This document shows positions 1 to 39,284 of a stretch of DNA of 39,284 nucleotides, piece after piece (within the stretch, counting starts at the first letter, position 1; every line of letters begins with the position of its first letter). Where the stretch lies: positions 1 through 39,284 of the IMG/VR virus record IMGVR_UViG_3300032242_002025. The stretch is one strand, 5' to 3'. The position numbers were made by a program, and so were the translations under genes. Source of the stretch: a virus. The notes under the pieces are model-generated. The model did no database searches, was not told where the DNA came from, and worked only from the letters and a program-made list of their open reading frames with translations.

Positions 1-123
1 AGCTCTGAGATTTGAGGCCCGACGCGGTAGTTGTATTCCGATCCGGCTGCGGGGATGTAGCTGTCTACGCCCATCTTCTTTGCAGCGGTCATAAGGCCTC
101 GATACTGAGCCGAGGCAGGGGAG
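1..123. repeat. Terminal overlap, copy 1 (circular assembly)
   Basis: Bases 1-123 are identical to 39162-39284. Both copies lie inside the same minus-strand coding sequence, which is complete only when the ends are joined. The simplest reading is a circular contig with its overlap left untrimmed. A short direct terminal repeat of a linear genome is less likely because it would cut a gene. Confidence 0.95.
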
Positions 124-257
124 ACCTTTGGAGCCGGTTGATAAACCTTCTGCCCGTTGACGAGGTTGTAAGCGCCTTGCTTGTTGAGATGGGCGTATCC
201 CGTTGGCATCCCGGTTGGCTTTTTGGCCATTGCTGCTGCTACGGCTTGAACGCTCAT
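1..257 (-). CDS. 5' part of 395-aa ejection-type virion protein (gene spans the contig junction)
   Basis: This is the N-terminal part of the gene that continues at 39161 down to 38231. The ATG at 257-255 overlaps the stop of the upstream gene as ATGA, as at most junctions here. The first 55 residues (beginning MSVQAVAAAMAKKPTGMPTG) lie upstream of the methionine at 39253 and join it in frame through the terminal repeat. The full product is 395 aa. See the entry at 38231-39284 for its features. Confidence 0.85.
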   Translation of the reverse strand, partial: MSVQAVAAAMAKKPTGMPTGYAHLNKQGAYNLVNGQKVYQPAPKVSPASAQYRGLMTAAKKMGVDSYIPAAGSEYNYRVGPQISE

Positions 258-799
258 TGAATGACTCCGTAGAGGTTTGGTGTAGTTGTCTTATTCAGGC
301 CCGCCATTTGCGAGTAGTAGCCGGCAAGTGCCTTCTGGTATGGGCTTTGAGGTGTCGTCATCTGCGCGAGTCCCTGAAGTCGTCCGAGGTTTCGCTCAAT
401 GAGTCCTGCGCGTTCTGACTGATCCTGGAGTGGTGCCTGCTGCTGGATTGCGCCCGTCTGAAGGGCTCTCTCCTGGTTTCTCCTCATCAGGGCTTGGTTC
501 ATGTCGTTGTTCTGCTGCTGGTAGCCCTGATTCATGTAGCCGAAGCCCTGCATAGCGCGACCGGACATAAGGCTTCCCTGCCTTGCTGCGTTGGCGTTGT
601 AGCCCTGCTGGCTTTGGACTTGGCGCTGGGCAAGCCTTTGGAGGGCAGTCCCCGTATCGGCTTGGTCGATTGTTCCCTGACGGTTGAGGCCCGCAAGCTG
701 GTTGTTGGCCTGATACTGGTTCTGGGCCGTGTTTGCGACATACGTCGCGTCTGGCTTGAAGCTGGCGTAGATTGGTGGTTTGGGCTTAGGTACGGGCAT
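254..799 (-). CDS. Gln/Asn/Ala-rich internal virion protein (ejection-type)
   Basis: This gene codes for 181 aa, very rich in Q, N and A, with no signal peptide or membrane segment. Residues from about 30 to 150 look like long polar helices. It sits between the tail-collar gene and two further ejection-type proteins (395 and 1,899 aa). Podoviruses usually carry a set of three internal or ejected proteins (T7 gp14/15/16, P22 gp7/20/16), and size and position suggest this is the small member. That role is inferred from context and composition; I recognise no specific family. The start is ATG, one base after the upstream stop. Confidence 0.7.
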   Translation of the reverse strand: MPVPKPKPPIYASFKPDATYVANTAQNQYQANNQLAGLNRQGTIDQADTGTALQRLAQRQVQSQQGYNANAARQGSLMSGRAMQGFGYMNQGYQQQNNDMNQALMRRNQERALQTGAIQQQAPLQDQSERAGLIERNLGRLQGLAQMTTPQSPYQKALAGYYSQMAGLNKTTTPNLYGVIQ

Positions 800-800
800 A

Positions 801-1049
801 TCAGGTCTTCACGATCGAGGTGTCGGAGATGGATGGAACGGTGAACGTGTCGCCACTGCCGCCAATGATGCGAGACAGGGCTGGATAGCGAACACGGGAA
901 TAAGCAGAGCCGTTACACAGAAGCCAGCCGGTCGGTGCGACTGAGCCTGCGTAGCGGACGATTGTCCCCACGGGAACGACATAGGGCTGGACGAGTTGGA
1001 AAGCTCTTGTGGTGCCAGGGAAGTCGTCAATCGGTAGGTCGAGGTTCAT
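801..1049 (-). CDS. Short tail-collar domain protein
   Basis: This 82-aa protein has the tail-collar signature: PVGTIVRYAGSVAPTGWLLCNG, a Y-x-x-L-S-x-I-I-G stretch, then FTVPS (residues about 26-75). The domain is known from phage tail fibres and baseplate proteins, usually as the C-terminal or base module of a longer fibre. Here it stands almost alone, so it probably assembles with the 339-aa protein encoded just upstream. The ATG overlaps that gene's stop (ATGA at 1046-1049). The family call is good; the exact place in the virion is inferred. Confidence 0.8.
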   Translation of the reverse strand: MNLDLPIDDFPGTTRAFQLVQPYVVPVGTIVRYAGSVAPTGWLLCNGSAYSRVRYPALSRIIGGSGDTFTVPSISDTSIVKT

Positions 1050-2065
1050 CCGACTCTGACCGGGGTGAAGCGAAGGGAGCGATTGGAGTACGTCGTGGTC
1101 GAGCTCGCCGCGCCCTTGTGCTGCATTGTGATTGTGAGTCCAGAGGGAAGGGCGGTCTTTCTCAACGTGCGAGTCAAGTAGGCCGCATTGGTTGATCCGC
1201 TAACGGCGTTGTAGATCGCATCGGCGTCAGTGGCTGTGATGGTTGCTCCACCGGCGATTGCTGTGTAGGAAAGGTTTGTGGCATTTTGGAGCAGGCCCAT
1301 CGTGATGTCGAAATCACCACCAACCGTCGTAGTCCAAGACAGAGCCGTGGTGCCGGCGTTGTAGATCGGACCTGTTCCCTGCGTAAGCGTGACGTCGGCT
1401 GCCGTGACAAGCAGGGGTGATCCCCCAACGAACTCCCATTTGTAAGAACTCGAGGAGCTTGACTTGAACCGGAAGCGCCAGATAACTCCGTTGCTTGGGT
1501 CGGCGGGGAAGTAAATCTCGTCTCCCTCTTGGTTGCCGATTGTGTAGGTGCTTGAAGATGCTCCCGTTGTGGCTCTGTTCAAGGTCAGGGTGTAGGGGTT
1601 GCCACCAGTGATCGCAGTGATGACGGTGTCTGATGCGATTCCGCTTCCCGTGACCGCTTGCCCAAGCTGAGGAATCCCTGAGGTCGTAACAACGATTGAC
1701 GTAACTCCTGAGGCAAACGTCGTCGTGGCACCAGTGATCTGGACCGGAAGGGCTGAGACGTAGACCGGGGCCAGGAAGGGGCGGATCTTTGCAACTGATA
1801 CCGAAACGGATGCAAGCTCATCGGTCTGTACTGCTCCGCTCTGGATTGCATTGGCGTCGATTGAGTTCGCGGCGACACTTGTGATGGTGTTTGCTGCAAT
1901 CTTTGTGCCTTGGATATTGGCTGACGAAGCGATGTCTGCATCTACCAGTTGGGGGCTGTTGAGCCACGCCTGAAGCGTTACAAGGCTTGATCGGATCTTG
2001 GGGTCTTCAGTCGAGCTTGGGGATCCCAGGTTCGGAATGAGGATTGTGTGGTCTGTGTTGCTCAC
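1046..2065 (-). CDS. Tail appendage/fibre protein
   Basis: This 339-aa protein is rich in Ser, Thr, Ala and Gly. Residues about 35-90 carry short repeats of the ADIASSANIQGTKIAANTI type, a beta-helical pattern common in phage fibre and spike shafts. The C-terminal part (about 215-339) is predicted to be beta-rich. No enzymatic motif is visible. It lies between the beta-rich tail hub-like protein and the tail-collar gene, overlapping both by 4 bp. It is probably a receptor-binding or tail appendage subunit; no closer family was recognised. Confidence 0.7.
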   Translation of the reverse strand: MSNTDHTILIPNLGSPSSTEDPKIRSSLVTLQAWLNSPQLVDADIASSANIQGTKIAANTITSVAANSIDANAIQSGAVQTDELASVSVSVAKIRPFLAPVYVSALPVQITGATTTFASGVTSIVVTTSGIPQLGQAVTGSGIASDTVITAITGGNPYTLTLNRATTGASSSTYTIGNQEGDEIYFPADPSNGVIWRFRFKSSSSSSYKWEFVGGSPLLVTAADVTLTQGTGPIYNAGTTALSWTTTVGGDFDITMGLLQNATNLSYTAIAGGATITATDADAIYNAVSGSTNAAYLTRTLRKTALPSGLTITMQHKGAASSTTTYSNRSLRFTPVRVG

Positions 2066-3597
2066 GAATGACGCTCCTGAGTGAAGACGGTGTAGTTGTT
2101 GATGACGGCTGATGAGCCTGTGTCATTGGCGCTTGCCCGAAAGGTGAAAGCCCAGCTTCTTGCAACGCCTTGTCCCCAGATCCTTGACTGGCCCACGGGG
2201 CTTAGGTCTCCGAAGATGGTTGAGTAGGTGGTTGCGGGGGTTGTCGAGGAATCAAGATCCCCGAAGTACGTTGTTCCCCCAAAGGTGGTTGTGGCTGTCG
2301 TGTTGAAGAGCTCGGTTGAGGCTGTGCCATCGGCCTTCTGAGGGGTCATCATCACTTCAGTCTCATAGAAATCATTGGCCTTATAGGCGTTGACGTAGCC
2401 CGCTCCATCTACCCGCAATGCCTTGAGGCGTTTCCTTACGGCGGGGTAGAGGACTCTTGCTTCTCCAGGAGTGATCCACGGCCCCTTCCACGACCACTGA
2501 TAGTTGGCATTGAAGTCTTGGTACAGGCCGGGGGAAAGCCATTGGCCGACGTTTTGATCTGCGGTGACGAGGTAGCACTCTTCAACTCCACCGTTGAACC
2601 TTCGACAGAAGTCATTGACGGTCCCGGAGACCGTGTGTTTCCACCAAGACCTCAGGACAACGTCGTAGTCAAGGATGATCCCACTGGACGGACAGGAGAG
2701 GTAGTAGTGGTTCTTGTAGAAGATTGCGGTGCAGAGCTCGGGGTTTAGAAGACCCTCAATGGTCGGTGTGATCTGATCGCTGATGAGCTCAACTGCTCCG
2801 CCATTGGTGACGTAGACACCCTTATCTGAGAGGAAGAAAAGCCCCATCGGGGTCTCAACAATGCTTCTGGGGGCAATGCAGCCAACGGAGTCTGTAAGCC
2901 TTCTTGAAGCACCTGAGGAAGAATCAAAGAGAATGAAGACCTTGTGCTTCTTGAAGATGGCGAGGTTTGATCCGACCTTGCCTAGACCCGTTATCTCATC
3001 TCCATCATTGGGGTCAAAGAGCTGGATGTTCTCCTGATTCCAACGGCAGGGCAGTGTGCCGACCCCGACCTGGACTTCTGACCAGTAGAGAGCTGAGGGG
3101 TTACTTGCTCCTGCGGAGAAGATCCTGCTCTCGTGGATTGCAAGGTACTTGCCGTTTGGAAGCGTTGACGTTGAGCTTGAGTCGGCTGTCCAGGGTCCAA
3201 AGTTTGTCCCGTCGAAGTAAAGCGGAGGGTTGGTTCCATTGGACATAAAGACCGGGCCTTGCCCACCCTCGGGGGTTGCCTCAACTACCGACCAGTAGCC
3301 ATTGGTGCTTGTCGCGCTCGAGCTCGTCAGTGTCCCAGACAGACTCATCGTGGCAATGCTTGAACCGCTTGCGATGATGAAGGTGTCTGTGGCAAGGCTT
3401 TCGGCGGCGTAGATCGTCTTTGGGGAAGCCATAGTGGTCCCCACGAGACGTGTGCCGAGGCGCTTGACGATTGCTCCAGCCGTTGTGCTTTGGACGTTTG
3501 TAGCGTCCCTGCATTGGGTCTGCTCGACAAGGTAGGCGTTCGCCTTGGTATTCAGCCCGCCTCTGAAGTCACCGAAGACATACGGCGTTCCCCTCAT
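2062..3597 (-). CDS. Tail tube/stopper-like protein (podoviral tubular protein B type)
   Basis: This 511-aa protein begins MRGTPYVFGDFRGGLNTK, followed by a region of the type CRDATNVQ...GAIVKRLGTRLV. That opening is typical of large podoviral tail tubular or stabilisation proteins that form the tail nozzle beneath the adaptor. The middle (about 100-330) is a run of short beta strands consistent with a propeller. A TTG at 3612 would add five residues, but the ATG at 3597 makes the usual ATGA overlap with the adaptor gene and is preferred. The function rests on pattern and position after the adaptor gene. Confidence 0.72.
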   Translation of the reverse strand: MRGTPYVFGDFRGGLNTKANAYLVEQTQCRDATNVQSTTAGAIVKRLGTRLVGTTMASPKTIYAAESLATDTFIIASGSSIATMSLSGTLTSSSATSTNGYWSVVEATPEGGQGPVFMSNGTNPPLYFDGTNFGPWTADSSSTSTLPNGKYLAIHESRIFSAGASNPSALYWSEVQVGVGTLPCRWNQENIQLFDPNDGDEITGLGKVGSNLAIFKKHKVFILFDSSSGASRRLTDSVGCIAPRSIVETPMGLFFLSDKGVYVTNGGAVELISDQITPTIEGLLNPELCTAIFYKNHYYLSCPSSGIILDYDVVLRSWWKHTVSGTVNDFCRRFNGGVEECYLVTADQNVGQWLSPGLYQDFNANYQWSWKGPWITPGEARVLYPAVRKRLKALRVDGAGYVNAYKANDFYETEVMMTPQKADGTASTELFNTTATTTFGGTTYFGDLDSSTTPATTYSTIFGDLSPVGQSRIWGQGVARSWAFTFRASANDTGSSAVINNYTVFTQERHS

Positions 3598-4553
3598 CAG
3601 TAGAAGCCCCAACCGGGCTTGCGCATACCGTCATCCCACTGGCTTCGGATCTGGCGAGCGCCGTCGAGTGTCGGGAAGATGACATCGGCCTTCAGCTCCC
3701 TGATCGTCTTGTCCCACATCTGCTGGTAATAGGTGGCTTGCTGTGGATCATCTTCGGCCTCAAAGCACCTTGCGATGGCGTAGGTTGAGAGCTTCAGGTG
3801 ATACCTAGCCGGCAGACTTGGAACGTCTGTGTCTGAGACCAAGGGACTCATTGTCTTGAAGTAGCGAACCGCTGTTGCGTAGGACTGATCCGGCGTTGGA
3901 TAAAGGATTAGGTTGCCGCCGTTTAGCGCGTACCACATTGGGGTTCCTGCGCTGGTGCCGGAGCGGTCAATGTCTCTGATGTCTACGGGGACAAGCTCTT
4001 GCCCGGTATCAGTCAAACGGATTGAGATGACCTTGGTCAGTCCTGACGGGAGTGGAGTGCTTGCTGTCGTAGCCGTAAAGCTGTATTGCTGCTGCTCTCC
4101 GTAGTACTGAGCCTTGGCTGAAAGCTCACCGATCGCATCGTTTATGTACTGATTGACTCGTGAGGCTGTGTAGATTGAGGGGTCGAATCCGTGATTGAGA
4201 ACTTCCGTCCTGATCCCAGCGAGGTTGACTGAAGCCTGCTCACCCGTGGCCGTGGTTGTTGGGGAGGGTGGGGTTCCCGTGACGAAGAGCTCTTCAGCGA
4301 CCCTTGTGACGACTGAGCTTGCGGTGGCCTTCCAGATAACGACGTACTCACCGATAGCTGAGGGCGCTGTGAGGCTTGCGATGTAGATGCCCGTGCCTGA
4401 AGGATTCTCCGTGATTCCCGACGAGGTCTCAGCGATTGCGTCCGAGCCAGTGGCGGTGTTGAGTACCCGGACGGTCAGGGAACTGCCTGTAAGCCCCGTG
4501 GGGGCTCCTGTGAGGACTGCCTGGAATGTCGTGGAGGGAAGGGAGTAGATCAA
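3597..4553 (-). CDS. Head-tail adaptor with N-terminal Ig-like domain
   Basis: This 318-aa protein has two parts. Residues 1-100 are beta-rich and Ig-like (FQAVLTGAPTGLTGSSLTVRV ending near EELFVTG). Residues about 110-318 match the phage adaptor or tail tubular A pattern: YINDAIGELSAKAQYY, a central P-x-W-Y-x-L-N-G-G-N-L-I-L-Y-P-T-P motif, and YHLKLSTYAIARCFEAEDD followed by a long helix. Adaptors of this kind sit under the portal and dock the tail nozzle. The Ig-like N-terminal extension is unusual for the family and may face outward. It overlaps both neighbours by a few bases. Confidence 0.75.
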   Translation of the reverse strand: MIYSLPSTTFQAVLTGAPTGLTGSSLTVRVLNTATGSDAIAETSSGITENPSGTGIYIASLTAPSAIGEYVVIWKATASSVVTRVAEELFVTGTPPSPTTTATGEQASVNLAGIRTEVLNHGFDPSIYTASRVNQYINDAIGELSAKAQYYGEQQQYSFTATTASTPLPSGLTKVISIRLTDTGQELVPVDIRDIDRSGTSAGTPMWYALNGGNLILYPTPDQSYATAVRYFKTMSPLVSDTDVPSLPARYHLKLSTYAIARCFEAEDDPQQATYYQQMWDKTIRELKADVIFPTLDGARQIRSQWDDGMRKPGWGFY

Positions 4554-4912
4554 AGAGATGCCTTCAGTTGGTCGAGTGTGGTGCCGTGTTCTAGGTCTAC
4601 GAGTGCGTCTTGGCCGTCAATGGTGCAGCCGTACTTGATGAAGGGAGCAGGGTCTATGACGTGGATGAGACGGGCTGTGGTCGCGCCAGCGGCCTTCATC
4701 TCGTCAAACATCTGCACGATCAGGTTCTTGCCAACGCCCGACGCTTGGAAGTCCGGTGTGACCACAAACTCCGTTGCGGTGGCTTCGGGGGCCGAAGGCG
4801 TGTAGCGAACCCTTGCCGCGAGCTCGTTGTTGTCGTCCCTGAGTTCAACCCAATGCTCATTCGTCTCCGGGTTGATGTTTAGGTCAATGGCATACGGGTC
4901 AAGACTAATCAC
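4550..4912 (-). CDS. GNAT-fold acetyltransferase-like protein
   Basis: From the GTG at 4912, which makes a GTGA overlap with the fibre gene stop, this gene codes for 120 aa. It contains the GNAT motif A pattern: [18 protein letters not shown] (Q56-x-x-G-x-G, the acetyl-CoA pyrophosphate loop) followed by a helix, then a beta strand and PAPFIKYGC near residues 86-96. The domain is short but covers the core fold. An acetyltransferase between the fibre and adaptor genes is odd; it could modify a virion or host protein, but no substrate can be inferred. A TTG at 4981 could extend it but has no Shine-Dalgarno. Confidence 0.65.
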
Positions 4913-7392
4913 GACGTTCTCAGGCAGACCAATGGACGGTTTGCGCTTGATCCAAAGTTTCCAGAAGCACTGGTGCTCCAAGTTGCAAGCTGGCCGCTGC
5001 TGAAATATGTGCTGGCAACTGTATTAGCTACGTTGACTGATTCGTTGTAAAGATAAGCATTAGTGCCAGTGGTGCTTGAAAACATACGGTAGACATTGGC
5101 GTTGATGGGGCCAGTTGCGCAGTGAATCTGGGCCGGATTGAGTGTTGCCCAATACGTTGATGAGATGGCGGGGGTTTGATTGGTGTGGGCTGAGATGCAG
5201 CAATACGTCAGACCACCAGAGATCGCATAATCACCAACCGCGTAAGCCGTTGCACTTGACCAAGCATTTCCCGCATAGCTTCCAGCCGCTGCCCAATAGA
5301 CATTCCCAGCAGTCAAGGTTACGGGTGTATTGACTGGCTTGAAGACGTTTGTGTTGTTGGTCAGCAATCCACCCGCGCTGCCATTGGTGCTTGCTATCTG
5401 AGTAGAGATTGTGCCTGCGGTTGGGCTTGTGCTGCCGGTCGATGAAGTTGTTATAGAGGTAGAAGATGGAATACTTGTGACAGTGACCGTACCCGGCAGT
5501 GTTCCTGTTCCCGTCGTAATGGCTAGAACTGCGCCAATGTAGTAACCAATCGTGGAGGTCATGCCGGTCAGGGTCGTTGTCCAAGCACCCGATGAGCCTC
5601 CGATGGTTCCCACCGTTGCCGACTGAGACAATGAGTTAGTCTGCACGGCAAGGGTTGATAGGTCTTCTTGGTACCAACCACTGCGTCCGAGGTTGTCGTT
5701 TCCGGGATTTGTTGCGTAGCACAAAAGGGATGGATTGCTTGAAGTTGAAGCAATGCTGTAGATGCCCAAGTGAAGGTTGGTGTACTGATTGGTGGTAGTC
5801 GCCACGGCTGGGGCTGCGCCAAGATAGTTGACCGTAATGGAGTCAGTGGGAATGAACCTTGTCATCCTGACTACATTAGTACCCGTTGTAAACGTAAGGG
5901 TGTTTGTGATCTCGGCCACTGGCGGAACCATAATTCCCGGTGCCTTGCGGCGAATTGACGCACCGTCCACAACCGGATTGGTCGTGCTGATTGCTGTGCC
6001 GGAGACAGTGTTGCCCTGATCGACAATCTTGTTGCTTGAGCTTATGGCTGTACCCGAGACAGTCCAGGCACCCGCAATAGTGGGGTCTTGAATAGCGATC
6101 CATACGCTGCCCGTGCAGACAAGGCCAATCGTTTCGCCGACGGGCAGCGAATATGTTGTTGAGCCCGCGACACCATTGGTCGTGGCTGACGAAGTGGTGA
6201 TTGAAACGACGCCTGAGCTGCTGTTGCGAATCTTGTGGACGCGACCCTTGTTGGCTGCTGTTGTCGGGGTGGCAAGGGTGATCGTTACGGCTGCTGTTGC
6301 CTCGACTGCGTAGTGAGTGCTGTTGAGTGTCAGATTCGCTGAAGTGCTTGTGTAAGCGGCTGAGAAACCTGTGCTACCGGCAGTGACCCTACCCTTCGCG
6401 TCCACTGTGACTCGTGAATAGGTGCCGTCACCTCCGACACCGCCAGTGGTCAGGACACCAGTGTTGCTCAGGCTGATCGAATCAAGGCCTGCGCCGCCAG
6501 CACTGCTTCCGCCACCGAGGGTTCCGGTTCCTGAAGCGCCAGTGTTGCTGAAGTCGTTGGAAAGGCTGTTGATATCGACGACGCGGTTGCTCGTATCCAC
6601 GTCACGCGAGCTCATGGTGTTGCCGTTGTAGACCAAGCCCTTGTTGTTGCCCGCTACGGGGAAAGCTGAGTAAGAAGGTCCGAGGTTGGCCGTGTAGTTC
6701 AGCTTGATTTGTGCGGGCCTGGGGAACGATCCCGTCGTTGCCGTGTCACTGAGCGTAAGGCTTGAATCAAGCGGTCGCCAGTACGTCGTGTTTGTGATTG
6801 CGATGCTTGAGCTTGCCGCGACATTGAGGATGCAGATGTAGTAGGTCGAGCCGTTGACTACGGCATCATTTACGGCATAGGCAGCAGTTGAGGAATAGGT
6901 GCCTTGCCAGTTGATCCCTACGGTTCCAGCAACACCTTGAGATCCGGTCGGGCCGGTAGCGCCCGTTGCTCCCGTAGCTCCAGTTGCACCAGTTGAGCCC
7001 GTCGCGCCGGTGTCGCCCTTGGGGATTGTGAAGTCAAGCGTCTGATTCGGAGCTGTTCCACTGACGGTGACTGATGCGGAGCTTCCCGCCGCCCCTGTGC
7101 TTGTCGAGTTGACGGTGAGGGAGTTTGCGGGTCCGGTGGGGCCGGTGTTTCCGGTGGGGCCAGTTGGCCCTGTCGCTCCCGTTGAGCCCGTTGAGCCGGT
7201 GTCGCCCTTAGCCGCAAGCTGAGTCCAATACGTCCCCTCGACGGGAGACTGATCGGAGTGAGCGACAAGGCAAAGCCAAGAAGATCCCCCAAAGGAGACT
7301 CCATCGTTCTTGTTGTAGGTCGTGGCCGATGACCACGCTCCCTTCCAAGTGATTGAGTCAACGAAGTTGTTTGGGGGGAACTGTGCGCTCAC
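4909..7392 (-). CDS. Tail fibre with collagen-like repeats and CBM-like modules
   Basis: This 827-aa protein carries two collagen-like stretches of G-x-T/G-x-P triplets (about residues 63-90 and 125-155). These alternate with modules resembling chitinase-type carbohydrate-binding domains (CBM5/12): W-x-G-x-Y/W-S-S-x-x-x-Y-x-x-x-D-x-V near residues 14-60, 158-205 and 705-755. The remainder is Ser/Thr-rich beta structure. This architecture is typical of receptor-binding fibres, with collagen triple helices giving a trimeric shaft and the modules recognising surface glycans. GTG start, overlapping the upstream gene by 4 bp. Confidence 0.82.
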
Positions 7393-7847
7393 TTGATGAA
7401 AGCCTTTGTCTTGACGCCGAGATCCTTACGAAGTGCGTGTGCTGCCTGCTCGCCTAGCTGTCCGAGGTAGTCCTCTTTCTGCCGGCGTTCGGTATCCATG
7501 TACTCCTTGCGCTTCTTCTCCGCTTCCTTGGCGAAGTCATACGAGGAGTGAGTGATTTCCCTAACGCGATCGAGGATGCGCCCGTCGAGACCTGTGTAGG
7601 TGCCAAACGAAGTTGGGTAAGCCTGGGCCGTTGTGACCATGTGCTGTTCGTAGCTGCCGTCCGGGTGTTTGATGTCCTGATAGACAGCGAAGAACGGCTG
7701 TGGGCCGTCCACGAATCTGACATTGAGGCTTGAGTCGATCTCCTTCAAGTCCCTTACGAGAGCGCAGGAATCAGCGTCCACAACCACATGGCGGTTGCGA
7801 GTCTCAAGGATCTGATCGAGTTTGGCTGGCGAGAGTGTGTCGTTCAT
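7389..7847 (-). CDS. Hypothetical protein downstream of the capsid gene
   Basis: This 152-aa protein has a charged helical C-terminal half ([20 protein letters not shown]) and a mixed alpha/beta N-terminal half. I recognise no family. Genes in this place often encode capsid decoration or head-completion factors. The ATG has no visible Shine-Dalgarno and lies only a few bases past the T-run of the terminator that follows the capsid gene, so both transcription and translation of this gene may be reduced relative to capsid. Confidence 0.7.
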
Positions 7848-7850
7848 AGG

Positions 7851-7879
7851 GAAAAACCCCCGGCCCGAAGGCCGGGGGT
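7851..7879 (-). terminator. Strong intrinsic terminator after the major capsid gene
   Basis: Read on the minus strand there is a perfect 10-bp stem, ACCCCCGGCC/GGCCGGGGGT (7870-7879 with 7856-7865), closed by a TTCG tetraloop and followed directly by TTTTT. It begins eight bases after the capsid stop codon. It should let only part of the transcription pass into the tail genes. Confidence 0.9.
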
Positions 7880-7886
7880 AATCCGA

Positions 7887-9203
7887 TTAGACGCGAGCCA
7901 CCGGGAGGTCGTCCTGGAGACCCTTGATACGTCCGGTCTGGTTGCGAGCCGTGCAAACAAGCGCCGCGTTCCATCCCAGCCATGCCTGCCAGATTGCCTG
8001 ACGTGAGCCTGCTGCGCTACCCGTCTTGAGGGTCATAATTGAGCCCTTGCCGTCGGGGGCGGTCAACCAATCAGGCTTGGAGAGCTCGCACCATGCGAAC
8101 ACATCCTTCTTCAGCCCGAAAGCAAAACCGAGCGGTGCATCAACGTCCGAGACAACCGGGATCGGATTGTTGCCAGCAGCGACCATAATGGCCGAGTAAC
8201 CACCCGAAACATCAACAACCTTCGCGTCGTTGTAACGCTTCAGCGAGGTGTAGGTGTTTGCCAGACGGCGCTGGACTCCGAGGGTCGTGAGGAACACGTC
8301 CGGGGTCTTGGATGACTTCTTGCGGATCGTCTGAGAGAGCTGAATGAACAGATCCTCCAGACCATTGCTACCTGCCGAGTAGGAGGCGTATGCGGAATCA
8401 AGCTCCGAACCGGCCCACACGGGAGTTGTTGAAGCCGAAAGGGCGTGCAGCGTTCCGCTTGTGGCGGTGATGTTGCGAAGGCCGTCCGACTCCTGGTTGT
8501 AGCAACCCGAAAGGGCAATGAAACCGCTCGTGAGCGCCGAAGCGATCGAAACGCCAGCAGTGTTAGTTGCTGATGTCTGGATCGTAATGGTGCCGTTTGC
8601 CTGCGTTGATCCACCAGCGGTGCCGGAGTTCGTCACTGCGGTGACATATGCAGCCGTGCCAAGGATCGTTCCGTCAGACTTCACAAGGTCAACCGAATCT
8701 CCAACAGCGATGTACTGCACGCTGTCAACAGTGACACTTGTGATTGTGCCTGAAGCAACAGTACCAGCGACATTGGCAAGAACGCCGTCGCCGGTTCCGT
8801 AAATCTGGCGGTTGATGTCCTTACGCAGATCGGTGGTTGCGCCCTCAATCTCAGCGGTCAGGGCGCGAACGAAAGCACCCTCATTCGTTTCGGACTGCTT
8901 GATGACCTGGTCGGAGAGCTCAATGCCCTGCGCGAAGTAGCGCATGGTGACGATGCCATCTTTGTAGGACTGGTTGCCTGCGGTCGGCAGGTTTCCGCCG
9001 TCTGCAAGTGAACTGCGTCCACGGTTACGGGCCGTATGGATCGGGAAAAGAACCGACTTACCCGCAAATGCACCCATGTCGTTTGCTGCCTGTCGCTCAA
9101 ACTGGTCGATTCCGTACGACTCCTGATTGAGCTGTTCGACGATCGGCCCTCGATATACGTTCTTGAGGATCGCGTCAAAGTTGTAAAGGTTTTGTGTAGC
9201 CAT
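7887..9203 (-). CDS. Major capsid protein (HK97 fold)
   Basis: This 438-aa protein opens MATQNLYNFDAILKNVYRGP and has the expected order: N-terminal arm, an E-loop-like segment, a spine helix region with RALTAEIEGATTDLRKDIN (about 115-135), an inserted Ser/Thr/Gly-rich beta region (about 150-235), and a C-terminal core. It follows the scaffold gene and has the strongest ribosome-binding site of the block (AGAAAGGAGTTGTAATG). The insertion may be an I-domain-like surface module. Identification rests on length, order and composition. Confidence 0.88.
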   Translation of the reverse strand: MATQNLYNFDAILKNVYRGPIVEQLNQESYGIDQFERQAANDMGAFAGKSVLFPIHTARNRGRSSLADGGNLPTAGNQSYKDGIVTMRYFAQGIELSDQVIKQSETNEGAFVRALTAEIEGATTDLRKDINRQIYGTGDGVLANVAGTVASGTITSVTVDSVQYIAVGDSVDLVKSDGTILGTAAYVTAVTNSGTAGGSTQANGTITIQTSATNTAGVSIASALTSGFIALSGCYNQESDGLRNITATSGTLHALSASTTPVWAGSELDSAYASYSAGSNGLEDLFIQLSQTIRKKSSKTPDVFLTTLGVQRRLANTYTSLKRYNDAKVVDVSGGYSAIMVAAGNNPIPVVSDVDAPLGFAFGLKKDVFAWCELSKPDWLTAPDGKGSIMTLKTGSAAGSRQAIWQAWLGWNAALVCTARNQTGRIKGLQDDLPVARV

Positions 9204-9227
9204 TACAACTCCTTTCTACGTCAGTGA

Positions 9228-9968
9228 TTAGTTGTTTTGTCTCAACCGTGCAAGCACTTGGGCTTCGGCGTCCTTGAAGCTCTTGATTGCCTCCGGGGGT
9301 GCGGTGGCTGAACCCTGCTCTGCGGCCTCTGGCTGCTTGAGCTTGGACTCGACCATCTGCTGCTGGATTTGTGCGATCCACTTGTTCGCCGCGTCATAGG
9401 CAAGCGAAACAGCATTGTGGGGGTCGGACTCAGCAAACGTCGCCAAGAACTGCTCCACCAACTCCCTCGGGACATCGGGAAACTTCTCAGACTGCTCATT
9501 CATCTGTGCTTCAATGGTTTTTTTTGCCTCAGCGATTCGGCCTTCCATTTCCTGCTGCTCAAACCGTGCTTCCATCGCCTGAATCTTCTGCTCAAGCGGG
9601 GAGAGCCTGTCGTCTGTCTCGTAATCCTCAAACGGCTCGGTCTGATCGAGAAGTCCACGCTCGGTTGCGGTTGCCCTCAACCATTCGTCAAACTGCTCGG
9701 GTGAGTTCTCTGCGATGTCTCGCAAAGCAATGAGGTTCTGAAGCTCATCTGTAGGAACCTGGTCGATGCCAAGATCCTGATACGGCTTCATTGACTCACG
9801 AAACTCGGCAGCCTCTTGGAAGCGCTTGGTGACGTTGGAATCCCACTCCTGAAAGATAGGCTCCACGTCGCCGCGAATCTCTTCTGGCAACCTGTCGAGG
9901 TACTCCGAATACGGAGCTGCGCCCTGGCCTTCGGTAACGACCTCCGGCTGTACTGATTCCTCGGACAT
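9228..9968 (-). CDS. Capsid scaffolding protein
   Basis: This 246-aa acidic, mostly helical protein has a long coiled-coil centre (about 120-165, LEQKIQAMEARFEQQEMEGR) and a basic-capped C-terminal helix (FKDAEAQVLARLRQNN). It lies immediately before the capsid gene. Scaffolds of podoviruses and HK97-like phages share this profile, with the C-terminal helix-turn-helix binding coat protein. No protease motif is visible, so it is probably a reusable scaffold as in P22. The start ATG has a good site, GAAAGGAAGTAAATG. Confidence 0.85.
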   Translation of the reverse strand: MSEESVQPEVVTEGQGAAPYSEYLDRLPEEIRGDVEPIFQEWDSNVTKRFQEAAEFRESMKPYQDLGIDQVPTDELQNLIALRDIAENSPEQFDEWLRATATERGLLDQTEPFEDYETDDRLSPLEQKIQAMEARFEQQEMEGRIAEAKKTIEAQMNEQSEKFPDVPRELVEQFLATFAESDPHNAVSLAYDAANKWIAQIQQQMVESKLKQPEAAEQGSATAPPEAIKSFKDAEAQVLARLRQNN

Positions 9969-10105
9969 TTACTTCCTTTCTGACGCTGTAACGATTGGCC
10001 CTGGCCCTAACGGCTGTACCTGTCCCTGGCGTATATGGACGGCTAGGCCGTCAGTTGATCCCCTCCCTAGAACCAGTGGCCGGTTTGACCCGACCAAAGG
10101 TTGAG
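9969..10105. other. Intergenic gap before the scaffold gene
   Basis: This 137-bp stretch has no gene. It holds a perfect 6-bp hairpin GACGGC-CTA-GCCGTC (minus strand) and ends with the scaffold ribosome-binding site. There is no T-run, so it is not a terminator. It may be the leader of the head-gene transcript; I see no convincing promoter. Confidence 0.4.
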
Positions 10106-10417
10106 TTACTTCTTACGAAGCATGAGAAGCGCCACCTTCGCGGCACCCTTCATGTCCTTGGGCTCCTCGGTGTCTTCGGCCTTCTCCTGAGCTGGAGTTT
10201 CGGTGGCCTCTTCCTTGGGGTCTTCCTGAGCTTCCTTCTGGGCCTCTGTTGCTGCCTTCTGGCCCGGTGACTGCTCCATTGGCCCCTCAAGAGCCTTCGC
10301 ATCGGTGACGAGCTTGTTTGCCTCGTCGATTACTGCCTTCCACTTTGGATCCTTGCCATAATCGGCTTCAACTGCCTTTACGGCGGTCTCCAGATCACTT
10401 ACGCACTGTGCCGCCAT
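10106..10417 (-). CDS. Small acidic head-region protein
   Basis: This 103-aa protein has an N-terminal helix, then a low-complexity Glu/Ala/Pro/Lys-rich stretch (about 45-90) and a basic C-terminus ending LLMLRKK. It overlaps the portal stop by 23 bp and precedes the scaffold. The ATG is preceded by GGGAG. It could be an auxiliary scaffold or head-assembly factor, but no family is recognised. Confidence 0.65.
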   Translation of the reverse strand: MAAQCVSDLETAVKAVEADYGKDPKWKAVIDEANKLVTDAKALEGPMEQSPGQKAATEAQKEAQEDPKEEATETPAQEKAEDTEEPKDMKGAAKVALLMLRKK

Positions 10418-12320
10418 TTGGGGCTCCCATCATTTGCTGTTGTTGGATCATCTGCTGTTGCTCAAGTCTTTGCTGGTGCATTTGGACGTGCGCCTCAAAA
10501 GACTGTTTGACGACGGGGCTTATCTGGTCGTAGGTGGCAGACTTCATAAAGTCCTGATGTCCTGCGACGTGGGCCTGGTCGTTGTCAAAGCTGTTTATCG
10601 GCAGTGGGACTCCCCGAGCCAACTGCTGATTCTCACGGTTGACCTGCTCTTCGTCTTCGTTCAACTGGCTAACGAGGCTGTCAAGTCCCCCGACATCCCA
10701 ATCCTTCAAGAACTGAGCGAGATTCCTTCCCTGCAAGGGCTGTCCTGACTGCACGAAGAAAGTAAGGAGCTCCTGCAACGCTGCCTGCTTTGCGGCCTTG
10801 GACTGAGGGAAAGCACTGCCGGCTTGAACCTGGACGTTCGTGTTGTCTCTGAGCATCGACCCCCGGAAGTCAAAGATTTGCCATGTGGCGTTCTCGCCAG
10901 CGATCCTGATCGTTCGAGAATCGGTGTAGAACTTCGCTGTCAGGGTAAGGATCTTGTGTCCGACGCGGGCAAGCTGCTCCTCCATGTCGGTGATGGCGGG
11001 GCCAAGGCGAGTGTCGTCTGACTCCTGAAGCAGGTTGATTGCCGAAGCTGCCGTGACACCGCTAGGAACCGCGCCTGAGGTGACTTCGTGCTGGCCTGAG
11101 ATTTCCTGAAAGGACTGCTCGATGCGGTCAATCTCCTGAAGAACGTAGCCGGGAAGCTCTGGGGCTCTCAGGTATGCGGGTGCGGCATTGGGGCCGTTGT
11201 TGTCGTCGTAGTAGAAGATTCCACCCGGAGCACTCATCGCAGCCTCAAACGAGCTTGGGTCAGAGATTGACTGCTTGGAGGCAAGGACTGTCGGGTTGCC
11301 GACACGGTTTCTGTTCTCAGCAATCTGAGACTTGACCTTGTTGAGCTCTGTCTGTGGGCCTCTGAGCTGTTCGGCAATGCAGGTAGGCCAGACTCGACCG
11401 GGAACCTCGATCCCCTTGAACATCACATACGGACACGGGTCGTAGGGCTTTGTGTCCTCAAAGACAACCTTGTCCTTGATCCAGACGACTCTCCTGCCGT
11501 TAGGGAACTCTGAGTTGGGCTTTTGCCACAGCTCATTTATGCGAACGCCCTTGTAGTTGGAGGAGCTTGTGATTCCCCCGGCAAGGCGGCTTTCGATCAG
11601 GCCGGGGTTTGCATTGGTGTCTGCCTCTGCATCCACGTTCCAACGGCGCTTGACGTATTCCTTGCTTTGGACACTCTGCTCAATAACCCACTCAGCCTCA
11701 TCAAAGCGTTCTGCGATGGGGTCGATAAACATCTGAAATGGGCTTCTGACCTCAACTGAGATGTCGCCCTGCTTGATGTTCTTGGACTGAATTGGCACCC
11801 CGAGCTGTTGGCTTATGAGCTGAGGGTCAACTCCTGTCAAAGGTGCGCCATTAGGACCGGGGACGGGCTTTCCATCCGGGCCTACGAGGGCGTCGAAGCC
11901 TTCCCCAACGGTTGAATCCCAAGTGACCTTGAGAAAGCCGGCGGAGCAAACTCGACTCCACAGAAGGGAGCGAACGACCTTGTCCTGCATCTGAAGGTGC
12001 TTCCACTGATACTCCAAAAGCTGCTCTGCCAGACGTGCTGCCTCAAGGTCTTCCTGGTCTCCGGTCTTGGGGACTGCTGAGAAGGTCGGGCGCTGCTTGG
12101 TCATCTTGGCAACTTCGGTCCTGATGGCGGGCTGGATTCGGTTGTCCACGATCGCCATACGGTCCTTACGAAGCTGTGGCTTGTAGAGCCTTGTGCCGTC
12201 CCAAGCGATCCACTGCTCACCCTGGTAGTAGGCGAGGTTCAGAAACCACGCAGCCTCAAACCGCGAGCGGGCGCTTCTGGCCTTCTTCAGCATCTCCTCA
12301 AGCTGTTTGACGTCAGTCAT
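10395..12320 (-). CDS. Portal protein (P22/podovirus type)
   Basis: This 641-aa protein has the characteristic portal opening, an acidic helix followed by AAWFLNLAYYQGEQW (about 24-38), then DNRIQPAIRTEVAKMTKQRP. The middle contains ELWQKPN and the clip and stem region, and the C-terminus is Gln/Met-rich (LEQQQMIQQQQMM) like portal barrel helices. Length fits P22-like portals (about 700 aa). It is the dodecameric DNA gate at the capsid vertex, and the order TerL, small genes, portal, scaffold, capsid agrees. Confidence 0.88.
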   Translation of the reverse strand: MTDVKQLEEMLKKARSARSRFEAAWFLNLAYYQGEQWIAWDGTRLYKPQLRKDRMAIVDNRIQPAIRTEVAKMTKQRPTFSAVPKTGDQEDLEAARLAEQLLEYQWKHLQMQDKVVRSLLWSRVCSAGFLKVTWDSTVGEGFDALVGPDGKPVPGPNGAPLTGVDPQLISQQLGVPIQSKNIKQGDISVEVRSPFQMFIDPIAERFDEAEWVIEQSVQSKEYVKRRWNVDAEADTNANPGLIESRLAGGITSSSNYKGVRINELWQKPNSEFPNGRRVVWIKDKVVFEDTKPYDPCPYVMFKGIEVPGRVWPTCIAEQLRGPQTELNKVKSQIAENRNRVGNPTVLASKQSISDPSSFEAAMSAPGGIFYYDDNNGPNAAPAYLRAPELPGYVLQEIDRIEQSFQEISGQHEVTSGAVPSGVTAASAINLLQESDDTRLGPAITDMEEQLARVGHKILTLTAKFYTDSRTIRIAGENATWQIFDFRGSMLRDNTNVQVQAGSAFPQSKAAKQAALQELLTFFVQSGQPLQGRNLAQFLKDWDVGGLDSLVSQLNEDEEQVNRENQQLARGVPLPINSFDNDQAHVAGHQDFMKSATYDQISPVVKQSFEAHVQMHQQRLEQQQMIQQQQMMGAPNGGTVRK

Positions 12321-12531
12321 TCTTCATATCCGCAATCGTGCCGACAAGGTTGAACTCATCGGGCTCTGGCTCGGGAAACTCAAAATCGACGATCTGAGCC
12401 GCTGGGAGACGATCTGGGGCTTGGATACGGTTTAGAAGCTCAGAACGCTCTGAGGCCCACTCACGTCGCTCTAGGAGGATGCTGTACTCCCTCAGGGCGA
12501 TGATGAGTAGGAAGATGATGCTTTCGATCAT
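12313..12531 (-). CDS. Small membrane-anchored protein
   Basis: This 72-aa protein has one hydrophobic segment at residues 2-14 (IESIIFLLIIALREY) followed by a charged helix and an acidic, proline-rich tail. It overlaps the gene before it by 4 bp (ATGA) and the portal start by 8 bp. No family is recognised. It could be a short membrane-associated assembly factor. Confidence 0.6.
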   Translation of the reverse strand: MIESIIFLLIIALREYSILLERREWASERSELLNRIQAPDRLPAAQIVDFEFPEPEPDEFNLVGTIADMKND

Positions 12532-12848
12532 GCGGGAACCTTGGGCCGTCTTCCCGTCTTCGGAATCGGTCGAGTGTCCACGACACGCTCAAGTTTCTCT
12601 GCGTAGGTCTGCCAAGCCTCAACCTTCTGCTCTGCTTCCTTGGCGCGTCGTTCTGAGTTCTCAAGCGTGCTTGGCTCAATGTCAAGAATCTCTGCGGCAG
12701 CGCGAACGCAAGCCTCACAGAGACGAAGGTCGTCAATGGCAAGGCCGTCCTGGACGCCACCTTCCCAAGCGGCACCCATCTCGACAACACGAGAATCAAG
12801 GACATGGTTGAAACAGTTGGAGCAGAACCCTCCGTTTAGAACTTGCAT
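12528..12848 (-). CDS. Small zinc-binding protein between TerL and portal
   Basis: This 106-aa protein begins MQVLNGGFCSNCFNHV. Two Cys pairs (CSNC at about residue 9 and CEAC at about 45) could bind one zinc ion, and a coiled-coil helix follows. The start is chosen at 12848 because TAGGAGA lies just upstream, overlapping the terminase stop; a longer frame to 12887 has no ribosome-binding site. Small zinc proteins next to the terminase are common, but this one's role is unknown. Confidence 0.65.
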   Translation of the reverse strand: MQVLNGGFCSNCFNHVLDSRVVEMGAAWEGGVQDGLAIDDLRLCEACVRAAAEILDIEPSTLENSERRAKEAEQKVEAWQTYAEKLERVVDTRPIPKTGRRPKVPA

Positions 12849-12855
12849 CATTCTC

Positions 12856-14340
12856 CTAAATGAACTGGCCGGGACCAAACCCAGCATCGTGAACCTTGGA
12901 GTCGATTGACTTCAAGGCATTTCTAAGCATTTGCTGTTGAACCGACAGACCTTCGGTGACGTTTTCTTTCGGGGCCAGGGGTCGGCTCATTACGACGTAG
13001 CGGAGGGCATCGAGAAGGTGATCGTCACGCTTGACGGGCTTTTCCCGTGCGTCATCCTCACTTCTCTTCGGGGTGCTCCAGCGATACTTCTTGAACTCTG
13101 AGATCAACTCGGGGCAATCAGAGGTGATGTGCAGCTTCTCTGCCCTGAGGCGTTCTTTGACACGGTTGATTCCGGGCCTTACGGCGTTCTGGCCGGGGCT
13201 TGTGAAGATCCCGTGGTCTGCGAACTCCATCTGATCGCTTCGACCCGTCTGGTTGTTCTTGTTTCGGGAAGCGGGGTCAATCACCCACCACCTCGGCCTA
13301 ACCTCCCACTTGGAAAGGGTCAGCTCAATCTCCTTACAGACCTCAGAGATCGTGTGGCCCTGCAAGGCAAGCTCATCGAACACAACGATGTTGTCCTCGT
13401 GGTCGAGATAGCAAAGCACCACAGCGGCCATATGACGGATTCCAGGGTCGATCCCACCGAATACCTCAACTCCATCAGGAACGTGGCTTAGAGCGGGTCT
13501 GACGTGGCTCTCAGAGAACTCCTCGTAGACAAGTCCTGCGAAGTGAACGAAGAGCCCTGACTTTCGTGCCGCTCGCTCCTCAGGGCTGTATTCGGCAAGG
13601 ACTCGTTCTTTGGTTCTTTGATCGAGGTGGGGATTGTCGTCCATATCCACCACGACCACCGTTGCTCCGGTCAGCCGGCCCTGCTGATGTGGAGTCCAGA
13701 CATCGTCATACATCCACGACATTCCCAACAGGGGAGTCATGGTGAAGACCTCGTCTCCTCCGTAGTCAATTAGGCGAGCAAGGGACTCCTTACGGATAGC
13801 TTGCCTTGGTTCCTCGTCGTAGTGGACCCTATGAAGCGCAGCGCCACCAAACTTGTCGAGATCCTGATCGTTGGACATAAACTGAAACCACGATCCGTTC
13901 TCAAACCGAAGCACACGAAGCCTCTGGTCCCAAGCCTTGTCGAGACTCCCACCCTGCAAAGCACTTGGGGGACACCATTCCCTGATCTTCTGCAACACCA
14001 CCTGATCCAAAGTCTGCCCAAGGTCAGGAGTCACAATTCGACAGTAGAAGGGGGGGCTCCAACGCTTGAATCCTTTGAGGTGATCTGGAATGTGGCGATC
14101 GTCCAGGGCTTGGATCAAGTCATCCACAATTCCCGCCGTGGTCTTGCCGGACCTGTTGCCCCCGAGGAACACCTTTAGGTCTTCAGTCGAGTTGTGGAAG
14201 AGAACCTGCTTCTTGTGAGGAACATAGGCTTCCAACGGGTTAGCTGCACGGACCTCTTCAAGGAGCCTGAGCTCATCCTCAACCTCACGGCGCTGTGCAG
14301 GAGTCAAATCCTTCAGAGCGTCGATATTTATGCGGTACAC
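12856..14340 (-). CDS. terL: Terminase large subunit
   Basis: This is the ATP-driven packaging motor and nuclease. The ATPase has Walker A GGNRSGKT, Walker B VHYDEEP and a following coupling motif (FTMTPLL). The RNase H-like nuclease has GIDPGI, WWVIDPAS and HLLDALRYVV with its acidic residues in place. The protein is 494 aa from the GTG at 14340, which has GGAG four bases upstream. A TTG at 14400 would add 20 residues but has no ribosome-binding site. It is the first gene of the late block; the candidate small subunit is about 16 kb away. Confidence 0.92.
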   Translation of the reverse strand: MYRINIDALKDLTPAQRREVEDELRLLEEVRAANPLEAYVPHKKQVLFHNSTEDLKVFLGGNRSGKTTAGIVDDLIQALDDRHIPDHLKGFKRWSPPFYCRIVTPDLGQTLDQVVLQKIREWCPPSALQGGSLDKAWDQRLRVLRFENGSWFQFMSNDQDLDKFGGAALHRVHYDEEPRQAIRKESLARLIDYGGDEVFTMTPLLGMSWMYDDVWTPHQQGRLTGATVVVVDMDDNPHLDQRTKERVLAEYSPEERAARKSGLFVHFAGLVYEEFSESHVRPALSHVPDGVEVFGGIDPGIRHMAAVVLCYLDHEDNIVVFDELALQGHTISEVCKEIELTLSKWEVRPRWWVIDPASRNKNNQTGRSDQMEFADHGIFTSPGQNAVRPGINRVKERLRAEKLHITSDCPELISEFKKYRWSTPKRSEDDAREKPVKRDDHLLDALRYVVMSRPLAPKENVTEGLSVQQQMLRNALKSIDSKVHDAGFGPGQFI

Positions 14341-14465
14341 GGGACTCCAAAGGGGTCGTAAGGGGGGTATGTTGTGCAGGGTACGCCGGGACTCCGACAA
14401 GACGCGCAGCGCGCCGCCGCCTACCCCCGTCGCTTCGCTTGGGGCGAGGGTCGGTCCGAGCGGGT

Positions 14466-14634
14466 GTTTATCGGACGGACAGGGCGGGGGTCATCGCGGC
14501 GCCTTCACTAGGCAGGAAGGGGTCACCTTCCCCGATCGCCTTTCGCTACGGGTGATAGCTAGGGGTCATCGCTCCGGCCCGCACTCATCCCGTACAGCGT
14601 CCCCGACCAGCTGATCCCCAGCCGTCCGATAAAC
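14466..14634. repeat. 13-bp inverted repeat GTTTATCGGACGG
   Basis: GTTTATCGGACGG at 14466-14478 recurs as its reverse complement at 14622-14634. The arms are 143 bp apart, too far for a simple RNA hairpin terminator, and more like paired protein-binding sites. Confidence 0.75.
14514..14597 (+). repeat. att-like segment: two 14-mers shared with attP
   Basis: AGGAAGGGGTCACC (14514-14527) equals 21171-21184 inside the tRNA core of attP. CTCATCCCGTACAG (14584-14597) equals 21258-21271, which holds an arm-type repeat. Order and orientation match and the spacing is similar (70 versus 87 bp). The sequence between them is not conserved. Confidence 0.65.
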
Positions 14635-14732
14635 CCGCCGACGTGAGCCGGAGAGGGTTACATAGGCGCGGGAGGATCGTGCGAGTCTGCGAGCGGAGCG
14701 ACGGGTACCGGACTCTCTCTCTGTCAGGGTAC

Positions 14733-14759
14733 TTGACAAGTTATGCTAGTCTCTATGGC
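14733..14759 (+). promoter_or_regulatory. Probable promoter of the early-right operon
   Basis: A consensus -35 TTGACA (14733-14738) is followed by TATGGC (14754-14759) at 15 bp, a short spacer; no better -10 is seen. The -35 lies in an 11-bp palindrome ACTTGACAAGT, a possible operator. The first gene of the block starts at 14794 behind CAGAGAAAGG. Confidence 0.55.
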
Positions 14760-14793
14760 AGGCAATCAAGCCTTACAGAGAAAGGTGATTACG

Positions 14794-15180
14794 ATGAACG
14801 CAGAACGCACTACTCACGATGGACTCAATCTACTCCCGGAGCCGTGGCTTGAGGCTAGTCCGCTCGCGCGGGCCGGCTTCATCCGTGCCGCTGTCGATGT
14901 CCTTACCCGTCACGCTGACGACATCGGTGACAGTCTGTGGATTCGGGACTACTACCGCGGGGTAGAGGTCGCTACCGGGAGCGGGCAGGATGGGGACTGG
15001 CCTCATAGCCGCTCTGGTAATGAACTCATCGCGGCGGTTGTGGGGCGGGCAGCGGAAGCCTTCTATCCGATAGCGATCGCTGACGTGGTGTGCTGTGGCG
15101 AGTTGAGCGCCGACGATGTGGGGCGGAATATGGCGCGCGCCGCTATCTCAGTCTGTGCGGGGATTGACCTCTACGCGTGA
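14794..15180 (+). CDS. Hypothetical protein, first gene of the early-right operon
   Basis: This 128-aa protein starts at the ATG preceded by AGAGAAAGGTGATTACG. An in-frame start at 14743 lies within the promoter and is rejected. The sequence is mainly helical, with residues 15-45 (EPWLEASPLARAGFIRAA) and a C-terminal half rich in Ala, Cys and Asp. I recognise no family. As the first early gene of a temperate phage it is probably expressed soon after infection. The stop is followed by the repeated two-hairpin element. Confidence 0.72.
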   Translation: MNAERTTHDGLNLLPEPWLEASPLARAGFIRAAVDVLTRHADDIGDSLWIRDYYRGVEVATGSGQDGDWPHSRSGNELIAAVVGRAAEAFYPIAIADVVCCGELSADDVGRNMARAAISVCAGIDLYA

Positions 15181-15241
15181 CTCAGCCTCTAGCCGTAGCC
15201 CGAGAGGGTTGCGGCCTGAGAGTGAGCCAATGACGGCCACT
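15181..15241 (+). ncRNA. Repeated two-hairpin intergenic RNA element, copy 1
   Basis: Hairpin A has the stem GCCGTAGCCC (15192-15201)/GGGTTGCGGC (15206-15215) with a GAGA tetraloop, and an outer CTCAG/CTGAG pair. Hairpin B is AGTG-A-GCC (15221-15228) with GGC-CACT (15235-15241). It is followed by AGAGAAAGG and the next ATG. The same layout occurs three more times downstream. Confidence 0.8.
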
Positions 15242-15261
15242 AGAGAGAAAGGCAAAAAAGG

Positions 15262-15519
15262 ATGAGTTGGAATACGCGGGACTTTCGTATTAGCTGTTGG
15301 CAACACACCGCCGCTGTTGAGTTTTGGTGCGGGGACTGTATCCATCAGGCTTTCACGGTCGAAGAACTCAAGGCGGATATTCCCGACGTGACGCCTACTC
15401 CGGTCTACTCGTGGGATGACGACGACATAGATAAGGAGGAGTGTTGTGGAAAGTGTCACGAGCACCTATTCGACGAGCAGTCGAGGCGGTGGGCAACGGA
15501 GGACGTCGAGCGGGGATGA
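15262..15519 (+). CDS. Small zinc-binding protein
   Basis: This 85-aa protein has two Cys clusters, WCGDC at about residues 22-26 and CCGKCHEH at about 61-68, enough to bind a zinc ion, separated by an acidic segment (WDDDDID). No family is recognised. It starts behind GAGAAAGGCAAAAAAGG and is flanked on both sides by the repeated RNA element. Small zinc proteins of this type in early phage operons often bind host factors; that is only a suggestion here. Confidence 0.7.
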   Translation: MSWNTRDFRISCWQHTAAVEFWCGDCIHQAFTVEELKADIPDVTPTPVYSWDDDDIDKEECCGKCHEHLFDEQSRRWATEDVERG

Positions 15520-15525
15520 CTCAGC

Positions 15526-15580
15526 CCGGAGGCGGGCGCCGCTAGGCGTTCGCTTTCGGAGTGAGCCAATACCGGCCACT
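15526..15580 (+). ncRNA. Repeated two-hairpin intergenic RNA element, copy 2
   Basis: Hairpin A is a 15-bp stem, CCGGA plus GGCGGGCGCC (15526-15540) with GGCGTTCGCT plus TTCGG (15545-15559) and loop GCTA. The sequence differs from copy 1 but pairing is kept, partly through G-U pairs. Hairpin B is AGTG-A-GCC (15560-15567) with GGC-CACT (15574-15580). AGAGAAAGG follows. Confidence 0.8.
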
Positions 15581-15599
15581 ACTAGAGAAAGGTGAAGGG

Positions 15600-15904
15600 A
15601 TGATTGAGGCAGAAAGAAAGCAGTGCGAAGGGCTCGTTGAGGAGATTGCGTCGAAGGCGGCGGGGCTACTCACGCTATCAAGCTATCCGCGCCGAATACG
15701 GCGAGCGGCAATCCTAACCGCGGCTGGCTAATTCTCAACTCAAGCGGTAACGCTGTTGGGTTCCACGATGAGGGCTACAGCGGTTATTCGGGGTGCGAGC
15801 GGTTGTGGCCAGGGGTTGACGCTTACGGCGCGTTGACTATTGACGTGAAGGCGGGGGAGCTTCGCAAGTGGCGCGGAAAGTCAATCAGGCAAACAGCCGG
15901 CTGA
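15600..15904 (+). CDS. Frameshifted small gene (needs -1 shift or is broken)
   Basis: The ATG at 15600 behind AGAGAAAGGTGAAGGG opens a 43-codon frame ending at 15731. The -1 frame is open from 15641 to the TGA at 15902 and reads like real protein (GATHAIKLSAPNTASGNP to WRGKSIRQTAG). It has no start codon or ribosome-binding site of its own, and its TGA is followed by the repeated RNA element exactly as after the other genes. So one gene of about 100 aa was probably encoded, with a shift near 15641-15665. It may be programmed (GGCGGCGGGGC is a possible slip region), a sequencing error, or a decayed gene. Confidence 0.6.
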
Positions 15905-15917
15905 CGTAGCCCCTAGG

Positions 15918-15963
15918 GGATCGCTGAGAAGCGGTCCTTGTGGGAGTGCGCCACAAGGCCACT
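15918..15963 (+). ncRNA. Repeated two-hairpin intergenic RNA element, copy 3
   Basis: Hairpin A is GGATCGCT (15918-15925)/AGCGGTCC (15930-15937) with a GAGA loop. Hairpin B is AGTG-c-GCC (15945-15952)/GGC-CACT (15957-15963). Hairpin B keeps the same bulge position as copies 1 and 2 but a different bulged base (C for A). AGAGAAAGG follows. Confidence 0.8.
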
Positions 15964-15982
15964 ACAGAGAAAGGAAAAGAGG

Positions 15983-16084
15983 ATGATGCATTGGGTATTG
16001 GTAAGCGAGTTGGTAGGGGCTTGGGGGATCCTGCTTGGGTTCTTCGCTTGGGTAATCGTGCTCGGGGTTAGGAGTTGGCGATGA
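15983..16084 (+). CDS. 33-aa single-pass membrane peptide
   Basis: The product, starting MMHWVLVSELVGAWGILLGF, is one hydrophobic helix with an Arg-rich end (VRSWR). It starts behind GAGAAAGGAAAAGAGG, and its stop overlaps the next ATG as ATGA. Size and topology would suit a small inner-membrane effector (for example an exclusion or inhibitor peptide), but nothing more specific can be said. Confidence 0.65.
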   Translation: MMHWVLVSELVGAWGILLGFFAWVIVLGVRSWR

Positions 16085-16386
16085 GTTCCGCGCGACTGGT
16101 TGAGGTCGGGGAGGCGCTGATCGAGCGCTGGTGCGGACTCGGCGGGGATGACTGCGAAGTCCACGACCACGGACCCTTCATCGACGGCAGTGGTGAGGCT
16201 ATTGGCTATGAGGACGGGCGCGGGGAGGTCACGATCACGCCTACGGATGGACAGTGGCGGGCGGACGTATTCGACGGGGTCGCTAATCGGACTGTCGAGT
16301 TGCGGTTTTCGTGGGTCGATGTTGACTCTCAAAAGCTGGGAGCGCCCCTGCTGTTGAGCTTGGTTGAGGAGTTGCTGGAGGCTTGA
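16081..16386 (+). CDS. Hypothetical acidic early protein
   Basis: This 101-aa protein begins MSSARLVEVGEALIERWCGL. The middle (about 25-75) is beta-rich with acidic residues and alternating His and Asp (CEVHDHGPF), and it ends in a helix (LLLSLVEELLEA). No family is recognised. It is translationally coupled to the membrane peptide before it (ATGA), suggesting joint function. Repeated RNA element copy 4 follows. Confidence 0.68.
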   Translation: MSSARLVEVGEALIERWCGLGGDDCEVHDHGPFIDGSGEAIGYEDGRGEVTITPTDGQWRADVFDGVANRTVELRFSWVDVDSQKLGAPLLLSLVEELLEA

Positions 16387-16396
16387 CCTAGCCCCT

Positions 16397-16446
16397 CGAG
16401 GATCGCTCGCGCGGTCCTCGTGGGAGTAGGCCAATACCGGGCTACT
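16397..16446 (+). ncRNA. Repeated two-hairpin intergenic RNA element, copy 4
   Basis: Hairpin A is a 10-bp stem CGAGGATCGC (16397-16406)/GCGGTCCTCG (16411-16420), loop TCGC. Hairpin B is AGTAG (16425-16429)/CTACT (16442-16446) plus CC/GG. Compared with copies 1-3 (AGTG/CACT), a G-C pair has become A-T on both sides, a compensatory change. GAGAAAGG follows. Confidence 0.8.
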
Positions 16447-16465
16447 GATGAGAAAGGAAGTAGTA

Positions 16466-16663
16466 ATGAAAGTGTACGCACGGATTGTGACCCTGGCCGA
16501 TAACGGCGCTCATAGCGAGGAGCTTGGAGACATAGAGGGTGCGGTCGAAGCTGTCGGGCCTGAGCTGGCTAGGAGACTTGCCAAGTGGATGCAGAAGGCG
16601 GACAAGGATCCCGAAAGAGGTGACGCGCCAGCGACGATCGAGATCACGATAAACGAGGTCTGA
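16466..16663 (+). CDS. Hypothetical small protein
   Basis: This 65-aa protein starts MKVYARIVTLADNG, with strand-helix-helix-strand character and a basic amphipathic helix (ARRLAKWMQKADKD). The start is the ATG behind GAGAAAGGAAGTAGTA. It is the last gene before an internal promoter. A run of seven T follows the stop by about 8 bp, but I see no good stem, so I do not call a terminator. Confidence 0.65.
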   Translation: MKVYARIVTLADNGAHSEELGDIEGAVEAVGPELARRLAKWMQKADKDPERGDAPATIEITINEV

Positions 16664-16686
16664 GCTTGGGTTTTTTTAGCCTACGA

Positions 16687-16726
16687 TGTCAAGCAGGTTG
16701 ACATAGGGGTAGGCAGTCTGTAGTCT
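16687..16726 (+). promoter_or_regulatory. Internal promoter with an overlapping inverted repeat
   Basis: TTGACA (16698-16703), a 17-bp spacer and TAGTCT (16721-16726) form a good sigma70-type promoter. TGTCAA at 16687-16692 makes an inverted repeat with the -35 (TGTCAA-N5-TTGACA), a likely operator. Transcription would start about 30 bases before the next gene's ribosome-binding site. Confidence 0.7.
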
Positions 16727-16763
16727 GATAGGCGTTAGGTGTCCAAAGAGAAAGGTGAAGCGG

Positions 16764-17015
16764 ATGACGGGTGGAGTTTCTAACGGGAGCGTGAGCGAGT
16801 TCACGGGGGCTTTCCTCTTCTACGGGGGAGGGGTAATCGTCGTGTACGCGGCCCTCTCACGCTTTAGGAGGTACTTGCCGGCGCGGGTGCGATCAACGCT
16901 AGGTCTCTGGGCCTGGGGCGATCCGGTCGAGTGTTACTGCGGTAGCGAGGCGCTGTTTGACACCTTCTGCCCTTCGTGCGGCGAGCTTGTAGGAGGTGAG
17001 GGGCTTGAGGCCTAA
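16764..17015 (+). CDS. Small membrane protein with a zinc ribbon
   Basis: This 83-aa protein has a hydrophobic segment at about residues 16-33 (AFLFYGGGVIVVYAAL), a basic stretch, and a C-terminal zinc ribbon with CYCG and CPSCG. The start is the ATG behind AGAGAAAGGTGAAGCGG. This zinc-ribbon-plus-helix layout resembles small zinc-ribbon membrane proteins of bacteria; the function is unknown. Its end overlaps the next gene. Confidence 0.68.
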   Translation: MTGGVSNGSVSEFTGAFLFYGGGVIVVYAALSRFRRYLPARVRSTLGLWAWGDPVECYCGSEALFDTFCPSCGELVGGEGLEA

Positions 17016-17535
17016 GACATCGGGACTTGGAGCACTAGCGAAAGTCGAGTGTGAGCGGTGCGGTAATCACGTCCGAAAGACAATCGCGCAACTCCGGGAT
17101 CACGGGACGGATTACTGTCGGCCTTGCTCCGATGAGCTTGGGCGGATGGTCGAGATGGTCTGTCCGGATCCCGAAGCGGCGCGGATCACTCCTGACGGGA
17201 GGGCGAGAGAAGCGCTGATCGAGGCGGACCTCTTGAACCGGAGCCTGGAGAATCTTCTGTCTAAGGAAAGGCGCTCGCTGTTCCCACAACTCAGATGTTT
17301 GTCTTGCAATCTTCTCCAGACAGCGGATCACTCTCGTGAGTTGATTCTCCACCACCAGGTTTCGACGGGTGAAACTTACGAGTTCGGGCTACTGACATTC
17401 TTGGCCGGCTCCGATTGTGCCACTGACGCCCGAATCTATGAGGTCGAAGGTTGCCCGGAGTGTGGCGGGGATCGCTTCGACAGTGTCAAGAAGAGAGGTC
17501 GCAAGGTTGTCGAGGAGGAGGTGGTGCCGTTCTGA
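17005..17535 (+). CDS. Multi-zinc-ribbon protein
   Basis: This 176-aa protein has three Cys clusters: CERCGNH with CRPC (about 10-35), CLSC (about 93-96) and CPECGGD (about 151-157), pointing to two zinc ribbons joined by a helical linker. The TTG at 17005 lies eight bases after AGGAGG and is preferred to the GTG at 16996, which touches that site. It overlaps the previous gene by 11 bp. Zinc-ribbon proteins often bind nucleic acid or RNA polymerase; here the role is unknown. The C-terminus is acidic (VVEEEVVPF). Confidence 0.68.
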   Translation: MRPKTSGLGALAKVECERCGNHVRKTIAQLRDHGTDYCRPCSDELGRMVEMVCPDPEAARITPDGRAREALIEADLLNRSLENLLSKERRSLFPQLRCLSCNLLQTADHSRELILHHQVSTGETYEFGLLTFLAGSDCATDARIYEVEGCPECGGDRFDSVKKRGRKVVEEEVVPF

Positions 17536-17708
17536 TTAGCGAGGAACTAGCTGTCGAGGTCGGCTTAGTCGAAGGGCGCTGGGTTGTCCAGGCGTCGTTG
17601 GGTTCCGGTCAGACAATCGTAAGCTCGGCTGAAACTCTGCCGGCGGCGCTGTTTAGCGTCGGAATGGAGCTTCAGGAGTACCTTCAGGACGATTCTAAAG
17701 CGTTCTAA
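17532..17708 (+). CDS. Hypothetical small protein, uncertain start
   Basis: The frame reads ISEELAVEVGLVEGRWVVQA onward to QDDSKAF, a plausible beta-beta-alpha protein of about 58 aa. No ATG, GTG or TTG lies near the end of the previous gene. A CTG at 17532, making a CTGA overlap behind GAGGAGGAGG, fits the spacing best. Longer versions starting at 17451 or 17460 would overlap the previous gene by 75-85 bp. Confidence 0.5.
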   Translation: MISEELAVEVGLVEGRWVVQASLGSGQTIVSSAETLPAALFSVGMELQEYLQDDSKAF

Positions 17709-17721
17709 GGCCTGTCTAGGA

Positions 17722-17737
17722 CTTACCGAGGGGTAAG
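17722..17737 (+). other. Intergenic hairpin CTTACC/GGTAAG
   Basis: A 6-bp stem CTTACC (17722-17727)/GGTAAG (17732-17737) lies between two early genes. It is unrelated in sequence to the four repeated elements but in the equivalent place before a GAGGAAGGATTAGG ribosome-binding site. There is no T-run. Confidence 0.5.
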
Positions 17738-17765
17738 GGTAGGGGTAAAACGAGGAAGGATTAGG

Positions 17766-17969
17766 ATGAGGCGGTTCACGTTGGCGCAGGAGTTAGTTCG
17801 ATGTAGAAGGATCGACGGCAGTCGAGCCGTAATCGGTGTCGGAACAGTCCATAACTTCCCTCACCTGGTGAGCTTGGAAGTTGGAGAAGTGAGCTGTATG
17901 TTGAGAGCGGCTGACGCTGAGAAGTTGGCGGTCATATTGGTAAAAGCAGGAATGAGAAAGGAGCTTTAG
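17766..17969 (+). CDS. Hypothetical small protein
   Basis: This 67-aa protein starts MRRFTLAQELVRCRRIDG, basic at the N-terminus, then beta strands and a C-terminal helix (ADAEKLAVILVKAG). It has a good ribosome-binding site, GAGGAAGGATTAGGATG. It is separated by two bases from the next gene. No family is recognised. Confidence 0.65.
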   Translation: MRRFTLAQELVRCRRIDGSRAVIGVGTVHNFPHLVSLEVGEVSCMLRAADAEKLAVILVKAGMRKEL

Positions 17970-17971
17970 GA

Positions 17972-18208
17972 ATGTTTGAGGTCAAGACTGTAAGGAATGG
18001 CGGAGGAATCAAGTCGGTGGAAACTTGGGATAACGCAAACGACTGGATTACAGCCGTTCGAGAATCCTACCCCGATGACCAGTGCTGGGCTCCGCTGGAG
18101 GAAAGGCTTGAAGCTGGAGATTACCCAAGCACTGAGGACTGGGTTTACGTTGCGATCGAGATTGTGGAGTCTGCCCAGGCGGTGACGATCAGTGCCTGCG
18201 AAAGCTGA
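17972..18208 (+). CDS. Hypothetical acidic small protein
   Basis: This 78-aa protein is acidic and Trp-rich (ETWDNANDWITAV, DDQCWAPLEERL, STEDWVYVAIEIVE). It starts behind GAGAAAGGAGCTTTAGGA. A short acidic protein of this kind could act as a DNA mimic or enzyme inhibitor, but that is a guess from charge only. Its end overlaps the next start by 17 bp. Confidence 0.65.
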   Translation: MFEVKTVRNGGGIKSVETWDNANDWITAVRESYPDDQCWAPLEERLEAGDYPSTEDWVYVAIEIVESAQAVTISACES

Positions 18209-18395
18209 AGCCTTCGACAGAATCCGAGCGATGGGGGCGGAGCGGCAAGCTGCCCTTTCCCTGGCCGAACAGCGGATTGAGATGATGATCCAGCTAGTGC
18301 CGGCGGCCCGTGACGAGGGCTACAGCCTGGAGCAGATTGCTGAAGCAGTCGGGATTAGCCGACAGCAACTCTGGAGCCGTCTCAAGAACGCCTGA
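18192..18395 (+). CDS. Small HTH protein, last gene of the early-right operon
   Basis: This 67-aa protein starts at a GTG within the previous gene. Residues about 42-65 form a clear helix-turn-helix (YSLEQIAEAVGISRQQLWSRL), preceded by two helices. It is likely a DNA-binding regulator. Its 3' end overlaps the convergent holin gene by 14 bp, and no terminator is visible between the two convergent operons. Confidence 0.68.
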   Translation: MPAKAEAFDRIRAMGAERQAALSLAEQRIEMMIQLVPAARDEGYSLEQIAEAVGISRQQLWSRLKNA

Positions 18396-18552
18396 CGGAA
18401 TGGACAAGCAATCCGGTGATGAGCGGCAAGATTGAGGCGATGAGAGCTTGGATTGTGTCGAGCTTGTCCGGGCCGATGACCCCGAACACGACGAGTCCTG
18501 AAAGGACGGTGCCGGCGGCGGCCTGAAGCCACGAGGTGAGCTTAGGGTTCAC
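18382..18552 (-). CDS. Holin
   Basis: This gene encodes 56 aa from a GTG that makes a GTGA overlap with the lysozyme stop. The product has two hydrophobic segments (about 11-27, AAAGTVLSGLVVFGVIG, and about 34-50, IQALIASILPLITGLLV) with a charged turn (PDKLD) and a basic tail (HSVRRS). This is the profile of a small two-helix holin that opens the membrane for the endolysin. Its position directly after two cell-wall hydrolases supports the call. It is the last gene of the leftward early block. Confidence 0.75.
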   Translation of the reverse strand: MNPKLTSWLQAAAGTVLSGLVVFGVIGPDKLDTIQALIASILPLITGLLVHSVRRS

Positions 18553-19220
18553 TGAATCTCCGTTGAGTAGTTGGCTGTTTGGTAAAGGCGGGCCTCTGCT
18601 TTACGTCTCCTCACGAGGCCGGGCAGGGGTCCGTTTGCTCCGTTGACGTAGACCTGGAAGGCGTTAGCTATCTCCTTATCAGTGCCGAAACGCAGGGCGT
18701 GGCCGAGGGTGCGATCGACATTGAGGATTCCAGGGCCGAGGTTGTAGACAGCAGAAACAAGGGCGTCGAACTGATGCTGAAGGAGTCGCTTGTTGAGCTT
18801 GCTGACGTATGGCGCGTAGTGCTTGTCGAGGTCGGACTTCAGGAGCTCGGTTGCCTGCTGGACAGTGATCGCAGGAGTGTTAGGTCCGACGTTCTCAATA
18901 TGCCCGTAGCCGATTGTCCAGACACCGGGAGGGTCAAAGGAGTTGTGAACGGGCTTCAGGTCGCAACCCTCAAAGTCCTTTATGAAGTCAACACCTTTAG
19001 AGCTGATGCCCGTTGGGGCTTTCCAAGCGAGGAGCTGCCAGACTTTCTGATCGGCGATGCCTGTTGGCGCGAGGCCGTGGTTCTTCTGGAGCTTTCTGAC
19101 TTGCCTTGCAAGGAGCCAGCCGTAGGTAGGGTCCATTGGCAGAGGCTTGGGCCAATACCCCTTCAGTCGCAGAGACTCCTTGAGCCTGACGACATCGGCG
19201 TTGTAGTCACCTTGCTTCAA
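18549..19220 (-). CDS. Endolysin: peptidoglycan-binding domain plus GH24 lysozyme
   Basis: From a TTG at 19220 that overlaps the peptidase stop (TTGA), the product is 223 aa. Residues 1-64 form a PG_binding_1 domain (DYNADVVRLKESLRLKGYW to IADQKVWQLL). Residues about 72-215 form a GH24 muramidase with the E/D/T triad visible: E84 in FIKDFEG, D96 and T102 in the stretch DPPGVWTIGYGH. It cleaves the glycan strand. The frame stays open further upstream, to 19517, inside the peptidase gene, and includes a signal-peptide-like segment; see findings. Confidence 0.85.
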   Translation of the reverse strand: MKQGDYNADVVRLKESLRLKGYWPKPLPMDPTYGWLLARQVRKLQKNHGLAPTGIADQKVWQLLAWKAPTGISSKGVDFIKDFEGCDLKPVHNSFDPPGVWTIGYGHIENVGPNTPAITVQQATELLKSDLDKHYAPYVSKLNKRLLQHQFDALVSAVYNLGPGILNVDRTLGHALRFGTDKEIANAFQVYVNGANGPLPGLVRRRKAEARLYQTANYSTEIQ

Positions 19221-19582
19221 GGTGCGATTCCAATATGGACGTGATTTGTATGCGAGGCCCAGGTGGCCGGACCCCAATAACTGCTTGGGACGTTCTGGCC
19301 GTTCTTGACTGACAGACTCTTGAACCCGCCGTTGTAGATCCCCTCTGTCAGTTGCTTGCGCATACCCCGGTGAAGCCGCAAGTACCACGAGAAGGCAGCC
19401 ATACGGGACGAGGGGCCAAAGGCGTCGAAGGCGCAACCCTCTCCGTTTGGGAAGGTCTGATAGTGCAGCGAGCCAGGGGCGTGAGTTCCCACCGAACCGT
19501 GTCCCTGCCACTGCCAAACCGTGAGCCCAAACCGTCCTGCGATTCGGGCGAGAGCTTCAAGTGTCTTCTGCTGTTGACTCAT
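19217..19582 (-). CDS. M15/LAS-type peptidoglycan peptidase
   Basis: This 121-aa protein carries zinc ligands of the D-Ala-D-Ala carboxypeptidase/LAS type: H40 in GSLHYQ, D53 in GCAFDAFG, and the C-terminal HTNHVHIGI (H114 and H116). It is near the minimal size for the fold. It should cut peptide bonds in peptidoglycan and work with the GH24 enzyme encoded right after it. It starts at an ATG behind AAAGGACAAAG. Two lytic enzymes from one cassette, glycosidase plus peptidase, is a less common arrangement than a single endolysin. Confidence 0.8.
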   Translation of the reverse strand: MSQQQKTLEALARIAGRFGLTVWQWQGHGSVGTHAPGSLHYQTFPNGEGCAFDAFGPSSRMAAFSWYLRLHRGMRKQLTEGIYNGGFKSLSVKNGQNVPSSYWGPATWASHTNHVHIGIAP

Positions 19583-19748
19583 CTTTGTCCTTTGCCGGCG
19601 CGAATAGATCGACGTCGATCATCCGAATGTGTTTACCGTTGATGTCTTGGATCACCTCGTCGTTGGCAGCGGCTTCTTCAACGAAGGTCGAGTGGATCTT
19701 GATTTTGGTTTCAGTGCCGTCGGATAAACGCACCCAGGTGAGGCTCAA
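19557..19748 (-). CDS. Hypothetical small protein
   Basis: This 63-aa protein starts at a TTG behind GAGGAAGTCGC that overlaps the previous stop. The sequence is beta-strand rich at the N-terminus (TWVRLSDGTETKIKI), with an acidic C-terminus. It overlaps the peptidase start by 26 bp. No family is recognised. Confidence 0.55.
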   Translation of the reverse strand: MSLTWVRLSDGTETKIKIHSTFVEEAAANDEVIQDINGKHIRMIDVDLFAPAKDKDESTAEDT

Positions 19749-19963
19749 GCGACTTCCTCAATCCAGCGGGTAGCGTTGGAGCGAAGGGTCATAAACTCTT
19801 TGATCGAGTCTGAGAACTCCTGTTCCTCATTCCTCCGAAGGTGATAGAGGGTCTTGAGAATCTTGTCCACGGACTCCTCGAGGACTGCTTCTAAAACGAT
19901 CCGCACGTCTCCCTCCGGTAGTGCGAATGTAGGCTCGCTCCAGTCCGATGAGTCCAGCGACAT
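19745..19963 (-). CDS. Hypothetical acidic helical protein
   Basis: This 72-aa protein starts at an ATG behind GAGGAGCAAAGTT. It is acidic and helical (IVLEAVLEESVDKILKTLY). It overlaps the HNH gene by 137 bp in another frame. Both frames look protein-like, so both are kept. The function is unknown. Confidence 0.55.
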   Translation of the reverse strand: MSLDSSDWSEPTFALPEGDVRIVLEAVLEESVDKILKTLYHLRRNEEQEFSDSIKEFMTLRSNATRWIEEVA

Positions 19964-20237
19964 AACTTTGCTCCTCAAGTGAAAGAACGCCGAGAATCGA
20001 AAGGGTTTCCCCGGTCCTTACATCGGCACGGTCATAGGCCCAGTGACAGGGATCGCAGAGCGGGACCATGTTTCGGGGATCTTCGCCGGCACCAGGGCGG
20101 ACCTGCGAGCGGGCGATAATATGCGCAGACTGAAGACCCTCGGTGGTGCCGCAGTAACGGCACTTACCCTCCTCAATCTTCTTGGCCGTAAAAGCCTTCC
20201 AGTCACGCTTCAAGTTTACGGCCCCACGGTCCACCAC
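19827..20237 (-). CDS. HNH endonuclease
   Basis: This 136-aa protein has an HNH nuclease core: CRYCGT, SAHIIARSQ (first His), PRNMVPLCDPCHWAYD (Asn and last His, with the zinc CxxC pairs CRYC/CDPC). HNH proteins of this size in phages act in DNA packaging with the terminase or as free-standing nucleases. It lies far from terL but near attP and lysis genes. GTG start with a weak ribosome-binding site. The last 45 residues are encoded by DNA that also encodes the next gene. Confidence 0.8.
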   Translation of the reverse strand: MVDRGAVNLKRDWKAFTAKKIEEGKCRYCGTTEGLQSAHIIARSQVRPGAGEDPRNMVPLCDPCHWAYDRADVRTGETLSILGVLSLEEQSYVAGLIGLERAYIRTTGGRRADRFRSSPRGVRGQDSQDPLSPSEE

Positions 20238-20351
20238 AGGAGGGGGGAGTAGATGGAACTTGCGAGGCCGGTTGGACGTGAGCCCAACTCTGTTGCAGCG
20301 GCCCGAAAAAGGGTAGGTGAGACCGCTGGCGTTGGGACAGTTTATAGCACC

Positions 20352-20843
20352 TCACGCGGACAGAACTTTTGACTGAGACAATCTGCCCACCGTGCTCTTG
20401 CTGACACCAAACTTTATTGCCACCTCACGAATGGACTGATCCTTGTCGAGCGCGGCTCTGATCTTGTCTCGGATCTCCTGCTTGATCTCCCCGACCCTTA
20501 CGGGTGAGACTCCGTAGATTTGAGCCACAATGAACGGCGAGCGCCTGTCCCTGGCTATGGCTACCTCCCACTCCAAAGTGTTCGGATAGAGGTCGGGCAT
20601 TGGCGAGTACCTGAGCTTCTGAACCGCCTCCTCGACTCTCCAGATCACCTTCAGCTTGTCGCCGGCAGTCCTAGCCCTGATGTAATCCCGACGCAAGAGC
20701 TCGACCTGGGATCCGTAAGACATCGGGGTAGTGAGGCGGTCGCCACCCTTGACGTGATCCCGATCGAAGGCCACGGCTGGACCCTCTGCGCAGAAGGACA
20801 ACTTCAGGAAGTGTTTACGGGCGAGCTCGTCAAGACTTCTCAC
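20352..20843 (-). CDS. Helix-turn-helix DNA-binding protein
   Basis: This 163-aa protein has two HTH-like segments in the C-terminal half: SPFIVAQIYGVSPVRVGEI (about 102-120) and SIREVAIKFGVSKSTVGRL (about 137-155). The second is a typical recognition-helix pattern. The N-terminus has an aromatic/charged region. It could be a late regulator or a terminase-small-like protein; the TerS-like gene near 30.4 kb is a better small-terminase candidate. Confidence 0.68.
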   Translation of the reverse strand: MRSLDELARKHFLKLSFCAEGPAVAFDRDHVKGGDRLTTPMSYGSQVELLRRDYIRARTAGDKLKVIWRVEEAVQKLRYSPMPDLYPNTLEWEVAIARDRRSPFIVAQIYGVSPVRVGEIKQEIRDKIRAALDKDQSIREVAIKFGVSKSTVGRLSQSKVLSA

Positions 20844-21063
20844 GGATAGCCTCCCGGTAGTCGCGCTTCAGGGACTCAAGCTCCCGCTCAAGATCGGCCT
20901 TCGTGCTCAGAACAACGGCAAGCTCTTCACGCTTTGCGGCAAGCTGTTCAGACTTAGTGGCGAGCTCTCCTTCCAAGGCTTCAGCCCTGGCAACGGCCAT
21001 CAGAAACTTGGAGACCGGGCCGAGGTGATCCATCCCGTACAAATCCCGTACACCTTCAGTCAT
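20830..21063 (-). CDS. Small coiled-coil protein, start inside the attP left arm
   Basis: This 77-aa protein has a coiled coil from about residue 24 to 75 (ALEGELATKSEQLAAKREEL). Its first residues (VRDLYGM) are coded by the tandem ATCCCGTACA repeats that look like integrase arm sites. A start at 21033 (MDHLGP) would avoid them. The end overlaps the next gene. Coding is supported by the long regular heptad pattern. Confidence 0.55.
   Translation of the reverse strand: MTEGVRDLYGMDHLGPVSKFLMAVARAEALEGELATKSEQLAAKREELAVVLSTKADLERELESLKRDYREAIREKS
21032..21052 (+). repeat. attP left-arm tandem repeat (ATCCCGTACA x2)
   Basis: Two copies of ATCCCGTACA begin at 21032 and 21043, 11 bp apart (one helical turn), about 113 bp left of the tRNA core. 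A matching pair lies right of the core. Paired direct repeats like this are typical arm-type binding sites of tyrosine integrases. Confidence 0.75.
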
Positions 21064-21286
21064 AAAGACGCCCAGAAATACCTAGTACTGAGAGCCCTAC
21101 GGACATCAGCATCAGCCCTAGAACAAAGGTGATCCGGCTAATCAGCCACTTGCCAGCCACCACAATGGTAAGGAAGGGGTCACCGGTTCGAGTCCGGTGG
21201 AGGGCTTTACCTGCAAACGCTGGGAATCGGGATGACCCCCTAAGCGCCCCGAACACCCTCATCCCGTACAGATCCCGTACATTCAC
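21056..21286 (-). CDS. ORF spanning attP; membrane C-terminus; coding uncertain
   Basis: An open frame of 76 codons starts at a GTG that makes a GTGA overlap with the previous gene. Residues 1-9 come from the right-arm repeats, residues about 27-41 (HRTRTGDPFLTIV) are the antisense reading of a tRNA T-arm, and residues about 42-70 form a membrane helix (WLISRITFVLGLMLMSVGLSVLGIS). Either a real gene contains the attachment site, or the frame is open by chance with a smaller membrane peptide at its end. Integration would cut it in two. Confidence 0.4.
   Translation of the reverse strand: MNVRDLYGMRVFGALRGSSRFPAFAGKALHRTRTGDPFLTIVVAGKWLISRITFVLGLMLMSVGLSVLGISGRLYD
21166..21206 (+). other. attP: attP core: 3' half of tRNA-Thr(GGT)
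   Basis: The plus strand reads as tRNA positions 33-73: T33, anticodon GGT, AA, a 3' anticodon stem strand GGAAG, variable loop GGGTC, a perfect T-arm ACCGG-TTCGAGT-CCGGT, acceptor strand GGAGGGC and discriminator T. The 5' half is absent: the bases before (CCACCACAA) cannot pair with the anticodon stem, and there is no D-arm. A 3' tRNA half next to an integrase region is the classic attP core. It predicts a host tRNA-Thr gene beginning GCCCTCC. Confidence 0.88.
21261..21281 (+). repeat. attP right-arm tandem repeat (ATCCCGTACA x2)
   Basis: Two copies of ATCCCGTACA begin at 21261 and 21272, again 11 bp apart, about 54 bp right of the core. With the left pair they delimit a 250-bp attP, close to the size of the lambda and L5 attP sites. 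Confidence 0.75.
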
Positions 21287-21426
21287 GGCTTAGATCCCTT
21301 CTTTGGCTTGACTGGTTTTTTCCTCCAACCGCATTGGCAACGCTCGCTGTAGACGCCTTCTGCTGGATCGCCATCTCGATACTCGGCTCGGTGGCCGCAG
21401 GGAAGACGTTGGCTGGAATAGCTCAC
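21283..21426 (-). CDS. 47-aa putative zinc-binding protein
   Basis: The product begins MSYSSQRLPCGHRAEYRDGD; a CxH pair (CGH) and a CxC pair (CQCGW) could form a compact zinc site, followed by a basic tail (KKPVKPKKGSKP). The GTG start overlaps the upstream stop and its own stop overlaps the next start, both as GTGA. Function unknown. Confidence 0.65.
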   Translation of the reverse strand: MSYSSQRLPCGHRAEYRDGDPAEGVYSERCQCGWRKKPVKPKKGSKP

Positions 21427-21653
21427 TCTGATTCCCCCATCAGGGCGGACTCGTTCATAGCCAAAGCCAGCATCCTCAGAAGGTGGGGGAGTTCTTCGCC
21501 CTCGTCGAATCCGAAGGTCAAGACGAGATCACCCGTGTCCATCCACGTCACCTCATACTCGCCCTGCAACACGAGGCGATACATCTGATCCTGGCCAACG
21601 CCGACATCGGCTCTCCAGCTAAACGTCTCCACGGATACGTCATTACTCATCAT
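21423..21653 (-). CDS. Hypothetical protein
   Basis: This 76-aa protein has alternating beta strands (MYRLVLQGEYEVTWMDTGDLVLTF) and a helical, acidic C-terminus. The ATG overlaps the previous stop as ATGA. No family is recognised. Confidence 0.6.
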   Translation of the reverse strand: MMSNDVSVETFSWRADVGVGQDQMYRLVLQGEYEVTWMDTGDLVLTFGFDEGEELPHLLRMLALAMNESALMGESE

Positions 21654-21919
21654 TGGTCGCGCTCCGGGTCGTACTTCGGTGGGATTGGCCCACTCATAAA
21701 CGACGGGTGCATAGTCCTGGCGACGGGCTTGAGGTTGAAATCGCCATTGTCATCGCACCAAGAGCGCCACATGAACTCCGGTTGGCCGTAGCGTTGAGCA
21801 AGCCAGAGCGCAGCGTCCCACCTGACAAGGAATGAAGTCACCTTGTGACCCGCCCGAGTCCGAAACCTCCGGTCACGCAGCTCACTGATTGACCTCGACG
21901 ATCTCAGCGGGCTTGACAA
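21650..21919 (-). CDS. Hypothetical basic protein
   Basis: This 89-aa frame starts at a TTG; the first about 25 residues are very basic and partly overlap the previous gene. The middle contains SFLVRWDAALWLAQRYGQPE and a PIPPKYDPERDQ end. A later GTG (residue 27) is possible. No family is recognised. Confidence 0.5.
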   Translation of the reverse strand: MSSPLRSSRSISELRDRRFRTRAGHKVTSFLVRWDAALWLAQRYGQPEFMWRSWCDDNGDFNLKPVARTMHPSFMSGPIPPKYDPERDQ

Positions 21920-22055
21920 GCGACGCTGCCAACCTCTCAGCCTCAGCTCGAGTCAATCCGCTGCCTTCGTAAACAGGTACAAGATTGCGTACCACCATCC
22001 AGCGGGTGCCGTCGTCCTTCGGTCCCTTCTCTTTGCGGGCTATCTTCTTAGCCAA
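21882..22055 (-). CDS. 57-aa hypothetical protein
   Basis: The product begins MAKKIARKEKGPKDDGTRWM and has a helical segment GLTRAEAERLAASLVKPAEIVEV. The TTG start lies three bases before the previous stop. Its basic N-terminus and compact size suggest a small nucleic-acid-binding or regulatory protein, without proof. Confidence 0.55.
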   Translation of the reverse strand: MAKKIARKEKGPKDDGTRWMVVRNLVPVYEGSGLTRAEAERLAASLVKPAEIVEVNQ

Positions 22056-22290
22056 GGTCTGTGTCTTTCACTTCGGCAATCACGCCCTCAACCTCAACTT
22101 GCAGATCCCTCAACAACCCCCGAAAACCCTTCAAGTCAATTCCGTCCGTTCGGAAGGTGAGCTCATTGCCCTCAAGCTCCATCTCCAGGGATGAAAAAGC
22201 GGGTGGCTGCACCGAAATCTCAACCACAAGGTCACTCTCATCGGCGGAACAAGCGAAGTTGATTCTCGTAATCGACTGCGTATAAGGCAT
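22048..22290 (-). CDS. Hypothetical beta-rich protein next to the integrase
   Basis: This 80-aa protein has beta strands (SITRINFACSADESDLVVEIS, NELTFRTDGIDLKG). The ATG shares one base with the integrase stop (TGATG). No HTH is seen, so it is not an obvious excisionase. Confidence 0.6.
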   Translation of the reverse strand: MPYTQSITRINFACSADESDLVVEISVQPPAFSSLEMELEGNELTFRTDGIDLKGFRGLLRDLQVEVEGVIAEVKDTDLG

Positions 22291-23309
22291 CAAAGACCCC
22301 TCGCTTCCCTGATCTCTTTGTCAAAATCCACCGACCGGCCCTGCACCTCGGAGATGATCCGGGCGTAGTGCTTGGTCATAATCTCCAGCGAATGTCCGGC
22401 GTACATGGAAACCTCGGCAATCGAATAAGAAGGGTCGGCCAACAGCAGGCTTACGAAGGTCGAGCGCAGCCTGTAGGGGCGACTGTCTCCACTGAGCCCT
22501 GCCTGCTTGAAGGCTGGTTGCCAGACCCTCTTTCTCCAGTTGCGCCAGTCAACGTCGAAGATCAAACCTGAGCTCTCAGTCTTGAACCGAAGCAGGTCTT
22601 CTCTCAGTGTCGGCACAAGCAGCCCTGGCCGTTCCCTGTTGGTCTTGCCGGAGACGATCCGGGCCGTCTGCTCACCAAGGTCTTCCCACCTGAGCCTCAA
22701 CGCCTCTCCAGGTCTAAGGCCCATGTAGGCAAGCACCGAGACAAGGGTTGTGTCCCTTAGGGGATTGTTTCCCTCAAACAGAATGGAGCGAAGTAGCTCA
22801 ACGTCTGTAGCCGAGAGGGGATCTGGAGCGAGCTTTATTTCCTGCTTGGGCTTCTTGATTTCCCTCAGTGGATTGTGGTCGATCTCGTCTCTTTGGACTG
22901 CATAAGACAGAATCCCCGACAGGAAGGCCATCGTCTTTATGAGGGTTGCCGCCCCGGTTTCCCCCTCAATCCCGGCCTTCCAGTCGAGGATCGCAGCGGG
23001 ACTCAGGGATCTGAGTTCACTCCCGCCAAGCTGGTTGTAAATCTTTCGCTCGTAGACAGAGCGGTAATGGTCTTTGGTGGTCTCTTCCCACTCTGGGGAG
23101 TTGTGATCCCAATAGACTTGAGTGAACTCAGCGAGAGTCATCTTGCCCCGGTCGGGGTTAGTGATCCCTCTCCTCTGCCTTTCCGTCTTGACATCGCGCT
23201 CAAATGTCCTTGCGTCGGCGAGCTTGCTAAATGATCTGCTGCGGTGACGCCCGATTCCATCTCTGAAGCGGACCTCATACGTCCCAAACTTTGTCTTCTG
23301 AACACTCAT
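22290..23309 (-). CDS. int: Tyrosine integrase
   Basis: This 339-aa protein has an N-terminal arm-binding domain (YEVRFRDGIGRHRSRSF), a core-binding SAM-like domain (about 55-150) and a catalytic domain. Catalytic residues in order: R199 (GLRPGEALRLRW), K222 (SGKTNRERPG), R292 with Y289 in place of the usual box II His (YRLR), H306 (GHS) and nucleophile Y315 (HYARI). It should recombine attP (about 1 kb away on the same operon) with a host tRNA-Thr gene. ATG start behind GGGGGATGA. Confidence 0.93.
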   Translation of the reverse strand: MSVQKTKFGTYEVRFRDGIGRHRSRSFSKLADARTFERDVKTERQRRGITNPDRGKMTLAEFTQVYWDHNSPEWEETTKDHYRSVYERKIYNQLGGSELRSLSPAAILDWKAGIEGETGAATLIKTMAFLSGILSYAVQRDEIDHNPLREIKKPKQEIKLAPDPLSATDVELLRSILFEGNNPLRDTTLVSVLAYMGLRPGEALRLRWEDLGEQTARIVSGKTNRERPGLLVPTLREDLLRFKTESSGLIFDVDWRNWRKRVWQPAFKQAGLSGDSRPYRLRSTFVSLLLADPSYSIAEVSMYAGHSLEIMTKHYARIISEVQGRSVDFDKEIREARGL

Positions 23310-23345
23310 TCATCCCCCTATCAGTGTTACGGCCTCTAACATACC

Positions 23346-23351
23346 ATTATA
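23346..23351 (-). promoter_or_regulatory. Possible integrase promoter (-10 TATAAT)
   Basis: A perfect TATAAT (minus strand) lies about 37 bp upstream of the integrase ATG, overlapping the stop of the gene before. No good -35 at 17 bp is visible, so it may need an activator or be weak. Confidence 0.4.
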
Positions 23352-23571
23352 CTGCCTCGGTCAGCATCCAGGCATTAGCTCTTGCACACGCCCGTTCCAG
23401 TCCTCTTTCCCAATCGGTGATCTCTGTCTTGTAGACAGGCTCGTTCTCGATGTAGAGCTTCAGGTACTCCGGTTGAGAGATAGCCGGCACCGAGTCCAAG
23501 ACCCTTGCGACCGATAAACCAATCTCGATCCCGTGGAACTCAGCAAGGTCAATTAGCTCCCCGAGTTTCAT
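23347..23571 (-). CDS. Hypothetical protein between excisionase and integrase
   Basis: This 74-aa mainly helical protein starts MKLGELIDLAEFHGIEIGL. The ATG overlaps the previous stop (ATGA). No family is recognised. The gene order excisionase, this gene, integrase suggests a part in recombination control. Confidence 0.6.
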   Translation of the reverse strand: MKLGELIDLAEFHGIEIGLSVARVLDSVPAISQPEYLKLYIENEPVYKTEITDWERGLERACARANAWMLTEAV

Positions 23572-23759
23572 ACGAGCCTCGCGGGATGGCCGTCTGCGCT
23601 TGGCCTGATTCGACTCTTGAGGATCTTCTCCCGGATCGCACTGTCTGGAATCAAGACCTTGCCGAACGGTTTGGTCGCGGGGATCTCTCCCCTCTTGATT
23701 AGCTTGGTCACTCGATCCTCACTGATCCTCAACATCTGCGCCACCTCTCTCTTGGTCAT
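23568..23759 (-). CDS. Excisionase-like HTH protein
   Basis: This 63-aa protein starts MTKREVAQMLRISEDRVTKL, then IKRGEIPATKPFGKVLIPDSAI. This is the winged-helix (MerR/excisionase-type) pattern of recombination directionality factors: HTH, then K-x-G-x-I/L-P and a wing. The frame is open to 23816, but the ATG at 23759 lies just after the previous stop and gives the natural domain start. Its place two genes before the integrase supports the call. Confidence 0.72.
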   Translation of the reverse strand: MTKREVAQMLRISEDRVTKLIKRGEIPATKPFGKVLIPDSAIREKILKSRIRPSADGHPARLV

Positions 23760-23764
23760 GTATC

Positions 23765-24220
23765 TCAAAGCCTGCTCACTAGCTCTTGGCTGTCGTAGAG
23801 GCAATCTGTCCTCCACTCAGGGCTCATTCCCCGAAGGTCAAGAGCGAAGGCCCAGGGGTCTGCGTCCTTGATCCTTCCCTTGAAGGTGCGGGCCAACAGC
23901 TCATTAGCCAAATGAGTCTTGGTTGCTGGCAGGGGTTCAATAGCCCACAGCGCCACCCCCTTCCGGCCTTTGGTGAAGAGCACCGTTGGGGGTCTGTAGA
24001 AACCCCTCGCGGTGTCAACGGATCTACCCGTGGGCAGAGTTGCCCAAAGAACTCCGCTACTACCAATGCCCTTCTTGGTTCGACAGACTGGCGTGAAGGG
24101 GTACCTCATCGCCATACGGTCGAAACGTCTTTCATGCGTAGTCGGGATCGGCGCTTTCTCGGGAACGAAGAAGTGGTAGTCCCCCTCATCCGCGAGAAGC
24201 GCCGCCCAGAGATTGCTCAT
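23765..24220 (-). CDS. Hypothetical replication-region protein
   Basis: This 151-aa protein starts MSNLWAALLADEG behind AGAGAAAGGTGCAAAGG, the same kind of site as the early-right genes. It is basic and aromatic, with GRSVDTARGFYRPPTVLFTK and ATKTHLANELLARTF. I do not recognise a family. Position beside the CHC2 zinc-finger gene suggests a role in replication or recombination. Confidence 0.6.
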   Translation of the reverse strand: MSNLWAALLADEGDYHFFVPEKAPIPTTHERRFDRMAMRYPFTPVCRTKKGIGSSGVLWATLPTGRSVDTARGFYRPPTVLFTKGRKGVALWAIEPLPATKTHLANELLARTFKGRIKDADPWAFALDLRGMSPEWRTDCLYDSQELVSRL

Positions 24221-24235
24221 CCTTTGCACCTTTCT

Positions 24236-25072
24236 CTAAAACGGCAGGTCTGATGTCTGCGCCGGCGCTTTGGCCTGAAGCATTGAGATGATCTGGTCGA
24301 GCTTGTCGTTCATCTCCTTGCTTGCCACTGATGCGTTGGCTGACTGATTCTCAAACCGGGGCTTGGGCTCGTAGGTTGAAACCATGAAAGAGGTCTCGCC
24401 CTGGTACTCCTCGCGCTTGAAGAAAAGCTCGAGCCTTCCCTGCGCCAGATCCTCAAACGTCTTGAGATCCTGCGTGATCGGCTGGCCGTTCTCGTCGTTG
24501 GCGTGAACCTTGGAGAGAATCCATGGTCGCCCGTTCTTTTCCCCACGCTTGAGCTCGGTCAGCCCAAGCACTTCGATTGTTCGCTTGTTCATGCGATCCC
24601 TCCTGATGCCTCGTGCATCGTTTAGATCCGAGCTTGTGAGAGCTGCGGACTCGATTGGACAACCCGGAGAGGAACAAGAGATCCCCCCCGGTCCTGCTGA
24701 GACGTAGCCCTTACACAACGGGCATTGACCTACGAAGATTCCTTCCGAGTAAGTGAGCTCGGTCATCTGAGAAAGAGCCCTTACGGGATCAGTCCACATC
24801 GGCTTGGGCCTTGGCTTGGGCTTGGGCGTCCAGGTCGGATCGCGCTTTCCCAGGACGTCATTCCAAGTCAGACCGAGGCTGTCGATGATGTCTTTGCCCT
24901 CACAGCCTGCGAAGCAGTGGAAGTGGGCTTTGCCATCGGCGGTTGTCTGCACAAGTAGCGTCCCTCCCTTGGACCCGTGAACCGGGCATTGAGAGCGATA
25001 CCTGTCGCCGTACTGCCTCACGGTGCAGTTGTGGTTTTCCAATGCGTCTATGAGAACTTGGGTTCCGTGCAT
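24236..25072 (-). CDS. CHC2-type zinc-finger protein with SSB-like C-terminal tip
   Basis: This 278-aa protein has a primase-type CHC2 zinc finger in residues about 24-70: C29-x2-H32, C53-x3-C57 (CPVHG ... HCFAGCEGK). A second Cys cluster follows near 114-140 (CPLC ... CSSPGC). Residues about 185-245 are beta-rich (RLELFFKREEYQGETSF) and could be an OB fold. The protein ends TSDLPF, like the acidic tip of SSB (DDIPF) that recruits repair and replication enzymes. There is no TOPRIM or polymerase domain, so it is not a complete primase. Likely a single-strand-binding or primase-loading factor. Confidence 0.65.
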   Translation of the reverse strand: MHGTQVLIDALENHNCTVRQYGDRYRSQCPVHGSKGGTLLVQTTADGKAHFHCFAGCEGKDIIDSLGLTWNDVLGKRDPTWTPKPKPRPKPMWTDPVRALSQMTELTYSEGIFVGQCPLCKGYVSAGPGGISCSSPGCPIESAALTSSDLNDARGIRRDRMNKRTIEVLGLTELKRGEKNGRPWILSKVHANDENGQPITQDLKTFEDLAQGRLELFFKREEYQGETSFMVSTYEPKPRFENQSANASVASKEMNDKLDQIISMLQAKAPAQTSDLPF

Positions 25073-25385
25073 AGCTATGGCTCGGTGTTTGCGCTCAAGG
25101 AACGACCCCTACAAGAGGTGAGTGTTCGTAGGGTGGTTTTGGGTACAGGAGTTCCTATCCCCGCCCTACTCCGTTCGCAGCCACCACATCCCCGACGCTG
25201 CCCCATTCAGCTTTCGCCTCCGGTTCCAACGGTTCTCGATTTCTCGATCCTGTCCGGCACTACCGGACGGTGGTGTTGACTGTCTCAGCGGGGAGTTACC
25301 CCCGTTAGCTGCGCGACACTCGGCTCTCTATGTTGGGTTAGGCGGGTGAGAGGCCGCCCACTGTGGGTCGTGAACCTTGAAGGCT
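25073..25385. other. Intergenic region in the early-left operon
   Basis: These 313 bp hold no confident gene. A 43-codon minus-strand frame (25075-25206) ends two bases before the next ATG but lacks a good ribosome-binding site. There is a perfect hairpin GTCCGG-cacta-CCGGAC at 25252-25268 and a short direct repeat TCTCGATTTCTCGAT just before it. This could be a control region or origin; nothing decisive is visible. Confidence 0.45.
25075..25206 (-). CDS. Doubtful 43-aa basic ORF
   Basis: The frame encodes a Gly/Arg/Thr-rich peptide with one Cys pair (CGGC). The only support is its tight spacing to the next gene; GGAGG lies about 11 bases before the ATG, too far. Probably not a gene. Confidence 0.2.
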   Translation of the reverse strand: MGQRRGCGGCERSRAGIGTPVPKTTLRTLTSCRGRSLSANTEP

Positions 25386-25754
25386 TTAGTCAGCCATCAC
25401 CCCCCTGGACACTCCCATTGACCAGTCGATGAATCGCTGGACGTCCCGGCGGTCGTGGTTCACTCGCCAGCTTCTTTGGCTGGCACTGTCCAAGAGACCT
25501 TTCTGGACGTCTCTATGGAGGCGGAGTGAACTCACGCGCTCGTTTCCCTTTGCAAGGTCGGGGATCAACGTTGCCGCCATCCCGTCAACCCGAAGTCTCA
25601 GTGTTTCCTTCGCAAGCTCCTGTCGGTACTCAGCCTCCGCCTTCGCGTAAGCCTCATACGTCTCCTGGAAGTAGAGCTCGCACTCCTTCTGTGCCTTGGA
25701 AGCCATCCGTGCAGCGGACCTAGCTTGGTCGAATGTCCAAGGCTCAGGGTTCAC
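25386..25754 (-). CDS. Hypothetical helical protein
   Basis: This 122-aa, strongly helical protein (AQKECELYFQETYEAYAKAE) has many Arg and Asp residues toward the end (RRDVQRFIDW). The GTG overlaps the previous stop as GTGA. No family is recognised. Confidence 0.62.
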   Translation of the reverse strand: MNPEPWTFDQARSAARMASKAQKECELYFQETYEAYAKAEAEYRQELAKETLRLRVDGMAATLIPDLAKGNERVSSLRLHRDVQKGLLDSASQRSWRVNHDRRDVQRFIDWSMGVSRGVMAD

Positions 25755-25921
25755 TTGGCGCTCACAAGGATCTCGACCTCAACAAGGCCGTCCTCTTCCA
25801 GCTTCTTGACAGCAGCGATCACCTCCGCCGGCGTGATTGTCTTGTCCTTCTTCTGGACTTGGTAGACAACCTCAGCCATATCTGCCTTCACGAAAGTCTT
25901 GATTACGTCAAGCACGTTCAT
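25751..25921 (-). CDS. 56-aa winged-helix-like protein
   Basis: The product begins MNVLDVIKTFVKADMAEVVY; the rest (TITPAEVIAAVKKLEEDGLVEVEILV) fits a compact winged-helix. Both ends use 4-bp overlaps (ATGA in, GTGA out). Possibly a small DNA-binding regulator. Confidence 0.62.
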   Translation of the reverse strand: MNVLDVIKTFVKADMAEVVYQVQKKDKTITPAEVIAAVKKLEEDGLVEVEILVSAK

Positions 25922-26631
25922 TTCTCGGACTCCTTCTGGGCCTTCTCCAGATCCTTCAGTGCGCGAACGGTCAGCGGGATACTCACCACATGGTCATCAG
26001 CCACAGCGCTCTCTAAGAGCCTCCAGTCCCCCTCACGGGTAACGTGCAGGATTCCCTTGCGCTGTGCCACAGGAAGCCCTACAGAGGCGCAGGCGAGGTT
26101 GTAGAGACCAAGCTGGGCGTGGTAGTTGACCTTGGGGCGATCGGGGGTACCGATGCTCTTAGAGGTCTTCAGGTCGATCAGCCACAGCTCGTCCTTGATC
26201 CAGCACATCAGGTCAAACCTGCCTGCGTAGTCAAGGTCTGCGTGAGCGACGATCTGCTCGACAAGCTCAACCCGTGGCTGCTCATCCATCCACCACCCTG
26301 CGATGGCAGTGACCATCGGCCTCTGGTCTTCCGCGAAGTCATCAAGGTCCGGGGGAGAGCCCTGAGCCAACGCCTCAAGCGCAGCGTGGACGGCTGTTCC
26401 GTCACCTGCGGACTTGTTGCGCTCTTCTCTCCAGTCCTTTCCTTCCAAGGCCAGATTGGCAGCCCAGGTCATCAGTCCATCTACATCCCCGCCGGTGACT
26501 TTTGCCGTTAGGGTCGTGACGGAAGTAAGGCGAGCTTTACGGTTCTCTGGTAAGACTCTTCTATATGAGTGATTCCCGTCCCGGTACAAAACCACGTCCC
26601 CGTTGGGAAGCTCCACCTGAAGATCGTTCAC
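25918..26631 (-). CDS. PD-(D/E)XK nuclease (RecB/Cas4-like)
   Basis: This 237-aa protein from GTG 26631 (GTGA overlap) has the RecB-family nuclease motifs: a GTAVHAALE helix, G-R-F-D (D140), IDLKTSK (D153, K155) and Q-x-x-x-Y (Q173, Y177). These proteins cut or resect DNA; in phages they pair with a single-strand annealing or binding protein to form a recombination module, and the gene immediately before this one fits that partner. GTG 26649 is an alternative start. Confidence 0.82.
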   Translation of the reverse strand: MNDLQVELPNGDVVLYRDGNHSYRRVLPENRKARLTSVTTLTAKVTGGDVDGLMTWAANLALEGKDWREERNKSAGDGTAVHAALEALAQGSPPDLDDFAEDQRPMVTAIAGWWMDEQPRVELVEQIVAHADLDYAGRFDLMCWIKDELWLIDLKTSKSIGTPDRPKVNYHAQLGLYNLACASVGLPVAQRKGILHVTREGDWRLLESAVADDHVVSIPLTVRALKDLEKAQKESEK

Positions 26632-27143
26632 TCCGAGAGGGTTTGCCACAGGCTGTTCACCTCCTCATCGGTGAGGGAAGCAAAGACAGTCGTAAGGCTC
26701 TTTCGCCCTACGGTGATCCCGCAAGCGGCCATGGCGAGCTTGATCTTGTCTTGGGGAACCTTGCGCTTGGCGAGCTCTGCTTGGAGCTTCTGTCCACGCT
26801 CGGACTTCGCCTGAGGACGATTCTCAACCTCCTCCTTCGTGGCGATCACCTTCCCCCCGAGACCGATTGCGGCAAGGCCACGTCCCCAAGCGGAGGTCTG
26901 GCAGACCATCAACTCAGAGTCCCTTTGGAAGCTGGTCTTTCCGGGAAAAGGCTCCCACGCAAGACCTACTCCAGGCCTAAGATCGTTGGGTGTGCGATAC
27001 ACCTTGCAGGAGCAAACGATGAACGTCCTCTCCCCGATCGAAGTCAGCTTCCACTGATCCTCGGTAATCGAACCCTCCGGGTAGCGCTTGTAGAACTTCG
27101 CAATACGCTCCGCAACGGGTTCGTACCCCTCCATGTAATTCAT
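26628..27143 (-). CDS. Recombination-associated ssDNA-binding/annealing-like protein
   Basis: This 171-aa protein starts at the ATG behind CGAAAGGTTACAGGG (an upstream in-frame start at 27236 lies in the promoter). The pattern GYEPVAERIAKFYKRYPEG, YRTPNDLRPGVGLAWE and CQTSAWGRGLAAIGL is common among actinophage proteins next to RecB-like nucleases, and I read it as an ERF-like annealing or single-strand-binding protein. The family name is from memory and is not proven. It is the first gene of the leftward early operon. Confidence 0.6.
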   Translation of the reverse strand: MNYMEGYEPVAERIAKFYKRYPEGSITEDQWKLTSIGERTFIVCSCKVYRTPNDLRPGVGLAWEPFPGKTSFQRDSELMVCQTSAWGRGLAAIGLGGKVIATKEEVENRPQAKSERGQKLQAELAKRKVPQDKIKLAMAACGITVGRKSLTTVFASLTDEEVNSLWQTLSE

Positions 27144-27198
27144 CCCTGTAACCTTTCGTTTCCGGTTATGCCAGTTACTCACTACGAGGAAGACAAGA

Positions 27199-27227
27199 TA
27201 GATACGGGTTCGGACAGGATAAGTCAA
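27199..27227 (-). promoter_or_regulatory. Leftward early promoter
   Basis: On the minus strand TTGACT (27222-27227), a 17-bp spacer and TATCTA (27199-27204) form a good sigma70-type promoter, about 55 bp upstream of the first leftward gene. It faces the repressor genes across a short divergent region, the usual design of a phage immunity switch. Confidence 0.75.
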
Positions 27228-27268
27228 TTCCTGCATATGAATCTTCTCGGAAAGTGCAGGGTTGTTTC

Positions 27269-27568
27269 GTGATCGAGGTTGACAGGATCCCCGCGCACAT
27301 CAAGCTCGCCCGTATGGGCAGTGGGCTTTCGCGCAAGCAGGTTGCCCAAGAGCTCGGTATTCACGAGCGGACGCTGTCTTATTGGGAGAACGGCAACACC
27401 GACATCCCGGTGTGCAAAGCAGTCGCTCTTGCAAACCTCTACGAGATGTCCATTGCTGAGCTGGTCGGTGACGTGCAGTTTGAGGCAGCGATGCTTGACC
27501 TCAAGGCAACCAATCAACGTCTGAAGAGAATGGAGGAAGCTCTTGAGCGACTTGAACGGCGTGACTGA
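27269..27568 (+). CDS. XRE-family repressor-like protein
   Basis: This 99-aa protein has an XRE-type HTH: LSRKQVAQELGIHERTLSYWENG (about 15-37), followed by a helical tail (LKATNQRLKRMEEALERLE) suited to dimerisation. The start is taken at GTG 27269, seven bases after CAGGG; GTG 27254 would add five residues but has no spaced ribosome-binding site. It is probably an immunity repressor acting on the divergent promoter. No C-terminal peptidase domain, so it is not a LexA-cleavable CI. Confidence 0.75.
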   Translation: MIEVDRIPAHIKLARMGSGLSRKQVAQELGIHERTLSYWENGNTDIPVCKAVALANLYEMSIAELVGDVQFEAAMLDLKATNQRLKRMEEALERLERRD

Positions 27569-27806
27569 TCGACTCAGCGAGGCGCGAAATAGAGCCGGCC
27601 TGACGCAGAAGGATGTAGCCAAGGCTCTAGAGGTCACAATCGCCGCTGTCCAGGCTTGGGAGTACGGCAGGGCTCAGCTAACGATCTCAAGGGCTGCACA
27701 ACTAGCAAGCCTTTATGGAGTCTCGATTGACTACTTGGCCTGGGGAGCAGACAAGCCTTTGAGGGAGGATCCCCGCATTACGAAGATCAGAAAGATCCTC
27801 TCCTAG
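27543..27806 (+). CDS. Second XRE-family regulator
   Basis: This 87-aa protein has an HTH, LTQKDVAKALEVTIAAVQAWE (about 20-40), and the ISRAAQLASLYGVSIDYLAWG continuation usual in XRE proteins. The TTG start follows GGAGGAAGCTC and overlaps the first repressor gene by 26 bp, so the two are translated together. Two XRE genes in one operon suggests a repressor/anti-repressor pair or heteromer. Confidence 0.78.
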   Translation: MSDLNGVTDRLSEARNRAGLTQKDVAKALEVTIAAVQAWEYGRAQLTISRAAQLASLYGVSIDYLAWGADKPLREDPRITKIRKILS

Positions 27807-27812
27807 AACGCA

Positions 27813-27843
27813 CCAAACCCCCCGATCCCAAAGGACCGAGGGG
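27813..27843 (-). terminator. Terminator at the end of the late operon
   Basis: On the minus strand an 11-bp stem CCCCTCGGTCC/GGATCGGGGGG (with two G-U pairs) and loop TTTG is followed by TTT. The same stem has two mismatches if read on the plus strand, so it serves the leftward late transcript after rusA. Confidence 0.65.
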
Positions 27844-27861
27844 CGAGAAAGGTGCAGTAGG

Positions 27862-27909
27862 ATGAAGTACTACACAGCTATGAAGCTACCACACTGCGCA
27901 CGCGAATGA
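27862..27909 (+). CDS. 15-codon ORF with the canonical phage ribosome-binding site
   Basis: Behind GAGAAAGGTGCAGTAGG, almost identical to the sites of the early-right genes, an ATG opens MKYYTAMKLPHCARE and stops. It overlaps the 3' end of rusA antisense. It may be a leader peptide or a remnant of a deleted gene. Confidence 0.4.
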   Translation: MKYYTAMKLPHCARE

Positions 27910-28267
27910 CAGCGCCTTCAGTGCCGTATTCCTTTTGAGCGACAAGCCTTACGACGTGGCGATCGTCTAAGAGGATTCCCCCTTCAACGAGTCCATCGAG
28001 GGTGCATCGGACAATTTTATCCAAATCACTCTTTGAGGGGTAGGTGTATGAAGGCTTCTGAGGGCTTGTGAAGCGAAACTTGAGCTCTACTTCGTATGGA
28101 GGCTCCAAGGGCGTCTCGAGGGCTGCTACGGCCTTTACACAAGCCGCCCACGCTTTCTCCTTGGGATTGGCAGGGCGAGTGTAGATTGAGCCGTCCTTAC
28201 GCCTGCCAACAGTCCTTGAACCCTTCGGTGCGGGGGTGCCTGGGACTTCCAGAACTATCGTTCTCAC
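27878..28267 (-). CDS. rusA: RusA-like Holliday junction resolvase
   Basis: This 129-aa protein begins near MRTIVLEVPGTPAPKGSR and has the RusA signature: S-D-L-D-K-I-V-R (D81, D83), LDGLVEGGILLDD (D91, D101, D102) and K112 in VAQKEYG. These acidic residues bind metal in the dimeric enzyme. It would resolve recombination or replication junctions before packaging. GTG start, GTGA overlap. It is the last gene of the late operon, downstream of structural genes, an unusual place. Confidence 0.88.
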   Translation of the reverse strand: MRTIVLEVPGTPAPKGSRTVGRRKDGSIYTRPANPKEKAWAACVKAVAALETPLEPPYEVELKFRFTSPQKPSYTYPSKSDLDKIVRCTLDGLVEGGILLDDRHVVRLVAQKEYGTEGAVIRVRSVVAS

Positions 28268-28647
28268 TCGTCGCCCCCAACGGCAAGCCAGCGCCAAGCC
28301 TCAATCACATGGTGAAGGGCTGCAATCTCGCCTGCATTTAGACCCTCTTCGCCCTTTATCGACTTCTGATCGTCAAGCCAGCAAAGGTAGTTACAGGCGT
28401 CTGCAAGCTCTTCCTGGATCTCTCGTCTCATGTTGCGCGACAGAAGACGCCTTACGTTGGACTTGCCGGATCTAGCCTGAGCGAAGGAGATAAGGCTCTC
28501 GGTGAACTCTGGATCTTTGGAGGCTCGCAAGAGAAGCTGCCTTTCCCGATTCAGATCCCTAAGCCATCTACTTGAGACCTCCCGTCCACACTTGATGCAG
28601 GTTGTCGGGAATCGAGGGTCATCCCCGATTGAGTGCTCACAGCTCAT
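28264..28647 (-). CDS. Hypothetical protein with zinc motif and MazG-like helix
   Basis: This 127-aa protein starts MSCEHSIGDDPRF behind GGAGGGATCAGAAAT. It has a zinc-like pair (CEH near residue 3, CIKCG at about 18), a basic helical middle, and EIQEELADACNYLCWLDD, which resembles the E-x-x-E...E-x-x-D helix of MazG-type nucleotide pyrophosphohydrolases. The second MazG half is not evident, so the enzyme call is tentative. Confidence 0.5.
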   Translation of the reverse strand: MSCEHSIGDDPRFPTTCIKCGREVSSRWLRDLNRERQLLLRASKDPEFTESLISFAQARSGKSNVRRLLSRNMRREIQEELADACNYLCWLDDQKSIKGEEGLNAGEIAALHHVIEAWRWLAVGGDE

Positions 28648-29821
28648 ATTTCTGATCCCTCCAGAGAAGGCCGTTGTTGACGAAGACTGCGAGCTCAACC
28701 GTGAAGTAGTCCCCAAAGAGTTGTGCCGTGGCGAAGCCCTGCTGCCAATCGGGGACGCCGGCGCTTGCGTAATCCATTCCGTTGGCTATCTCGGCCATCG
28801 TTCCGGCTTCACAGCACATCAGCCGGTGGGGGTTTCCATCTATGTCCCAATGAGTGATGTAGACAAGACCCTGGCGATGGGTGTGTCCGATGACGACGTT
28901 TCTTCGCAGTTGAGCCAAGGTCGCTAGAGCACTGACGCCTGAGCCCTTCTTTGCGATGTGTCCGTGTCGAGCAACAAGGGTCTTGGAGACTCGGATCTCA
29001 GAGTGCTCGTAGCCACCCTTCATATGAACGGCCTCAATGCCAAGCTCGTCGAACCTCAAGAGGTGTTCGGTTGAGAGCACGGCTGGCCCACCGCCCGCTC
29101 TTGTCAGGTTCCTTACGCCGGGGATCTGATCTGCCACGGAGATGCGAACCCTGTCCTCATGGTTGCCGTCCACAAACAGAACCTCAGTGTCGGGCGAGGC
29201 TTCTCTGTAGTCCCTGAGAACTCCCCAAGCCATATCCACGCACTCCTGAGCACTAGGCCCGTCCTGGAACTTCCTATGTCGAGAGACGTACTCGTTGTCC
29301 AACAGGTCTCCCAACAGAATGAGCTTTGCGGGGCGGTTCTCTTTGAGCCATTGGCAGGCCATTGAGTGAAGAGCCTTGTGGTGTCTTGGGACGTGCTGAT
29401 CCCCGAAGAACGCAACAAGCCCCTCGGTGGCCTTCTGACTCTTCGCGGGCTTTGGGGGCTTCCACCCTTCAGTCCTTGCGGGAATCAGAAAGTCAACGCG
29501 GGGCTTCAGGTCAACTCGGTTTTGCTTTAGGTGACTGCCACACTCTCCACACTTGCCGTACTCGTTCAAGCGAATGTTTGTCACCTCAACGTCAGAAGGG
29601 TCAAGCCCTCTTGAAGAGATCAGCTTCGGGATGTCTCCGATGAACTCAGCCTCAACAGAGAACTCTTGTCCTAGGGCGTTGGAGATGCCTTCGGGGCTAT
29701 CGAGGTTGTTTCTCTGAATGAAGCCGATCAGTGTCGTCCTCGGGACACCAAGCGCCTTGGCCGCCAACTTCTGAGTCTTGTGTTGGGTAAGAGCCTTGGC
29801 TACTTCGTAGGCAGTCAGCAT
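28637..29821 (-). CDS. Calcineurin-like metallophosphoesterase with N-terminal HTH
   Basis: This 394-aa protein has an HTH of the AAKALGVPRTTLIGFIQRN type in residues about 5-35, a Cys pair (CGEC, about 91-94), and a metallophosphoesterase domain with all metal motifs: FFGDQH (D141, H143), LLGDLLDN (D172), VDGNHED (219-223), ARHGH (285-287) and IGHTH (311-315). Mre11/SbcD-like or RNA-processing activity is possible. Similar proteins occur in actinophages with unknown roles. No clear ribosome-binding site precedes the ATG. Confidence 0.82.
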   Translation of the reverse strand: MLTAYEVAKALTQHKTQKLAAKALGVPRTTLIGFIQRNNLDSPEGISNALGQEFSVEAEFIGDIPKLISSRGLDPSDVEVTNIRLNEYGKCGECGSHLKQNRVDLKPRVDFLIPARTEGWKPPKPAKSQKATEGLVAFFGDQHVPRHHKALHSMACQWLKENRPAKLILLGDLLDNEYVSRHRKFQDGPSAQECVDMAWGVLRDYREASPDTEVLFVDGNHEDRVRISVADQIPGVRNLTRAGGGPAVLSTEHLLRFDELGIEAVHMKGGYEHSEIRVSKTLVARHGHIAKKGSGVSALATLAQLRRNVVIGHTHRQGLVYITHWDIDGNPHRLMCCEAGTMAEIANGMDYASAGVPDWQQGFATAQLFGDYFTVELAVFVNNGLLWRDQKYEL

Positions 29822-29847
29822 GGTTTGGGTTGTAGACCACGCCTAGG

Positions 29848-29864
29848 ACATAACATCCTTATGT
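29848..29864. other. Palindrome ACATAA-catcc-TTATGT
   Basis: A perfect 6-bp inverted repeat with a 5-bp spacer lies between two late-block genes, overlapping the stop of one. It could be an operator or a small hairpin; no T-run follows, so not a terminator. Confidence 0.45.
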
Positions 29865-30191
29865 GGCGTGAAAGACCGCAATCCAGGATGGGATGCCTAC
29901 CGCAAACGTAACAACGGCGGGCCATACCCACTGCTTGAACTCTGTTCGGGAGCTCTCAATCTCATTGTGTCGCTCGACCTTGGCAAACAGACTGTCAATC
30001 TGTCTTTGCTGCTCGGACTCGGTCTTGACCTGCTCAACCTTCCACGACTGAAGATCAGCCCTTACAGCCTCAACCGAGACTGCTACTTGGCCGAGCCGTT
30101 CAAGCTCTTTCTGAATCGCCTTCAGTTGCGCGTCCTGGCCTGCGACCAGAGTCCTTACGTCGGTAACGAGCTGGAGGATGTCACTGTCCAT
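29859..30191 (-). CDS. Coiled-coil protein with C-terminal membrane helix
   Basis: This 110-aa protein has a coiled coil from about residue 18 to 85 (LKAIQKELERLGQVAV, VKTESEQQRQIDSLFAKVE) and a C-terminal hydrophobic segment (WVWPAVVTFAVGIPSWIAVF). Start at ATG 30191 behind GGAGACCACCG. The layout is like hemolysin XhlA-type or other lysis-accessory proteins, but it is far from the lysis cassette. Confidence 0.6.
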   Translation of the reverse strand: MDSDILQLVTDVRTLVAGQDAQLKAIQKELERLGQVAVSVEAVRADLQSWKVEQVKTESEQQRQIDSLFAKVERHNEIESSRTEFKQWVWPAVVTFAVGIPSWIAVFHAT

Positions 30192-30675
30192 CGGTGGTCT
30201 CCTCAATGACTAGACCCGGAACCTTGACGGCAAGGCTTCTAAGAATCTCCGCCATGCCTCTGGTCTCGGTAATGACGGTCGGTCGGCCCGTAAGGCTCAT
30301 CAGCTTGTCGGTGGAGACCTGGCTTACCTTCGCAAGTGAAGCTGCGGTTCTTGCGGGGTCTGTATCTGCTCCACGATCAAGTCTCTTCTCGGCCTCTTCG
30401 ATTGCTTTCATCTGCACAGACGAAGCCCTTACGGCCATGTCGCGGTAGTTCTTGACGAGCAGATCCTCCATCTGAGCGCCGTACTCCCCCCTCAGACGCT
30501 CATACTCGTCCCTGTGAGTCTCTTTCGCCCACGACCTGAGGGTTGAGGTGGGGATGTCGATTCCTTCGCTTAGAAGGCTCTTACGGGCATCGGTGGCGTT
30601 GCCTGCCCAAGCGACCAGAGCGACGAGTCCTTTGGTGATATCGGCCTTGGTGTACCTCTGAAGAGTCTTAGTCAT
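30181..30675 (-). CDS. Terminase small subunit-like protein (tentative)
   Basis: This 164-aa protein has an N-terminal HTH (GNATDARKSLLSEGIDIPTSTLRSWAKE), a pattern of small terminases and related DNA-recognition proteins, then long helices (DLLVKNYRDMAVRASSVQMKAIEEAEK) that could form the oligomerisation core. It lies in the distal part of the late operon about 16 kb from terL, an unusual split. ATG overlaps the previous stop. Confidence 0.55.
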   Translation of the reverse strand: MTKTLQRYTKADITKGLVALVAWAGNATDARKSLLSEGIDIPTSTLRSWAKETHRDEYERLRGEYGAQMEDLLVKNYRDMAVRASSVQMKAIEEAEKRLDRGADTDPARTAASLAKVSQVSTDKLMSLTGRPTVITETRGMAEILRSLAVKVPGLVIEETTDGQ

Positions 30676-30983
30676 TTACCCATTCCCAACTGAGCCCTGC
30701 GCTTGAGCGCCATCTGATAAACCCTCGAGACGTCTGAGTTGGACTTAGGCACCGGAGCGCCCCAGGCGTGGAACATCAGGGCGTAGCGACTCGGACCCTT
30801 CCCGTCTGTCAACGGCTGTGGAGTCTTGGCGAAGCGAAGCGCCCACCTGACCCACCTCTTCTTATCGGCTTCGGAGGCTGAGGCAAACGAGGTCACACCG
30901 GGCTTCAAGTGTCCACCAGAAGCGTTGTAGTGCGCCCTGCCAGCCTGCGACAGTCCACCCTTGGGGTTCTCCCAAGCCTTCAC
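30672..30983 (-). CDS. Small virion-region protein with ENPKGGL motif (DUF6321-like)
   Basis: This 103-aa protein from GTG 30983 (GTGA overlap) begins MKAWENPKGGLSQAGRAHYN and continues with GGHLKPGVTSF and ALMFHAWGAPVPKS. I recall this pattern from phage proteins grouped as DUF6321; the function is unknown. The family label is from memory. Confidence 0.6.
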   Translation of the reverse strand: MKAWENPKGGLSQAGRAHYNASGGHLKPGVTSFASASEADKKRWVRWALRFAKTPQPLTDGKGPSRYALMFHAWGAPVPKSNSDVSRVYQMALKRRAQLGMGK

Positions 30984-31243
30984 TTCATGCCCGCCTTGGC
31001 TCTTCTCTGGAACTCCGCCTTGCCGAGCTTCTTGCGACCGATCCATGCGGCGAGCGCCTTGGGGTCATTGGAGCCCTTGGCTGCCAGCTTGTGAACGAGT
31101 TTGTCGTAGGGGGTCACGGTTGTCTCCGATAGGCGTTTGGGAAGGGTCTTGAAATCAACTCCCTTGGAAAAGTCAGGGATGTACTTCTGAAGTCTTGGAT
31201 CAGCATGGAACTTGGCTACCTGAGCCATCGACTTGAAAGGCAT
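30980..31243 (-). CDS. Small basic virion-region protein
   Basis: This 87-aa protein starts MPFKSMAQVAKFHADPRLQK. The opening MPFKS-x-A-Q-x-x-KF is common in small phage structural-region proteins of unknown function. The C-terminus is strongly basic (RKKLGKAEFQRRAKAGMK). The ATG overlaps the previous stop as TAATG. Confidence 0.6.
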   Translation of the reverse strand: MPFKSMAQVAKFHADPRLQKYIPDFSKGVDFKTLPKRLSETTVTPYDKLVHKLAAKGSNDPKALAAWIGRKKLGKAEFQRRAKAGMK

Positions 31244-31683
31244 TACGCAATGTTCCAATCTTTCCGGCTGCGCTTTGTCTTTGAGGATTTCTGCCCCGGC
31301 TCAGTACCGCTTTCGCCCGGAATATGCTCATCTGGATCTGGCCCCATGTTTTCAAGCGCCTTCTTCCAAATGTCTCTTGGGTAAAGCTGCTCAGGACCGT
31401 CTTTCTGCCCTGGCTCATCGCCGCTCTCGCCGTAGTAGGAACCGTCAAAAGATCCACCACTTTTCATCAACCCAAGCAGGCGTCCTGCGACAAATGGACT
31501 TGCTTGAGTGTGTTTTGCGGCGATCGTTTGGACTAAGCGGTGGACCGGAGCCGAAGCTGGGGTGTTGACAACGCGGTGACCTTGTTCGGTCTGCTGAAAT
31601 CTCATCGTGCGCTCATTGTGTAGCTGGCGTCCTGCGGCAGCACCATGAGTCTTTGCATACTCGGCTGATGTAAGGCGTGGCAT
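31243..31683 (-). CDS. Hypothetical late protein
   Basis: This 146-aa protein is hydrophilic, with a helical N-terminal half and a low-complexity Gly/Glu/Pro/Lys-rich C-terminal half where GESGDEPGQK and GESGTEPGQK form an internal repeat. Good ribosome-binding site CTAGGAGACCTCAATG. No family is recognised; a virion role is inferred from its neighbours. Confidence 0.6.
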   Translation of the reverse strand: MPRLTSAEYAKTHGAAAGRQLHNERTMRFQQTEQGHRVVNTPASAPVHRLVQTIAAKHTQASPFVAGRLLGLMKSGGSFDGSYYGESGDEPGQKDGPEQLYPRDIWKKALENMGPDPDEHIPGESGTEPGQKSSKTKRSRKDWNIA

Positions 31684-31692
31684 TGAGGTCTC

Positions 31693-32535
31693 CTAGTAAG
31701 AACCGTTGTGGGGATGGGAAAAGTGAACGGGATCCTTGGAGCCTGCCCACACAAGAACGTCCCGATAGGGGCTGTTCTGAAGGATGTTGCTGAGGGTTTG
31801 TGCGTCTGAGACGTCCACGGCACCACCGGGGAAAGCGGTGAACTCGTGATTGCTTGTGCCTGGTCGAGCTGCGGGCCTTACACCGGAGTTGTAGATGCGA
31901 ACCTGATCGGCGTATGAGCGGTAGCCAGAGTTGACGCCGCCCTTCCAACCCTTCTGCCTTGCGTAGTCGAGGATTGGTTTGATCCAAGCCGCGACGGGGC
32001 TACCGTCGAAGTTTGCGACCCCGCGTTGTGTTGGAGCTGCTGCGGTTGACGTTCCTGTTGCGGGCGTTCTTGCTGGTTGAGCCTTCGGCGCTGGCGGCTT
32101 GGGGAAAGAAACAAGAGAGCCACCCGTCTTTGGGAGAGGACTGAGAATCCTGTCAAGGTTTGCCATCAGGGGATTAGCCTGGGGTTGGGTCTGCTGTTGA
32201 GTCTGCCGTTGAGCTACGGAAGGGTTCTTGCCCAGATAGGTGATTGTCGCGGTTGCGTCTGTGGGGAAGTTAGCTTCGGTGTACCCGGCGTTCTTGATCG
32301 CAGTCGAAGTGAAGTCAATCTTCCTGTTTGTCCACGGCGCGGGACCGATGTCAATCTGTCTTTCGACCGTCACCTTGCCGTTAGGCCACTTGACCTGCCA
32401 ATAGCCACCGAGGGTCTGCTGGTTGTAGACCGCGATGCCCCTTGCCGTATCGGGAAGACCGAGGGCTGTGCCTGTGTTCTCTTTGTCGTTTGGACCCCCG
32501 AACCAGGAGGTCTTGCCTGTAATCGTTGGGCTCAT
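31693..32535 (-). CDS. Virion peptidoglycan hydrolase (RlpA-like plus VanY/M15 domains)
   Basis: This 280-aa protein has an N-terminal domain like RlpA double-psi barrels (TGKTSWFGGPNDKEN, ARGIAVYNQQTLG, DIGPAPW), a Pro/Ala-rich linker (about 105-175), and a C-terminal D,D-peptidase domain with GVNSGYRSYADQV, SNHEFTAFPGGAVDV (zinc H and D) and DPVHFSH. It is probably carried in the virion and opens peptidoglycan during DNA ejection, a role T7 gp16 fills in one protein. The ATG overlaps the neighbour's stop. Confidence 0.75.
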   Translation of the reverse strand: MSPTITGKTSWFGGPNDKENTGTALGLPDTARGIAVYNQQTLGGYWQVKWPNGKVTVERQIDIGPAPWTNRKIDFTSTAIKNAGYTEANFPTDATATITYLGKNPSVAQRQTQQQTQPQANPLMANLDRILSPLPKTGGSLVSFPKPPAPKAQPARTPATGTSTAAAPTQRGVANFDGSPVAAWIKPILDYARQKGWKGGVNSGYRSYADQVRIYNSGVRPAARPGTSNHEFTAFPGGAVDVSDAQTLSNILQNSPYRDVLVWAGSKDPVHFSHPHNGSY

Positions 32536-35500
32536 TCTTGCACCGGCGTTCCATCAGCGTTGTAGAGTTTGATTCCATTGACGACCTTCTGAGTTTTCTT
32601 GCCCTTGAACTTCGTTGCCGGCAGGAAGCTGAAGGTCTTGGAAAGCCCCTTGTCGGTTGAGTTTGGATTCGTCTTGGGGAAGATCAGGTTGCTGTTTGGC
32701 GCTGATGCCTTGCCGCCCTCTCTGATCCTGCGAGCCATTGAGACGCCAGGGACGAAACCTTCAATCAGGTTGTTGAGGGCCATCAGAGCAAGCTCCCAAC
32801 CATTGAAGTTTTTAGCCGTTGTCGGAGTTTTCTGAGGCTGACCGTTAGCGCCGTACATCTGTATGCCGTTGAACTTGATCGGCTTACCGCCACCATCTGA
32901 CTTTTGCATGGGCCTGAGCGTGATTGGATTCAAGTTGCTCAAGGTCGCAATCGGTCCCATAATCTGAGGCACCATCTCTTTAGCAAGTGTCCTGCCGAGC
33001 CCTTCCGTGTAAGCGCCAAACGGAGTCAAGTGAGCAAGGTCGATTACTGCGCCTTGAGGTATCTGGAAACCGGGTAGGCTGAGGAGTGCCTTCATAAAGC
33101 CGGTGGGCTTATCCGCTGCGGTGTCGATGCCGAAACGAGAACCACCAATCGGACCACCCGGACCCTTGCCGGCAATCCAGGATTTGATGTCTGAATCGAG
33201 GTTGCTATGCGCTGCCGCCATAAGACCCGTAAGGACGGGGTGATGAGCGGGAAGTGTCCACATAACAAACTTCAAGCAGTTGAGATACCAAGCCAAGAAC
33301 GGCGCGTATCCCTGAATGAAGTTGCGAAGCTCGGGGCTGAACTTGGAGTACTTGCCGAGGGTCTGATCGACGTAGCGGCCAAACTGCGCGGCCTTAGCTT
33401 GAGCGTACTTAGGGTCTGAATCCCAATGCCTAATGATCGCCTCAATCGCCTCATCCTGAGCTCTGACTGAGCGAATCCACGAACCCGTGAACTCATGTAT
33501 CTCTTTTTGGAAAGCCTTGCCGCGCACGGACTTCTTGAAGCTGTGCTCTGCTGCGCTGTTGATTCCAAAAATCTCATCTGTAATTCCGTTGACTACTCCC
33601 CTTGTGCCTTTGTAGATCGCTTTGACTACTGGCCCGTAATCCCCAGATTCGGCTGCAAGCCCCTTACGGGTGCGAGTCATCGCCCGCGACTGAGCGGCGT
33701 AAAGAAGACCACCACCGGCCTGATTCTCAAACTCAGCCGCAAGGTTTGGGGCATAGGCATGAAGCGCGTCCATGAATCGAGCGTCGATCGCGCCCCTTCC
33801 GGCAAGCTGATCGAACACTGGAATCAAGCCAACCGCAGATGTGCGCAGCGCGGCCTCAACCATGTTGCCTGCGATCCACCGTGTACTCAAAGGCAGAACG
33901 GCCCTTCTGAAAGCAGCGCCAATGATCGGCAAGCGAGAACCACCAACCTCAGCGTGACGAAGGAATGTGTGCAGCTCTTCCGCTGGAACCAGGCGGCAGT
34001 TCTTCAAGCCAGCATCATTGGCAAGCGCCTCGTGAACCGCACTCTTCTGTTCTTGAGTAAATCCCTTACGGTTGGAGATGTTCTTGCCCCACTGCTCTTT
34101 TGCAAGCTCAATCCCGCCGTGTCGAGGGTGAAGACCTGTGATCTGGTGAATGATCTGATCCTCAATGCTGGACTCGCCCTTGTAATGCGGAGTTTGAGCC
34201 TTGATCTCCGGGCCTCCAGCTTGCTTTTCCAAGACCTCGCCAAACCGTTCCATGTCACTGCCTCGGATAACCCGAACGATCTCCAAGTGAACGCCGTCGT
34301 GAGCGGCTGCCTGCTGGACTCGCTCGGCCTGCTGAAGGGACATGATCTCTTCGCCGTCCTTGATGAACTGCCTGATTACATTGCGACCAAGAGCGGCGTG
34401 TCGGATAAATGAGTCATAAGACTTCAGAAGCTCACGGACAACACCACTGCGGGCGCTCTGATCCCTTAGTGCTTCTGCTGTGTACTCCGACGAGCGGTGA
34501 AGGGTTGACTTGCCGGTGTAGGCCTCATTCTGGTATCCGGTCCTGTCCTTGCCCCCTTGATGGTAATAGTTGCGTGAGCCGAGCTTTTTGGGCCTACCGC
34601 TGACGTAGGCGATGTCGTTTGGATCAACTCCCTGCTCTTTGAGCCCTTCGATGATTCGCTCATTGCTAATCGCAGGTTCAGTTGTGGAGGTTTTGCCCGC
34701 CTCAGTCCACCTGCGATTCATCGTCTGCTTACGATCGCGGTTGCTGTATTCGCTGTCGATCTTCTTGGCACGCTCCAGGGCGGCCTTGGCGGCTTCGTGA
34801 TTGCCCTTCAATTTCTCCAGTCGAGCTGTGTCCCGCGAACGCTCAACGGAAGCCATCTGTCCCCTGGCCTTAGCTCCGGTTTTGTCGATTGAAGGCTTGC
34901 CTTGGGATCTTTGGGCCTCGTGTCCGGCTGCCCTCTCAAACTCAACCTGAAGGCGACTCTCCGCCTGCTTGAAAGCAAGATCAGTTTGTTTGGCTGCGAA
35001 CTGAGCGTTGGCAAGGCGATCCTGGCGCTCAATCCGCTGCTCGTCTGAATACATATCAGGAGCGTTTTCGTGGGCGTTCCGATAAGCCTTGTTGGCATTG
35101 GTGAGCTCTATGCCGGCGCGCATCCGCGCATTGCGAGCTTTCCTCCAATAGTCAAGATAGACAGCCATCCTTTGAGAAGCGGGATGATCGGACTCAATGA
35201 GCTCTTTGACCTGCTTGATAAGAGAACGATTGAGCGCCGAACGCTTTGTTGATTCCTTGTACTTGATTACGCCTTCTTGCTTGAGCAACGCAGTACGGGT
35301 TCTCTGGACGGCGCGTTTAGCAGCATTGAGATCACGCCTTGCCTTACGGGCTGCCATAGACTTTTCAGTTGGAACCCTGTCGGCTTCTATTGCGTACTCG
35401 CTAAGATTGCGAACCCGTCCGGCCTCAAGGAGTGGACGACGAGTGGCAGCCTCAGCGTTTAGCCCGCCGGCATCACTCATCTTCACTTGAAGGCGACGAG

Positions 35501-38231
35501 TTGCGTCTGCCTGCGAGCGAGCCGAGCGGAGCAAAAATCCTGAGTCAATGCCGGGAACGCGATGACGAGAAGCTGTGTCCGCGACGGCATTGCTCCAAAT
35601 CTCGTCCATTACTTCAGGGTGCTTTTCGCGGACGCGCTTCAAGAGGTAGAGAGCCAATGCCTCGTCAAACTTGCCGGGTATTGGGGCCACTGTCAGGGCT
35701 GCGATCGGTGCTTTGTACTTTGCTGGGATTCGCTTATCTGCAATGAAGTTCTTGACGGCACGGGCGACGGTTTGCGCCGCCGCTGCTCCGCCCCTAGCAA
35801 TGCTTCGTTGAGCACTGACGTAGTCCATTCCATTCTCGGCCATCATTTCGCGCAAGTAAGCAATCTTGTTTGCGTCCACTCGCCCTGACACGGCTGATTC
35901 TGCGCTAGGCGAGAACTCTGCGTCCCTGAAACCCTGCATCGCACGAGTGGGATTAGCGTGGGATTCAATGCTCTTGATCGCACGATTGACGACCTCAAGG
36001 TTCTTACGGTTGGCGGTCATTGCATCCGACTTTTCATCGAGCTCAGACAACCTCAATGGGCCAGCCTGATTCCATTTGAGCGGTCCCCTGGCACCCTTCT
36101 CAATCGCATCACGCTCGGCATAAAGTTCTTTCAACGTCTCCTCTGGGCCGGACTCCAATGCCTTGCGACTGAGCTTGCCTTGATTGACCAAGGAGACAAG
36201 ATCCTGCTCAAGAGTCTTTGTGACGTTGGCGGTCATTGACTTGGCGCGAGCCTTGCGAACGTCAAGGATTGCCTTTACACCGCTTGGAGCGCGGAACGAC
36301 TTGACAGCAGGAACCGCTAGCTCCTTTCCTTCCTCCAACCGAACAGGACGCTCATTCTGCTTGATGTCATAAGCCCTACGAAGCATCTGCGCTGGAGACT
36401 CGTACTGAGCATTTGGATCTCGCACTTCCTCAACATGAACCTTGCCTTGAGAGTCGGTGTAGGTTGCCAACGGAGCATCGCGTTTGACTCGTGGCAGGGG
36501 AGAATTGCCCATGTCCCTGATGACTTCATCACTTGGAAGGATTCCGCTCTTCTTGAATTGGTTGCGGGCATTACGGTCAATCGACTTCTTGATTGCTTTC
36601 TCGTCCGCGTATGACGGCACTGAAGAGATCTCCTCAGGCGTCAGTGTTCCACGGATCTCTTTTGCGGAAATCGGAACATCACGCAATTCAACTCGGTCGC
36701 CACTCTTGAACTCAACCCCCATTTTCTGAAGATCGCCGTGAGTCAACAGGTTTCCGTTGGGACCGTGCAGCACACCATCCTTCATAAACGTGCCATAAGG
36801 CATTTGTGCTTTGGTGCCATCTACAAACGTCACCTTGGGTCCAACCGTGCGAAATTGACCGATTCCAGTCGGAGGTGCTTCAACCGCCTCGGCGCGACCG
36901 GCTCTTTCGTTGATATTCAGAGACTCTGCTGCCTCATTCCCCCTACGTCGAGCTTCGCTCTTGAAGCGTTCATCGACGGCCTTGTTGAATACCTTGGCAC
37001 CCTTGTTGAGCAGGAGGTCTCTCGGGGTTGCCATGCCCCCACCGCTCCTGTCGGTGGCCGGAGACTTGTAGACATTTCTGCCTGAAGCGCGATAAGGCTT
37101 GTCACGAAGAATCTCGGACCCTGTCTTCAATCCCATCTCAGCGCGTGTCTTGGGAGATGTGTGCTGAGTTTCAGTGGCACGCTCTTTGGCTACTTGGAGC
37201 AGTTGGTTGATTGCATCCTTGCTGTAGGAACGGGGGATCACCATGTCCCGTTGCGGGTCATAAATTGAAGGTCGATCGGTGAGCATCGCCGCTTTCGCGT
37301 TTTCGCCCAATGCGCCCTTGCGACCAAGGAATCCGACGCCCCGACCAAGAGCGGCCTTTGTTCCAAGTAATGTCAAGGTTGTTGCAACGGGATCTTGGTT
37401 GAACGAGCTGGGGAGATGGGTGGCTATGTGAACCGTGGGGTCAATGATGTCTTTCTTGACCGCGTAAAACGGGTTCTTTTCAAGCGTGTCCCTGGCAATC
37501 TGATACCCGGTAAGAACACTCTCCGCAGGTAGCCTCGCTGCACCAGTAAATGTTCTTTTAGCGAAAGCAGGGTCAACGCTGATTGACGGGTTATAGCCAA
37601 GGCTCTTCTGTGAGGTTCCCGGTGCGCTGAACTTGTCGTAGGCTTTGTTCGCAAGCTCACCCGATTTTTCAACCAAGTACTTAGCCGTTTGACCCGCTGA
37701 CTCCATGGTGAAGGGATTTACGGCTTGAGCACTATCGTTCTTTAGAGCAACCTGCGCAGCTTTGACTCCTTCATCCCTAGAGTATTTAGGAGAAATGATT
37801 TCACGCGATGGATCCCACCAAGGAGAGCTCTTGTAGTCCCCGCTTGAGTTGACGATCTGATGATTGCGACGAAGGATGAGCTGGGACAGCGGCTCGCCGG
37901 GAGCCTCAAGCGCCATCTGAAGAAGGTTACGCCTCTTGCCAATGTTCCCAAGCGCGTTGTCCAGGCTTCTGCGAACCGCAAAGCTATTGAGTTTGGGGCC
38001 GAAAGTGTTTTGGAGTTGAACGATCGGAGTGTTCTGTCGAACGTCCTGACGGATCAAGGCGTTGAACTGATTGTGCTGCTGGACAGCTTGCTTTCTTTGA
38101 GCCGGAGAGTTGTTTGGGCCGACAAGTCGAGTCACGGCTCCGCTTTGCGAAAACGGGTTTCGGAAAACGGTAGGAATGGGTTTAGGTGTCGGAGGTGGTT
38201 GCGATCCCCCACCGCCCATAGACCTTTGCAT
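32532..38231 (-). CDS. Very large internal virion (ejection) protein, 1,899 aa
   Basis: This gene takes up 14.5% of the genome. The N-terminus (1-60) is Pro/Gly-rich and disordered. Long charged helices and coiled coils occupy roughly residues 650-1250 (for example AARKARRDLNAAKRAVQRTR near 950). Amphipathic or hydrophobic helices appear near 1455-1480 (STRWIAGNMVEAALRTSAVG) and 1645-1675 (APFLAWYLNCLKFVMWTLP). Such proteins (T7 gp16, 1,318 aa) are ejected and form a conduit across the envelope. No lytic motif is seen; that activity is in the next gene. The start overlaps the previous stop as TAATG. Confidence 0.75.
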   Translation of the reverse strand: MQRSMGGGGSQPPPTPKPIPTVFRNPFSQSGAVTRLVGPNNSPAQRKQAVQQHNQFNALIRQDVRQNTPIVQLQNTFGPKLNSFAVRRSLDNALGNIGKRRNLLQMALEAPGEPLSQLILRRNHQIVNSSGDYKSSPWWDPSREIISPKYSRDEGVKAAQVALKNDSAQAVNPFTMESAGQTAKYLVEKSGELANKAYDKFSAPGTSQKSLGYNPSISVDPAFAKRTFTGAARLPAESVLTGYQIARDTLEKNPFYAVKKDIIDPTVHIATHLPSSFNQDPVATTLTLLGTKAALGRGVGFLGRKGALGENAKAAMLTDRPSIYDPQRDMVIPRSYSKDAINQLLQVAKERATETQHTSPKTRAEMGLKTGSEILRDKPYRASGRNVYKSPATDRSGGGMATPRDLLLNKGAKVFNKAVDERFKSEARRRGNEAAESLNINERAGRAEAVEAPPTGIGQFRTVGPKVTFVDGTKAQMPYGTFMKDGVLHGPNGNLLTHGDLQKMGVEFKSGDRVELRDVPISAKEIRGTLTPEEISSVPSYADEKAIKKSIDRNARNQFKKSGILPSDEVIRDMGNSPLPRVKRDAPLATYTDSQGKVHVEEVRDPNAQYESPAQMLRRAYDIKQNERPVRLEEGKELAVPAVKSFRAPSGVKAILDVRKARAKSMTANVTKTLEQDLVSLVNQGKLSRKALESGPEETLKELYAERDAIEKGARGPLKWNQAGPLRLSELDEKSDAMTANRKNLEVVNRAIKSIESHANPTRAMQGFRDAEFSPSAESAVSGRVDANKIAYLREMMAENGMDYVSAQRSIARGGAAAAQTVARAVKNFIADKRIPAKYKAPIAALTVAPIPGKFDEALALYLLKRVREKHPEVMDEIWSNAVADTASRHRVPGIDSGFLLRSARSQADATRRLQVKMSDAGGLNAEAATRRPLLEAGRVRNLSEYAIEADRVPTEKSMAARKARRDLNAAKRAVQRTRTALLKQEGVIKYKESTKRSALNRSLIKQVKELIESDHPASQRMAVYLDYWRKARNARMRAGIELTNANKAYRNAHENAPDMYSDEQRIERQDRLANAQFAAKQTDLAFKQAESRLQVEFERAAGHEAQRSQGKPSIDKTGAKARGQMASVERSRDTARLEKLKGNHEAAKAALERAKKIDSEYSNRDRKQTMNRRWTEAGKTSTTEPAISNERIIEGLKEQGVDPNDIAYVSGRPKKLGSRNYYHQGGKDRTGYQNEAYTGKSTLHRSSEYTAEALRDQSARSGVVRELLKSYDSFIRHAALGRNVIRQFIKDGEEIMSLQQAERVQQAAAHDGVHLEIVRVIRGSDMERFGEVLEKQAGGPEIKAQTPHYKGESSIEDQIIHQITGLHPRHGGIELAKEQWGKNISNRKGFTQEQKSAVHEALANDAGLKNCRLVPAEELHTFLRHAEVGGSRLPIIGAAFRRAVLPLSTRWIAGNMVEAALRTSAVGLIPVFDQLAGRGAIDARFMDALHAYAPNLAAEFENQAGGGLLYAAQSRAMTRTRKGLAAESGDYGPVVKAIYKGTRGVVNGITDEIFGINSAAEHSFKKSVRGKAFQKEIHEFTGSWIRSVRAQDEAIEAIIRHWDSDPKYAQAKAAQFGRYVDQTLGKYSKFSPELRNFIQGYAPFLAWYLNCLKFVMWTLPAHHPVLTGLMAAAHSNLDSDIKSWIAGKGPGGPIGGSRFGIDTAADKPTGFMKALLSLPGFQIPQGAVIDLAHLTPFGAYTEGLGRTLAKEMVPQIMGPIATLSNLNPITLRPMQKSDGGGKPIKFNGIQMYGANGQPQKTPTTAKNFNGWELALMALNNLIEGFVPGVSMARRIREGGKASAPNSNLIFPKTNPNSTDKGLSKTFSFLPATKFKGKKTQKVVNGIKLYNADGTPVQE

Positions 38232-39284
38232 TATCCGTGGATACTGCCGATTCCGTACCCAAGGCTATGTGCCTTGCGGATTGTTGATGGGCGAACTTGA
38301 CCGTACTTGATCGTCTCCAAGACAATTTGAGCTTGAATACCACTCAATCTTGAGTTGCCGTGCATGATTGTCTGGATTCCGGCAGCGTCGTTCATTTTGC
38401 CGAATTGCGATTTCAGAGACCCGAATTGACGAAGCCCTGAATCAAGCCCTGTGGAGAAACTTCTCTGCTGGCTTGGGGTTGATCCGTATGGCGTTTTGGA
38501 TGAACCTCCAGAGTGACCTGTTCCACCACCACCACCACCACTACCGCCTGACGAGCTCGGTGCGTGGCCTCCGGTGCCGTTGGCTGCCGCAAGCTGATTG
38601 GCTGCCGATGCGTTGAGCTGATTGGCCCTTGCGCTGGCAACCGTATTGGCCCTGGACTGATTCGATGCGTTGTTGGCAAGGCTCAGTGCCGTGTCGAGGA
38701 TCGCGTTGTACTTGTTGGACTTCAGGGATGACAACTGAGATGCCCAGGGACGCTCATTGAACGCCTCCTGCATCTTCAGGTTGGTGATCTTGTCCTGTCC
38801 GCCAAGCTGTGCCGCAAGGCCCGTCTGTCCGGCGAGCGCTTGACGGTTGAGCCCTGTCTGAAGGCCGTAGGCTTGATTGGCTGTATTCGCAGCATTAGCC
38901 CTGTCGGTCGCCATCTGGGTTTCCTTATTGGCGATGTTCTGAGCGATTGAGCCAAGCGGGCCGTCGTACTGAGGGGTTGAAGACTGAATCTGAGAGAGCT
39001 GGTTTTGACCGAGTCCTGCGATCTGCCCCTGCGTGGCTTGGGCTGACTTGTCGATCTGGCCCATCACGTTTCCGATATTGGCCCCGAGGGCGTTGTATTG
39101 AGCCTGAGTCTCGCCTTGAGTTCTCGCAGCGTTCTTCTGCATCCCCGTAAGCTCCGACTGAAGCTCTGAGATTTGAGGCCCGACGCGGTAGTTGTATTCC
39201 GATCCGGCTGCGGGGATGTAGCTGTCTACGCCCATCTTCTTTGCAGCGGTCATAAGGCCTCGATACTGAGCCGAGGCAGGGGAG
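38231..39284 (-). CDS. Main part of 395-aa ejection-type virion protein
   Basis: Together with 1-257 this encodes 395 aa. It is rich in Ala, Gln and Asn, with long helices (about 60-280), then a Gly-rich linker near residue 300 coded by a (GGT)6 run (38523-38540), and a compact helical C-terminus. It precedes the 1,899-aa protein and follows the 181-aa Gln-rich protein, so the three may form the ejected internal complex. No enzymatic motif is seen. Confidence 0.75.
   Translation of the reverse strand, partial: SPASAQYRGLMTAAKKMGVDSYIPAAGSEYNYRVGPQISELQSELTGMQKNAARTQGETQAQYNALGANIGNVMGQIDKSAQATQGQIAGLGQNQLSQIQSSTPQYDGPLGSIAQNIANKETQMATDRANAANTANQAYGLQTGLNRQALAGQTGLAAQLGGQDKITNLKMQEAFNERPWASQLSSLKSNKYNAILDTALSLANNASNQSRANTVASARANQLNASAANQLAAANGTGGHAPSSSGGSGGGGGGTGHSGGSSKTPYGSTPSQQRSFSTGLDSGLRQFGSLKSQFGKMNDAAGIQTIMHGNSRLSGIQAQIVLETIKYGQVRPSTIRKAHSLGYGIGSIHG
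39162..39284. repeat. Terminal overlap, copy 2
   Basis: Identical to bases 1-123; see copy 1. Features that cross it should be counted once. Confidence 0.95.

What the first reader, a model, noticed from the sequence alone, without database searches (positions are those of the whole stretch)
21032..21281. Complete 250-bp attP: tRNA-Thr(GGT) half as core, paired 11-bp-spaced arm repeats on both sides
Bases 21166-21206 match tRNA positions 33-73 of a tRNA-Thr(GGT), with a perfect T-arm and no 5' half. ATCCCGTACA occurs twice with 11-bp periodicity at 21032 and 21043, and twice at 21261 and 21272. Integrase arm-type sites of lambda and L5 have this layout. It predicts the insertion site and gives a host test: a tRNA-Thr gene with acceptor strand GCCCTCC.
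Basis: partly seen in the sequence, partly recalled or inferred. Interest (0 to 1): 0.75.

Follow-up and report, generated by a model that had tools for sequence, protein, structure and literature searches.

The report
Phage tRNA-Thr integration site, host identified
This is the DNA site a temperate phage uses to insert itself into a bacterial threonine-tRNA gene; it is a well-formed member of a familiar kind, and its borrowed half-tRNA identifies the probable host as uncultivated freshwater Solirubrobacterales, bacteria for which I found no described phage.

Summary
Confirmed, and the reading as a phage attachment site (attP) is well supported. The tRNA-Thr(GGT) 3' half lies at 21165-21206 (A32-T73, one base longer than stated). 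It matches host tRNA-Thr genes without mismatch in only 10 metagenome-assembled genomes among 84,980 species, all in one order (Solirubrobacterales) and all with the predicted GCCCTCC acceptor strand. The paired repeats are the only exact 10-mer tandems at 11-bp lag in the 39-kb window. Two sibling phages carry a half-tRNA at the syntenic place, with compensatory T-stem changes found in other hosts of the order. They also carry their own, differently spelled, 11-bp-spaced arm pairs at similar positions. Related integrases in that order sit beside tRNA-Thr(GGT) in 13 genomes, and their flanks show the same 11-bp tandem. All 11 half-copies begin at A32, placing the left edge of the common core in the anticodon loop. 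The integrase model has a lambda-Int-like fold with an N-terminal beta-beta-beta-alpha domain. The layout is that of mycobacteriophages L5, Giles and Omega: a new member of a known kind. What is new is the host prediction and the arm-site series. Strand exchange, arm binding and lysogeny are inferred; no lysogen of this phage was found.

The parts
21032..21052 (+). left arm pair: ATCCCGTACA at 21032-21041 and 21043-21052, 11-bp period
   Evidence: same layout in L055 and L058
21165..21206 (+). attP common core: tRNA-Thr(GGT) bases A32-T73
   Evidence: exact match in 10 host MAGs
21165..21171 (+). inferred 7-bp overlap (strand-exchange) region, anticodon loop ATGGTAA
   Evidence: all 11 half-copies begin at A32; the position of cleavage is inference
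21261..21281 (+). right arm pair: ATCCCGTACA at 21261-21270 and 21272-21281, 11-bp period
   Evidence: same layout in L055 and L058
22290..23309 (-). tyrosine integrase, 339 aa, lambda-Int-like three-domain fold; its 3' end faces the attP
   Evidence: PHROG 1, PF00589/PF22022/PF14659, AlphaFold2 pLDDT 93, best PDB fold matches lambda Int 1z1b/1z1g
23568..23816 (-). 82-aa helix-turn-helix protein, candidate excisionase
   Evidence: PHROG 66 and 2907, excisionase; PF12728
20830..21063 (-). small gene with coiled-coil-like sequence whose 5' end overlaps the left arm pair
   Evidence: counterparts at the same place in L055 and L058, seen by reading the ORFs that overlap the site; no Pfam or PHROG match

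Best explanation
21032-21281 is the attP of a temperate tailed phage of Solirubrobacterales. The phage-encoded lambda-type tyrosine integrase (22290-23309) binds the two arm pairs with its N-terminal domain and binds the core around the anticodon loop with its other domains. It recombines the 42-bp core with the identical 3' half of a host tRNA-Thr(GGT) gene, probably exchanging strands in the 7 bp of the anticodon loop. Integration leaves an intact tRNA gene at one junction (host 5' half plus phage 3' half) and a silent half-tRNA at the other. The helix-turn-helix gene at 23568-23816 is the likely excisionase. Shown here by sequence: the core identity, the arm repeats, their recurrence in relatives, and the junction structure of related elements. 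Inferred: arm binding by Int, the position of strand exchange, the role of the excisionase candidate, and lysogeny of this phage.
For: Exact 42-nt core in host tRNA-Thr(GGT) genes of one order only. The host-5'/phage-3' chimera is called a complete tRNA-Thr(GGT). Syntenic half-tRNA with compensatory T-stem changes, plus own arm pairs, in two sibling phages. Lag-11 tandems in the flanks of related integrated elements: 8.2 of 10 against 6.0 at other lags and at most 6.6 in shuffles. Related integrases beside tRNA-Thr(GGT) in 13 genomes. Full tRNA and half-copy bracketing a 43-kb element in G062. Integrase fold like lambda Int with a beta-beta-beta-alpha N-terminal domain. Related terminase, portal and capsid genes in genomes of the same order.
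Against: No lysogen or junction read of this phage is known. No prophage closer than 46% in terminase was found in the order. Pfam recognises no named arm-binding domain in the N terminus. The attP is about 1.1 kb from int, with small ORFs between, farther than in most relatives. A fifth copy of the 10-mer at 14587 has no explanation. The integrase's nearest relatives do not form one tRNA-Thr(GGT) clade.
Confidence: 0.94

Rival explanations
1. The core is a true attP core, but the 11-bp repeats are operator sites for a phage repressor or another regulator rather than Int arm sites.
For: The left pair overlaps the 5' end of a leftward gene, and a fifth single copy lies between divergent genes at 14587. 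The phage encodes several helix-turn-helix proteins.
Against: The pairs flank the core on both sides in three phages with different letters but the same spacing, and lag-11 pairs are also found beside tRNA genes in elements that share only the integrase family.
Confidence: 0.05
2. The half-tRNA is the remnant of a decayed phage tRNA gene or a chance capture, not an attachment site.
For: Phages can carry tRNA genes and tRNA fragments (general knowledge).
Against: The fragment starts at the same base (A32) in all 11 half-copies, keeps exact host identity, is syntenic in siblings with compensatory changes, and is flanked by arm pairs.
Confidence: 0.01

Closest known systems
attP of Cluster J mycobacteriophages (Omega, BAKA; PMC3706429)
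   Same: attP downstream of a tyrosine integrase gene; 44-bp tRNA core whose left end lies in the anticodon loop; pairs of 10-bp direct-repeat putative arm sites on both sides
   Different: tRNA-Leu instead of tRNA-Thr; different arm letters; Omega has extra arm-like sites at the start of int, not seen here; host Mycobacterium
attP of mycobacteriophages L5, Giles and Cluster K (PMC3203893)
   Same: pairs of putative arm-type repeats flanking the core; direct orientation on both sides as in L5 and Giles; arm letters change with the integrase N-terminal region
   Different: CrimD has its right-hand pair inverted and a tmRNA core; L5 has additional arm sites; unrelated arm letters here
Phage lambda integrase and attP
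   Same: tyrosine integrase with N-terminal arm-binding, core-binding and catalytic domains; best full-length PDB fold matches
   Different: lambda does not use a tRNA gene (own knowledge); 17-18% identity in the structural alignment; host DNA-bending sites not tested here

Membership tests
tRNA-targeting phage attP (tyrosine integrase class) | core of roughly 30-45 bp identical to the 3' half of a host tRNA gene, so that the tRNA is rebuilt on integration | tested here: met
   42 nt exact in 10 MAGs; the chimera is called tRNA-Thr(GGT); size range from PMC10865867
tRNA-targeting phage attP (tyrosine integrase class) | integrated relatives show a full tRNA at one end and a half-copy at the other | tested here: met
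   G062, G189, G190, G197, G068, G078; shown for related elements, not for this phage
lambda/L5-type attP with arm-type sites | short repeats on both sides of the core | tested here: met
   two pairs, 21/22 identical; recurring layout in L055 and L058
lambda/L5-type attP with arm-type sites | integrase N-terminal domain binds the repeats | not testable with these tools
   needs footprinting
lambda-type (heterobivalent) tyrosine integrase | separate N-terminal domain in front of core-binding and catalytic domains | tested here: met
   model with three strands and a helix at residues 2-47, pLDDT 93; full-length matches to 1z1b/1z1g; no Pfam arm-domain match
lambda-type (heterobivalent) tyrosine integrase | host DNA-bending factor (IHF or mIHF) sites between core and arms | not tested
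   no search made
tRNA-dependent lysogeny (PMC10865867) | short (about 10 bp) core that does not rebuild the tRNA, with a phage-encoded tRNA as substitute | tested here: not met
   the core is 42 bp and rebuilds the tRNA; no tRNA gene in the phage

The most novel reading that the evidence does not exclude
A large integrase family in Solirubrobacterales uses one fixed arm-site format (two 10-mers at 11-bp lag on each side of the core, often with a GTACAT- or GAACAT-like inner unit) while the letters change from integrase to integrase. This would give a natural series for decoding how the N-terminal domain reads its arm sequence, and for predicting hosts of uncultivated phages from attP alone.
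Probability: 0.6. Interest if true: 0.45.

Novelty: new member of a known kind. Interest (0 to 1): 0.36.

Why it matters
It ties an uncultivated phage lineage to a specific host order (freshwater Solirubrobacterales) through one gene. My literature searches returned no paper on a described phage of these bacteria (the library holds only part of the literature). It also gives a testable integrase-attP pair for a group that probably lacks genetic tools, and shows that tRNA-Thr(GGT) is a recurrent integration target in that order.

Tried and rejected
Close relatives of the integrase in IMG/VR by peptide patterns: none confirmed. Exact core and exact arm pair in IMG/VR: no match; the window's own record may be left out of such scans. 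Rfam on 20500-22000: no match at E up to 1, consistent with only a half-tRNA. The 76-aa ORF at 21056-21286 across the core has no counterpart in the siblings and was rejected as a gene. An integrated copy of the phage in the order: terminase relatives in 5 genomes, at best 46% identity, and no integrase homologue in the stretches read around four of them. A tree of 33 integrases puts the window with its two siblings (98/99 support), but the tRNA-Thr(GGT) label needs 7 changes on the tree, so target choice does not mark a single clade.

Full report
What was checked. ATCCCGTACA occurs at 21032, 21043, 21261 and 21272. The two pairs form a 22-nt direct repeat with one mismatch, 229 bp apart. Across the whole 39,284-bp window only these two places hold an exact 10-mer repeated at lag 11. 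ARAGORN finds no tRNA in the window, so the half is only a half. The record is an IMG/VR virus record with a 123-bp terminal direct repeat.

Host test. One scan of 84,980 bacterial and archaeal species for the anticodon loop plus T-arm plus acceptor (five bases left free, four in the anticodon stem and one in the variable loop) gave 11 contigs from 10 MAGs. All 10 genomes reappear with zero mismatches in the order-level search centred on one of them, including the two MAGs whose titles say Bifidobacterium breve; the other titles say Solirubrobacterales or Actinomycetota. Ten of the 11 contigs hold a complete tRNA-Thr(GGT). The host-5'/phage-3' chimera is called tRNA-Thr(GGT) by ARAGORN.

Sibling phages. 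The terminase finds 16 relatives in IMG/VR, most of the better ones at 79-84% identity. Two of these, L055 and L058, contain an integrase about 42% identical to the window's and a tRNA-Thr half at the syntenic place. The half differs from the window's at three positions: two are compensatory within the T stem (ACCGG/CCGGT to GCCGG/CCGGC) and one is in the acceptor strand. That variant occurs as exact chromosomal sequence in other genomes of the order, for example G065, G071 and G189. In both siblings a pair of 11-bp-spaced repeats lies about 118 bp left of T33 and another about 92 bp right of it, close to the window's -134 and +95. In L058 the two pairs are identical over 21 nt (CGGGGTGCATCTCGGGTACAT); in L055 they are related but less alike. 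The arms differ in letters from those of the window, as expected if each integrase reads its own arm sequence. Genes left of the site (an HTH gene and an HNH gene, 41-51% identical) are conserved in order.

Integrated relatives. A search of 232 genomes of the order with the integrase gave 53 genomes with a match. Of 30 loci examined, 17 have a tRNA gene in the fetched stretch, 8 of them tRNA-Thr(GGT). Combining, the integrase match lies within 700 bp of a tRNA-Thr(GGT) gene or its half in 13 genomes. In most of them the 3' end of int faces the 3' end of the tRNA, as it would in this phage after integration. In G062 the full tRNA and a half-copy bracket a 43-kb element. G189, G190, G197, G068 and a tandem array in G078 show the same arrangement.

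Arms in general. In 160-bp right-hand flanks of 15 such sites, the best 10-mer match at lag 11 averages 8.2 of 10, against 6.0 (sd 0.37) at other lags from 5 to 23 and 5.9 (maximum 6.6) in shuffles; nine left-hand flanks give 7.8 against 6.0. The letters differ (GTACATT-like, GAACATT-like, GCGTCCA-like) but the spacing is kept. Some of these elements are related to one another and the sites were not drawn blind, so the z-scores (6.0 and 5.6) overstate independence.

Where strand exchange occurs. All 11 half-copies (three phage attP, eight chromosomal) begin at A32 or up to four bases before it, and A32 is the only base left of T33 shared by all. In the host gene, the anticodon stem CTTCC/GGAAG brackets the 7-bp loop ATGGTAA. 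The inference is a 7-bp overlap at 21165-21171 with core-type sites in the stem.

The integrase. PHROG 1 and Pfam PF00589, PF22022 and PF14659 match. The AlphaFold2 model from 19 sequences has mean pLDDT 93, with a three-strand-plus-helix N-terminal domain (residues 2-47) followed by core-binding and catalytic domains. The best PDB matches are full-length lambda integrase structures (1z1b, 1z1g). pTM is 0.74, and the superposition rmsd over the full length is high, probably because domain orientations differ; the DNA-bound shape is not modelled. An 82-aa HTH gene with excisionase-family matches lies upstream.

What is known. Paired arm-type repeats on both sides of a tRNA or tmRNA core (24-47 bp) are described for Cluster K (PMC3203893) and Cluster J mycobacteriophages (PMC3706429), including direct orientation in L5 and Giles and a core ending in the anticodon loop in Omega. 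PMC10865867 states 30-45 bp as the usual common core. The window's site fits this kind in every feature tested. It is a new member, not a new kind.

Limits. No lysogen, no junction reads, no biochemistry. The host assignment rests on one gene plus weaker support from genomes of the order with related terminase, portal and capsid genes (roughly 28-46% identity).

Noticed in passing
window 14587-14596: A fifth, single copy of ATCCCGTACA in the gap between the leftward terminase gene and rightward genes; function unknown.
   Followed up: partly
L005 534-1360 and L011 1-525: MAG G004 has a full tRNA-Thr(GGT), then a 755-bp stretch with a uracil-DNA-glycosylase-family gene (PF03167), then a half-copy with no integrase between; a third half-copy abuts chromosomal-looking flank on another contig. 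The gene is absent from the other host loci held.
   Followed up: partly
L013 1002-2259: G007 carries a related integrase gene ending 16 bp from a second, different tRNA-Thr(GGT) gene on a small contig; it may be a second target or a binning error.
   Followed up: no
L105, L106, L109, L112, L113, L114: Genomes G171, G046, G184 and G172 of the order hold relatives of the window's terminase, portal and capsid genes but no homologue of its integrase in the stretches read.
   Followed up: partly
window 32532-38231: 1899-aa protein without any Pfam match, most likely a large internal virion protein.
   Followed up: no
L120, L121, L122 (G078 contig 11): Three tRNA-Thr(GGT) full or half sites in a row bracket two consecutive islands of about 19 and 34 kb.
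   Followed up: partly
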